From NCBI GenBank assembly GCA_910890315.1, contig CAJVGD010000046.1, positions 1 through 64,000 of the forward strand: a stretch of 64,000 bases of DNA. Reading direction: 5' to 3'. Both the position numbers and the translations under genes were made by a program. Shown here in pieces: positions 1 through 64,000 of the stretch. The notes beneath the pieces were generated by a model, which was not told the origin of the DNA, ran no database searches, and saw only the letters and a list, made by a program, of their open reading frames with translations. This DNA is from Serendipita indica DSM 11827 (Eukaryota; Basidiomycota; Agaricomycetes; Sebacinales; Serendipitaceae). The stretch's first letter is position 1. Each line of letters opens with the position of its first letter.

Positions 1-348
1 TTGTTTGGGTATGTCGTCTTAGAGGTTTGCATCTTGGCGGCACATTGACAATCCTTCAGGATTTTCCAAACTTTGTCATCCCAGGACACAGCACTAGGAA
101 TAGTGGACGGATCACCCACGTTAAACTCACGCAGGGATTGACTGGCGCACTCAAGCTGCTAGGAAAAAACCTGGACGTTCGTATTGCCCAGAATGGCAGA
201 ATTGGAGCTGAGGGATACGAGATCCCTTGGCTCAAGTATAACCAAAACTCTGTCCCTACGACGTAAGTCATCGTATATTGGCTCAAGCGTCGTGCTAAAC
301 GCCCGTAGGATCCATCTTCCTCTTGGCATCACGTTGCCTGCGTCATAG
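1..348 (+). CDS. 3' end of an unrecognised gene (partial)
   Basis: The window opens inside a coding stretch. Frame 3 is open from base 3 to 262. A GT-AG intron follows (263-308, GTAAGT donor, CTAAAC branch-like site, TAG acceptor), then a short last exon ending in TAG at 346-348. The readable C-terminal piece is about 100 residues and contains GRITHVKLTQGLTGALKLLG and ends PLGITLPAS. I do not recognise the family. The spliced frame is the only one that stays open across the intron, which supports real coding. The gene lies 104 bp upstream of the next gene on the same strand. The start is outside the window. Confidence 0.5.
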
Positions 349-452
349 TGTACTTGTGGACATTGTAAACATCTGTAATTGTTTGATATCCTCCCTCGTG
401 GAAAAGTCACGGAGGCAAGTGAACACTAAACTTCAACTCGACCCCACCAAAC

Positions 453-1595
453 ATGGCCAACGAGGAAATGGTCAAATACACGTCGCTTCTCCAGAGAGAC
501 TCAACTATTGCGAGGTTTAAATCGTCCTATGAACAATGTCGCGTTCGTTCTAGAACCTCGAACGTACAAGCAACAGACGGGGAGATGATGGCAGTTTGCG
601 CCTATCTTGCAGGGCGCGAGTAAGTCGCCCTTCGTATATATAACCTGTCTAAAACGTCAAAAGAGTAGCCGGAACAGCTGCGACTCGCGAGACGTGTGCT
701 AGGCTGGCCTGTATGACCGCCAAAACGTTCGATCGCGTTGAGGATGCCATCCGCAAGCTACTCAATCAAGGGACATCGAGAAAATCTTTGACTGTAACCT
801 CCCTTGCCGAAAAATATGGGTTCCCCGAAGACGATTTGGAGGCGGCGCGAGGCGTCGAGTCTGCACTCAAGTATAGCATCACTCGGGAACTACAAGATGA
901 GCGAGTAGTCTGTGGAGTTTTCTCCATAGTCTGTAAAAACCTTGGATATGTGCGTAATTTTCGCCACTAAAGATTGCTGCTGACTTGTGCAGTCATCAGT
1001 TGCTTGGCTCAAAGAGGAGGCAAAGATACACGATCTCGACTTGAAAGAGGTCAGCTTGGTGACCAAGAGACTTGAAGGTGTCCAGGGCGAGCAGATAGAA
1101 ACAGTAATACGGCGGTACAAGGAAGGTGGTCGACCATCCCGACGCAAGCAGTCGTCTCAAAAGGCTCTTCATCTTTCTTCAGTAACGAGGAGCTCGCCTT
1201 CTCCTGTGAAGCGAAAAGCACCAGAAGAATCATTACCAAGGCCAAGTCCGCTCAAGCGACCAAAGTATTCCATGGAGTCTGTTCCATCTACTGCTCCTTC
1301 TTCACAGCGAGCTGCATCTTCAGTACCTCCCTCTCCATCCGAGGCCACTTCTTTCCGCAGCTCAATCGTCAACGACTTGGTTGTAGACGACCCCGACCCA
1401 GAGGGTGGACCGGAAAATGAAGACGGAGAGCCTGACTGGGATGAGGAGTATCTGGTCGATTTGGAAGATATTGGAGGCCTTACCTGGGAGGACCTTGCCC
1501 AAGCTCGGCAAAAGGTGCTCACATCGCGTTCAGCAACCAGACCACCAAGGTTAGTATTCGCAGATCGAGTTTTTTGGAATAGTAGTATCGTATAA
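453..1595 (+). CDS. ORC6: Probable origin recognition complex subunit 6
   Basis: Likely the Orc6 subunit of the complex that marks replication origins and helps load MCM in the nucleus. Three exons are visible: 453 to about 619, about 669-950 and about 993-1595. The N-terminal half reads like the tandem cyclin/TFIIB-type folds of Orc6: a MAVCAYLAG helix, then MTAKTFDRVEDAIRKLL, then TVTSLAEKYG with a following helix, in the same order and spacing as I recall for human ORC6. A Ser/Pro/Lys-rich linker with candidate CDK sites (SPVKRK, PSPLKRPK) follows, then an acidic stretch and a terminal helix (LTWEDLAQARQKVL), matching the conserved Orc6 C-terminal helix in position. The start is the first ATG after the upstream gene. 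An extra 3' intron near 1550 cannot be excluded. Identification rests on remembered family pattern. Confidence 0.65.
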
Positions 1596-1620
1596 TATAC
1601 ATACTTGCTACCTAAGTCCT

Positions 1621-3033
1621 TTAAAGTTGCCTGAGTCGCGGAAAACGCCCTGGAATAGGGGCGACCTCTGAGACTCGTGATGCTCTCAGTGAGCTCATCT
1701 TGAAAACCGGCAGTTTTTGCCCTATATTGCGGAAGAGGGCACTTCTCTCCCGTTCAATAATCCACTCCCGTACGCGACTCGCAATCCAGTCATAGTCATC
1801 CCGGAAGAGCATCCCGCGTGCTACTCGGAGGCGAAGTTTTTGCAACTTCATAGGCATACACTCTTCGCGGAGAGCGAGGAGCCTTCTAACTGTCGCCAGT
1901 TCTGCCTCTGGCAAGCACAGGCTCGTTATTGACGGCCAGGCAGAGGAGAGGAAGGACACGGTTTCCGTGTCCAAGAACATGAACCCCGACAGCTCTGCTT
2001 GCTGTAGATGCGGGAAAGCATCCCGAAGGGTTTGGCTCTTCTCCTCATCAAGGCCACCGGGGATGCCGAGCTCGAGCCGAATCACCGACTCGAACAATGC
2101 CCGCTTCTTGCCATGTAATATTTGGCCCATTAAAACATCCTTTAGGTGGTCTGATTGCACGATCCTCACGTCTAGTTGGAGCTGGAGGGTGTGTAAAGCC
2201 GGAAAGTCGCAATTCTTGAGCAAGTTTAGAGAATATTCCCCCCACACGAAGATGGTGAGCGTGGTCAAACATGGAAATATGTTGACCACTTCAATATTGT
2301 CGTTCTCGTCCTGTGCGGACCATCGACCTTTGAGCGTGAGCGATCGAAGTCCCTTTGCCACATTTCCGAGCAAGCGGATCAAATCATGGAGCGACGGTGC
2401 CGGTCGTTCCGAGTCGAACGGGCCAAGAGAGAGTTCCATTAGTGATGTATGCCACCATGGGTCCCAGAAAATTGGCCAGTATGCAATGGCCACTGACCGC
2501 AGTGGAGATGTTCCAACGGGGATCAGTGAATGGGTAGGATGAAGCATCCCCGATCGAGGGTCCGTATTCTGTATCGAGACTTTCTCCAAGAGTGGCATGT
2601 TGTGGGCCAAAGGATCGGCATCGTCCCCCCATAGAGGTTCAATAAGAGGGATGAGAGTTTGCGGTGCCTCGCAAACAAGAGACCGCCACCGATCACACTC
2701 TATGATCACGAGGCGGATAAAATTGCGAGCTTCGGTGAGTGTGTTGGGTTTACGGCGCTGCATCTCTGGCGTGACAGTGAGGACAATGTCTAGAGGCGCA
2801 GAGCAGGACAGCTCAAAGCAGAGCTCTGCAAGCTCACCCGAGTGTGAATTCGGGATGAACTGAACCTTGTTCCAGAGCAGTGGGTCTTGCCGGGCAACTC
2901 GACGAAGTTTGGTGCAAGTTGCGACGACCTGACGCTGAAAGGAGAGGTGCTTAGTGTTTTCCTCTGCGCCGTACTCGAATATAGTCTTTAGGATCTCGTC
3001 GGGGAGGCGGATAAGAGTACAAGGCCCGGTCAT
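1621..3033 (-). CDS. F-box domain protein
   Basis: A single uninterrupted reading frame of 470 residues from ATG at 3033 to TAA at 1621. The N-terminus (about residues 8-55) has the F-box pattern LIRLPDEILKTIFEYG, followed by a helix ending in a DPLLWNKV-type motif. This matches F-box-like proteins that bind Skp1 in SCF ubiquitin ligases. The remainder is irregular leucine-rich sequence of the sort found in the large Agaricomycete F-box families, and the substrate cannot be inferred. An in-frame TTG four codons upstream is not the likely start. Absence of introns is unusual among its neighbours but common for this family. It ends only about 25 bp from the end of ORC6, so the two are convergent. 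Confidence 0.75.
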   Translation of the reverse strand: MTGPCTLIRLPDEILKTIFEYGAEENTKHLSFQRQVVATCTKLRRVARQDPLLWNKVQFIPNSHSGELAELCFELSCSAPLDIVLTVTPEMQRRKPNTLTEARNFIRLVIIECDRWRSLVCEAPQTLIPLIEPLWGDDADPLAHNMPLLEKVSIQNTDPRSGMLHPTHSLIPVGTSPLRSVAIAYWPIFWDPWWHTSLMELSLGPFDSERPAPSLHDLIRLLGNVAKGLRSLTLKGRWSAQDENDNIEVVNIFPCLTTLTIFVWGEYSLNLLKNCDFPALHTLQLQLDVRIVQSDHLKDVLMGQILHGKKRALFESVIRLELGIPGGLDEEKSQTLRDAFPHLQQAELSGFMFLDTETVSFLSSAWPSITSLCLPEAELATVRRLLALREECMPMKLQKLRLRVARGMLFRDDYDWIASRVREWIIERERSALFRNIGQKLPVFKMSSLRASRVSEVAPIPGRFPRLRQL

Positions 3034-3282
3034 GGTTGGATCCAAGGAGTGACTAGGGCAAAGGGTATGTCAAACTCGAGGCCCAGAAGACGAGATTAGA
3101 AGTGAATAACATTCATAAATGAGATGTTGATAAAGAGGATACATGGCACTAGGCCTCGATGCTGTGTGCGGAACAAACCGTGCGTGCAAGCCGAAACGCG
3201 ATGGAGGGAGGAAGATGGGAGGTAGCGACCACGTGGTCACCTGGGGCTAGGACGCGCCTCTAAAGGCGCGGAACAGTGATTG

Positions 3283-5510
3283 CTAGGCCGACAGTTGTCG
3301 ATTCCCACTCGAGTGCGAAATGGTGGAGAGACGGTTTGGCGACTTCAAGTCTTCATGCTGATGCATTAGTTCGGCATATCTAGACCGTTGTCAGATCTAT
3401 CTATTAAGACTATATTCACTCACAGAAGCTTGAAACGAACGAGCTCGGCCTCGTACTCTTCCTTTTCGACCTTGGCCATCACCAGCTGATTCTGCAGAGC
3501 CTCAGCAATAATCATCACGCAAGATACGACTTACGATGACGTCACAATGCTCCGCCTCAACTTGCGCATATGATTCCTCTAGCTTTTTGCTATGAGATGA
3601 GTCAGATGGGGTTCAAAAACCCAAAGGCAACGTACATGCGAGACTTGAGGACCGCATTCTCTCTTCGCAAATTTTCCATCTCGACGAGATGTGCAGTCTG
3701 AGCCCGCCGCATCTCCATATACTCCCCCGCGAAACCGTCCAATTGAAACGGTGTTATCCGCAAGGCGGCTGCATCGCGGATGAAATCGTCGATTCGGATA
3801 CGCTCGTCCTCTCCATCTTCCAACTCTTCTTCTACCTGCCCAGCTGTCCAGTGACCGAGAATGTCAATATAGGATTAGACTCACCATGTAGCAATCTAGT
3901 AACGATGTCTTGAGAAACTCTAATATCTGGTCAAACTTGAGGTTGAGGAGTGTTTGTTCATTCTTTTGAAGGAGGAGGACACTAAAGCTGAATATGGCAT
4001 CCACTCCTGTGGCCCAAACGTGATCAAAGATGCGGAACACCAGGTCTAATGGGAATCTATCCACAGTTAGAGCTAGCTATCACAACCAGGACGTCAACTC
4101 ACCTATAGGCGAAAAGAGTCATGAACCACTGCGAACAAAACATGCTCGACTTGACGCCTTGCCGCAGGAAATGAATATGAAGCACCGGGAGCATTTCCTC
4201 TATGAGTCGATCAAACTGGAACAATCGTAGTTGGAGGCTAGGCATTTCGGGCAAAAAGTGGCCACGGAGCTCGTACGACTGCATCAAGCGAACGAGGAGA
4301 CAGAACGCCTCTTCATCTGGACACACGAGCAACAAAGGTGCAACAATGAAGGGGAGTCCCTGACAGTACCCACACTCCGGATCAAACCTGAATTATGTGA
4401 GTAGGAGGGTAACATAGTCAAAAACGCCAGTGCTTACAGTGAATAGGCTTTGAGTACGTTGAACAGAGACTCTTGACCAACACCTTGACCGTCGTTGAAA
4501 AACGCATGATGTGGAAACGTGCGTCCGAGGTCTCGGCTGATCGCCTTTTCGTGCGGACTCCTGCCCTTGATGAGATTGGCGTATAGCTGCTCCAATTCTG
4601 TATCTTTGGAAGCCGACCTAGACCATACTTGTCAGTCAGGTGAGGGACTGTGTGAAACCATAGACTCACATCAGTTGCCACAGCATCCCTCGGAGGGCGG
4701 CTGGTATTCCCGCCTCTATAGCTCGTGCAAGCTTTTTGGGTTCGTTTCTCGCAAACGACTCGTAATCGCTCATGACGACGCCCCAGAAATCTAGATGCCT
4801 GTTAGCATGGGTCTAGAGGCCAACAATGAAAAGCACATACCCCAGTTGATCCCATCTGCCGTGATGGACTCTGTCTCATCCTCTTTAGACTTTCTAACAT
4901 TCTCAAACTCTGCCTGGAGAATATTCTTGCCATCCAGGCTGACACGCGCAGCCTTTGTGGGGCTAAGCATATCCTTTTCGAGCTTTGCGAGGATGAAATC
5001 TGCATTCGAAGTGGATGACACGCTCGGCGGTGTAGGCGAAACGAGCGACGAGGGTCTCCGTTTCGCCTTGGAGTCTTTTGTCGATCCGGTAGACGCTAGC
5101 GTGGCCGACATGGACGTACGGGGCGTCTCGAGTGAGATTTCCATATTCTTCGTCGATGAAACGGACACTCGCTGGCCCTTTGGCTCCGACAGCTCGCTCT
5201 GCGGGGCATCCGGCGTCGTTGCGGACAGAGGCACGGTGGAGAAGCGTGCATTCGCCTCGTCGTCGTCGGATTCTTCTTCCTCGTTGGTAGACTGTGCCTT
5301 TGGGTTTTCTTCTTGTTTTGATTCTGTCGTTTCTTGCAGAGCGTCGAGTGCGGCGGGCTCGTCAGCCAGCAGCGTGGTTGCGGATGCGTGCTCTGGCTTT
5401 GGAGTCGGCTCAGGATCACCAGAGAGATTGTTTGTAGTCAGATGGAGGACCTGGGTGTCCTCTGGCAAGGTTGGTTTCGCCTGGTCTGCCATGATTGTCG
5501 TCGTAGACAT
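3283..5510 (-). CDS. TBC-domain Rab GTPase-activating protein (Gyp5/Evi5-like)
   Basis: A Rab GAP that stimulates GTP hydrolysis by Ypt/Rab proteins in vesicle traffic. About ten exons give roughly 590 residues. The N-terminal third is acidic and Ser/Thr-rich low complexity. The TBC domain starts near DFWGVVMSDYESFA and AAIRGMLW-type sequence. It carries both catalytic fingers: ISRDLGRTFP (IxxDxxR, arginine finger) and CGYCQG (glutamine finger), followed by LFAYRFPLDLVFRIFDHVW. The C-terminus is a predicted coiled coil (MRRAQTAHLVEMENLRRENA and later KVEKEEYEAELVRFKLL) ending at TAG 3283. TBC followed by coiled coil matches Gyp5/Evi5. The first ATG (5510) gives MSTTTIMADQ; a second ATG six codons later is possible. 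Confidence 0.85.
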
Positions 5511-5863
5511 GCGCTAGGGAGGGAATATTGCGGAGAGATGAACGAGATGAGCCAGAATGCAAACGAACAAGAAACTAGAAACGAATGAAAAGGCAATGCA
5601 GGGTCGTCAGAGCAAGTCACGGTATGCACGATCAGAAAGGAAGTGTCCAAGTTTTGGTCTCGCCCAATTACAGTGGATCCTCCGGGCGAGACTATGCAAA
5701 ATTTATGGGATATCTACTTAGAACTGTCAAAAGGAGAGTTACACGTTTCTGCCATTTCCATGAACAATAAAGACAAATGCAAGTCTAGCACGAATAATGT
5801 AAGTAGTACATCTATATCAATAGTGAGCAACGAGGAGGGAGACCACCCCTCTCCAGAGGAAGA
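5511..5863. other. Intergenic spacer between two minus-strand genes
   Basis: 353 bp holding the promoter side of the Rab GAP gene and the 3' flank of the membrane-protein gene. I see no convincing ORF with splice signals, no repeat and no RNA gene. Confidence 0.5.
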
Positions 5864-7194
5864 CTACGCAGTGGGCGTGGTCGGCGAGGGGGGCGGGAAC
5901 CTATATGAATGCAGGTCCGATACTGGGTTGGGTGCGGATATAAAGGAGAAAGTGTTCGAGTCTCGTGGGCGACTGCGGGGAGCACGGGCAGAGTTGAGTG
6001 TCGCAACAGAGTCTGAGCGGTCTGTCACGATAGATCGTGGTGGTTTGAGTTTCCAACATCGAAGTACTTCGTCCTGAGATGCAAAGATGAAGAAGACGAC
6101 GGGTCCAAACAGGGCCACGAGAATGTCGGGGATGGGCGAAGAGTAGTTGACGAGTGCAATGCCAGAGAGGCTAGAGACATGAATGAACACCAGAAGAGGA
6201 AAGCTGAACCGAGTCACGTACACGATGGCAAAAAAGACAAACAAGCCGAATGATAGTACGCGGATAAAGAGGGCGACATCGCTACCAACTTCAGCCCGGC
6301 CAAATTTGCGTGATATTCTGTATCTTTTAAAGACGATGAATAGTGTCCATACTTGAAAGAGGACGGTGGTGGCGAGAATGACCAGCGTCGCGACGGCGTT
6401 GAGGAGGGTGAGCGTCTTGTTATCGGTCATGCAGTAAAAGTCGTGGCGGGTGACTGGTGATTGGGTGCCGACCTAGACCGAATGATCAGAGAGCGATAGG
6501 GGATAGTCCGGGGGGACTCACAATTGAGCCAGCCACGGCAAAGGCCACGAAGAAGAGATAGGGGAATGCAATCGACTGGGGGCGATATTCTTAGCCCTTG
6601 GCTATCATAAACCATCGACGATAAGCACATACTATTGAATTGAATTGAGTGTCCGTAAACCAGGGCGTCCGTTCGTGGTGGACGAGCCAAGCTAGCCGCC
6701 AAACCTGTGAGATAATGAGCCATCAGACAGCGGTGCAGACGCTCGTACTCACGGTAAGGACGAGAGAGAGCGCAAGACCGCTGAGCGCAGGCGGAAATGC
6801 GAGCATGAGCGCGCTCTGGGCTTGACAGAGGACCTTTGGTGGCTCTGGGCCGTGGACATGACCCGTGAAGAGTCTGTCCGACATTGAGTACTTCTAGACT
6901 CGTATTCTGGCAGATTATCACTCACAATAAGCATGCAACGATCCCAAACAAGCTGTATGTCGACGTGTTCGCTGCGTTCCGGCGTTAGCAAGCCATGCTA
7001 ATCTCCGAGTGGGCGTCGCCTCGCCAAGAAAAATAGAAATAAAATTTGGGAAGCTCACCTGGGAGGAGAGGACTCGGTTTGAGGACTCCAGGATGCTTGA
7101 AACCAAAGACAAGAGTGAGTGTGAGCGCCGAGTTTGCGACAAAGGAAAAGATATGGAGAGCATAGTAGCCAATTGGGAGTGAACTTGAGCCCAT
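5864..7194 (-). CDS. Multi-pass membrane protein, probably seven-helix (family not recognised)
   Basis: At least five exons encode a polytopic membrane protein. It starts MGSSSLPIGYYALHIFSF with an immediate hydrophobic helix. Later helices include LMLAFPPALSGLALSLVLTV, LLNAVATLVILATTVLF and IRVLSFGLFVFFAIVYV. Another exon reads HGPEPPKVLCQAQ, a loop between helices. The C-terminal tail (after DEVLRCWKL) is cytosolic in type, Ser/Pro-rich, and ends TTPTA before TAG at 5864. The layout of about seven helices and a Ser-rich tail resembles GPCR-like proteins common in Agaricomycetes, but I cannot assign a ligand or a named receptor class. Exon borders in 6430-7060 were read by eye and are less certain than the last exon. 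Confidence 0.6.
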
Positions 7195-7415
7195 TACAGC
7201 CCGACACCGTGCATTCTGCGCGCAGAAAATCCTGCGTATTAACGAGACGGATGTCGGCGGGTCCAAGGAGTGCAAGAGGCTGATCCCATCTGGCAAAGCC
7301 ATACATATCCTTAGGCGGCGCACGCGTCCAATTCATTCGCCACGCTACTCCCCCCTTCGATAGCCGGACACGCCCATTTGCTCCTATTATTCCACCAAAC
7401 CCACATTTATAATAT

Positions 7416-10400
7416 CTAATCCTCTTCGTCGTCCACATTCCCATACTCAAACATGCCCGCCCGCTCCCGTTTGGCCGTCCTCAGCGCCTCCTCGAGCGTC
7501 TTCATCACGTTGGGATAGTTGCCATTGTACTTTGCAACCACGCCCTTGCGCTCAATGCTCGCATATCCCTCGCGCACCATGTCCGCATTGATAGATGCCT
7601 CGCCGCTTCCAGACGCCGGGTCCGAGGGATCAATCAGCCGCAGGTGGAGGATGCTCCCTTCTCGATAGTCGATATTCCCGATCAGCTTGCGACCTTCGCA
7701 CAGTGCACGGAACCTCTCCGTCGCCTCGTCGTAGTACTCGCTCCCCGGCGCCACCAGCTTGACAAAGCTATTGCAAACAAAAATTTCCATTCGTCAGCAC
7801 ATGGTTGCACCACCCGCATTATTTGATGATGCGGGCATATGGCGTGAAGCCCCTCCCAGCCACGTTCGCCGGGTCCAACTCGGCCAACGTGCATCCCTCG
7901 TTCATCGCGCTCGTTCACTCACCTCAATCGTGCATCATGTGCCTGCGGTGGCAGGGACGCAAATCTTCGCTCCAAAGGTCGCGTATGAGTAAACGGCAAC
8001 GTCGCCCTGTTGCCATAATCAATAAACACAACCTCGGCCTCCTTTTTCGCTGGTGATGCCCGCTTGACTTTGGCTCGGTACCATTGACCATCGGAAAACT
8101 TTGCCGAAATGAGCTCTTGCGCCTTGGGCACAAACCCGGGCGCAGGCGGTGCTGTCTGGTAATGCTTTGCAAAATCGACCATGAGCTTTTCGAGTGAGGC
8201 AATTCCTGGATAATTCGGATATCCGGTCAGTTTCTCTCACACGGTCGCTCGTGGCTCCTCGCTTACCTTCGGTATTCAAGATCTGGACCGAAAAGCCAAA
8301 CTCGTCCGTTCGGATATCGCTCAGAATTACGTCAATGAATTCCACCTTTGTCGGCACGCTCGATTCCGCTTCTGGTGCGGGCGCTTCCTCCTCGGCATGG
8401 TCCTTCCATATCTGTAACCAATATTCTCAGAGGGAGGGGAGGAGAGGTGCGCAATCGTGGATCACGTACATTCTTGCGTGCTTTTTTTGCTTCTTCCTCT
8501 GCATCCATCAATTGCTTGCTCCATGACAGACCCTCTGCCGAGTGAGCGTGGACCGTTGCCAGTCCCTCTTTGACGAGCGTGATGGCTGCATTTTCCGTCT
8601 TGTTGAGATACATGGCACCGATAAACCCGCCAGATTTGTCCACCGCTTCAAATTCAACCTCGACATCGCGTTGCATGTAGCGCCGTGTGGCAAACTCGGC
8701 TGCTTCAGGCCCATATGGGTCGCTCCGCTCGCTTTCGTTGCGAGCCGTCTTCGGTGCACGGATACCGGAGAGTACAAACGTTAGCGTCACGTTGTCGCGT
8801 GGGATGAGTAATCTGTAATGTTTACGGCATTCGTCAGCTAATTTACCGTTTACGCTTGCCTGTATCATTTCTCACTTGAATCGAGAGCCAGCCGCGACGT
8901 AATCTACCACGGCAGGTACTCGTTTTTGGCGTTTGAATCCGGAGAGGAACTGGGTTGCGCGCCCTACGTTCTAGAAGCCACCGCCGATAAGCGTTGAAAA
9001 GCACAACAATCCCTTTTACACACCTCGGATGCATTGACTAGCTTTGGCACCGTGGCCTCCTTGCCAGAGTGTAGTCCGAGTTTTTCATTGATCGCGCTGG
9101 GGAAATAATGTCAACACGTGAAGGATCAATGGCAATGCAATCCAACGTTTGCTCAGCTGCCATCAACTTGTCGTAATCTGGCGACCTGTCCTCATCATCG
9201 CGCTTGTGACGAACCACCGTGGCGAGTCCCTTTGCAATGAGCTGTTCGGCAATGTTCCTAGTACATGCGAGTGGGCGGGTCAGCATACCACATAGAGGGA
9301 ACTAACGTGGCGCGTACGCGTGGCTAGCACCAAACCGAACGGTGGCACATTCCCTCTCCTCAAACGCCCCCTCCTGAGGCCGGACAAAGTCCACATGGGC
9401 GTGCACTGTCTTACCAATGAGCTTCTTGCGTAAGAACTGGTCAATCAATGAGCACGTGTGTTATCAGGTTTTAGAACTCCATGTCACCTCTCTTCCCTCG
9501 GCGGCGTAAAAGGCCTGTTTCGGATCTGTGGTCCTTGATCCGCGTGTTAGCGAGCTCTCTTCACGTTGAGATGGACGAAAACCGACTTTGGAGCCCGTGT
9601 AGAGCTCAACTGCACTCTCCGCTCCTTGCCCGCCTTGTCGAGGATGCTAATCTGGTCCGCACTCCATACCCTGATCACTTGACCGTCAATGTTTCTCTGG
9701 TCGCTTGACCGCGAGGATGCAGCGCCAGGGGCCTTGCCCTTGGCATTGCCACCTTCTTGCTGTGCATAGAGAAATTGTTTCTTCTCTTTGGCGGTACTAA
9801 GCGGACAGGTAAGCTGTTATCTCGTCGAATCCAGTTCGGGACACAGTCACACACCTCTCGGCGGCACGGAGACGTTCCATGAATCCGCCTGCTGCAAGCA
9901 TGCCCGCATGCCAGTCGACGACTCGAGCGAGCCCGCTTGCGACCAGATGCTCACCAATGTTGCCATTGGGGTGCATCACAATGCCGATAAACATGCTCGC
10001 AGGTGGCGGTGGTCCACTCGTCGACGAAAAGGGGAGCGCTGCTGGTGTTGGCACGGATAGGAGCTTGACACGCACGAGTCGTTGTAGCAGGCGACTTTCG
10101 GTGAAGAATTTGGCCTGGGTTTTCTCGCTTAAAACATTGCATGGGGCTAACGTGAACAATCTCACCTCGTCACCATAAGGTTCGCCTGGCTCGCCGTCCT
10201 TGCCTCCGGTGCGCGGGCAGCGAATACCCGCAAGGGAGATGGTGACAATCTGATGCAAGTCGTCTGCTAGCAGGAGTCGCACCCTGAGAGTTGATCCATC
10301 TCTCACTTGCTCGACAATGCCTGTATTCACGACGTCACAAGCGAGTCGTAAAGGTTGAGAAGGGGCCACTCACCATCGATCATCTGGTCCTTCCACTGTT

Positions 10401-11155
10401 TGAGGAAAGCCTGAGAGTCTGCGGGCATTGTGTTGTGTACGGTACGTTGCTTGACAAAAGGTTAGCCTGGGATCTCGTTGATTGCCAGTAGACGTACCGG
10501 AGGCCCCTCTGGACGCCAAATCCCTCGACCGGCTTGCTTCGCCTCATTTTCAAGCTCTTTCTTCCTCAAGTCTTCTTCGGTAGGTTCTCGCTTCGAGCCC
10601 TCTTTGGTACGCGCCCATCCACTCGCGAGCAAATCCTTTGCAAGATCACCATTGAAGTCGACATTGCCAAAGTCGCGTTGAACGTCTGGATCCGTGTTGG
10701 ATGGGGGCAACGAGTGTGTTGGTGTAAAGGTGATTTCCTTTCCAACCAGTAGCTTTCGCAAGTTTTCACGACAGTCGTACGCCCATGGCTAGTGACATTG
10801 TGATGAGTGTCTGTTCGCTCTGGCACGTCGATTGCACAAACCTCGTCTTCACGCGTCGAACTTCCCATTCGTGGCGCGGATATATCTGCGATATGGAGGA
10901 TGCTGACAGACGAGACGTTAGCCACTGTCGAAGGCGCGAAACGAGGTGAGCTTGCCGTTCTTTTGGCGGTTGACCAGGTCCTGTAGCTCTGTTTCTGAGT
11001 ACGAGAGTGTCTCCCGACGTGACGGCTTGTTCTCGTCAATGTGTGCCCGCACGAGATGGGAGAGGACGAACATTTTACAATCTACCGACGCAAGGACGAC
11101 GTGAGCGAGTGTTGAACGAGTATTTTAATTGACATACTGCTTTGAGACTGGTCAT
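7416..11155 (-). CDS. SND1: Tudor staphylococcal nuclease (Tudor-SN / SND1 homologue)
   Basis: A multi-domain RNA-binding protein with tandem staphylococcal-nuclease folds and one Tudor domain, known from RNA decay, splicing and stress granules. The N-terminus splices to [20 protein letters not shown], then GPGQPPKER and [12 protein letters not shown], the standard start of the family. Further SN repeats are visible: [57 protein letters not shown]. The Tudor core is [20 protein letters not shown] with [15 protein letters not shown], and the C-terminal SN part runs from [16 protein letters not shown] to the acidic end. There are at least a dozen short introns. The second intron has a clear GT..AAG reading, and the third (10955-10903) uses a GC-AG border. 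The start at 11155 is fixed by the MTSLKAIVK junction. Confidence 0.93.
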
Positions 11156-11658
11156 TTTGCACGATTTTTGCGCGAGTGTTGCTGGCGTCGACGTTGAGTG
11201 TGGAGAAAGAGTTTGGATAAGTCGCTGGCCATACAGACAGACTTTTATTTTGTGAATTTCGTCAATATTGGAGATAGTTTCAGATAGTGTCAGTATTCCT
11301 CCGTCCTCTTTGACAAGTCGCGGCTGTCAATTTCAAAAGTCGAATATTCCTCCGTTTTTGCCGGTGTCTGTCGATCGTCCGCGGCATCGGCGACGAAGAG
11401 CGCGCATATAGACCGTCGCCGACGACGAGCGCGACGACGACAACGGCGACTAGGAACGGGTGTTTACTCGGATTGTTATTGTTATTAACATTAGTATTAC
11501 ACTGAGGCTGGCAGCGTCCCATCTTGCACTCCGCCAGTGCCCTCGCTTTCTCAAAGCCTGTCAATTCTACGGCCCACAGCGCACTCTTGAGGATATTCTA
11601 GACACAGCAGACTGTCTTAGATTATAGCAGCGAGCACCCGCCCCGCTAGGGCTCCATC
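11156..11658. promoter_or_regulatory. Divergent intergenic region (shared promoter)
   Basis: About 500 bp between the SND1 start (minus) and the start of the next gene (plus). It must hold both promoters and 5' leaders. It contains a CG-rich stretch with repeated CGACGA-type triplets around 11390-11450 and an ATTGTTATTGTTATTAAC stretch near 11474. I see no clear TATA box and no extra gene. Confidence 0.4.
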
Positions 11659-14600
11659 ATGGCGTCTCTTGCTGCTAATCGCGCTCTCCGCTCGTCTACA
11701 GCTGGCTCGTCGCCAGCAATACATCTGGGCTCCTTCTCTCGCATGGATATTGCTGATTTCGACTCCAAGGGCCGCTACCCAACCACCCCTTCTCCTCAAG
11801 ACGTCCGCTCTGTCCCCGTTATCGCGCCAGCCTGGGCTCCCATCGACCCAAACGCACCCCAGAACGCATATTCTCACCAGGAAAACACGAGTGGCGATCG
11901 TTTCCAGCAAGGCGGGCCTTCCGGTCTCTCAAATGGCGCTGGCCCGTACGACAACGCATCGATGCCTCGGTCTACGGGCGAAGATGCTCAACGAAAGAAT
12001 TCTGGGGATTCTGCGGGCTCAAATGCAATGCCAGTGGGACCAGGCCCGGGCACTCCAAGCCAACGACCCTATGTTGATGTCTCCTTGCAGGATCCTGCAC
12101 GCGCTTCTCTTCCTCCTGGACCACGACACCCACAAGCACCCTCGAGGGCGAGCACCATTTCCCAGAATGCACAGCTCACACCCCAGGCAGGTCGACCGAC
12201 CGGCCAATATCCTTATACGCCAGCGACGACAGTGACACCGACGCCAGGCAATCAACAAACACAAACTCGGCAGCCGGATGCAGATCCATATAACACGTTT
12301 GGTGCCACTACCCTCCAAGTCCAGAACGCGCCTCGCGCCCAGATGCCCCCACCGCCGGAGGAGGTATGCATCGAATGTATGATGCGAGACAGGGACATGG
12401 CCGATGTCATTGTGACTGGTCCAGGCATATGGGACCGTGATAGCGACGTACACCTCCGCGACCTTCTCGAGCGCGAAGACCAAGAGGAAATGGCATGGCG
12501 AGAACGTCATGCTGCTGAACTCGCTGTACCAGGTAACAAGCTGCGTCCACCCAGACGTGCTTCCAAGGGCCACCGTCTCACGGAGCAGAATTTGAAAATC
12601 TGGTTGACATTGGTCCGTCCTCTCACACCCTCCCAGACGCAATAGGCTCTGATCATTGATATCTTTAGAACCCAAAAGAGGCACATGCCCGTCTCATGAC
12701 AATCGACGCCTATGTCAAACAACAAGCGGCACTCCTCGTCGAAGAGGCAGAAGCCCGTGCCAAAGCCCAGCAAGATGCTCAACGCTTCGACGCACGGGTG
12801 CGAGATAATTATCCGCAAACTCGACACTCTACGTATGAACCTAGCTCGACCGGCATCGCCAGTGAAGACTCGGCCTCTGGAGCTCGCATCCCGCCTCCCC
12901 GTTCGAGCATGTACGAGGCTCTGCCAGCCGGCCAGAAGGACCACAAGCGGGATACGATCATTCTCGACAGTGGGATGATCGTCGAACGTGTCAATCTCAA
13001 ACGTGAGGAAAAGGAGCGTCTGCGCGAGCAGAAGAAGGCTCGGAAGGCGTCGCAGGCAACTGACATCTCGACATTATCGCCCGGCGGTTACGCATCTCCA
13101 GCGACGCCGACGCCAAACGGCATGGACTCGGACTTTGAGCCTGCCTATGGCAATATGTCTGTGACTTCTCTCGGGGGCTTACGGCCAAAGTCTGCGCCCT
13201 TGGGTGTGCCCATCCCGAAATATGCGTCTCATGCTTCTATGGACGGCAAGGGTCATCGCTTCATGGGCTCGAAGCACTGGCAGGCACCGTGGAATAGCGG
13301 CGCTAGTGTGGCTCCGTCTGGCAGCATGATGGATATGCAGTAAGTTGGACAGTTCTTAGGGTGATACTCGGACTTCTCACGCTTCGTAGTGTTGCATTGG
13401 ATCAAGAATACGATCAGCAAATAGAGCAGTTTGGCGCACCTCCCCGATTGAGCAACCAGCACGCCATGTCGTCGTTTAGTCTCCCCGCCTCACCTCGAAA
13501 TCAATCGCGTCCACACACAGCCGATGCAATGATGCATTCCCGTCGCTCGACGAGTCCCGATCCTCGCGCGAAAAAGCCGAGCGGGTTTGGCAAGCTTTGG
13601 AAGATGGTTCGTTCCAAAAAGTCGGAGAGCAAGCATCATACTTCTTCGGTCATTAACTATGCCCGGGAAGACGACATGTCGACGCCGCTGCCTCCCCCCA
13701 GGGTGCCATATGCGGCGAGTCAGCGATCCGCTATGTCTCCACATACTCGCCAGGCGTCTGGACCTGGCTCACAACCCGGATACCTTCCGTCTCCGTCTCA
13801 TCCTCGCTCCATTTCTCAGTCGGGAGGTGCCATCTCTCCGACAACTGCACCATCTAGCTCTCTTCCTTCGCCTACGTCTAATCGATTCCCCTGGAGAGAA
13901 TCGACGGGTGATGAGAGACGACAGAGTGTGTATACAAAAGAGGTCAACGGTGACGCAGAGACACTTCAAGGCGGTAGTCAGATGGAACCCCCCCAGTCTG
14001 TTCAATACCCGGAGATGAGCATGCAGCGACCCCAACCGACGGGCGGAAGTGCAAGCTCGGAATACGGTCGATTGTTGCCTCCCAATAGCAATGGTGCACC
14101 TGCCCGCTCACCGGCTCCGAGCACGGCCATCCTCTCGTCCTCGGCGCATAGTCCTAGACCTCTGTCCTCTATCCATAAACCTCTTCCTCTACCACCCGCT
14201 TCTCCTGATACGTCTGCGCGACACACATCCATGTCCTTCCAAGGCGGCGCAAACTATGCTGGCGCTCGGCCCTCGACTGGTAGTGGCGCGGACATGTATG
14301 CTCCTTCCGTCCCATTCCGCGAAGATGGGTACGATGCTAGACGTCAGTCTTTTAGCGATGCGCTCCCCCCTGGTGCTGCCCAGACATTACAACCAAAGCG
14401 CTCAATACCGGCAATCGCATACAATAGTGGAGCACAGTATGCAGACTTTGGGGGTCAAGTCGATAACTATGGCCTGACACCATACTCGAACGGTACCTTG
14501 AGCGACACGAGCACCAAGACGAAGCGAAGGAGTCGGTTCCTCCCCTTCTTGTCAAAGAAGGAGAAGGAAAAGGTGCCGTTTGCACCCCAACAGCTCAACG

Positions 14601-14908
14601 GTGGATTTGAAGGGTACGAACCAGCTCCCTTGGCACCCCCAAGCCGCCCCGCATTTGGCCACTCGCAGCGATCCCAGTCGTCTGTCTCCCTCAACACGCC
14701 AGAGTATGCGGCAGGGACTCATCTAGGCCAGCCACAACAACAACTTGGCTACAACGATAGGGCCCGGCCGATGAGCGGCTACTCCACGTTTACGAATGGC
14801 CAGCGACCAAACAAGGCGCTCATTGACCAGGTCGTGCCGCGCGACAATGACTTTTTGGCGTACAGATATCCATCTGTCGAACAGCCATCAGACGTTTCGC
14901 GCAGATAG
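11659..14908 (+). CDS. Large low-complexity conserved protein with a CxxC motif (function unknown)
   Basis: Three exons (11659-12612, 12669-13339, 13390-14908) give about 1,047 residues. The first intron uses a GTCCGT donor. The protein is mostly Pro/Ser/Gln-rich and likely disordered. Ordered islands are EEVCIECMMRDRDMADV followed by an acidic/Arg helical segment, a charged helix (QAALLVEEAEARAKAQQDAQ), a basic patch (LKREEKERLREQKKARKA), and GFGKLWKMVRSKK. Another basic patch, KTKRRSRFLPFLSKKEKEK, lies nearer the C-terminus. It ends with a short ordered tail ALIDQVVPRDNDFLAYRYPS. No catalytic domain, signal peptide or membrane helix is visible. The basic patches could bind membranes or act as nuclear signals; that is inference. 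The frame is uninterrupted over more than 3 kb of spliced sequence, so it is a real gene. Confidence 0.8.
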
Positions 14909-15558
14909 TCCGTGTCGAGATCATGAAATTGTGTTTTTTTTACCCACACCAACCCCACATATCAAAGAAAAGGAAAACCCCCTCGCCGCTCGTTTTGTCA
15001 CTCCTTCATTCCCCCTCTACTCCACTTAATTCGGCTTCTTTTCTTCGCTCGACGCTCATTGAAACCCCCCTCTTTTTCGCCATTTTTCGAGACGGCGGCT
15101 CCTCACGCTCACTGTATGCCCTCTACTATCCCTGCAGCATATCTTGTCCCTTCATGGTTTGGTTCATAACGTTGTGCCTGGTTTCCATCCCCAGAACGGA
15201 CCTTCGGCCTGTTCCCTCGTTGCCCTCTCCACTCTTTTACCCTAGGTCTCTCAGATTGGCTTCTTTAGCGTCTGTGTAATGTCACCAGCCTCAGTTCAAC
15301 TTATCAATGCTATCATGCTCGGAACTCCACACACGGAATGAGAATAAGCACTGAATATTAGCAAACAGAGAGTATACAGCTAGAGATCCCATCAAAGACT
15401 GAGCACGCGGTACTCGGTAAACGTTGCACGCCCCGGCATGACACATCGTGATAGAGGGTAGAAAACTGGGGATCCTGGACACGAGACATGACAGACAAGA
15501 GATAGAGAAGATGATGACACAAATCGCAGAAGCTAAGGGAAATCGTAACCAAAACATT
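14909..15558. other. Convergent intergenic region (3' flanks)
   Basis: 650 bp between the stop codons of two convergent genes. It is pyrimidine-rich on the plus strand around 14935-15110, as expected of a 3' UTR. A short hydrophobic minus-strand ORF at 15291-15557 has no homology I recognise and looks accidental. No repeat was seen. Confidence 0.5.
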
Positions 15559-17850
15559 TTATTCTGGCCAAAGCGTCAGGAAATGACCTTGAAGACTATG
15601 AGAGAGGGGTTGCATACCTTCGTGTTTCTCAGTTGACGCTTCAGGCTCTCCAATATGCACCGATTCAGTCGGAAGTACGTCCTCTGTCGTAGAGATAGCC
15701 ATTTGAACGTCGTCCATAACACCGAGCATTGGGGTCGTTGGAGCAGATTCTTCAATACCACTGGGACCCGTCGAACGCCAGTTACCCCGGCGTTTGGGCT
15801 CACCCGCCTTCTTTCCTTTTCCCTTGGCAGGCGTGTGCGCAATTGCATCGTGCTCGACCGCCCCTCGGATGGAGGCAGCATCATCAACATGTGCAACGGA
15901 TTCAGTATCGTCTTCTGGTGGGATCGACTTGGGAGTCCCACGAGGTGTACCCCGTGTGTTGATCGAAAACGCCGAACCGCGCTTTGACATTGCGGCTAGG
16001 CCCCCACGACGTCCTTTACCCTTTGGTCCTCCTCGTGCGCCACCCTTTCCACGGGTTGGCTTGCTCCTCCTCTCCGTGTCTTGATCTTGGTCAGCCTCGG
16101 GGTCAATAACGGACTCGTCCCCTTGTTGGTGGTCCTCCTTGTCCACGCTTTGAGTTTCAGGATCGACATCAGGATCTCGAGGTGTTTCCGGCTTTGGTGA
16201 GCCTTCGCCCTTGGAGGCATTTTCTTCGTCCTTGAGGGATTCCGCACCCTCGTCGTCTTCGGCATTTTCGGCAGTACCACTCATGTCACCATCTTCGTTC
16301 GAGCGCTTTTTCTGTTTCTGTATTCAGTAATCAGTCCCTCTTGGGTCGCAAAACTTGCACACACTCACCTTTGCTTCCATGGCAGCAGCACGAGCAGCGG
16401 CAGTCTTTCGCGCATTTGGACGCATTCTGCGTTTAACAATGCGGCGCTCGGGATCCTCTTGACCTTCGGCATGCGAAGCTTCGTCCTTTGGGCTCCCGGC
16501 GTCATCTGCCGTCTCTTGAGCGGCAGCAGCGAGTGCAAGGGCAGATGCCGCCGCAGCACCTCGACGAGGACGTTTGTTAGGAGGTGTAGGAGTCGCTTCT
16601 TCCTTGGCAACTCCGGCCTTTTCTTCCTCTTCGAATTCGGTTCGCTTGCGCTTCCCACTGGCAGCGAGAGCATTACGCGTATTCTTGCCCTTTCCAACGC
16701 CTTTGACGGCTCCCCCTTTGCCTTTACCATTTGCACGTGAGCGCCGTCCATTGGTTGGGGGCGGAGTGGTAGCAGTGGCATCGTTTCCTTGCAGATCACC
16801 TCCAGCGGCATTGGCAGCATCTCCTTCTCCCTCTACAGCAGTCGCCGTAGTATCTGCAGTAGCTGCAGCGCCTTTCTTCTTGTCTTTGCCCTTGCCACCG
16901 GTGCCACGAGTGTTTGCGCCCTTTTTGTGTCTGCCAGAGGTGCGGCGCGGAGGGGTGACCACCTGTTCCTCTGGCTGAGGGGGAGCGCGTTCGACGACGG
17001 GATGAAGGCGTGCCCATTCGGTCTTGATCGCCTCTCGATGCAGGTTGCGGTATGGATGGTAGTAATGATACATGGGGCTGTAGCGAACAAATGGACCACT
17101 TCGTGGCTGTTCCGAGTCCGGTCGGAATAAAAATGCATGTTTGAGATGTTTGTTGGCGTCTTTCTCTGGTTCGAGTAGCGTGACCTCTGGTTGATCGGAG
17201 GGCATAGACCGTGACTTGCCGATTACGGCGGCCGCAGCGCGTACTGTCGATTTTGGTCGCTGATTCTTCGGTGTGGTCACACTGAGGGGTCCCGATGGAC
17301 TAGTAGGAGTGCCAACAGATGATGATTTCGACCCCGGTTTCTGTCCTTGACTCGGGGTGGAGGCTCCCTTTTGGACAGTAGGAGGCTGGCGAATCAGGAA
17401 GCGCATGTCAACGACGCCGACCGGAGCAAGCTCCGTGATGTTTCTGGACATGTACGACACTGCCCCAGAGCTAGTAGAACTCTGTGAGGGTGAGGCAGCA
17501 TGATGGCCAGGGCTCGGGGCTGTATACGCAGACGATGGCACCGAGTCGTTGGCGAGTCGCTGTTTGCGTCGGGCAACGCTGCTGAGGGTCAGCGAGCTCG
17601 CCGACTGAGTTGTGGATGGAGGATGATTATTTTCGGGATTAGGAGAGTTTATGCTGATATTGCTGGGCCCTTTGACAGACTGGCTGCTCCCAGGTATCGG
17701 CTGAGCGACCAGTGGCGCGACCTGGACGCGAGCATCGCCAATGAGAGCAAGTCTACGGGCTGCTATGAGCTGATTGAGATTGCTGGGCGTTATTTTCTCG
17801 AGTGGAGGAGCGCTGATTAGCGGCAGGGGACTTGGGGCCACTAGGGACAT
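15559..17850 (-). CDS. Basic, low-complexity, probably nuclear protein (function unknown)
   Basis: Three exons. The first is about 1.5 kb (17850 to about 16371). An intron with a GTGAGT donor follows, then exon 2 starting KQKKRSNEDGDMSG. A probable last 54-nt intron leads to the same TAA at 15559 that the unspliced frame reaches. The N-terminus has an ordered start (SNLNQLIAARRLALIGDARV). A central aromatic block, RYSPMYHYYHPYRNLHREAI followed by KTEWARLHP, looks like the conserved core. The rest is Lys/Arg/Gly-rich with AT-hook-like patches (NGRRSRANGKGKGG, TRGKGGARGGPKGKGRRGG) and acidic tracts. This suggests a chromatin or nucleic-acid-associated role, inferred from composition only. The annotated start is the ATG of MSLVAPSP; the upstream in-frame TTG is not used. 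Confidence 0.65.
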
Positions 17851-18469
17851 TCTGGATGGGTTCAAATGGAGCGTCGGTTTATTTCGTCTGTAAGTGAGAT
17901 GTAAATTAGCATCTAATCAATCCAAGGCGTGTTGCGGCCACGCTCGTTGCACTAGAGGACCTACCGGGCTTGGTACAGAGCTTTGCGGACGAGCAGAAAC
18001 GGGGCGCTCAGAGACGACGGGACAAGTCGAGTGTGTTCTGAGCGTTTGCAGTGATAATCTGGTTGAGATTACCGAGTTTTTGGGATGCTCTCAACTGGCC
18101 CGCAACGGCAACTGTCAGCGGGCGGGCGGTACCTGTTATCGGGGGCAAGCTGTAGAGCGAGATGCGGGTCGGAGATGTAAATGAAGAATAATCCTAAAGA
18201 GCGCTGCTCTCGCTGGCGCCGTCGATGGGATTCGAGCAAGATGTGGGCGGGTCGAGGAGTTTGGCCTGGCGTCAATTCATTCGTATGCCGCAAAGCTGGA
18301 GTCCAAGGGGAAATGTAAAATTATCAGTTAAAAAGGGTAAAATATTTATTATATACGCTATTATACTATCAACCGAGACTTCGGGCACCAGGAGAGACAC
18401 CCTGCGCCGGAGACTAGGCCGTCATAGAGGCCAAGCTCTTATTCAGCACTGCCGATAACCATTTCAAAT
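17851..18469. other. Intergenic spacer with an AT-rich patch
   Basis: About 620 bp upstream of the nuclear-protein gene and downstream of the transporter gene, both on minus. A markedly AT-rich patch lies at about 18310-18375, plausibly the 3' end or terminator side of the upstream unit. I see no supported ORF or RNA gene. Confidence 0.4.
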
Positions 18470-20499
18470 TCAGTAGCATTGCTTCGGGGCTTCGTGACTC
18501 CCCCATGCATGACCTATCGCTATAAACAGGTTCAGAACGAGGACTAACAGGCCAAATCCAACGCAAAGCACCGCCGGTAGCTTTGCTCTCGAATTCCAGC
18601 GCTGGGAAGACGGCAAGAGTTTGTAGTAGCACGCTGCCGGGAAGATGAATGCCAATGCCGTCGCAGCGACGCCTCCAGCAACTTCGAGAACGACGCCCAA
18701 GTCGCAGGTCGTGAGCGAAACTGGACAATGTCAATATACACATAATATGCAATGGGCCGCACACACTCAACATGGCCCCAAAGAGGACGGTTGTGGTGAT
18801 GATAATGTGTCTCTGCCGATTCCATGCCGCGTCTGCAAAGAAATATTGCTCAATAACCTTGGGATAGTGAGAGATGATTATAGAGTAGCGAATACCACTT
18901 TACCTCGCGGCAGACAAAGAGTTCCAGTGGCAGAGTCGTGAACATGTTCATCCCAAAGCAAAAGCGGGCGACATTGATAAACGTGTCATTTTGAGGAAAA
19001 TTATTCAAAATATTTCCTTGGGTCTTGTCGGTGAAAACCCAAAAGGCTGATATGGCGAGAGTGCAGCACGCGACGAGGGAAAGGAGGGTCGAAATATGTG
19101 TGACTGCCGCAAATCGATCCAACGTCGGAGTGTTGAGAGATCCATAGATGAGCAGTGAGTTGTGGTGGCATACAAAGGCAAACGAGATGACACCTATTGC
19201 TTGGAAGATGCCAGAGTTGATGAATGTGAGACGTTTGTCCGGAGACCCTCGCAACTCTTCGGGTACTTGGGCTCCTTCGACAATGACTGATACGACGATG
19301 ATGATCATTCCTATGAGGGCGAATCCAGATGCGCGAGCGAGTTTCGAAATGTCACGGTACAACGACAAGGGATACGAAATGCAAACTGTGCAGAGGATGA
19401 TGAGAAATTGACGCGAGACAAGGAAACTGAGTGCCGAGTCTTGAAGTCCCGGGAATATAGACCGCACGACATGTGGAATTGTGTCGCCTACGCAGACGGG
19501 TCAGCATCGACGCATGAAGGAAACTACTATCCGACCGATAATAACACAAAAGGCGGCCATTCCTATCTCAATGTCAGCATTCTCTTAAAATAATTGGGGA
19601 GAGCATACCGCCGAAAGCAAAGGAAAACTGAAAGAGCGAAACCGCCGCGCACCCCATCCAGCCAAAGCAATGGCTCATGATATCCATATATGAGCTTCTC
19701 CCACTCATCTTTGCATTTATAACGATGAGCCGAATCGTCCAATCTGTCACCCCGCATAGGACAACGAGTAGGAATACGCCAGATATAAACCCAGCTTGGC
19801 TCACGGCATACGGTAGACCTGACGGCTTATGAGACGCGAATTATCCATTGAGATCTTCGTACCAATGATTCCTACAACGAATTAATGGATGAATTGATCG
19901 AGTTTGCTACTAACCTGCGCCCAGGATGGAGTTTGCCATGTTTGCAATCGAATCAAGCATTCCGCCACCACCAGTTCTCTTCTTTGCAATCTCTTCCAGA
20001 TCACCATCTACGGTCAGACCTTCTTCGACGTCGCTTCTTCGACTCAGAGCAATTCCATGTGTGGTAGCCGGCGCTCGCTGCGTCGCAGAGTCCAACAAGC
20101 CAACCAGCAAGGGCATTCTCTGCTCTGAATTCTGTCGGAGCAAAGTTGGTCTCGTGGATAGCTGGGCGGCGGACACGTTTAACTGTTCGAGCGCGGCTTC
20201 ATCTAGTTCGTCTTCATCAAGCTCGAACTCTGTCGTTAACAATCGTTCGTGTTTATAATGAGCATATAGACCCATCGTACATCGATACCGGGCCTACCTG
20301 CTTCTCTGCTCTGTTGCGTGGACCGCAATGGCGGGCCAAACGATGGAGAATGTGCCTCTATCTGCCCATTTGTTTCATCTCTCCATGAACCTTCATCGAA
20401 ATGATCGTCATGTCCGGCAGAGAACAACTCTTCATGATTTGAATGTCGATTGCCTAGCAATGGCTGCGATATTTCTGCATCTCTCCGACTGGTGGACAT
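18470..20499 (-). CDS. Vacuolar-type amino-acid transporter (AAAP/AVT, SLC38-like)
   Basis: A polytopic secondary transporter of the amino acid/auxin permease family, which moves neutral amino acids across vacuolar or plasma membranes. The N-terminal about 170 residues are hydrophilic and acidic (EFELDEDELDEAALEQLN), followed by GGGMLDSIANMANSILGAG, the conserved start of helix 1 in the AVT/SLC38 group. Later helices include GFISGVFLLVVLCGVTDWTI, FGWMGCAAVSLFQFSFAFGG and GVISFAFVCHHNSLLIYGSL, the last a characteristic H-N-S segment in transmembrane helix 6. The C-terminal helices include ALAFIFPAACYYKLL and VLCVGFGLLVLVLNLFIAIG. Roughly 555 residues in eight or so exons, typical for the family. 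The substrate cannot be read from the sequence. Confidence 0.88.
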
Positions 20500-20600
20500 A
20501 AGAAACGTGACAGAGGATGTGTGCTATACAGTTTCGGCGATGCTAGAGAGCGACGGAAATTATTGTCAAGTGCGGTAAGGTTCAAAATGTGAAAAGGCGT

Positions 20601-22275
20601 TCATTTCAAGTTCACACCCCAGATAGCCTGGACTTGGTATGTCTGACGGACTGAACTAAAGAGTGGAAATCGGTCTCGACGGGAGCTATTGGGTTTGAGC
20701 GATAACGATTCCGACCCTTCCACTCTGCCAACGACGTAGCCCTAGAAGGATAGGTGAGACGGTGGGTATGAAGAGAAAGGATAGTCACCTGGGCTACGAG
20801 AGACATGACTATACTCTGAATCCGCAAACTGTCCCAGCCGTCATCCTGATCATAGGAGAGTCGGAATGCTCGGGTGAGGAGGCTGAAAGGTATGGAGTCA
20901 ACCGGCCCCCTGAATGAATTTCTAAAAACTTGTATCTGTGATGTGTGAGCTATGCACTGTTACGCGGTATTCCTCTTACGTCTGATAGACGAGATTGCGC
21001 CAGACAGCCACCCAGCACTTTTCTTTAAGAACCGTGTGCAATCCACAACGCCGCAACCAGTCTCTTGATTCCGGGGAATCGATAGCCAGGCCAAGAGCAA
21101 TAGCGTCTGCGGCTTTCATAGCTCGAATGATGGGCAAAAAGAACTTGTCAAAACCAAAGCCGCGGAGCAACCTAGGGCTTGGAAATATACCCAGCGGTAT
21201 TGCAGCACCGACTAGCTGGCGAAATATTGACCTAATGGACGTCAGACGGGGAAGATGGGCAAACTGGCCACCGTACCTCTTATGTCGGGTCATACTGTTT
21301 GGACAAATCTCCAATGCAGTACGTAAAAGAGGATAGGCCTTCCAAACAGTCAGCCTATGGGACATTACAACGTCACGACTTACCACACCAATACGATGCT
21401 CAAGTAAATGCCATCTCCCAGCCCAATAGCAGTAGCGAAGGCGATCCGCTTGCGGAGCTAGGTTCATTTGAGATACAGAGCTTGAGATCTGGCGCAGCGT
21501 ATGCGCCAATGCTCCTTGGACATCTAGCTGGTGTGTTGTAAGCTAGGAGGAACAAACAAAGTAACTTAGATATACCTGTAGACTTATTCGTACTATCTCC
21601 GCCCCAAGGAATAGTACAACGGCATGCTTGTCCCCATCACTACGTAGATTTGCGATTCCCAGAAGAGTCCGCAGCTCTGCGAATGCATTCCCTCTTGTCA
21701 ATGCCCTCGGGTTGACTTGATCTGCCTGCAACAATCAGCAACACAAATACAAAACGCCATCTTCGTACTAGTGTGCAAATAGCGATGCCACTCAGGCAGA
21801 GCTTTTTGAACGATGGCATAAACCACATTATGCTTTCTACTTGCTTGTTGTCCCCTTGCTTGGGTTTCAAGATGGAACCACATGCTCTAGCAAGAGCATG
21901 AGTCGATAGCATTTTCAATGTATTACCACGTACTTGAGCATCTCGACCATAATTCGCGCCATATTACTCCAATCCTGAGTAGGATACAGCCTTAAGAAAC
22001 GGAGATAGCGCCTCAAGATCTCTGCAAACTCAGAGCCATGGACCTTCAACTTGGCGACTTCTTGCTCGACAGCAGGTTCCTATCCAGCGTCAACAGTCGA
22101 GTTAATAGAGAATATCGCAAAGAAGCAGACTTCACACCGGAATATTGACAATCTCTTGCACAAGGTCATGAAACCCCGCCTCGTTTGGAAGTATGAACAC
22201 AGAAGCTAGCCTATCGTAGTTTCGTTGCTGATCTGCACTCCTAGCAAAGCCAAGAATCTGTCGAAGGAGCGCCAT
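20601..22275 (-). CDS. PCI-domain protein (CSN12 / Thp1 / PCID2 family)
   Basis: A PCI-domain scaffold protein of the family containing yeast Csn12, Thp1 and animal PCID2, which serve mRNA export/TREX-2 or COP9-related complexes. It starts MALLRQILGFARSADQQRNY and spans about nine exons, roughly 425 residues. The N-terminal half is helical. The diagnostic C-terminal half reads YYWAGR-type helix, AYPLLRTALEICPNSMTRHK, then LVGAAIPLGIFPSPRLLRGF, FDKFFLPIIRAMKAADAIAL, WLRRCGLHTVLKEKCWVAVW RNL, and a winged-helix part with WDSLRIQSIVMSLVAQ and GYVVGRVEGSESLSL. This order matches the PCI module of Csn12/Thp1. It ends at TGA 20601. Choosing among the three paralogue names would need a phylogeny. 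It lies 160 bp downstream of PAC1 on the same strand. Confidence 0.8.
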
Positions 22276-22435
22276 CGGAAATTTGGCAGAAGTGGTCGGG
22301 AGCAAACAGCACCCGGTAGTGTTGAAAACAAATCATATATGTTCTACAAACCAAAGGGGACAGAAGCAGCTACGTAGACAGTGGAGGAGAAGATGCAGTG
22401 CGTTGATAACCATGGTACGTGAGGTCGACATCAAC

Positions 22436-24109
22436 TCAAGGGCACCAAACTTTGATCATTTGATCAACGCTCCCGGTAGCAAGTACGTTGATTCTCCTCT
22501 CTTCTGGCTGGCCCTTTTCTCCTGCACCATTGGTGCCAGCTGATGCCGACTTGCTCGAGGCGCGGCCCCAGGCGATACATGTCACAAAATGGTCGTGAGC
22601 GTCGATAGTCCTTGTACATCGTCCAGTATTGAGTTCCCATATCTTCATTGTCTTGTCATCAGAGGCGGATATCATGTGCTTGCCATTCGGGTGGAAGACC
22701 ACGCATCGTACCCAATCGTCATGTCCAGTCTATGCCAGTCGTCAGTTGGGGTCCATGATTCGGTGTGACCTACAAAAGTTTTTAATTCTTGGCCGCTATG
22801 CGCGTCCCATAATATTGCAGTCTTATCGCGCGATGTTGTCACCACTAGTAAGCCAGGAGTCTTCAAGCGATCAGGTCCCTAGTCACAGATCAGAAAGTTT
22901 AAACCTGTTGTTGGGACCACTCACACCTAGGTCCACAAGCTCGCTGATCGCCTTGTACGACGCGAGGGGAACAAATGTCACGCTTTCTACATTTTTCTCA
23001 TGTCCTCGTAGCTCTGCCTTGGTCTCTCCTGTTTGAGCGTCCCATATTCGACTGGTCTATACAAATGTTCAGAGAGAATAGAATGACCGTGAGTTACTAA
23101 CATGGTCATCCGATGCACTGGCCCAAAGTTTGCCGTCTTCGGACGGTACGACATATCGAACCCACTCTGTGTGTCCGGTAAACTTCTTGACGCAAAAGCT
23201 AGAGTTGATTAGAATGCATTTGACATGCAATGGTAAAACTGTCCACACCCTGTAGCGACTTCCCAAACCCTGATTGTTTTATCGCGACTCGCGCTTAGAA
23301 CAAAATCGTCGCCCGGAAGGAATCTGGCGCTAGAAACTGAGTGGTCGTGACCAGCGAACGTCCGTACGTTCTTGAAGTCGTTGTTTGCATCCCACAGTTT
23401 CAGGGTTAGGTCGAGAGAGCATGAAACTAGAGTATTTAACCATTTTTTGCGAAGTACGCTGAAAAACTCACCAAGATATGCACCCTTGGAGTCAAAATCG
23501 ACATCACTCACACTCTTCGTGTGTCCTTTCAGGGTTCGTTCAAATTCTCCGGTTTCCCAATCCCAGATTTTAATGGTCGTGTCTTCGCTTGCACTCGCAA
23601 GTAAGCTAAACACGGGATGGAACGCCACTCTGGTGATCGAGGAACGATGGCCCGCAAGAGTATGCTTCGCCGGCGAGCGTGGAAGCCAATCCGCTTGTGT
23701 TGTTGTTCTTTGTGCTGGTGACATTGCTGCCTCTTCCCGTAGCGCGGCGTTGCGCGTTTCTAGATCCAATATCTACTCGCGCGGGACAATAGTGATCGAT
23801 TGCAGCGTCAATGGGCGTGATCAGCAATTAGGTAGACGACGGGCACCTTCTTCTGTAGTCTGATGACGCTTGTCCACTTCTTCTCCAACAGCCCGGTGTA
23901 CTGCGCGTTTGGATCTGGATTGAGGCCCGTCTCCTCTTTAAGCGCGTCGTATGCTTTATGAAAGTTGTTTGCATGCAGATAATCCAGTACTGCCTTATGC
24001 CTGGGATCGGGATACACGTTCAACTTCTGCTTCACCGACCGCTACGCAGTGCCAAAGCCGTGGGTGGCACTCACAGATCGTCTCTCTGTTTCGAAGAGAG
24101 CAGAGACAT
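22436..24109 (-). CDS. PAC1: Nuclear distribution protein PAC1 (LIS1 homologue)
   Basis: A dynein regulator needed for nuclear migration along microtubules. The start at 24109 gives [12 protein letters not shown], then a LisH motif ([20 protein letters not shown]), a coiled coil around [14 protein letters not shown], and a linker [19 protein letters not shown]. Seven WD40 blades follow: [91 protein letters not shown]; and the final blade [12 protein letters not shown] ending CP. Domain order, blade count and length (about 435 residues) equal the family norm. Seven or so short introns interrupt the gene. An insert between blades 6 and 7, Ser/Gly-rich ([19 protein letters not shown]), is a mild local elaboration. 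Confidence 0.95.
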
Positions 24110-24261
24110 GATTACCCAATTCGATTTACTCTATTAAATGCCTCGAGAGGGATGTTCTACGAGTGGATATAGACGAGGGCGGGTTCAAATTGCGGTGAGA
24201 TGCACTCTGAGTAGCCGACCTTGTGACTTATAGCTCAGATGATTTCAGCTCAAAATTCTAG

Positions 24262-25060
24262 TCAAACAATGGATTGTGGATTGTCACAAGGCACTAGAGG
24301 GCAACCTGACGGTGTTCCTGCTGGTCGGAGACATTTAATGACATGACATTCCTCTGGGAGCAATTCCTGCCCGAGGATCGCGTCTGGATCCATACGAGAT
24401 CCGTAAATAAAGTGCCCAAGGGCCGCTCCAATCACCGTGGCCAAAATGAGGTATGCCTAGACAAGTTTGAGGCTGGTCAATATGGACAGACAGGAACTTA
24501 CGTTGTAGGTCATGAAGACCAGCATTAGGAAGAAGGAGACAAAGACGCTGGCTCCGTACAAGGATGCACGAAGAAGCCTAGACGTTAAAGGCACCTCCAT
24601 ACTAGGCACCTCGTCAGAAAGAATAGATATTGATTTCAGAACTGAAACCACCTTTGGTCTCCCTTCAAGGCGATAAGTAACGCTTCCTCTTGAGTGTCGT
24701 CTTCAAGCGCGATTCCGGGTGCACTTGTACGATGGTGACTCACCGCGCTTTTGCCCTTTCCAGAGCTGATGAGCTGTGCTGCGATGCGACGGTCGACTCT
24801 GCGCTGCAAGTCTCTGAGCCACTCGTATGAGCACCCCAAGGCGACGACGGCGAGAAAAGAGAGATAGAACTGAAAATAAGAGTGTATATGCCACTGTCTA
24901 AACCTGCACAAGTTGTCAATTTATGGCCGTTGCTCTCGGCCAAGACACGAAACACAACGCAAGTATTGATAATATTCGTATTCCAGAGCATAGACATCCA
25001 ACATCTTTCCATGGTTGCGTCTATGCCTTCCGTGGCGTGGTGGTGATGAGAATGATCCAT
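24262..25060 (-). CDS. CTR-family copper transporter
   Basis: A small trimeric Cu(I) transporter with three membrane helices. It starts MDHSHHHH, a His-rich metal-binding N-terminus, then CWMSMLWNTNI, where the MxM motif precedes helix 1. Helix 1 is FQFYLSFLAVVALGCSYEWL. A cytosolic loop follows with DRRIAAQLISSGKGK and a Ser/His-rich region. Helix 2 carries the family MxxxM filter (FFLMLVFMTYN), and helix 3 the GxxxG motif (ATVIGAALGHFIYG). The C-terminal tail has a spaced Cys pair (CPLVPC), a usual copper handoff site. Four exons, about 210 residues. The start codon is only 23 bp from the start codon of the divergent C2H2 gene. Confidence 0.9.
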
Positions 25061-25083
25061 ACGAGTTGGGTCCAAGTTAGTTT

Positions 25084-26171
25084 ATGGCCCTCAGACCCGA
25101 CTCGATGGACTATACGATGACACGGAGCGACAGCGGGCTCTCATCGAGAGCAAAGGCTCCTTTACTGGAAAAGAAGATCAAGCAGACGCTCCTCTATGCA
25201 CCCAGAGAGCTCCGTTGCAGCTGGCAGGGCTGTGGCAACGCAAACGATCCCTTTGGGAGTCTCAAAGCGCTCATTCGAGTCAGTAAATCCGTTTCATGTC
25301 ACATAGCTATGACCAACGCACTTGTAGCACATCGAGCGAGCGCATCTCCCGCCACAATCGATACCATCAGTACGAGCTCCCCCTACACCCAAACACGGTC
25401 CCTAAACAATTGCTTCTACCCGCCAAGTCTTCCAGGCAACCATGCAAGTTTGCTCGATCTTGTAGACATATGTTTTCGACGCTCAACGACCTTCTGGCGC
25501 ATATCCACCGAGAACACTTGAACAACCTTGTATCGACATGTTGGTGTAGGTTCTCTTCATTCACTACGACTACTCACTGAATGGCGACGGCAGTATGCCC
25601 CTTTCAAGACTCGTCCTTCTTATCCATGTTGACACATTTGGAGAACAAGCACCGGATAAAATCCGAGTCTCTTCCTTTTCATGTTTTCCTCACCCCGGTT
25701 CCCAGGCTGCAATCTCCCGTCATGTTTCCACTCAACCCTGCCTTTGCAAAAGTTCCATCCTACTTTGTCGTCACGCAGTATGTCAGACCGTGCCCAGGGT
25801 TTCGACCTGGAAATGTCGTGGTGCCGACAAATGCAGAGGAGGAACCTTACGATTTCCTGGAGGAGGAAGAGAGCCAAATTGAAATCACGCGTAACGACTC
25901 CAGGTCGAAGGGGAAGAAGCGTGCTCCTGTCGAGATTGACATCCTCATCTCCTCGAATCCGTGGCCCTCGCATGCCTCTAGTACGCCTGATCCAGATCGC
26001 GTACCATTCTCCGCAAATATCGCGGCCCCACTGCAACGAACCAAGCTCAGTGATCCATTTCCGTATCGGACCTTTGGTGAGCCGCTGCCACCGAAGGAGC
26101 CGCCACCAACACTCGGAAATTACTTTGGTATGCGAAGTGTAGAGCTACCCCGACTGCTGGATGAAAAATAG
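25084..26171 (+). CDS. C2H2 zinc-finger protein
   Basis: A likely nucleic-acid-binding protein with C2H2-type fingers. Finger 1 is CSWQGCGNANDPFGSLKALI spliced to HIERAH (intron about 25280-25329), a full C-x4-C...H-x4-H pattern. A second finger frame reads PCKFARSCRHMFSTLNDLLA with HIHREH. A third reads VCPFQDSSFLSMLTHLENKH. The C-terminal part is acidic (EEEPYDFLEEEESQIEI), then a basic KGKKR patch and a Pro-rich tail ending LPRLLDEK. The splice between fingers 1 and 2 (25380-25440) could not be settled because the two fingers lie in different frames with several possible borders. The first ATG gives MALRPDSMDY; downstream in-frame ATGs at about 25105 and 25117 are alternatives. No DNA target can be inferred. 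Confidence 0.7.
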
Positions 26172-26295
26172 TACGAGCACAGAATAGTTCACCCTGCTAA
26201 TTCTTGTCATCTTAATCGTTGTTAGTGGCTATTAGTGTACAGCTATTTTTTGACAAAACCTCCTCTATTGGCGTTGCTGGGCGAAGAGTAGTGCA

Positions 26296-27881
26296 TTACC
26301 ATGAACTTCCCTTGCTCCGGTCGTTTTTGCTCGCCCATGGATCTTGCATTCCCCAATCTGCCTCTCCACCACTACTTCCATTGGAGTCCGAGCTCCATGG
26401 ATCATGGTTTGTCCAGTCTCCACTATCTGGAGATGGCTCTGAGCGAGAAATAGGAGAAGGTTGTCGCGACTGAGGTTGTGCTTGTCTAGCTGGTGGTGCA
26501 GAAGTCGAGAAAGACGGCCTTCGTATGTCCATTCCGACGCCACTATACCGTCTTCCTTGATCAAACGCATGCGAGAACTCGACCATGTCCTGACACGGGT
26601 ACTCTGAACGAACAGCAGGGACCCATCCCTCAATCGCCTAGAATACAAGAATTAGCATCAGGGTTCAATTAGAGCGAAATTCCTTACAGCTGCTCGTTGC
26701 CTATGGCCTGGATGAGTCGAGAGGAACGCGGGTGGCTGGTATTTGTCTTGCTTGTCAAAGGAATGCCAGAATTTAACGACAGCTCCCGGGTCAAAGCATG
26801 CTTTGGACATGAGCCGCAGTCCAACGAGATCCGCCTCGAGCTCCTGAGTGCGCGAATTCGGTAGCGCAATAAGTGCTTGCAGCGCTAGTCCAGAGAGACC
26901 AGTATTTGTGCCTAAGAGGAATTGGATGGCGACGTCCGCGATGAATATCAGACGCGTTAGGGAGACCTTTTCCAGGACGTGACCAATAACTGGGATTACG
27001 TGAGCTCAAGAAGCGTGGTGTCTTATTACGTACGTTGATGAGCGACTTCTGTCGAGGTTTGAGTAACCGTGTACTCTGAAAGAGGAGACTAACCGTGGGC
27101 GAGAATACCGGCTAATTGATCCTCATCGGCGACCTGGTGTAGCATTCCAGAGAATACTACAATCTTCCGACCTGCAGACGTCATTCACCATCAATGCTGC
27201 AATAAGAATCCTTACTCACCAGGCGCTACAAACGCATTTTGTATCTTCTCATCTACCACATAGACCAACCATTCGTCTGGTTTTTGATCTGCTCCCGAGT
27301 TCACTGGACGAGTGGCAACATGTCCAAGTCCATTTCTCGTGATAAGACGCTCCGCCACGGTTTGTACGAGCCTCGTAGCAGGATGATTCATGGGTAGAAT
27401 CTTGCGACCGTATTCGTGCATAATCTCCTCATAGCTTTGCTTCTCCAGCTGTTCAAATTGTGAACTTGTTCTTATGCGTAGCGTCTTGACTTACCATTTG
27501 TATCATACCCTTGCTAGCGTCCATATATCGCCATCTCTTTGTCTCTGGAACTTGTTCGAGACTAAGGCTGTCAGGACCTACCATTTACGCGTATCAAATA
27601 ACGTACTGAGCAATGTACCATATCGTGCCGGCACCAATCACAAGAGCACCTGTCCCGTACAATCGAAAAAATTCAAACTTTCGACGAAATTCTCTGTCCA
27701 AATCATCCTCTTCTTTGCCCTCCTGGTCATCTCGTTGGTCATCAAATCGTGTATAACGACGTGACGTATATGTTCTCGATTGCCGTAATGCAGATAAAGT
27801 CGGAGTTTGTAGTCTGAATGGTTTTCGGGGCTTAATTATAATGTTCGAGGTGCGTGTCGAAAGGAGGCCACGAAAACTCAT
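26296..27881 (-). CDS. OMA1: Mitochondrial metalloendopeptidase OMA1
   Basis: An M48-family zinc protease of the mitochondrial inner membrane, acting in membrane-protein quality control. The N-terminus (MSFRGLLSTRTSNIIIKPRK, then an Arg-rich stretch with ALRQSRTYTSRR) looks like a presequence. One membrane helix follows (YGTGALVIGAGTIWYIAQYV). The protease domain has QNAFVAPGRKIVVFSGML, then the zinc motif HEVAHQ, which is split by an intron between its first His and the Glu at about 27090. The third ligand region is RTQELEADLVGLRLM, followed by FLSTHPGHRQRA. The C-terminus has an unusual Ser/Pro/Trp-rich tail (SGDWTNHDPWSS, GMQDPWASK) beyond the usual end of Oma1. About 435 residues in six exons. 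Confidence 0.92.
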
Positions 27882-28166
27882 GGTGAAGTCGGAGTTCAAG
27901 TTTGTCGCCGGCCACGACTGCTCGGCTTGACCAATCCTTCGCTGGCTGGAGTCTCACAAACTAAGAATACACTTTTAACAACGGGCATATCTATTCTCAT
28001 TCTATAGGATCGGTACGAACACTCAACGTTGCACAGTTTGTTAGCCTCGACGTCCCAGTTGCGGCGCGTTGTCTACCCATCAACAAAGAGGGAATTCAAA
28101 CCTAGTTTCTCATTCACGGGCGGATTGTGCTTCGAGTGAACTTTGCTCAACAGCGAACGCCCAAAG

Positions 28167-28872
28167 ATGCCTAGGCCAATACTCGGTGGAAGATTATTGG
28201 AGAAACTCGTATCGCGCACACATATACTTGCACAGGCGAAGACTCGCTCTGGCTGGACAAGCGGATTCCACGGCCCGCGGCAAACCCTCTTGAACCGCGC
28301 CATGTCCAGCTCAACTTCCGAGGCGACGCAGCCCAAGCTACATACGTTTGTGATCTGGGCACCTGATTATACAGACGAAGGTGCATTCGGTCGAAGAATG
28401 GAGGTCCGTGCGGAACATCTGCGCACCGCAAAGCTCAACGAGGAATCTGGATATGTCACGAGTGAGTCTGCAAGCCACCTGCAATCTTGTTGAGTATTTG
28501 CGCTACTGTCACTGACTAGCTGTTTACAGAAATCTCGGGGCCTCTCATTACGCCCGAGTCTCTTGAGCCTGGAGCAACAAAGAAACTGGTCGGTTCGATG
28601 CTCCTTGTGCGAGGTACGTAGCTTCCATCTGGATATCTTAAGACTCACAGAACCCGAGGAACGTCCGTGGAAGATGTGTTTGCCAAAGTTCAGACCGATG
28701 TATATTGGACGAACCGCGTGGTAAGCATTTGTTGGTGGAATGAATGCTTCTTATTGATGATTCGTAGTGGGATAGAGAGAAGCTCGTAATCTCTCCAATC
28801 ATTATCAACGCTGAGTAAGTCCCAACCCCAATGAGAATAAACATCACTAATGCTGTCCCTTTCAGCATCTAG
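28167..28872 (+). CDS. YCII-related domain protein, copy 1 (with N-terminal extension)
   Basis: A small protein of the YCII-like dimeric alpha-beta barrel family, whose members are often poorly characterised enzymes or binding proteins. Four exons. The N-terminal about 45 residues (MPRPILGGRLLEKLVSRTHI, basic and amphipathic) look like a mitochondrial presequence. The domain follows: FVIWAPDYTDEGAFGRRMEV, then after an intron KISGPLITPESLEPGATKKL, GSMLLVR, and GTSVEDVFAKVQTDVYWTN, ending in a run that closes SPIIINADI. The core D-x-x-x-A-x-x-R and P-L-x-x-P-E features match YCII. A close paralogue follows 42 bp downstream. The organelle assignment is inference. Confidence 0.8.
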
Positions 28873-28914
28873 ACCCGTTCCATGTCAATATAAAAACTGA
28901 AATTTCGCATACCT

Positions 28915-29490
28915 ATGACCGCGTCAATCTTGTCCTCTACCATGAGCTCTGCCACTGAACAAGTATCACCCAAGACACACATTTTCGTTGTCTGGGCACC
29001 GGACTACGCGGACGAAGGAGCGTTTGACCGCAGGATGGCGATTCGAGATCAGCACCTTCAGGACTTGAAGAAGAATCAAGAAAACGGGTTCATCACCAGT
29101 TGGCATAATTGTTATCAGCGATCATTCTAGACTCATACACTACTCGTAGAAATCGCTGGGCCGCTGATCAGTCCAGAATCGCTTGAAGCTGGAGCATCGA
29201 TCAAGATGAACGGCTCTATGCTACTCGTTCGTGGTATGCAGTCTCGGCATCCATGTATACTAGAATAACGATAGAAAGGGACATCTATGGAGGAAGTGCG
29301 TGCCAAAGTCGAGAAGGATGTTTTTTGGATCAACAATGTAGTGAGTATATCAAGTGGAGAAGTGGTTCATAGACTTATTTAATGTCAAGTGGGACAAGGA
29401 AAAGCTCGTCATCTCACCCATCCTCATCGCTGCCGAGTGAGTAGTATCCTGCTAACCCGTGTCGACATTCATCGATCCTATAGTATCTAG
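28915..29490 (+). CDS. YCII-related domain protein, copy 2 (tandem paralogue)
   Basis: The same domain and the same intron positions as copy 1: FVVWAPDYADEGAFDRRMAI, KIAGPLISPESLEAGASIKM, GSMLLVR, GTSMEEVRAKVEKDVFWI, then SPILIAADI. Conserved intron positions, including the last one that splits the final Asp codon just before the ATC TAG end, show a tandem duplication. Unlike copy 1 it starts MTASILSSTMSSATEQ and lacks the basic targeting-like extension, so it is probably cytosolic. It begins 42 bp after the copy 1 stop and ends 66 bp before the KTI12 start, leaving almost no separate promoter. No catalytic function can be assigned. Confidence 0.8.
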
Positions 29491-29556
29491 AAAATGTAGA
29501 AGTGAGGCAGATGAAGAATATACTGTTGCTTGAGTATCTTGGACCTGACGCTACCC

Positions 29557-30679
29557 ATGGCTCTAGTGACCATCTCTGGCTACCCGTCGTCGGGAAAGTC
29601 TACGAGGGCTCTACAATTGAAGAAGTACTTTGAGGACAAGATTAGTGAACCAGTCTACGAAGGGCCGCTGAAAAACGTTGTGCTCATCTCGGATGACTCG
29701 CTGGGATTGACACGTGATGGTTATAATGGTCCTTGATGAAACGAAAAGCCGATCTGTCTCTAAATCACTTATAGATGGACGGGCAGAGAAGCCTCAGCGG
29801 GCTGCACTTTTTACCGCAGTCCAGCGCAACCTTGGCACGAGCACAGTCGTGATTGTGGATGGGCTCAATTACATCAAAGGCTTTCGATATCAGATGTATT
29901 GCGCTGCGCGAGAAGCTCAAGCGCGTGTGGCTACAGTGCGCAATGCTTCCTGATCTGTCCGTGCTTCACTGTTGATCGGTTATAGTAGCTTTTTGTCGCT
30001 GCGACACCAGAGATTTGTCGTACATGGCACCAGAGCAAGCCAGAAGATGCGCGATATACAGAAGCGACGTAGGTAACCCTGTTTCATTTATGTATGACAC
30101 CCTTATCGGTTGCACAGGTTTGAAAACCTGATTCAGCGTTATGAAGAGCCATCATCCATGGTGAGATGGGATTCGCCGCTCTTTACCGTCCCCTGGAATG
30201 AAGCAGAGACACCGGTCGAGGGCGTCTGGCAGGCGATTACAGCTGGCGTGCTGAAACCTCCAAACGCTGGCACGAAAGCGGTGCGTTCAAATTTAGATCC
30301 TGTATACGTAATCTAACTCAGGAGGGGGGACGATCAGATTGCAAAGCCACCTGCCGATGCGCTGCAGGCGCTCGAGACGACAGCGGCGACGATTGTGGCG
30401 ACTATCATGGAGGCGCAGGGTCTGGGAGGATCGAGTGGAGGCAAAACGAGGATCTGGAGCAAGTCGGGTGGCCAAACGGAAACGGCAGTGTACATGCAGC
30501 TGCCCGCTCGGACAGTCACCCTCGCGGAGCTGCAGCGACTAAAGCGACAGTTTGTGAGCATGCACAAGAAGGCAATTACTCAAGGTGCAACGGAGAATGG
30601 CCCAGTAGACTGGACAGAGGACGGGATTGCGGAAAAGCTCGGCGATTATCTGGAGGAGCGCTTAGTGGCTGGAGTATGA
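29557..30679 (+). CDS. KTI12: KTI12-type P-loop protein, Elongator partner
   Basis: An Elongator-associated ATPase needed for tRNA wobble-uridine modification. MALVTISGYPSSGKSTRALQ opens with a Walker A (GYPSSGKST) as in all Kti12/PSTK proteins. NVVLISDDSLGLTRDGY follows, then RAALFTAVQRNLGTSTVVIV DGLNYIKGFRYQMYCAARE, another family signature. LFVAATPEICRTWH, FENLIQRYEEPSSMVRWDSP and PLFTVPWNEAET are also typical. The C-terminal helical part includes LAELQRLKRQFVSMHKKAI and NGPVDWTEDGIAEKLGDYL. About 310 residues in five exons. The first intron has a GTCCTT donor. A short upstream in-frame extension has no ATG. Confidence 0.93.
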
Positions 30680-30980
30680 TTGCCAGAATAAGGAACGTTT
30701 AACCCGGCGGAGGAGTGTGAATTGTCGAGGATTATAGGGGGACGGCTAAGCCTCTACGGATTAGTCTAGAGACTGTCTAGACTTGGAGCATTTAGGGCGA
30801 TGCAAAGATTGGCGTCTGTCTCTAAGCGGGACCGACTCTAAGCAAATGACAACCCGGCCCAGCCATATCATCAAAGTAAACTGTAACCCCGACGACATCG
30901 AGGCTATTGCGCAGGCCACGCCCCAGACGGCGCCAAAAATTACAAAATAAATTCAGTACAACGCGTCTGAATCGCTCAGG
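30680..30980. other. Intergenic spacer
   Basis: 301 bp between KTI12 and the ELL-like gene on the same strand. A short ATG frame at about 30847 (MTTRPSHIIKVNCNPDD) could be an upstream exon or uORF of the next gene. It stays open for about 30 codons. Nothing else was seen. Confidence 0.4.
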
Positions 30981-33479
30981 ATGACCCTCTCGGTCGACCG
31001 AGCAGTCCCCATCCTTCCAATGGGCCAGTATCCGCCGCCCGGCGTCCCCATTGGCACACACGCGTTTATGCTCAAGATGACGCCTGAAGCTCTTCAGGAG
31101 CTTGCTAATCAGCTCGCTGCTCACCAGCCAGCAGCAGCGACGACAAGCACGGCCGGGACAGGCCCTGGCAGCGCGCACTCGAATAGGCCCAGACAGTCTG
31201 GAGAAAGCCAGAAAAAGAATGACAAGCCTCTGATGCAACTCGTTGTGAGCGAGAGCGGCCAGGTGAGCCCGCTCGTTCCATCACCTTTAACGTCGTTCCC
31301 TCTCGATTGACGGTCAGCCCTCATCAACGTGCCTTGCTGATTACGCGTTGCAGCCCCAGTTTATTATCGGAGATACGACTTTTCGAGCAGATGCTACTAC
31401 AGAACCATCCACAACCGAAATCTATGCACGCCACCAGTCTCCACTCTCCGACTCGGACCAACTGTCCTCCGAGGCGGGAAGCAGCAATCCGCTCCAGATG
31501 GTGGCTAAAGTCGATGGTCGGCTGAGGATGATGCGCGACTTTACTCCCATCGTCCAGCAATCCGTTTCGGAGCGGACGGCGAAGCTGAACAAAGAGGCCC
31601 AACCACGCTCCGCAATCATACTTGACGCGCCGGGCTCATACCCAAATAGCTCGTCAAAAGCTGGAGCGCGTGCCCAACAGACCAAAGTCGCGGCTACGGC
31701 AAAATCCGCATTACCGTCTGGCACGGCAGGCACCGTGCGACCGTCCGAGCAAAGGGTCCAGGTTTTCACGCCTCCTAAGAGCGATGGAAGCCCATCTTCT
31801 GCCACCTCTGGCTCGCGCGGTCCCAAGCATACGATTCCTGATGCCTTTGGCACGCTCGATCTCTCTATTCCGACCCGATGGGATGGTCAGATTTCGATTC
31901 CTATTCGTATCATTCATTGGGCGGCACTCAAGCCAAAGACCGAAGCCGAGCTTTTGTCCGAGGCCGTCTCTCGGTCTGAATATGAGCAAGGTCGACGGGC
32001 AATCTCTATCGTAAGTGGACTAATTACATAGGATGCGCTTACGCTACAGCTCTTGAATAGTTGTGCGAAAGCAAAGAAGACGGCAGCCTTTCTCTGCGAG
32101 ACGAAGCCTTTTACTACCTGCGACCCTGGGCATGGGTCAACTATACGCCTACGAATCGGTCCGAGGTCGCAAAGTTTACGCGCATCGCGCTGCGAAGGCT
32201 GGGATACGATGATCAGGATGAAGCGTGGGAGAATCTGCGCAAGCCAGGTGGATGGGTAGATCCGTGGAGGAACACTCCGGAAGGCATCCTCCACTATCGC
32301 GAAAAGGAGCAACGAAGAGCCACCAGCGTGATCACATCAAAGGAAGAGCGTGACAAGCAGAAAGCCGAGGCTTTGGCGAATCCGGCACCGATGCTTACCA
32401 GCACTATCAAGCCTGGCTTCTTCACCTCAAAGCCGGCACCTGTAGTGGCCAAGGTTAAAAAGGCGTCGAAAGAAAAGGAGCCCAAAGTCAAAAAGGCGTC
32501 AACATCGAGCGAACAGGAGAACCCAGCTCCGCCGAAGATTGCCCACAGCGCGAGCCAATCTTCGACCAGTAGTTCGGCAGTCCCCTCGAATAGCACACCA
32601 AATGTCGAACCGAGCATCTATGAGAGCGAGCTTCGGGTGCGACAAAGTGGTCCTGGGTCAAAGGCGGGCAAGATGGCAGTTGCGAAACGAATCCAACGGG
32701 AAAAGGAAGAAGGATTTGCATCCACCGTCTCTACACCAAGTCGCTCACCTCTTCCACTCCCATCTGAGACGCGGAAGCGCAAGGCTTTGGATGATGATTA
32801 CGAGGATGTGGGCAAGAGGAAGAAGACACATCCACTCCCGTTAAAGCCGTCTGCCGAATCCTTTGCTGGGTCTTCGAGCAAGAAGCGTAAAGGGGACAAT
32901 ATCGATGCGCTTTCGCCTCCTACAAAGATGCGTAAATCGGAACTATCAAGTGTGCACGCGCCTAGTACGTCTGCCTCACCGGGCGTGAGCACGAAGAAGA
33001 CGTCTGCTACACGAGACTATACGGGCAAAAAGGCAGCTATGCGTGAAGACTGGGACTATTCGAGCGAGGATGGGGACGATCGACCGCTTTCGAAGCGCAC
33101 GTCTTCTGCGACTCACAGGAATGTCCGCTCGTTGAAAGACGAAGCCAGGCTCAAACCCCCTTCGTCGTCGTCGTCTCCGCCGCGTCGCGTAGCGACTCCC
33201 ACGCCTCACCGTATGCCGCCTCCGACGACGTATCTTGGCTACAAGGCTGTGTATATGCAAAAATGGAGCGAGTACAGTATGGTACTTTCGGTGATCATGG
33301 GTGAAGAGGCCAAGCTCGAGAGTATCCGCGTTGGAGACGATTCTAGCGCGTTGATGGGTCTTGACGAGCTCCGAAGCTACATCAAAAAGCGGAGTGGGCT
33401 CGAGGCAGAGCTCAAAGATCTCAAGCGTGAGATTGCACGTCTCGCGCCAAAGGCCTCGGCATCCTCCTCGACCGTATAG
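30981..33479 (+). CDS. Probable ELL-family RNA polymerase II elongation factor
   Basis: Three exons, about 785 residues, with introns 31264-31353 and about 32012-32060, both phase 0. The N-terminal region (AFMLKMTPEALQELANQLA, FIIGDTTFRADA, GRLRMMRDFTPIVQQ) and ISIPIRIIHWAALKPKTEAE resemble the ELL N-terminal fold. LCESKEDGSLSLRDEAFYYL RPWAWVNYT and FTRIALRRLGYDDQDEAW resemble the winged-helix part that follows it in ELL. A long Ser/Lys/Pro-rich nuclear-type linker follows. The C-terminal helical module, LGYKAVYMQKWSEYSMVLSV to LKDLKREIARL, sits where ELL has its occludin-homology domain. The protein would act in the nucleus with EAF-type partners. The assignment is by pattern and length, so moderate. 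Confidence 0.6.
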
Positions 33480-33755
33480 ATGTGTGACCGTTATGTTTCT
33501 TGCCCCATTCTGGCTGCTTGTTATTCTCTCATTATCCACTCTCCGCACCTGCGCCCATTCCGCACCATGTCCTGCCTCCGTCTGGCTTTCTTGTCCTTGA
33601 TTTGATTTGTGTTTTGTACTCTAGATGCGGTCAATGGCCATTATGTTTGAACGAGTTTGGTGCCGATTGTGATCGCCGATGTAAGTTTACGAGATGGGTG
33701 GCGACGCCCTTGGTCGCAGACTCTTTCTTCCCCCCACGTCTTATCAAACTCGAAG

Positions 33756-35096
33756 ATGAGCACCTATCAAGCTACGGTATCTGCGCCAGTGAACATTGCC
33801 TGCATCAAGTGAGCTTTTGATCAATACCCGCCTTGGCTTTGGACTGATCGCCTTTCGTTAGGTACTGGGGCAAGAGAGATACAAAGCTGATCTTGCCGAC
33901 AAATTCGTCGCTCTCTGTCACGCTTGACCAGGATCATTTACGGTCGACAACGTCGGCACGGTGTGATCCGGGATTCGAAAAGGATGCACTCTGGCTGAAC
34001 GGCAAGGAAGACGAGATCAAACCCGGTGGACGTCTTGCTACGTGCATCACAGAGATGAAGAAGCTGCGAAAGGAATACGAGGACCAGAATCCGAATGAAC
34101 CCAAGGTCCGTTCCCCCCTTGCGTCTGTTGGATTCCACGAAACTGATGAGATTCAGATCTCTGGGTACAATGTGCGAATTGCATCAGAGAACAACTTTCC
34201 TACAGCGGCGGGACTAGCATCGTCTGCATCTGGCTTTGCCGCACTCGTCTACGCGCTAGCTACGCTCTACAAGCTCCCGTCATCGCCCAGCCAGTTGTCT
34301 CTGATCGCGCGACAAGGCTCTGGGTCTGCATGCCGCTCACTCTTTGGCGGGTTTGTTGCATGGGAGATGGGCACCTCTGTCACTGGAACCGACTCGTTTG
34401 CGGTCCAAGTCGCACCAGCCGAGCACTGGAGCGACATGCACGCGCTTATTTGTGTCGTCTCTGATGCTAAAAAAGGTACATCGTCCACCTCGGGCATGCA
34501 ACGTACCGTCGAAACGTCAGAGTTACTGCAGTGGAGGATTAAAGAGGTGGTGCCAAAGAGGATGAAGGAGATGCAAAAGGCAATCTTGGACAAGGATTTC
34601 GATACATTTGCGACGATTACGATGCGCGATTCGAATCAGTTTCACGCCGTCGCACTCGACACGGACCCACCCATCTTTTATGAACGATACGAGCCGGGCT
34701 ATCGTGGCCATGGTTACAGAACTCAACCGCGTGAGTGTAGAGAATGGAGGTGGACTCAAGGCGGCGTACACATACGACGCAGGACCCAACGCGGTGATCT
34801 ATGCAAGAGAAAAGGACATGAAGGAGATTGTGAACATGGTGTGTCACTACTTCCCGCTCCTCGCATCCACACAACCCTACGAGGACCGGTTCAAGCTGTT
34901 TAGCGCTGGGGAAAAGGTCGGAGAGATGCCGCTGCCGGCCGGGTTTAACGAGGGTGTAGCCAAGGTGGCAAATGATGCCGCGAGCTCAGTGAGTCGGTTG
35001 ATTCACACACGCGTGGGTGGCGGGCCGCGAGTCCTGGACGATTCAAAGGAGGGGCTGTTAGATGCGCAGGGGGTCCCACGCAAGTTGGTCGCATAA
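33756..35096 (+). CDS. ERG19: Mevalonate diphosphate decarboxylase, with an apparent frameshift
   Basis: The GHMP-family enzyme that converts mevalonate 5-diphosphate to isopentenyl diphosphate in the sterol pathway. Exon 1 encodes MSTYQATVSAPVNIACIK and splices to YWGKRDTKLILPTNSSLSVT. A 45-nt intron (34106-34150, GTCCGT donor) probably precedes IQISGYNVRIASENNFPTAA. GLASSASGFAALVYAL is the ATP-binding GHMP loop. The C-terminal half, AAYTYDAGPNAVIYA to PRKLVA, is also standard. Between DPPIFY and MNDTSRAI the reading frame changes (34676-34682): the two codon sets overlap by two bases with no room for an intron. This is equivalent to a two-base loss, for example TATATG read as TATG. As given, the frame would run out of family sequence and lose the last third of the enzyme. 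Sequencing error, a null allele or recoding are all possible. Confidence 0.92.
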
Positions 35097-35364
35097 TGGG
35101 TGTCTACATGAATTCAATTTCTTTTTTCCACTTTTACTTGGCCTATTTGAGTTGGCGCTGTGAATGGAATCCGCCATTGTGCGGCCATTTCCATCTCGGC
35201 CGCTTGTTATGGGCAACAAAAGGCCAGGGCACGTTCTGGCTGTTAGGCCCGTATACAGGACAATAAAAGGGAGTAGAACTGGTAACATTGGGATGATTAG
35301 AGATCTCTTCTTCTCCCGCCTCTTTCCTCCTCCTTTCCCCTCATCGCCGCCGTCGTCTTCACCC

Positions 35365-37130
35365 ATGAACACTCCCCCTCATCACCCGCAGATGCAGATG
35401 CAGATGCAGCAGCAGCCAATGGCCCTGCAGCCTCTTCTAAATAATAACAATGTGGTGGTGTTTGTTGCCGTGTCTGGACTGTGTGCATACACCGTCTACA
35501 CGAATGGCAACTTGCAGAGCTTTATCTATGCCGTCTGCGGTGCCTATGTCCTCCGGATGCTCATGCGCAATCCAGAGCTCCTTCGACAGCTTCAAGAACA
35601 TGTCAATACGCTCATCGGCGGTCGTCGTGTGCCCGTAGCGCGTTCCATTCCACCTCAGCATCCTTCGACTGTCCACGCGCCTCTGCAAGAGATGTATCCT
35701 CAACCCGTCCCTCCACAGCCTCGTTTGGATATGAACTTTGTGGATCATCACCAGCAGATGCTCAATGGCGGCTATCAGGCGCTCCCTCCCCGCCGTCCCT
35801 CTCAGTTTGACGAGCACGAACAGGGCCCTGTCACGCCCACACCATCGTACAATTCGGGTTACCAGCAGCCTCAGCATCTTCACCAACGCTCCCAGTCCCG
35901 CCCTCTTCCGACTGTCGTCGAAGACTATGCGTCTGTGCCGTCCAACGCCATGCCACCCAGAACGCATGCCCAGACGCCGAATCTGTACGCACAGATCAAT
36001 GCCGGTACGAATCCCGCCGAGCTTGCAAATCTCAGCCCTGCCGCCGCTGCCGCCGCGCGTGTAGCCGCTGCGGTCGCCGCGATGCGTCCAGACTCGCGCA
36101 TGTCCGATTTTGCACCTGCCATTAGCAACCCGTACGGATCTTACTCGCACTATGATGCTGGTACCATTAATGGCGAGCGCATCGCCGGAGCCGCCCAGCC
36201 ACTCCCGCCGTCGACCATGGTCCAAGAGGCAATCTCCCGTGCGGCTTCGACTCGTCCAGGAAGCTCGATGGCTACTTCTCGTTCGAGTCCTCCTCGCGCA
36301 AACACGATGCACACTCCCTCGCCCCTTCGTGCTCAGACCATGGCTTCCCCCGTCTCGTCTTCGTCGAATGGAGAATACGTCCCAAAGCGCAAGCATCGTA
36401 TGCCGACTATTTCTGCCCGCGTCGGTGAAGCTGGAGCTCCTGGAACTGGCATTGCACCGGCCCCCAACGCACCTTCGACCAACCCCCTCGTCATGCTCAC
36501 CCAGCAACAGAACAACGGAGTTTATCACAGCTCGACATTGAGCAGCGGAAGCAGCAACGGTAGTGGCAGTCATTATACTGATTCGCCGCTCGTGACCTCG
36601 CCTTCGCCTCTGCCAGCGTCGAGCAGGCAAACTGGTGGCAACAATGGGTACGAATCCGAGTCCGACTCTTCCCACGCCTCTTCCTCTGAGAACCATCGTC
36701 ACGAGCGTTCAGAGTCGCTCGGGCTCCCTACGTACGAGAAGCATGTCCGTACTGTCTCCTCTCACCCTCTCTTTTTCTTTCCATCTTGTTCCCGTACTCG
36801 TATACTGACACGTGTTTCTAGGCAACCACTATTGTCACTCTAGTCCCCAAGCGACCTGGCTACGTCCCGCAGATCCAAGCGACGCTCAAGGCCTCTCGAA
36901 CGGCCTGGCTTGCCCTCCCGGGAACAGTCTCGCACGAAGTCGGTCAGGACGAGTCTACTGGGGCCGTCGTGATCGTCGAGACGTACGAGTCTGCCACCGC
37001 AATGGACGAGTACGAAAAGAGCGCCGAGCGGGACGTCATACTCGGCAATCTCAAAAAGTTTGTCGACGAGGAAAAGACGACGGTTGTGCGTCTTCCCGGA
37101 AGCTCTGCTGCCACCAGGATTGTTCGATGA
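35365..37130 (+). CDS. Membrane-anchored Pro/Ser-rich protein with an ABM-like C-terminal module
   Basis: Two exons (35365-36744, 36822-37130; GTCCGT donor). The N-terminus is Met/Gln-rich (MQMQMQQQPMALQPLL), then a hydrophobic segment VVVFVAVSGLCAYTVYTNG that could be a membrane anchor, then an amphipathic AYVLRMLMRNPELLRQLQEH. A long disordered Pro/Ser/Ala-rich region follows. The second exon is ordered: ATTIVTLVPKRPGYVPQIQA, VSHEVGQDESTGAVVIVETY and YEKSAERDVILGNLKKFVD. It resembles a dimeric alpha-beta barrel of the antibiotic-biosynthesis-monooxygenase (ABM) type. The join uses the only donor phase that keeps this frame. I do not know a named family with this layout. The function is unknown. 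Confidence 0.65.
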
Positions 37131-38455
37131 TACTTCTTACCTCTACCACTATCTATTCCTAATCTGTCCTTTGTTCGACTACGGTCTTTACTCGCAACGA
37201 ACAACTGGATTCTATCCGGTACACGAAATCACGACTTCAACGACTCGCCTTGTATCCTTCTCCTCCTTGTCTCTCGACCGCATACGTCTCACAATTACAC
37301 TCTCCCCCCCGATGTAGTCCTTCAAACCACGCTGTAGTTGTAGATGCGCTCGCCAGTCGAGCACAGCGCTCGCAATCTCATTGGTTCTATCTTCATTGTG
37401 ACAACCTTGACTTTGAGTGATCCATGATCAACAGACGCAAGCCTCTCAGTACAAAGTTGGACCTGGGACGAACAAGGACGGGCGTATTTGGTGGGGTCAC
37501 TTCGATTCCTGTTTACTACCTACCCGCATATTTCCCCCATCATGATAGCGAGGGCATTCGAGGGAAAGGAGGGCAAATGGAAGCAAAGGATACTTCTGGT
37601 CTGCAAGAGTTAGGGACTGTTCATTGTCCAACTTGGGCCTGAGAAGTTGCGACGGTTTATTCCAACAGGCCATCTTATCTGTGAGTACTCTTTGTCCATT
37701 TTCCTTCTAATCACGAGTAGATTGGAAATAGCCCAAGCATGGGTAATTTGCCCGGTCGAGGACAAACATCAAACGCAACTTGGACCCTACCTCTTCCATC
37801 GATGCCCGCTCAACGTCTTATTCCAGCTCAGGAGAATGTACAAGCTTTTTTATATTCTCCTCATCATGGATAAGACAGAGATATGTCTTGTGCTCTGTAC
37901 TTGCCGCTGTCATCGTCCACGACGCCTCTTCGTCATGACGCCATGACTCACTCGTCCGTCTGTGTCGAGGTTGCTCATGACTGAGCCAGACGATGCTGCA
38001 CATTGGCAGTGGAGCCGCAATTGGAGTTTCGCTCTGCCATGACCGACGTCGTCGAATGGCTCGAGCGTCCTCGAGCCAAACGCAGCCGTGATTCCCTCAT
38101 TGTACATAAGTTGCACGGGTCTCCGTGGAACCTCTCCTTGCTGGTCTGGACTAGTAGCCAGCCACAGTATGCAAATAAAAGAGTCAAACATATGGTCGAC
38201 TTACTTGCTCGTTATACTGAGAATCTATTGTGAAAAGCCAGAGTTCATTTGCTATTTTCTGCACAAAAAAAGAATGCCTAGACGTGGGGCTGAAAAGATA
38301 CAGCTTTCGGTTCACCATGGCATTTTTTGAACTCGATGGGTTCAGATCGCTCGTGTCGCCAATGGTGGACATATTTTGCACGGGCCGTCTATTCATTCGA
38401 TTCTAGTATGACATTATTGTTCATTGAGCCAGTCTGTTTTCGACGATACAACTCG
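37131..38455. other. Gene-poor spacer
   Basis: About 1.3 kb with no ORF that joins into a convincing protein on either strand. The short ORFs here lack splice support and have no recognisable sequence. No obvious tandem repeat was seen. It marks the left border of the accessory block. Confidence 0.45.
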
Positions 38456-38874
38456 TCAGTCTGTCTCGTCGTCGCCTATGTCGTCTCGGAGAGCCCCTTT
38501 TTCTACCGCTTCGGCCCTTATCGTGGCCTGGAACGCTTCTTCGATGAGCCTCATCCTGGCATGGAGTTGCAGCGTCAGATGCGCCAGCTCGACGGCCCGC
38601 TGCAGATACCACGTGACGTCGAGATCCTCTCCGCATCTGTTGCTAATGGCGATGGACACTAGCTGGGCGAGCTGGATGTCCTGACGGAGAACCGCCACTG
38701 GGCTGAGCGCGCAAAAGTCTTGAATGAGCGAGGTCGACCGTGTGGACGTTATTTCCAACTTGGGGCTGAACGAACGAGCAGAAGAGTCGTATTTCCTCGA
38801 CGATGATGACTTGGAGGATTTCTTGAATGATCTTGTCCGCCTTGAAGTCGCGACGGAGGCGGCTGTCGACTAGG
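38456..38874 (-). CDS. Small hypothetical protein (start not determined)
   Basis: The frame is open from TCG at 38872 to the stop at 38456, about 138 residues. It follows a good AG acceptor (CCAATCCTAG), so the region may be the last exon of a gene whose 5' exon lies within 38881-39000. The first 40 residues are Ser/Lys/Arg-rich (RTRSFKKSSKSSSSRKYDSS). The rest is strongly helical: LRQDIQLAQLVSIAISNRCG, VTWYLQRAVELAHLTLQL, MRLIEEAFQATIRAEAVE. No homologue is recognised. A candidate upstream ATG (MLVPSSVLVFRAVFSSN) does not join in frame by the splice I can see. The helical C-terminus is the main reason to think it is real. Confidence 0.35.
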
Positions 38875-39479
38875 ATTGGTGCTCGTCAGTAAAAGTCAAA
38901 AGAAATTACAGTTGGACGGAGAGAAAGAGGGGGCGTATATATTCGACGAAAAGACGGCGCGGAAGACCAAGACGGACGATGGGACGAGCATAGGGCTAAA
39001 GGAGGGGTTCAGGCTCTTGCAAGGCTCCTCAAGCAGCAAGCTCACGAATTTGGTATTCACATCGAGTCACTGTTGCAGTCGGCGAGTATGGTGCAAAACT
39101 CTCCGTGTCAGTCCTGACCTTGCTCTGGTCGAACCAGCAGTCAAAGACACTAGATGCTTGTATAAGCAAAGTATCAGGGGATTAGAGTTGGCTTACTAGG
39201 TGTTTGAGTCGTTTATTCTTGCAAACAGCTCATCAAATCAAGCTCCCACTGCAGCCCTGTGGATGATGCCATGGTCACGGTACAGACTCCCTTCGCCGAT
39301 GTCCATTGGTGACGAGACCGGTTTTCTGCATAATTGCACTCAGAAAGGCACAGAGTTCGAAAGTCTTCTCTCCAGGCTGGTTAGGCATAATCACACAACC
39401 CGGTGCCACCTATGAGCGTTCTGTGTGAGGAGTCAGTCGAGTCAAGGTAGAGTAGCGTCGGGAAATCGAAAATGTGGTC
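38875..39479. other. Spacer left of the motif array
   Basis: About 600 bp. A plus-strand ORF at 38876-39199 overlaps the 5' side of the small minus-strand gene and does not look like a protein. A CACTAG string occurs at about 39148 but I cannot show that it is a transposon end. Nothing else is supported. Confidence 0.35.
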
Positions 39480-39840
39480 GTGGCCAAGTTCGAATGCCAC
39501 GAGCGGTCAGGTCATATGAGCAATGTAAGGACATGCCATGACTAGGTTATGACCGGTAATGGCTGACTAGCACAGTCGTCGGGACTGCTCATGGCGAGGC
39601 GTCAGTCGGCCATGACGCTGCCACGACAATAGATGTATTTGTCACAACAGGTCATAGCATAGTATTGGTTTCGTTATGACATGGTCACAACTTGTCGTGA
39701 CGTCCAGTGATATGCCGCGACGAGTTGTGATATTCAGTATGTACGCCATGATCGGTTGTGACACCTAATGACTTTGAAATGACAATTTATGGCGCTTAGT
39801 GACCATGTAATGACGGGTTATGACCTCTAGAGGGTATGCC
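39480..39840. repeat. Dense degenerate TGAC/GTCA motif array (possible transposon subterminal repeats)
   Basis: In about 350 bp I count 12 TGAC and 6 GTCA tetramers, against about 3 expected in total. They are usually embedded in RTTATGAC, CCATGAC, GTTGTGAC or GGTCATA-type words spaced 10-40 bp apart. Both orientations occur on the left, and only TGAC on the right. The array starts about 70 bp beyond the stop codon of the Plavaka-type transposase. Related CACTA-like elements carry short subterminal repeats in both orientations that bind transposase, so this may be that region. That link is inference. Confidence 0.6.
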
Positions 39841-39906
39841 ATGATGTCTCAGGACAGGAGAATAAACGGGAGGCCAAACGAGTGTATTAAGAGCGCTGAG
39901 TGATCT

Positions 39907-42408
39907 CTAGTAGCTCTCTATTCTATATTCTCGAAGTCTCAAGGACATGTCTGGATCCTGTAGGTCGTTTATGTAGCACATCTTGTTCTCCGGGGCCATT
40001 TGCTGAACAAACGCCGATCAAACAAAGGAAGAGACTCGAGCTATTTTGTATATATCCCCCATTGTGGCGTGGTAGAACCCAGTGTGGCGATGACGACGAT
40101 GAATTTGCAAGGGTCTGACAATAGCCAGCGGATAATGCATGTTGTCGACAATGACAGTGAAAAGACCAACTACTTGAACGCAAGAAAGCACGTTTGCGTA
40201 CTTGTTAATTAGGCCAAAATCATATCTGGCGCCTTTCTTGCGCCAGTCAGAGTTGCTTCGCAGAATGTCGGTTTCGAGCTGCTTCGTCAGCATGGAGACA
40301 TACTTGATCCTCACAAGTTTCGACATTTTGCCCTATATTTCATGAGTATGTTGACGGCAAATTGATTGACTGGTCATACCTCGAGGCCCGCAACGTCAGG
40401 AAGATGGTCTTGACGAGGAACTCTGACTCCATGAACTTGAAGCGAAGGGATTCCAAGATAGATGTATTGACTCAGCTCCTGCTGGAGCTGTGTATACAGT
40501 ACATGCCACTCGACGGGTTGGAGTAGCGTTGAGAGGACGCGAAGCTGGCTGGCCAAGTTCTCAAGGCGACCAGTAGAACCAAGGCGAAAATTGGACACCT
40601 CGTTGGTTTCATTTGATTCGTCATCAGATTCGTCCCTTGCTTGTTCTTCGACTCTCTCACGAATCTTGACAAGTGCCTCCCTTCGGAGAACACGATCCAG
40701 TAGCTAGATTAATTATATATCAGATGCAAATTCTCAAATATGTGATCACATACCTGTTGCTGAAAAGAATCTGTTTGGTGGTTCGTGTTCTTATAATCCC
40801 CCTTTGAGATCCGGTGACATGCTTCACCAGTTTCAGTGTCGGTTACAGAGCTTGGCCCTTTTTCAATAATCGACGGAATTGCATGGCTGAATACCATGTG
40901 GTGCTTGGGTCGGCGTAAACTGACTTTCCAATTGATAGCCAGTGGCTAAATCTATGATGAATCGGAGTCGGTCTGAAGGTAATCTCTCACCTTCTCTCGT
41001 TCTGCGGCACTTTCCAGCACCTCTCTGAGTAGCTCCAATGTGGTCGAGGTGTGGATAGGAAAGTGAAGTATAAGCGAACGTTCGCCAAGTGTTCGGAATA
41101 GTTGGAGAATCTCGATTCGGTTTTCAATATCTCGAGGTAAAATCATGTCTAGGATGGGAACAATTAACTGATGGGCACATAGTTAAGTATCAGGGTTGGC
41201 GTCTCAATGTGGTACATACCTTCGAGATAGCACGGTGATCTGATCCAGATCGCCATTGTAGTGAGGTTATGCCTTGAGCAAAGTGTATCAAGTCAGGGTA
41301 TTGAGGTGTTTTTTGGAATCTGCTACATTGAGCATAATAGCCAAAGAATTCCGGAAACTCACTGATAATTAAGAGCCGCCTTGAGTTTATCAGTGAGCTG
41401 GTTGAGTAGCTCTGGCAGCCATGTTCGTCCATATTCGCCTTGGCTCTCCCAGTGAAGGGTGTCAAGCCCAAAAGTTCTGCATCCCGGAAAGAAGGTATTT
41501 ATGGCTGGAGCAAAACCACTCTGTCGATTATTTAACACAGAGGCTTGTGTAGATCATGAGCTGCTCACCTCGACCGCTCGAATACCATATGATTTTGTCG
41601 ACGGCATGTCTGGGTCAAAGGAACTTGATGTTCCCACCTCATTCCTAATTGCCTTGACTTCACTCGCATGATCGCGAGGTGGACAGACAATGGTAGTTTG
41701 GGTGAACTCGTTGGTAGGCGTTGTCCCCATGGGACATGCTGCCGCACCATCAGAGATTATGCTTGCCATGCGACACCTGTAAATATATTTAGAGAGATAT
41801 AGAGTCAGCGCCATGAAGGCTCACAGCTCGGGGTAATCTCCAAGCCGGAGACCAATAATTGGCACCAGCTGCAGGTGGCTGCCATTACTAGTCCTAAAAA
41901 CTCCTCCAAAACGTGAGAGGTCGGAAATTGGTTGCAGGATTACTCGAAAGCACTCGTGGAATACAAGATTCCGAAGATGAGCAATATCAGCTGCTCGAAC
42001 GCCCTGGTTCGAGTGAACCTAGGTCAAGTCAATAATGCGTTTTATTCTGTTACAAGACGAACCTTGGGCAAGTATCCAAGTAATTTAGCGGAACCTGGAC
42101 CAAATGAGCGACGCATACTGGTCGGTATGTTGGCAATCCAGAAATACACTGGCCATAAAGTGCTGGATCCAAAGTTTGTAAGCTGAGTTTCGTCCATGTA
42201 GAGTGAAATAATGAGTGGGTGAGCTGAGCTGCCAAGTTTTTGCTGCAACTGCAGTCTAGAGAAGCCGAATATTGTTAGATGTTAGACTGAAGTTGTAGTA
42301 TCTTGACTTCAAGTCAACTTACTTGGATTTCCCAGAAATCGTCGCCGTGCACATAGTCCTCCCAGAACCTTTCGCTACCTTCATCATCAGAGCGTACATA
42401 GTGTTAAG
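39907..42408 (-). mobile_element. Plavaka/KDZ-type DNA transposon, 5'-truncated transposase
   Basis: A transposase fragment of the Plavaka (Kyakuja-Dileera-Zisupton) group. It starts without an ATG at about 42408 (ERFWEDYVHGDDFWEIQ) and continues through eight or so clean short introns. Landmarks are PLIISLYMDETQLTNFG, YFWIANIPTSMRRSFGPG, LGYLPK, LVPIIGLRLGDYPEL, KSYGIRAVE, YPDLIHFAQGITSLQWRSGS, HHMVFSHAIPSIIEKGPSSV and MHYPLAIVRPLQIHRRHRH. The C-terminal end is CYINDLQDPDMSLRL, with TAG at 39907. All introns read through in frame except for one internal TGA at 40018-40020, which looks like CGA changed to TGA (FV-stop-SAFVQQ against the family I-V-R-G-A pattern). The N-terminal part of the transposase is missing where the neighbouring NLR gene begins. 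Near-intact frames suggest a fairly young but non-autonomous copy. No terminal inverted repeat could be paired. Confidence 0.75.
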
Positions 42409-42462
42409 TTTTGTGAAGCCAACCGATCTGGTAATTGATTTCCACCACCACTGACCATCGAG

Positions 42463-44508
42463 ATGAAGGGGCTATTCAGGCGAAAGGGGAGCCAAGGTGC
42501 TTCTCATCTGCACGATTCGTCACCAAGTACTCGGTCCAGTCTTCTCGAACCGTCGACAGTGGGTGGCGAGCCCTCGACGGACGTTGACGGGGAAAGTCCG
42601 AGTCTGATTACATCTAATATTGACACGGAGATACTTCCAAACTCTGTCGATACATACCACGCCATCACTGAGTGGCTCGAACATGGATCTACACCAGTTC
42701 CTGACATATCGGAAGCAACACCAGATCTTGTACCCCTCAAGTCTGCCTCTTCATCTTTGATTTGTGCGATAGAAATCTTGATGGTACCTATGAACCCAAT
42801 GGCTGCTTATTTGACGATTGCTTTCAGGATGTTCACAATGACGACGTTGCCTGGAATGAAATGTGCAACGATATACATTCTCATGCGAAGCAAATTCAGA
42901 GCAACTTTGAGAGATTAGATAAGAAAGGTGTAACCAACCCTGGCGACATTAGGCTCATACGTGCTATGGACGAGTATCTTGGGTAAGATTTAACGGGAAC
43001 ACCAGAAATTGATGCTTAATATAAACTAAGCGTTCTCAATACTATTGGAAAAGCGGCGCAAATAGGAATGAGAGAGGCTAGAGATCGCTCAGGAGTCAGC
43101 GCCTCACGGTTTGGGACGACCAAAATCGACAACGAACACATAAAGCACTTAATACAAGCGGAAAGAGAATCATATCAGATATATCAGGTTCGAACACGCT
43201 AATCATCAGGTTTCGCTCATGCCCACCAGGTCGCCGTCGATCAACTTCTCCTAAACCGTGTCACGCAGGTTGATGTGCTCGTAGAAGAGCTAAGAGAAGA
43301 TGTACAAGCGACGAATGCTCTCGGTACCAATGGTACGTCTGGTCATTTGACTTCTCCCATCACTCATTTCGTGCAGACGGAATCCCTGATTTCACACTTC
43401 GCCTCTCGTACGGAACCGACCTCGAGATCTGCGAGCCTGGAGCGTGCGTTGAAATCTTGACGAGAATCCGCGACTGGGCAGGCGACACGAACCGCTCGCA
43501 GCAAATCTTCTGGTTGAATGATGCTGCGGGCACGGGGAAGTCGACAGTAGCCACGACGATAGCCAGAGAGTGGCAAGATCAGGGTCGGCTTGGTGGACGA
43601 TTCTTCTTCAATCCCAAGGTCGCATTGGACCAAGATATTCGTCACTTCTGCCGTATGGTGGCATACGATATAGTATCCAACCATCCACAACTTGCTACAT
43701 CCATCAACTCGATTCTGATCGCAAGCCTAGAAGATACGATGGACTTCGCCATGCAGTTCATCCGACTCATTCTGGATCCACTTCGAAGCCTGAGCGCCAC
43801 GACGGGGATATTCCTCGTCATCGATGCTCTGGACAATTGCGAATTCAAATCGATACAACGACTGCTCAATGTCATAATCAAAGAGCTCCCGAACGCACCA
43901 AGGATCAGGCTCCTGCTCACTAGCCGACCAATGCCAGGCATCAGCGATCGCCTCAGCGACCCCGGGTATATCAAATGAGTCCCAAAGTCATGGTACTTCA
44001 CAACCGCATACCAAGAGTACATCGCATGGCCTTTTCACCCGACTCACGCAATTTTGCGATGCTTCGGACCACCTCTGGCGGGCCGCTCGTTCAAGCATGG
44101 GATCTCAGTAGTTCCGGAGGGAAGCTAGTGGGAGAGGCAGAAAGCGACGACGAAGGATTAATGATGACAAACTATAATCTCGGATTCTTGGCGGACGGAA
44201 ACCTGATTGCGCACGGGTCGACCATCTGGGAGCTGCACTCAAACGGCCTCAAAAGATTCCAGAGCTCGAAAATACCAGAGTCTCTCCGAACCTATCCTCA
44301 CTCTTTTCTTACCTACGTAGACGGGTGGGTCCACTCTGCATTTCCACCAGGACCAATCGTACCAATTCCAACCCATCTAAGACTACTCTTCACCACGGGT
44401 GCCTTTTACGAAAGTCAACTGTGCTCTGCAAGTGGCAATACCATACTCGGGTGGACCAAGATGTTTGAGCCTCTCATATTTGATTTCTCGGCCTTTGTGG
44501 CGTGTTGA
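42463..44508 (+). pseudogene. NACHT-WD40 NLR gene lacking its central part
   Basis: A fungal NOD-like receptor of the kind used in non-self recognition. It starts MKGLFRRKGSQGASHLHDSS. Helical N-terminal segments follow (AWNEMCNDIHSHAKQIQSNF, then KIDNEHIKHLIQAERESY, VDVLVEELREDVQ). The NACHT domain has Walker A NDAAGTGKSTVATTIA, Walker B GIFLVIDALDN, and a sensor-like RIRLLLTSRP. Right after SDRLSDPGYIK the frame stops (43976-43978). An overlapping frame starts directly with what looks like the last WD40 part: VHRMAFSPDSRNFAML, VQAWDLSSSGG, ending at 44508. Family members normally have several hundred residues of helices plus many WD40 blades between these points. So the middle appears deleted and the gene is probably dead or a NACHT-only remnant. 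The exon join near 42740-42780 is also unresolved. Confidence 0.7.
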
Positions 44509-44646
44509 TATTAGTAAAGTGACAATAGTATGTTAATTACCGTGATTACTACGTATCAATACTGTTTACAGTTCGAATACTTAGAGCAATAAATGTGGCC
44601 GCTATGTCTAGTCGTCATAAATGGAACCCAATGCCGCCACCGAGAG

Positions 44647-46319
44647 GCTAAACCCTTCCATCTGCCTTTTCGGCCGCCTCTACCTGTCTCTCCAACTCGG
44701 GCGTCAACTGTGCAGTGGTACCAGCACCAAAATCGATTCTCTGTTGTCTCTCTCTAATCTCCTCGTCATGCTCGTTTGGCAACTGTGCACTCTTCTCCGC
44801 TTGAATCTCCTTCTTGCGCATGACCCAAACAAGGAGCGGGACCGTAATCAGTGATAGTACCGTCCAGGCTATGAGTACGCCAAAGTTGCGGCCTAGGTGG
44901 TTCTTCGTGTCAAAGATAATGGTGCGAACTGCCTGGCCGAGATTGTAAACCGGGAAACCAAGTCCATACTTATAAAACTGGTGGAAACAGATGTGCGTTA
45001 GAAAATCAAACTAGACAGAATCGAGGAAGCACGTACCCATGGCTGGAGTTCATTTGGCAAAACGGAGACAGAGACATTGACGACAATGAATGGGATGAGG
45101 AAGAATGCGACGAATCGTTGAGTAAGAATCGTGAGCGCAAACTCGGTGGCAAGTCCCAACGCCAGCATCCCGACGTAGATCAACACCCAAAACAGGAAGA
45201 ATCCCCCTGCGTATGAATATTTCGCGCCGAATGGTAGCTTGAAAGGAAGCGAGATCATGGCGTATATGAGCGAGATTGGAAGATAGAGGATTATGGGCAT
45301 GATCAGCCGGAGCTTGATGAGCGACGTTGTTGTGAGATATGGGGCTATGACTTCGCGTGCTCCCGCACCGCTCATCGTGCAGAAGAAGGCTAGAATTATG
45401 GTGTAAATGAATCCAACCAAAGTGACCGCCGTCGCGACCTGTGCTGTATACGGTCGGAGGTTAAAGAGCGTGTAGTATGTGGGGGTACTGAGAGTCTGAG
45501 GTGCACGTGCAACCAGACCAAGCGCAGTCTGATTTGATGTAATGCTCCCAAGATATTGCGCTGTGCTTTGGGCATTGTACTGGAAGAGGATGCGGGTGAG
45601 AAGTTGTTGGGTGATTGGAAGGTAGATTCCCGATGCGACTTCATTGCGTGCTTGCGAATAATACACTGAAACCGCAGATGTTGGGTCATACGAAGAATCG
45701 CCTGTCGCACGGGCGGCAGCCAACTTGTCGGTCGCTCCCTGGTTGACTAAAAGGCCGTTAGCATTGCTCTCTAAGTGGCATATTGAGATAAGAGATGGAA
45801 TATATACGCACTAACGACAGCAACCCAGGCACGCTCATCGAGAATACCGTTCGCCACGTCCTCGTTAGTGGCAAACATACTGGCGTCTAAAGCCTGCCAT
45901 CCCAGATGCTGTTTGGGTTGTCCAGGCGCGGTAGTGTTCATAATTGCTCCCGAGAGCGTATGACCAAGCGTCGAATTATCGCGATCAATGACCCATGCGC
46001 GCAGGTTCCCGGTCAACACGGGAGCCTTCCATAGGGAACCCCAGTAGACTGGCAGGCAGGCCCATACGACAAGAATGAGCATAACAATGGACATGATCGT
46101 TATCTTAAAGTACAGCGCGCGTAGGTGCGCAATGGCCGGATCCCAAACTATAAGTTAGGTCAATGCGTGCTACACGGACATTCACATTTTTATACATACA
46201 ACTATGGGAGAAGCGCTGTGGTTTCGTTGCTCCATCTGCGATTTTGCCTCCTCAACTTTGGTGTTTGCAGTTGGAAACTCCTTTGATGGTTTTCGTGTCG
46301 GTGTTTCTGATTCAGACAT
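44647..46319 (-). CDS. SNG1-like (DUF3533) membrane protein
   Basis: A polytopic membrane protein of the family of yeast Sng1, linked to nitrosoguanidine resistance and membrane lipid asymmetry. It starts MSESETPTRKPSKEFPTANT with a cytosolic N-terminus, then TIMSIVMLILVVWACLPVYWGSLW, the first helix. A large lumenal/extracellular domain follows (WVIDRDNSTLGHTLSGAIMN, NEDVANGILDERAWVAVV, ASGIYLPITQQLL). Helices are TLVGFIYTIILAFFC, LIMPIILYLPISLIYAMISL, GGFFLFWVLIYVGMLAL and FVAFFLIPFIVVNVSVSVLP. The last is FGVLIAWTVLSLITVPLLVW, then a charged tail ending KADGRV. The long loop after helix 1 and five to six C-terminal helices fit the DUF3533/ABC-2-like fold. About 500 residues in four exons. 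Confidence 0.85.
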
Positions 46320-46552
46320 TGCGAATGGGTAGATGGGGTCCAAGTGATGAAGGGTGTCAGAATCCACTGCGGCCCTATATATATCCCATTCCTCAGGGTG
46401 ACCTCCGACAAGTCGGATGTAAGCTCTCCGCCTCGTTCGGATCGCGCGCTGGTGATCGGATAGCATCAGCCGCCGAAATCCAACAACTCGGAGGTTATCA
46501 CTGAATATACCGGCTGCCATCTCGCCGCCGGCAGGTCCTTCAGGCTCACTGA

Positions 46553-47987
46553 CTAAGTCGCATCGGAGGTTTTCTGAGGGGTAAGGACAAACCACAAAAG
46601 GATATTGATTATTCGCAGATATTTTTACATACCGATGGCTCAATCATTGTCGCCATTACCCCAGGGAAGCAAACCCGTCGTATGCTCGGACACCTTCGTT
46701 GCACCCGCTCCGCAAGTAGTTTGTAGTATGGCTCGTCCTGCGCTTTAAAGTCGCTCTGCACTCTCGAGCAAAAGGTGAAAGACTGTAGTCGAGGAAAGTT
46801 GGGAAGATTACGCAATGCCTTGCTCAGGAATACCTAGATATTTTCACGGTTAATTAAAAGAATGTCTTACAGGGCATTCGTACCTTCATATCCGGCACTT
46901 TGACACAGAGCTCAAATGCAATGCTCTCGAGACATGGATTGAACCTGGCGATAACCACGAGGAGGGCCCCATGATCCAGTTCTGGTCTAGACACAATCTT
47001 GAGATGGCGCAATGGGCCTGTTGACTCTCCAAGCGCGCTCATGCCGGCTGTGGCGTCCCGCGAGCGGGGGGTAGTCTGTACAACGTCCACCGGTCTACCG
47101 GGGACAAGGTTTGATACAATGAACATGGGACCTATGAAAGAGTCAATCATTTGATGGATGTCTATCAGGCAGACGGACCTGACGCCCGCACCAGTTTTCT
47201 GAGAGCCTTGGAGGAGACTCTGATTCTCTCGTGAGTGACGAGCTAGGTTTTATCAATTTTAAACCTTTCTTAAGCTGATTAGAAGTACCTTGAGCTTTGT
47301 GATATTCGGTTGTGTCTCCAACCAATCACTGAGTCCGGTAGGACCCCCTTCGTGCTCAATCCTGAGCGTCAATGCTCCCTTTTCTTGCATCGCTTCCCAG
47401 TGGAATTGAACTAAATCTAGCGATGTCCCGGTGAACGGCCATCCAATCTGCCCACTTATCTTCAGCTTGAGTATGACGAGTCTTTTTAAATATTTGAGCG
47501 CATTATTAACGTTTTGGCAGTTCGATTCGTTTACGGGGATGTCGAGCGACCGTACGAGGTTGGTGTAATCGTACGCGACAGGCGAGGAGAGTGTGATGAG
47601 AAGTTTTGACGCGTCTTGTGTCTTGGGAAGGGTGATGCTGCTGTAAAGGTAGCGCATCGCTAGACTATATGCTGCCGTATTGACACTTGCAAAGGCAGCC
47701 AGGGTAGCCAGGTCCGCGTATGCGATTATCTGGTCCCATATCTCGGGTGGTAAGGTTGCTATTGCACCCTTTGCTGGTTCATTGGCTGGTTGCGGCATGC
47801 CGTTGAGCGTAAGTTGTGGGTCATCGTGATTTGTCAAGTGCTTACGCATGGTTCCAGCGACCTCTGATTTCTGAAATAGACCATCTAGCTCATCCTTGCT
47901 TCCTGTTACGCCCGCATCGTCATATGATGCCAGGTGGAAGGACGATACAGATCGGGGTCGTCTAAAGACGTGCTCCGACTGGGACAT
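46553..47987 (-). CDS. F-box domain protein 2
   Basis: Starts MSQSEHVFRRPRSVSSFHLA. After about 75 disordered residues comes an F-box-like motif ATLPPEIWDQIIAYADLATL AAFASVNTAAYSLAMRYLYS, followed by irregular leucine-rich sequence (LLITLSSPVAYDYTNLVRSL, LKYLKRLVILKL, RHLKIVSRPELDHGALLVVI, PNFPRLQSFTFCSRVQSDF). Five exons. The last one is short and ends IEPSKTSDAT before TAG at 46553. This is the common Agaricomycete F-box plus degenerate LRR type, probably an SCF adaptor; no substrate can be named. It is unrelated in sequence to the F-box gene at 1.6-3 kb. Its start is 129 bp from the divergent ARH1 start. Confidence 0.7.
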
Positions 47988-48116
47988 GGACGTTTCGAAT
48001 GCGCTATTATTCGATATTTAGTGTTATAAATGTCTTCTACGCCTTTATTTCCTGGCCCCGGTGCTGCGAATGTGTAAACTACGGGTCTGTGTGGGTCCAA
48101 GCCATTACCGACGACT

Positions 48117-49507
48117 ATGAAGGTCGCTATCCTTGGAGGAGGTCCCTCTGCTTTTTATTTTGCTTCGCGGCTACTTCAAAAGGCTCCGTTCACAAGTTCA
48201 AGAGGCAGGAATCTCGAAGTGCATGTCTATGACCGGCTTTGGGCTCCCCATGGACTCGTACGTTATGGGGTCGCACCAGATCATCCAGAGGTCAAAGTAT
48301 GTTCTCTTGAAATGACATTCATACATCTGGCTTGACGAGGCGCTCTTAGAATTGCACCCACAAGTTTGATGAAACCGCGCAAGACCCACGGTTCAAGTTT
48401 TTTGGCAACGTCAATGTCGGCGCCGTGCCCTCGTTTTCACATACACTCCATCTTCCTCTAGAGGCTCTGCGGCCATACTATACACATGTTGTCCTGGCTT
48501 ACGGAGCAGGTCTGCCGTTTATCCTGCCTGCCTTGGGTGCGACCGCAATCTCGGCGCTCTCGATAGTACACTGGTACACTGGCCATCCTTCCAATCCCCC
48601 TCCACCCAAGCTGGATAAGGCGGAACATCTGACGCTGATGGGCCACGGCAATGTATCGCTAGATATTGCGAGGCTACTCCTATCTTCCCCTCAACGCATC
48701 GCGCCTCTGGACATTCCTCAGCATGTTATAGATGCCATGAGGTCGTCAAAAGTCAAACACATTTCCATTGTCTCCCGTCGCGGACCCGCGCAAGTCGCAT
48801 TTACAGCAAAGGAGCTCCGAGAGCTCCTTAATCTTCCAGATGTCTCCATGGTTCCGATAGAGCCATCGCTTCTCGCCACACCCGACAACGCTACGCGTCA
48901 GCAATCGCGCATTCTCGACCTGCTGCGCAAAGGCTCTGCAGCGAAACCAGGCACGACATCCAAGACTTGGTCTCTCGAATTCTTTCGATCACCGGTTCAA
49001 CCAATCCACGATGGTGTAGAGTTTGGCATCAACGAGCTGGACGAACACCAACTCGCCATCCCAACCGGCCGAACCGAACAATTCAAAACAGATCTAATAG
49101 TCAATAGTGTAGGGTATCGGTCTGAGCCCCTCGCACCAGAGTGGTACAACGGTACGCTGGGCCATGTACGACAAATGGCCGCGAGAGTAGTGGATGAAAA
49201 GGAGAGGCCAGTCGGAAACATATATGCTTCGGGCTGGGCAGCGAATGGTGCCAAGGGTGTGCTGGCGACGACGATGATGGATGCTTATGCTGCGGTGGAA
49301 CGTATGCTTGAGGATGCTGCAAACGACTCTGCTTCGGATGTATATTGTGAGCCTGGTCCACCGAAGGAGGTCACTACCTCGAGTACGAGAGTAGTCAGCT
49401 ACGAAGATTGGAAGCGAATTGATGCAGAGGAGGTAAAAAGAGGTGAAGCCAGAGGTAAGGAGAGGGAGCGACTAAACTGGACACAAGTCGACAATCTCCT
49501 CGCATAA
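48117..49507 (+). CDS. ARH1: NADPH:adrenodoxin/ferredoxin oxidoreductase
   Basis: An FAD enzyme that passes electrons from NADPH to the mitochondrial ferredoxin used in iron-sulfur cluster and heme A synthesis. MKVAILGGGPSAFYFASRLL opens with the FAD dinucleotide motif. HGLVRYGVAPDHPEVK and, after a 53-nt intron, NCTHKFDE and FKFFGNVNVG are family signatures. The NADPH motif is LMGHGNVSLDIARLLL, then VSRRGPAQVAFTAKELREL, and the C-terminal FAD block is NIYASGWAANGAKGVLATTM. About 445 residues. The FAD motif begins at residue 3 and an in-frame stop lies 42 bp upstream, so the model has no mitochondrial presequence. A 5' exon in the 129-bp gap or inside the neighbouring gene may be missing. Confidence 0.92.
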
Positions 49508-49617
49508 ACTACTTATACCATCTGTATTTCTAGACCGTATGTGTCAAGCAAAACACTTCTCACCTGCAGGCGCCAAGTGAAGATGACTCTTTTGTCTCCG
49601 TCCACGATCCTCATCAG

Positions 49618-52112
49618 ATGGCCGCAGTGCTCCAGCCTCTGAATCAGCAGCCAAAATTAAAACTCTGTATCAAATCTGGAAATGTTCCTGGTGCCGCATG
49701 CGTATTCCAGCGTGTCGCTTCCGTTGCCGCCAACGAACGCAAGGTGTTCATACTGCACGACGAAGGAGAGAATGCGACTGCCGCCAGAATGAGAACTGGT
49801 AAGTATTTATGTCCTGGTCCTTTGAACATCGCACCAACATTTCCAGAATCGCTTGCGAGATTATTCGACGTTTCTGAACTCACGACATACTATCGAAATG
49901 CGCGACACAAGGCACCTGCGCAGCCAGGAGATGGTCCCAACCTAATCAGGATGTCTTGGTGCGGCCGTAATATCAACGATCTCAACGTATGTACTTCAAC
50001 CCACGTCTCAATTGGTCAGACCGTTGACCTCGTATAGGCGGCTGTAGACTTTGTGCGTTACACTTGCCATAGGAAAGGGGTGTTTGCAGCACTGATCGGG
50101 TTAGGAAATGCTGGTCATGTCATCCGTATTCTTGCAAAAGAGCATAACCTCGAACCTACCCCTCCAGACCCCGTGCGACTACCAAAGTCTGGAAACTACC
50201 CTATCACGATTCTTACACCGACTATGTTCACTACGTTCTATGTCAGTGAACCGGCCCCCTTCTCAAAGGATGCCTTGGCTGAGCTCCCCACTCTTACTCT
50301 TCCCGTCGAGTCAATCCTCGCTTACATCAAAGAGGTAATCAGGCTCGGGAAACGGCTATTTGACGCCCCTATTATGTCATTAGCGGAGCTACGGGCCGCC
50401 AAACTTGCAAAACGGCAAGAGTTGGACGAAGCAGCGAAACAAAAAGAGGCGGATATTAAATTCTGGAAGGAAATGCTTGCGCGCAAAGAGGCCGGAGAGG
50501 ACGTCGAAGTTCCTGAGAAGCCTCTTTCAGGGAGAAAGATTCGGAAAAAACAAGCCCTCGAGGCAAGAATGAAGGAGATGTGGGGAGGCTCTGAGAATAC
50601 CGGCTATGATCATTCAGTCGAGAGCCCCCCGGCCTATCTCGAACCCCTTGCAAACTTGTACTACAAGGAGTTGGGCAACGACTGCGTGCGTTCAAAACGT
50701 CGGAATAATATGTTTCTGATTACAGGATAGATCGCGGACACTGTCCTCATGCCATCGGCGGAGCCAGTGGTACCATGCAGACTCGAGCATCTTCAAGAGA
50801 TGATCCAATGGTTGGAAAAGGACGAGGATATTGTTGCCTCCCAAGAGCCACGTATTGACTTTACGAGAGGCTCTATTCTCGGCAAGACAACTCAAGGCGG
50901 AGGTACATCTGTCGACCTCTGCAAGCAGGTCGTCGGACCGAAAGGCATTACACCGATTCTCGATGCTGTCGCAAAGAACTCGCACATCGATCGCTTCTTG
51001 CTTGGAAACAACATTGTGGGTGATGAAGGTGCGCGGGCCATTGCAGACTTCATTTGGAGCGAGCGGTCAAAAAGGGTGTACAACTTCTACGTATGTCCTC
51101 TGAATACCTCTTCTGTCGCTCACATTTCATTTAGATTGCTGGAAACTCGATCTCACCAGAGGGGATTCGCGCAATTGCCGATGCCCTCGTGGATAATGAG
51201 ACGGTGACGGCACTTTGGCTAAAGCGCAATCCCTTGCTACCACAGGGTGCGAGGTATATTGCATCGATGATCTCCCTCAACACCACCCTTCAAACACTTG
51301 ACCTGGTGAACACTGGGATCCTCGACCAAGGTGTCGTTTGCTTGATGCAAGCCCTTCAACAAAATCCTGCATCCGCCCTTCGACATCTCTACCTTGGATG
51401 TAATGCAGAGGGACCACAATCAGGTGCAGCAATTGGGGCGTATCTCCGCACAGGCTTCAGCCGCCTCACGTCGCTCTTCTGCTCGTGTTCGCGGCTAGGA
51501 GATCAAGGAGCCATCTCCATTGCCGAAGGACTCAAAGTTGACCGTTACCTCGAGCGACTAGGCCTAGAGTCGGCGAGAATTGGCGACGTAGGTGCGAGGG
51601 CTCTTGCGGATGCATTAGAACATCACCCCGCGTTGATCATGCTGGACCTTGGGTTCAGAAAGGGTACGTATGAGATGGGCGAACTGCCCAATCGTATCAC
51701 GGACGAGGGACTACTCTATCTCGGTCAAAAACTCATTGGCTGGTCGGATCAGCGCAAGAATTCCATTCGGACGCTCGATGTCACGCACAATAAAGTGACC
51801 AGGGATGGTGCGATGACCTTTATCCACAATTTTGTCTTGGACAACAGTCACCTCCTTCATGTTCGCCTGTCACAGATCGGTGCCGAGCGTAATCTCGAAG
51901 TCGAGAGGATCACAAAGAGACTGGCGAAAGAGAACAAGGAACAATATTTTGAGGTTGATCCTTCCAAGCTTAGTCCAGAAGAGGTCAAGGAAAGGGAGAG
52001 AGTCAAAGAGGCCCTCGATCCCAAGCACATCGCAGAAATCTATAGCATCTATCGAGGTAAACGCGGATCCGAGACCGTAGATACATCTAACTCCTCAACA
52101 GGCAACATGTAA
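49618..52112 (+). CDS. Leucine-rich repeat (ribonuclease-inhibitor type) protein
   Basis: Four exons (introns about 49987-50037, 50687-50733, 51091-51135), about 780 residues. The N-terminal 330 residues form an unassigned region: LKLCIKSGNVPGAACVFQRV, NLIRMSWCGRNINDLN, then a long charged helix (LAELRAAKLAKRQELDEAAK onward, with KPLSGRKIRKKQALEARMKE). The C-terminal half is a run of RNI-type LRRs: RFLLGNNIVGDEGARAIADF, NFYIAGNSISPEGIRAIADA, ALWLKRNPLLPQGARYIASM, TLDLVNTGILDQGVVCLMQA, LGLESARIGDVGARALADAL, TLDVTHNKVTRDGAMTFIHN. It ends in a charged helix. It has the repeats of an NLR but no NACHT domain. Probably a cytosolic or nuclear scaffold; no function can be named. Confidence 0.8.
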
Positions 52113-52202
52113 CAGTATCTTCGTGAATTGATACAACGATCTACAGAGGTCAGGACCCGTGATACACTGAGCAATCGCATCGCGCAGGTTGCTCCATATG
52201 GT

Positions 52203-54081
52203 TCATCTATAGTCTAAGTAGTTCATAAAGAAGTTGTCTGCATCTTGCGCCGAGATTCGATGCGCATCGTGCAGTGTGGACGATTTAGTCGCAACTCGTG
52301 ATTCAAGTTTTCGCTGACGAGCGATGACTTCTTCTTCTAGTTTGAGAATAAGAGGTTCTTCGTGAAGGTCGTGTTTACGTTCATGGTGCTTGCGCAGTCG
52401 TCGGAGCGATACGTCTGGCAAAGAGGGTGGCGCAATCTCGCGCTTTGCCAGTTTTTTCCAGCAAAATCCGCTGCATTCAAGATCAGAAACAGTTCGAAAC
52501 ATACTGTATACAGCCGAACCTGGTTGTAAAGAATGGGTGCTGTATCATTTGTTCGATGGTTGCCCTTCGTTGCATGACCTTGTCCAAGAGTCGAACAAGG
52601 AGGTCACGTGTTGTGTCGTCCATATCCGGTGGATACTCTGGATCCTCCTTGGCCACTTTACCCTGGATCTCAGACGTCGGAGCGCCCCAAAGATCGAAAG
52701 GATTCTGACATGAAATTAGACACGACCAATAGCTGTGGCAGAATGTACATACGACGCCAGTTATGAACTCATAGAGAGAGATACCCAGCGCCCATACATC
52801 ACCCTCGGGGCCGTAAATTCCGTTATAGCCCTCTGGCGGTATGTACCCAGGTGTACCACAGAGTGTCGTCCGGCGCTTGTGTCTAGGTTTGCGAGCAAAA
52901 AGCTCTTTGAGCTTTTGCGTTCGGGTCCGCTTAGGTGCCGTCGGCGACTCTGAGTCGGCATAGTTTGATGACGATGCACGAGCACTATTTTGGTCTTGGG
53001 AGGTGGTTTGCTTGAGACGAAAGAGGGAAAGAATGGAAGATGTTCGTGGTCTGTCATCACGAAGAGTCGCTTCGGACTCGTCATGATGACGAATACGAGA
53101 GAGGGTGCTTTTCCTTGTTGATGGCGCCAAAGTGGCGAGCCCAAAGTCGGCTAGACGAACGTGGCCATCCCAGCCTAGGAGGACATTTGCGGGTTTCAGG
53201 TCTCTCATGACGATTCCAAGTGAATGGATGAAGCGCAAACCGAGGGTCTGACGGCGGAATTAGCCACAGAAGCGCCTTGTACCTCAAAGAAGCAACCACA
53301 CCATCTCGCCTATGTAAAACCGTGCGTCATTCGGCTTGAGTGGATAGTCCACATCCCGTAAATCACCAGCGCCGTGATAATCCTATGCGTAAACATGAGC
53401 ATACGCCCTTTTTCACGGCAATGGAGATGACGAACCAGAATGAAGACAAAGTGGTTCAGGGTAAGGAAGCTCGCCACCATTCTCACCACGAAATCACCAT
53501 CAGGTTCTTTTCCTCTCCTCTGGCGTTCTGCAATGCGCTTCGAGATGCGCTGCTCCTTGAGTGTCATATCGGTACGGGCCTGGCTGATACCTCGCCTGCA
53601 AACCGTCTTGACGGCGACCGTTTCCCCAGTGTGGACTTCTACGGCCTTGTAGACACATCCGAATCCACCTTGACCAACCTTTGAAGAGACGAGGAAGCGA
53701 TGAGCACCTAGTCGTGGTGCTCGTTGAACATTGCTAATAGGAGTGGTCGGAGCAGAAGACCACCCAGCCGAAGAGCCAGAGTGCGACGTGTCGGATGCGT
53801 AGAGGTCTGAGGATTGCATCGTCATTGTACGGGGGAAAGGAATGGTACCGCTCCTCATCGTAGAGGTGCGCGAGCCAGGCTCCATTGGAACAAAGTGGGA
53901 TTCTGTAAACCCAGAGGCGGGAGTGAGTCTGAAGCGCATTTTATGTGTAATTGGGGAGGGCAAACAGACCTTTTTGAGTGAGTGACGGTTGCGACGTGTG
54001 CGAAGTTGGAACCCTGTGGAGATTACCCGTAGCGCCCTCTGGTGGTTGATGGACAGGGAGAGAATGGGGGCCACCGCTCAT
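52203..54081 (-). CDS. AGC-like protein kinase with a very long activation-segment insert
   Basis: A Ser/Thr kinase. It starts MSGGPHSLPVHQPPEGATGN, has a disordered N-terminus, then the Gly loop VGQGGFGCVYKAVEV, the catalytic Lys in TVAVKTV, and the hinge LNHFVFIL. The catalytic loop is GIVMRDLKPANVLLGW (MRD in place of HRD). The metal-binding motif is LADFGLATL, and the segment ends TLCGTPGYIPPEGYNGIYGP. Between DFG and the TLCGTP motif lie about 90 residues instead of 10-15, basic and Ser-rich (RTQKLKELFARKPRHKRR). The C-terminal lobe has DVWALGISLYEFITGV and a last exon reading CWKKLAKREIAPPSLPDVSL, like an AGC C-tail. It then runs into a long charged helix ending at 52203. The substrate is unknown. 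Seven exons. Confidence 0.85.
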
Positions 54082-55235
54082 GGCCGATTCCCTCTTCGCA
54101 GAAGGGGGCCGGCTATCACGAAGAAAGGACGATCACGATCACATCCCGGGATTATCACCTGCCCGTTGTACTTTTGGGTAGACACTTACCGCGAGGACGT
54201 CGGTGAGATCTGTTTGATATCGACCTCTGCTTTGCTGTAGACGTTGATGGATGGTGAGATCCATGACAATTCGTCCTCATTTCCCTTGCCTGTCATGTAC
54301 TTTGGGCCTACATTTTTGGTTTTCGGCAAAGTCGGCGTGCTAATGAGCGACGGATGAGCATGAGCCCAGCCACAAGACGACATCCGATGCCATACCTTGT
54401 GACAAGTTTACTCATAGTTGGTTTTGGTCGACTTGGAGCGATGGGTAGGACACTCCAAGGACCGTTCGACGTGTTGGGGCGGTGTAAAAAGTGCTAAAAT
54501 TACGATTCTGTGATGGGCTTGGCAGGAGATGCAGGATAAGGCGCAGCAAGCACAAACAAGGTGGCAAGATGTGGTCTAGAACGACGAGGGCAGCGCTGGG
54601 GGAAAAGTGGAGTGCGGGTGAGAATGTGGGCCGTAAAGTACGTCGGCCTATGAGGAACGTCATAGACGGGAGGCTCGCCCTAAGGCACGGCGAGGATAAT
54701 TAACCATCCTTCGATATGCGCCACTCCTCGCGGATATGGGTAAACTCTTGGAGATTTTCAGAGGAACAGATGGTGATTGGATGCCACTTGCTTCCATCAT
54801 GACGGCACACGGCAGGCGATCAGTATGCAGCTGGCTAGAGGTTGTCCTCCCAGTTTTGGGTCGCCTCTGCTGGTTTGCTTTGCCTTCCCAGAGGTTGGTA
54901 CACCGTGCCGCGGTATAGCTGGCAAATGGACGCAGAGATTAAAAGCTGTGACCACGGACCTTGCGCAGAAGAGAGACTTACCATGAACCCTATTTATACA
55001 TCACGGTCTCGTTGGGGTCTCAGCCAGATGGCTCGGATGTGGTGCTCTCCAAGTTGCACGACGAGGTCAAGCTCCATGAGTGCAAGTCATATCATTTCAC
55101 AGTTTTACGAGATTTGTCCCCAGTAAAGTTCGTGGAATGTGTGCCTCGTACAACATGCTATACAAATCTGCTACAGCGCTGGATAAGAGTCAAAAGTGCA
55201 TCTTGAATCGGCATCTCGAGTACTCACATGAATCT
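54082..55235. other. Gene-poor spacer
   Basis: About 1.15 kb between two minus-strand genes: promoter of the AGC-like kinase on the left, 3' flank of the PLP enzyme on the right. Short ORFs on both strands show no splice logic or recognisable protein. No tandem repeat or RNA gene was found. Confidence 0.45.
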
Positions 55236-56345
55236 CTATGCATCAGCCAAGATGGAGAGACAGTTCTTCAAATCTACGTTTCCTCCGCTGAGCACAAGCC
55301 CAATATTGATAGAGGGGCGGCCAAGCTGCGCTATCCGGTCTCTAAACTCTGTAGAGAAGAGCACGACGGCTAATGTGACACACGAAGAGGGTTCAACGAC
55401 AATCTTGAGTCGTTCCCAGATGAGTCGCATTGCTGCTGCAATCTCCTGGTCGGTTACGGTGTAAATATCGTCCACGTTTGCCAAGATGAGAGGAAAGGTA
55501 ATCTTTCCCAATGATGTGAGGAGTCCATCTGCAATAGTATTTGGCTTGACCGATGGATGAAACGTCTTTGAACGAAACGACTTTTGAGCATCGTTTGCTC
55601 CAGTCGGTTCGGCTCCGAATACGAGCGTATTGGAACGGAGCCCCTTGGTAGCCACTGAGACGCCGCTGAGCAGGCCACCTCCACCGACAGGAGTGATCAC
55701 TATGTCCAGCGGCCGGTCGAGGTTGTCGGCTTGATCGACAAGCTCAAACGCGACAGTTCCTTGACCTCTCACGATGTCAAGATGGTCATATGGCGGTATG
55801 AATCGGACTGTGCATTGTTCCCCACGCTCGTTTGCCTCTCGTGGCAGACGCTCAAACAAGCTGTCCGTCGCCGCTTCGCGCGCTTCTAAAGTGGGTTCGC
55901 ATTCGGTAACTGTCGCTCCGTATCCCAAGACGGCATTCTTTTTGACGAGAGGAGCCGTGCGAGGCATCACGACGTGCGCCTTGACACCGAGTTGTCGAGC
56001 GGCAAGCGCGAGCGCCTGGGCGTGGTTTCCAGAGGAGTGGGTGATGACTGTGAGCGTTTTTGGATCTGAAACAGTCTGTAAAAGCCGCTGGATGGCGTAG
56101 GTGGCGCCCCGCATCTTGAAGGCTAATCGGCCTGGAGTGAGCAGGAGCAACCAGACGGCGATAAAATGCGCACCTCCGACCTTTTGAAAGTTTTCACATT
56201 TGAATAAGAGACTTGTCTTGCATCCGAGGGCGTCTGTCGCAAAGCTGTCGAGCGTTTTGCTGCAAAGGACGGGCGTCTTGTGGATAAATGGCTGGATGCT
56301 GATCGCAGCGTGCTTAATCTCTTCTATTGTCGGTATTTCGTCCAT
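55236..56345 (-). CDS. Serine racemase / serine-threonine dehydratase-like PLP enzyme
   Basis: A fold-type II pyridoxal-phosphate enzyme. It starts MDEIPTIEEIKHAAISIQPF, then HKTPVLCSKTLDS. LLFKCENFQKVG splices to AFKMRGATYAI, placing the PLP lysine in the usual FKMRGA motif. The substrate/cofactor loop is SSGNHAQALALAARQLGVK. The PLP-phosphate loop is TPVGGGGLLSGV, followed by FGAEPTGANDAQKSF and VEPSSCVTLAVVLF. The single intron (51 nt, about 56126-56176) is a multiple of three and stop-free, so retention would insert 17 residues right beside the active lysine. With the intron removed, about 352 residues, the normal length of serine racemase rather than the longer biosynthetic threonine deaminase with ACT domains. 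Racemase versus dehydratase activity cannot be told from sequence. Confidence 0.9.
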   Translation of the reverse strand: MDEIPTIEEIKHAAISIQPFIHKTPVLCSKTLDSFATDALGCKTSLLFKCENFQKVGGAHFIAVWLLLLTPGRLAFKMRGATYAIQRLLQTVSDPKTLTVITHSSGNHAQALALAARQLGVKAHVVMPRTAPLVKKNAVLGYGATVTECEPTLEAREAATDSLFERLPREANERGEQCTVRFIPPYDHLDIVRGQGTVAFELVDQADNLDRPLDIVITPVGGGGLLSGVSVATKGLRSNTLVFGAEPTGANDAQKSFRSKTFHPSVKPNTIADGLLTSLGKITFPLILANVDDIYTVTDQEIAAAMRLIWERLKIVVEPSSCVTLAVVLFSTEFRDRIAQLGRPSINIGLVLSGGNVDLKNCLSILADA

Positions 56346-56495
56346 TCCCGTCTGCTACAGCGACGTCCACCGGCGACACGGCTCTTGTCCTGGAGGCGTG
56401 GCCGCGGCCAATACATGCTGCTTCGCTAAAGACAAAACTTGGAGCGGCCCATCTCCAGCCCATTCCCTAGATCATCTCGCAAATTGTACACGAAA

Positions 56496-58789
56496 ATGGG
56501 CGACACTCCGCAATCCATTCCAGCGTCATCTTCTACCAGCTTTGACCCGACGTCGTCCGTCCAAGCCGTAGTGCCTTCACACTCGGACAGCGCTATACCT
56601 CTGCAATCAGCTCAGACGTCTTCAAATACGATAGATCACTCTAATTCGGATCCTATTTCACGCCCAAGCACGCCCGTCACGCCTCTGCCGTCGCCGCCAG
56701 TCGACCGCATCTCCCGTCACAAGCAGAAAAGAATAGACAGCTACTCGCAAATCCAGATCATCCGTCAAATAGCTGATGAACATGCCAGGATGTCCAGCGA
56801 CGACACGACTACGGCCACCACCCGCTCAACTGCACCTCCCTCCGAGTGTGGCTCCATCGATTCCGAAATGTCTCCTAGCAAACTCAAGCCTCCCGAGCCA
56901 AAAAGACGGAGGTCGAGCAGGAGTGCAGGCGAACGCGACGACGGTGCCTGTCTCTTACCCTCGCCGCCGCCCCCCTTACGTACGTTGAACGTCTATGAAT
57001 CTCATCATATACTCATTTTCTTGATAGTGCGGCCCAAAACGTTTTGGAGGAACACCCCTCGTTCCGCACTCGGCTCACCGGACTATTCGCCTTCGACACA
57101 TCTCATCCGACGATCGTCCTTTGTCGTCGCAGGTCTCGAGCCATCGGAACCTTCGGGAGACATTGCAGCGCTCTGCATTGGCAGTCGACCACGTCCCTCA
57201 CACACTGTCGTCCTCCCGCCTGAAGCCATCTAGAGCGGTCATTCATCCACAGATTCTCACTATGTTTATTCTTTTCTTATACATTATCGGGCTCGTCCCG
57301 CCTGCCTCTGCATACCCCACTCCCCAACAGTTCCTTCCGATCCCATCCGCTTCATCCACACCGACGTCGTCGTTCAACTGGTGGCCTTACACCAATTTAG
57401 GCCAGAGCGTTGTCAGCTTGATCGCACCGACGTCCTCGACAATGTCTATGTTGACATTGTCCTCACACACATCCACCAGCACCAGCCCTCTAGTCACATC
57501 TACCAGTTCTTCATCCTCCATTTCGGCCACCGAACAATCCACGACCACTCGTCAAGTCTCTTCTTCGCCCGAATCGACAACGAGCCCTTCGCCATCGACG
57601 ATGCAATCCAGCACTACACCCTTGTCGAATTTCAAGCTCGCCTACCTATTCCCAATTGTAGCTGTCATCGGGGTCATTATAGGAGCCTCTTGTGCTGCCG
57701 TTATCATCAGACCATGGGCTCGCAAGCCGAGAAAGCAATCGCCAAAGCCTGGACATCATCCATTTCCAGCAGACGGCGGGTTGATGCCATTGCCAAGTCC
57801 TCTCGACGAAGAGGAGAAGCAATGGATCGCGTCAAAGAGTTCTTACTCTGATGACGCGTACCATACTGTGGACGAGAGTGACGAGGAAATGAACCAGCTA
57901 CCCCAATCCAAGCTTCTCTCACCCTCCGTTGCCGACGAATTGGAACTCGATGTGACTTCTGATCGCCCCAACTATGACCTGCCTTTGGAGCTCGAAGAAA
58001 TTGACTTGCGCACACTGTCAAACGGGTCCACGTTCATCAATTAACGCGAGACTGAGACAGACCATGCAACAGAGTAGCCGAAGATCATCCAGAAACGCGT
58101 TCGGGCTCGTAACTGAGAAGCCGTCTGTGGTGCCAAGACCACCAGTTCACTCCATGTTGTCTCCCCTCGCTACCAACGTCTTTTCGCCTCCGCTTATGAA
58201 AGATCTCTTCTTTCTCGACAAGGCGCCGCGTGCGTGTTCCAGGGATGCGTGGGGAACTGCCGAGAGTATTCTGGGAAATGGAGATAGTGAGGAAGAGGCC
58301 GACCTGCAGGGCGTTATTATGTCGGCGGGTAGCAGTAGCCATGGTGCTACGAAACGACACCCGCCACCGCCGTCTTCTGATTCATTCCAAAACCCTGTCC
58401 GGGTCCCACCATCGCTTTCTACCCTTTCCACCACGGTGAGAGCACGGAAGCTGGTTCGATCCATCCCGATGCGCACAATTGGGCAACCGGACACATTGGA
58501 AAACAAAAAATTGCCGTCTGCCACGGGTACAACGTCATGCGAACGTGGCAAGGACGAGCAAGGACCGTCCATGGATCAGTCTAATGCCTGGTCCGACGTG
58601 TACAACGGCCATTCTGCTGCGCTACAGACGGTCGCGGACCTCATCCGCTCTCAATGGTCACGCAGGGTTCTCTCGGCTGAACCCACGTCTCCGACTTTGT
58701 TTGGCGCTTCCCTGAGTCCTTACGCGTCCCAGGACGCTTACGGCGACGACAATCATCGCCCGCGTTTCGGCATGACCAATCGGGGTTAA
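56496..58789 (+). CDS. Ser/Thr-rich transmembrane protein (function unknown)
   Basis: Read as one gene with three introns: 56990-57037, about 57111-57163 (GTCCTT donor, least certain) and about 58029-58078 (GTCC donor). It starts MGDTPQSIPASSSTSFDPTS. The N-terminal region is disordered with KPPEPKRRRSSRSAGERDDG and a helix NVLEEHPSFRTRLTGLFAFD. A signal-anchor-like helix follows (MFILFLYIIGLVPPASAYP), then about 110 Ser/Thr-rich residues typical of O-glycosylated ectodomains, a membrane helix IVAVIGVIIGASCAAVIIRP, and a long basic, Ser-rich tail ending FGMTNRG. The second half alone, starting at the MFIL Met with a signal peptide, would be a classic single-pass fungal cell-surface protein, so two separate genes are an alternative. 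No named family is recognised. Confidence 0.5.
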
Positions 58790-59064
58790 GCGTGGTTAGG
58801 ACCCAAACCGGAACGAAATGCCGGTCTCTCTTTTTGGCGGATATTATAGCCTGTTTTTCTTTGATTGTATTCACCAGGGGGAAAACGGATATTTTGCTTG
58901 TATTGTCTACAGGCTGCCAATAGATGTGCATTCTAAATGCGTTAATACGTTAGGATCGTGGTGTAGCATAGGTGAAGAGCGCAGCGAAAGAGAGAGAATT
59001 AGCCACGTTGCGGGAGGGAATCGACGAGTAAAGAAAAGTAGAAACTACGAAGTTGCTGACGTCT

Positions 59065-62000
59065 TCATAGCCTGAGCTGGGTGAGCACCCGACGTGCTAG
59101 CATATGATATTGCCATCCATCCCCTCCGATGCGCCTAAACTGGATTCCGTGAAGAGGAAGAAGAGGCACCTAGGCAACAATCAGCCTTTGGTCACAGGAA
59201 GAATCGTCAAATTTGGTAGACATACCTTGACAATCATAATCTCAAAGCGTACAACTAGCTCGCTGGCGCCCGTATGCTCAAATGGATCGTCCGCGGGTCG
59301 TTGGCCATTTGTCTTTGCCACGGGCGTCGGTGGCACTTGGGCAAAGTCTTGGGGTATAGGCGGGAGGAACTTATCCCGCGTGGGCGTAGTAGACGACGAT
59401 GCCTTTGTGGGTGTGGTCGGCTCTTGTGTAATGACGGGCTCTGCAGGAACGGCGACAGATGCAGCCTCTAGCTCGACTGGTAGGTCATTTTCCACAGGAC
59501 CACTTTCTTCGACAATCTTGCTGGGTGGAACACTCCCCTTGCCCACACTTGGTTCCTTTGCGTGGTGGGTACCGTTTGTCGCCTCGTCTGCTGCGTCGGC
59601 ATTTGGACGTTGTTGTGCAGATGGAGACGGCACGTTGAAAAAGGAAGAAGATCCTCCACTCGGCGAGGCCAACTTGTTTTCAGCAGCCGCTACTGGAGTC
59701 TGATCAGAGGGCTCGACAGCCGAGACAGAAGGCCGACTCGGCAATTCCTTTTCTTCACCCTTTGTCACGACTACTGAGGGAGGAACAGCACTCGCTGGCG
59801 TCATCGGTGTGGCCGAAGATGGCTCCTGTTCTCGTGACTTTTCCTTTTTGCGCACAGCCGCAAAGGAAAGCTTGGAGGCCTTTCTGACAACACCTCGGCG
59901 AATAGTCGAAGCCGCAGATGTATCATTGGAAAACGAGGGCGGCTCTTGTCGGCTGCTCTGTCCAGCGGCACGCGAGGGCCCCTCTATTTGCACCGACGCG
60001 AGGTCGATGGACGGCGCATGAATGCATTCGAAGCCACCCTTGATCTCCCGATACTGAATTTGCATACGGTCCAAAACATTGCGAATGTCATTCTTGATCA
60101 CGTTGGCAGGTCGTGTAGTCGTGGTCGCCACGCTGTGAGCAAAGGTTAGTCATTATAAAATAAATTGCCGGATATACGTACCTAAAAAGCCCTTTGAGAT
60201 AGAGCGGCTTGACATCTCGTTCGGTGGCGCTACCCTCGTCCTCTGCGGCTTCTACGCGCGTCTCCTCGCCATTGACCAGGACACCCTCGCTTTCTAGGTC
60301 GGTATTCCGAGGTTGTTGCTCCTTCTCTGCAGTCTCCTCTCCTTCGGCCGGCCCCGATGGCCGAGCGGTCTGGCCCGTACGAGGTCGCCGAATAGTTGCG
60401 CCAAACCCTCCAAGGGCAAACCCAGCACTCAAGCTTCCACGGCGGGTATGTTTACTGTCCCTGCTAGTAGAATCGACAATGGTAGCCGCTCTCCGGTGGA
60501 GGTTATTCGCAGGCTGGGTAGACGTGAGTGGGACACTTTGTGTAGTCTCTAGCGGCGTCGAGGGCCCCTCCCTCGCTAGTTTCTCTTCAGACTTGTGGAC
60601 TGGAGTAACGGGCTTGTGTGCTTCCCGAGACGCAACATCAACCGAATGGCGTGGAGGGAGAAGGCCACCTCTCAAAATACTTCCACGTCTGCCCAACGTC
60701 TTTCGTCCCTCCTCACTGAATCGATTGCCGATCATGGTAGTAAAGCGGCGAATAGTTGATCCACCAGCAGACGATTCCCTGCCACTCGTAGGAGACGTAC
60801 GGCCATCTTCTGATTCACGTGGCTGATGCTCCGAGCGACGAGGCTCGATCTCGACATTCTCATCGAATGCCGTCTGCTCTGGCCCGGCAGTCCGCGGTGG
60901 TGCCGCCGTGCGTGATACACCCCAACCGGCCATGAGCCCAGCACGGCTGGTAAGCGAGGTACTTCGTCGGTGCTGATGCTTCTCTGCGGCCTTTGGTGGC
61001 GCAGGCATAAAGGCAGAAGGCGGTGTAGACGACTTGGGCTCCTTCTCCGGTTGGACATTGACGGGGAGATCTGTAGCAATCGTCCGAGCCTGAGGTTGCA
61101 TCGACGTCGTTGGAGACTTTGGAACAGGCGATTCGTAGGCCGGTCCAGCTTGATGCGTCGGCTCTGGCGCCGGAAGTCCTGGTAAGGGCATATTGAGATC
61201 GCGCTTTTGGTAGGATGCAGACGGAGGCGCCACAGAGACTGGGGCTGGTTTTGCAGGGCCGTTGTTTGTACTGCTGCTGCTGGTCTTGTAGGCGCTTGGC
61301 GGGGAGACGGGTCCTGATTGTGCCACATTCAACGAGACGGGTGCCTCCTGGCGCGAGGTAGAGCTCACGGGTTGTGGGGGGCTGAGCGAAATTTGAGAGC
61401 TCGCGAATTGGGGTCCATAAACTCGTTCTCTTTCTATCTTTTCGCGGACAAGGAAGTAGATGGAGATCAACGGATGGAAACCAAGAGTTGGGTCGATGTA
61501 ATCGCTTCCTCGAGAGCTGTCCATGACTGCTGTGGATTGAGGACCGAATGTGGTGCTCATCGGGAGGCGTCCAGTGGGTGTGCTGGGCGGCGAGTTGCCC
61601 TGAGAGAAAAACCTGCGCTTGTAAAAGTCGAAACCGGAGAATCGCTTCGATCCCTTTTTGCTGGCAGCCGAGTCGCCCATCTGGTTTGCTCCCATGCTGT
61701 TAATGGCGGTATGAGAACTCGAAGGCGACTCGGGACGGCCATTGGTCCGAGCAATGTCATGCTTTCTCTCAAATATTTCTACCATTCGCCTATAAGTGTT
61801 TGTCTCCAAGACGTTGCGAAGTTTTTGCTCAATTTCTGCTGGAGTCCCAAACTCGAAACCGGTCATTCCGCGAATGACATTGGGGTCCAATTCGCTGGCC
61901 TTGAGGGGTTCGCGTGGGAGGAGATGAGGATCTGGAGGTCCACTAAAGCCCCTGAGCATCCAGGGGTGATTCAGTACCTCGTGGAGGGTCGCTCGCTGCG

Positions 62001-63207
62001 AAGGCACGACCACCAGCATGCGGGAGAGAATGTGTTTGCATTCTGCAAACGAGGATCAATCACAGAAAGAGTCACCGAAGAGACGACGGACCGGCACTCA
62101 GCCATGTGGGATAATCGACGATTCCGCGCTTGATCTTTGCATGAAGCGCGGGCATATGCTGATCGTCAAACGGAACCTTGCCGCAGACGAGTACATAAAG
62201 AACGACTCCAAAGCTCCAGATGTCGACCTCTGGACCGGTATAGGCTTTGGCATTGAGAAGTTCGGGGGCGGCAAAATACAAAGAACCGCAAAACGTGGTG
62301 AGATTGGCGGCGGGGTTATAGAGATTGGAGAGGCCGAAATCAATGATCTTGATGTTGCCCGACTCGGAGATGAGAATGTTTTCTATTTTCAAGTCTGGGG
62401 GAAACATGAGTGCCAAACCCCGAGGTTGGTGAAACACGTCGACGTACCTCGGTGGACGACGTTGTTCTTGTGACAATACTCTAATGCGGAGCCAATCTGA
62501 CGAGCAAATTTGCGCGCTACACGCTCGCGTAATCTGCCGTGGCTGATGATATAGTCGAGCATCTGGCCGCCGTTGACAAACTCGAAGACGATGTAGTGGT
62601 AGTTTGGCTGGGCAATAATCTCGCGGGTGCCACAGATGTACGGATGGAAGAGAATCATGGACAGAGCGGCCTCTCTGACGGTGCGAATCTCCTTTGAAGC
62701 GTCCTTTGCGGCCTGTCTGGCGAGAAACGAGGCCGTCGGGTTTCCCTGGTTGGAATGGGATCCGCTAGGCCGTGGAACGATTTTGATAGCGAGCTGTAGA
62801 CGTACTGGATGAGCGTTGTGTGTGCTGCGCGCCTGTATACATACCTTTTCGCCCGTCTGGTTGTGATATGCGAGCTTTACTTTGCCCATCGAACCCGCTC
62901 CCAGCGTCTTTCCGAGCGAGTAGTTTCCAATCACCCGCACCGTCGCCCGCGAGCCGCCTCGTCGCGTCGTCGCCGTCGAATGTGTGCGCGCGTCGTGGGC
63001 ATGATGGCCTTGTTCCTGCGTCTGCTGGGCTACAGAACCGTCTGGATTGGCAACGGGAGGCATTGACATTGGCCTGGGACGGCTGTGGGAGCTCCTCGCC
63101 GTCCGTCGTGCTCCCGGCGGACGCTCAGATGGTTCATCCACATTGTTCCCGACGCCAGCAGCGCCAGTCCGCTCGACATGCTCAATGCCAGCGTCCGTGT
63201 TTTCCAT
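59065..63207 (-). CDS. KIN1: Protein kinase KIN1/KIN2 (PAR-1/MARK family)
   Basis: A polarity and exocytosis kinase of the CAMK/MARK group. It starts [18 protein letters not shown], then a disordered N-terminus. The kinase domain has [24 protein letters not shown], the hinge [16 protein letters not shown], the catalytic loop [15 protein letters not shown] (split by an intron), [27 protein letters not shown], and [23 protein letters not shown]-like segment follows ([19 protein letters not shown]). Then come about 600 Ser/Pro-rich residues and a C-terminal KA1 domain: [35 protein letters not shown], with last exon [20 protein letters not shown] ending at TGA 59065. About 1,290 residues, six exons. 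The KA1 domain binds acidic membrane lipids in this family. Start ATG at 63207. Confidence 0.93.
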
Positions 63208-63320
63208 TATCGAGTTTGGTGTCGAGTATGGTGCTGACCAGGCTTGGGCCAACTCACTCCAAAACCCGGCTCTCGGCTCAGCACATAAATACTTTTTGGT
63301 TTCGCACTTGGATAGCTCGC

Positions 63321-64000
63321 TCATTCCCTTCCAGTCCCGCTCTCCTCATACCCTACACTCACTGCCGCTCCCTCCCCTCCAACAAGGTCCTCGTAAAACT
63401 CTTGACCAAGCCCAGCCTTCCGTCTATCTTCGATGTTAAATGGACCCTTGAGGGGACCCTGGAACCGCTCTCGCACCAGCGAGCTGTGCGCAATCAGAAC
63501 TCTTGCAAACAGCCTAGGCTAGACGTACCGAAACGTCGAGACAGGGTCTAGCTGACCCTCTGCGTCACACTTCCATGTGAACCAGCGATGCCCAGTGGTG
63601 ACGTGTGTAATCTCATCCAGGTGGATGACCTCGAGTAGCGCCACACTCTCTGTGTCCCCAGCCTACGTATCCATCAGTCTCTTTCCGTTCAACCCCAAGT
63701 CTCACCTTTTCGAACTTGGCAATCGTCGCGGGGTTCACATCCAGCCCCCGAGCTTCATGGACCAGGTGGATAATGGCGAGGCGTGCGAGGAGAGAGTCAC
63801 TCGTGTTGAGTGCAGATTGCCACAACGAGCTATGGATAGGCAATGAACCATACTGCGTCCCCAGTTGAGAGAGTCTGTTGGACAAAAGCGTGAAATGTTT
63901 CGCCTCGTCCAACGCCATACGTGTAAAGTCGATGTAATATCCACTCGGTATGCTCTTGTCATTCCCAAAACGTGCAATAATATCCCATCTATCCGTACCT
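63321..64000 (-). CDS. DUF455 ferritin-like protein (5' end outside window)
   Basis: The C-terminal part of a DUF455 family protein, predicted to have a ferritin-like di-metal helical fold. Exons read from the right edge: RWDIIARFGNDKSIPSGYYI, TRMALDEAKHFTLLSNRLSQ, LGTQYGSLPIHSSLW, LARLAIIHLVHEARGLDVNP, then AGDTESVALLEVIHLDEITH VTTGHRWFTWKC. E-A-K-H, H-x-x-E and E-x-x-H-x-x-E-x-x-H patterns are the likely metal ligands. After an intron (about 63484-63531) the last exon is LVRERFQGPLKGPFNIEDRR KAGLGQEFYEDL, the family C-terminus, ending at TGA 63321. The unspliced frame would stop early at 63520, so the intron matters. It lies 114 bp upstream of KIN1 on the same strand. Specific function is unknown. 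Confidence 0.85.

Follow-up and report, generated by a model that had tools for sequence, protein, structure and literature searches.

A frame break in the ERG19 gene of Serendipita indica, probably a residual error of two missing nucleotides in the assembly

Introduction

How can a gene whose product is required for viability in yeast (PMC6532591, citing Berges 1997) be interrupted in mid-frame in the only copy that a fungal genome assembly appears to hold? This question is raised by ERG19, the mevalonate diphosphate decarboxylase gene, in the window analysed here, which comprises the first 64 kb (64,000 nucleotides) of contig C44 (1,337,872 bp) in a 24,708,602-bp assembly of Serendipita indica with 55 contigs, and which contains 23 gene models. 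An earlier sequence-only reading had called the gene essential in the fungi studied so far and had offered three choices: an assembly error, a null allele in a multinucleate strain with another functional copy, or translational recoding. ERG19 does not appear in the available portion of PMC7893156.

Two aspects of the background are relevant to these choices. S. indica has been described as most probably heterokaryotic, at 2.6 SNPs per kb (PMC3192844). In addition, a resequencing study reported an assembly of 57 contigs and 24.7 Mb (N50 1.3 Mb, GC 50.8%), produced with Canu from 324 Mb of MinION R9.5 reads, about 13-fold for 24.7 Mb, and polished in 8 Pilon rounds with 5.46 Gb of MiSeq reads (PMC8385953). 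The present assembly is likely this published MinION/Canu/Pilon assembly, to judge from the agreement in size, the nearly equal number of contigs and the length of C44, which fits the reported N50. PDB entry 7sp5, which we take to be PiPT, the phosphate transporter of Piriformospora (Serendipita) indica, is identical to a gene model on contig C16 over 522 of 522 residues.

Identity and layout of the gene

In a Pfam profile search, frame 2 of the locus matched PF22700 at 1.4e-58 and PF18376 at 5.4e-39, and frame 3 matched PF18376 at 8.3e-25. Both the MVD-like N-terminal domain and the MDD C-terminal domain are present in one gene, as in known mevalonate diphosphate decarboxylases (ERG19/MVD1; PF22700 + PF18376; PDB 6xr5, 1fi4). 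The locus differs from this family in that its frame is interrupted once, where it is 2 nt short between PPIFY and MNDTS; as assembled, it gives no single continuous frame after splicing, a failure that we attribute to the assembly. The second ERG19 copy for which a search had been suggested was not found in the assembly by DNA, protein or Pfam search. The features of the locus are listed in Table 1.

Table 1. Features of the ERG19 locus, with positions in the window
Feature	Position	Strand	Basis
ERG19 exon 1, ATG 33756, MSTYQATVSAPVNIACIK	33756..33808	+	Gene model, sequence
Intron 1, GTGAGC...TTAG, 53 nt	33809..33861	+	Gene model
ERG19 exon 2, frame 2	33862..34105	+	Open frame, Pfam and PDB alignment
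Likely intron 2, 51 nt, GTCCGT...CAG, without in-frame stops	34106..34156	+	Inference from 6xr5 alignment
ERG19 exon 3, frame-2 part, ending ...DPPIFY	34157..34681	+	PF18376 positions 1-80 at 34442-34681
ERG19 exon 3, frame-3 part, MNDTSRAI... to stop	34680..35096	+	PF18376 positions 79-186 at 34674-35036; PDB alignment
Frame break, TAT 34679-34681 (frame 2) / ATG 34680-34682 (frame 3)	34679..34682	+	PDB, Pfam, sequence
Intron-like stretch bridging frame 2 to frame 3, frame 3 = VSVENGGGLKAAYTYDAG; judged false	34731..34782	+	Intron scoring
Open frame-2 continuation, 73 residues without match, then stop	34682..34903	+	Pfam and PDB searches

Because the 17 residues that frame 2 encodes at 34106-34156 are absent from 6xr5, this stretch is regarded as a likely intron inside the frame-2 open reading frame. 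Our own gene finder made no call of it, and such a stop-free stretch is easily mistaken for coding sequence.

The frame break

The sequence around the break, CCCATCTTTTATGAACG, begins at 34670. Frame 2 is open at 33848-34903 and carries the N domain together with MDD_C profile positions 1-80, while frame 3, open at 34566-35096, carries profile positions 79-186; the frame-2 TAT and the frame-3 ATG at 34679-34682 share two bases. When aligned with 6xr5, a PDB entry deposited as diphosphomevalonate decarboxylase and presumably derived from Cryptococcus, the frame-2 piece corresponds to residues 24-281 of 403 and ends on Tyr 281, and the frame-3 piece corresponds to residues 280-402 of 403, with its Met on 282. 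The earlier placement of DPPIFY in frame 2 and of MNDTSRAI in frame 3, with a two-base overlap, is thereby confirmed by Pfam, the 6xr5 alignment and the sequence itself.

Since the two pieces abut on 6xr5 with no residue missing, the DNA appears to be 2 nt short, in a non-homopolymer context. The break could alternatively be read as 1 nt extra if the conserved Tyr were dispensable; this Tyr is kept in the four relatives aligned, which makes two missing nucleotides the likelier reading.

Splicing across the break

The earlier claim that no intron can fit holds at the join itself: none of 275 GT-AG pairs (30-200 nt, 34421-34950) joins DPPIFY to NDTSRAI within 5 residues, in a test that recovered the ordinary 47-nt intron of V-ATPase A as a positive control. 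The claim does not hold if conserved residues may be lost, as 81 GT-AG pairs (35-200 nt, starts 34500-34900) have a length that would shift the reading from frame 2 into frame 3. Among these, 34731-34782 (GTGAGT...GCAG, 52 nt) scores best; it has a perfect donor and an intron score of -0.9, above the median of -2.0 for 171 model introns, and our own gene finding without frameshifts selects it. In 100 simulated breaks, no patching intron reached this score. That so consensus-like an intron bridges the two frames is an unusual coincidence, and it counts against an assembly error.

These properties would favour a real intron that restores the frame in the mRNA, so that a shorter protein is encoded. 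Its removal, however, would replace MNDTSRAI...AYTYDAG with 17 unrelated residues, at the cost of an Asp that we presume to be catalytic, and no other ERG19 copy was found in the assembly. The stretch is rejected as an explanation because AYTYDAG is matched in frame 3 by solved relatives and only unrelated residues would be left in its place; a real intron here is considered highly improbable.

Similar breaks in conserved genes

Conserved genes elsewhere in the assembly were sampled as own-genome matches of PF00118, PF00012, PF00133 and PF00006. Of the 28 loci touched, 24 were counted, with about 51.4 kb of model coding sequence (an approximate figure, as some models run into neighbour genes). 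Those left out were C14:823857 (PF00118), HSP70-like fragments on C11 and C36, and C1:1998974-2003205, for which there was no usable model. Gene names rest on PDB matches for HSP60, SSE, CCT4 and V-ATPase B, and on inspection by eye for the rest; ATP synthase alpha (C14), one of the 24, was modelled on the wrong strand and judged by eye. At the scan penalty used, 52 of 60 simulated breaks were detected.

Clear frame breaks were found in two of the 24 genes. HSP60 aligns to 9k47, and SSE/HSP110 to yeast SSE1 (3c7n), free of gaps across the break, and the join is restored by none of 281 GT-AG pairs in the former and none of 242 in the latter. Two further genes, CCT4 and V-ATPase B, are graded probable rather than clear, since in each of them the frames could be connected by a weak GT-AG pair. 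In CCT4, the break lies in a variable insertion absent from 6nr8, with conserved flanks on both sides, and the frames can be joined by one weak 35-nt pair, below the 38-nt intron minimum of our finder. In V-ATPase B, removal of the consensus intron yields the conserved GYPGYMYTDL (GYP-GYMYTDL) with 1 nt missing, and a weak alternative donor would yield GYPVSYMYTDL, with VS replacing the conserved G. By our reading each of these four genes is 1 nt short, as against 2 nt in ERG19, and in HSP60 and SSE the shift runs in the direction opposite to that in ERG19. No motif common to the breaks was seen.

In the other 20 of the 24 genes, no break survived inspection by eye, although some may have been missed. 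Candidates at CCT3 (two), CCT7, CSN5 (two, in a neighbour gene), V-ATPase A and a KAR2-like gene (two) were read as ordinary introns. When stops and frameshifts were given equal penalties, the 24 top models contained one premature stop, which lay on the wrong-strand model. These counts, from 2 clear to 4 when the probable ones are included, in 51 kb of conserved coding sequence, correspond to one break per 13 to 26 kb, a rate at which one broken gene among the 23 models of the window is unremarkable.

Several side observations were made during the survey. In the HSP70-like fragments C36:45678-46258 and C11:229060-229516, the frame differs from one match to the next, and the gaps between matches leave hardly any space, or none, for an intron, as read from the match table. 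The PF00006 search matched ATP synthase alpha and V-ATPase A and B only, with no match to ATP synthase beta (ATP2), and a genome search with a conserved stretch of ATP2 gave V-ATPase A as its sole match; the ATP2 gene may be missing from the assembly.

Frameshift scan of the contig

An ab initio scan of C44:1-101500 was carried out with our own gene finder allowing frameshifts, an approach of low power: simulated two-base deletions were found in 52 of 60 cases at a penalty of -6, in 42 of 60 at -8 and in 28 of 60 at -10. At penalties of -10 to -22, no frameshift was called in this region, at ERG19 or elsewhere, because false introns patch most breaks (86 of 100 simulated ones, or 81 of 100 by another count). 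At -6, 12 candidates were obtained. Those at 77351 and 18897 were identified as introns on reading the DNA, which also placed the one at 10930 near a gene start, and for five others (46143, 57173, 63342, 70664 and 79267), which were left uncounted, the model protein was the sole basis of judgement. Breaks at 75290, 84365 and 100136, in WD/NACHT (NWD) genes, looked real when compared by eye with paralogues, which brings the real-looking breaks in the region to four, ERG19 included. The one at 84365 runs in the direction of ERG19, and those at 75290 and 100136 in that of HSP60, SSE, CCT4 and V-ATPase B; all three may be pseudogenes or assembly indels. The family is represented by 99 NACHT-WD ORFs reported in S. 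indica (PMC3192844), in line with those on C44. One further model in the window (43068-44507) consists of a short NACHT model with WD-type C-terminal sequence and without most of the middle part of its paralogues, and is possibly a truncated family member.

Translational recoding

The ribosome could in principle leave frame 2 at UUUUAUG and enter frame 3, either by a +1 shift with the Tyr lost or by a -2 shift with the Tyr kept. Both frames are open and conserved, each on its own side, and the Phe tRNA could, on direct reading, pair again in +1 at UUU.U. Programmed +1 frameshifting is known in the antizyme gene OAZ1 and in ABP140 and EST3, where, as here, two overlapping open frames together make one protein. 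The ERG19 site differs from these systems in lacking a stop, a rare codon or an unusual structure. It consists of the sense codons TAT GAA, and TAT is not rare in the C44 models (299 TAT vs 293 TAC). The downstream RNA (34684-34803) folds in an ordinary manner (z = 0.20; 119 of 200 shuffles fold as well) by a z-score test that leaves pseudoknots aside. Moreover, HSP60 and SSE, the two clear cases, are shifted in the opposite direction, and no slip motif common to them and ERG19 was seen. Recoding, the third of the choices offered earlier, thus finds no support, and we consider it extremely improbable. A scan of viral contigs confirmed no relatives.

Assembly error or sheltered null allele

For a single-copy gene without which yeast is not viable, null alleles in both nuclei of a living fungus are scarcely conceivable, which leaves either a wrong consensus or one nucleus with a broken allele; the same applies to HSP60, which is essential in yeast. 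According to the second of these possibilities, a null ERG19 allele is real in one of two nuclear genomes, and a collapsed assembly displays the broken copy while the other nucleus carries an intact one. The reported heterokaryon would accommodate such an allele, and with only one copy found, a second allele, if any, would be invisible. Illumina polishing, as reported for the published assembly (PMC8385953), should also keep allelic differences and remove errors. On the other hand, the two clear and two probable breaks among the 24 conserved genes would require sheltered nulls as well, and mutation would be expected to produce stops too, of which the wrong-strand model supplied the only one in the 24, an argument weakened by the fact that a false intron can conceal a stop just as it can a frameshift. 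The earlier suggestion of a multinucleate strain with a null allele gains from the reported heterokaryon but is less likely as a general cause of the breaks; for ERG19, it is considered unlikely. That ERG19, HSP60, SSE/HSP110 and probably also CCT4 and V-ATPase B all carry real recessive null alleles, split between two nuclei so that neither genome is viable alone, appears quite improbable.

The explanation that fits best, judging from the sequence, is an assembly error. The locus is most probably an ordinary single-copy mevalonate diphosphate decarboxylase gene, and its break a residual consensus error in which two nucleotides were dropped. Both halves of ERG19 are conserved in the family and abut exactly, with no GT-AG join, and the MinION coverage of the published assembly was about 13-fold (PMC8385953). 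That indispensable genes are broken, and at sites with no motif in common, suggests indels left over in the assembly, and the three clear small indels (ERG19, HSP60 and SSE), the two probable ones and the single wrong-strand stop fit consensus error better than real alleles. The occurrence of similar breaks in unrelated housekeeping genes is what is seen with the residual indels of long-read assemblies, where short indels likewise break frames in conserved genes, and it lends support to the assembly error named among the three earlier choices. At least one nucleus of the organism would then carry an uninterrupted ERG19, and the slip would have arisen in base calling or consensus building.

Several observations count against a plain error. 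The main one is that the reported Pilon polishing (PMC8385953) would be expected to clear most indels of this kind from unique sequence; Illumina polishing of the likely source assembly and the 2-nt length of the ERG19 slip are also the points in which this case differs from ordinary residual long-read indels. Furthermore, the ERG19 break, which is not in a homopolymer, is unlike the one-nucleotide breaks of the control genes, most of the sampled genes (20 of 24) show no surviving break, and the well-scoring pseudo-intron adds its coincidence.

Implications

Automatic annotation may choose the intron-like stretch at 34731-34782, which would produce a complete-looking enzyme without the conserved AYTYDAG and hide the break. 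Anyone who works with this assembly needs support from reads before accepting gene losses, pseudogenes or odd introns deduced from it. If the alleles were real after all, a heterokaryon with complementary lethal alleles would represent a striking case of nuclear interdependence.
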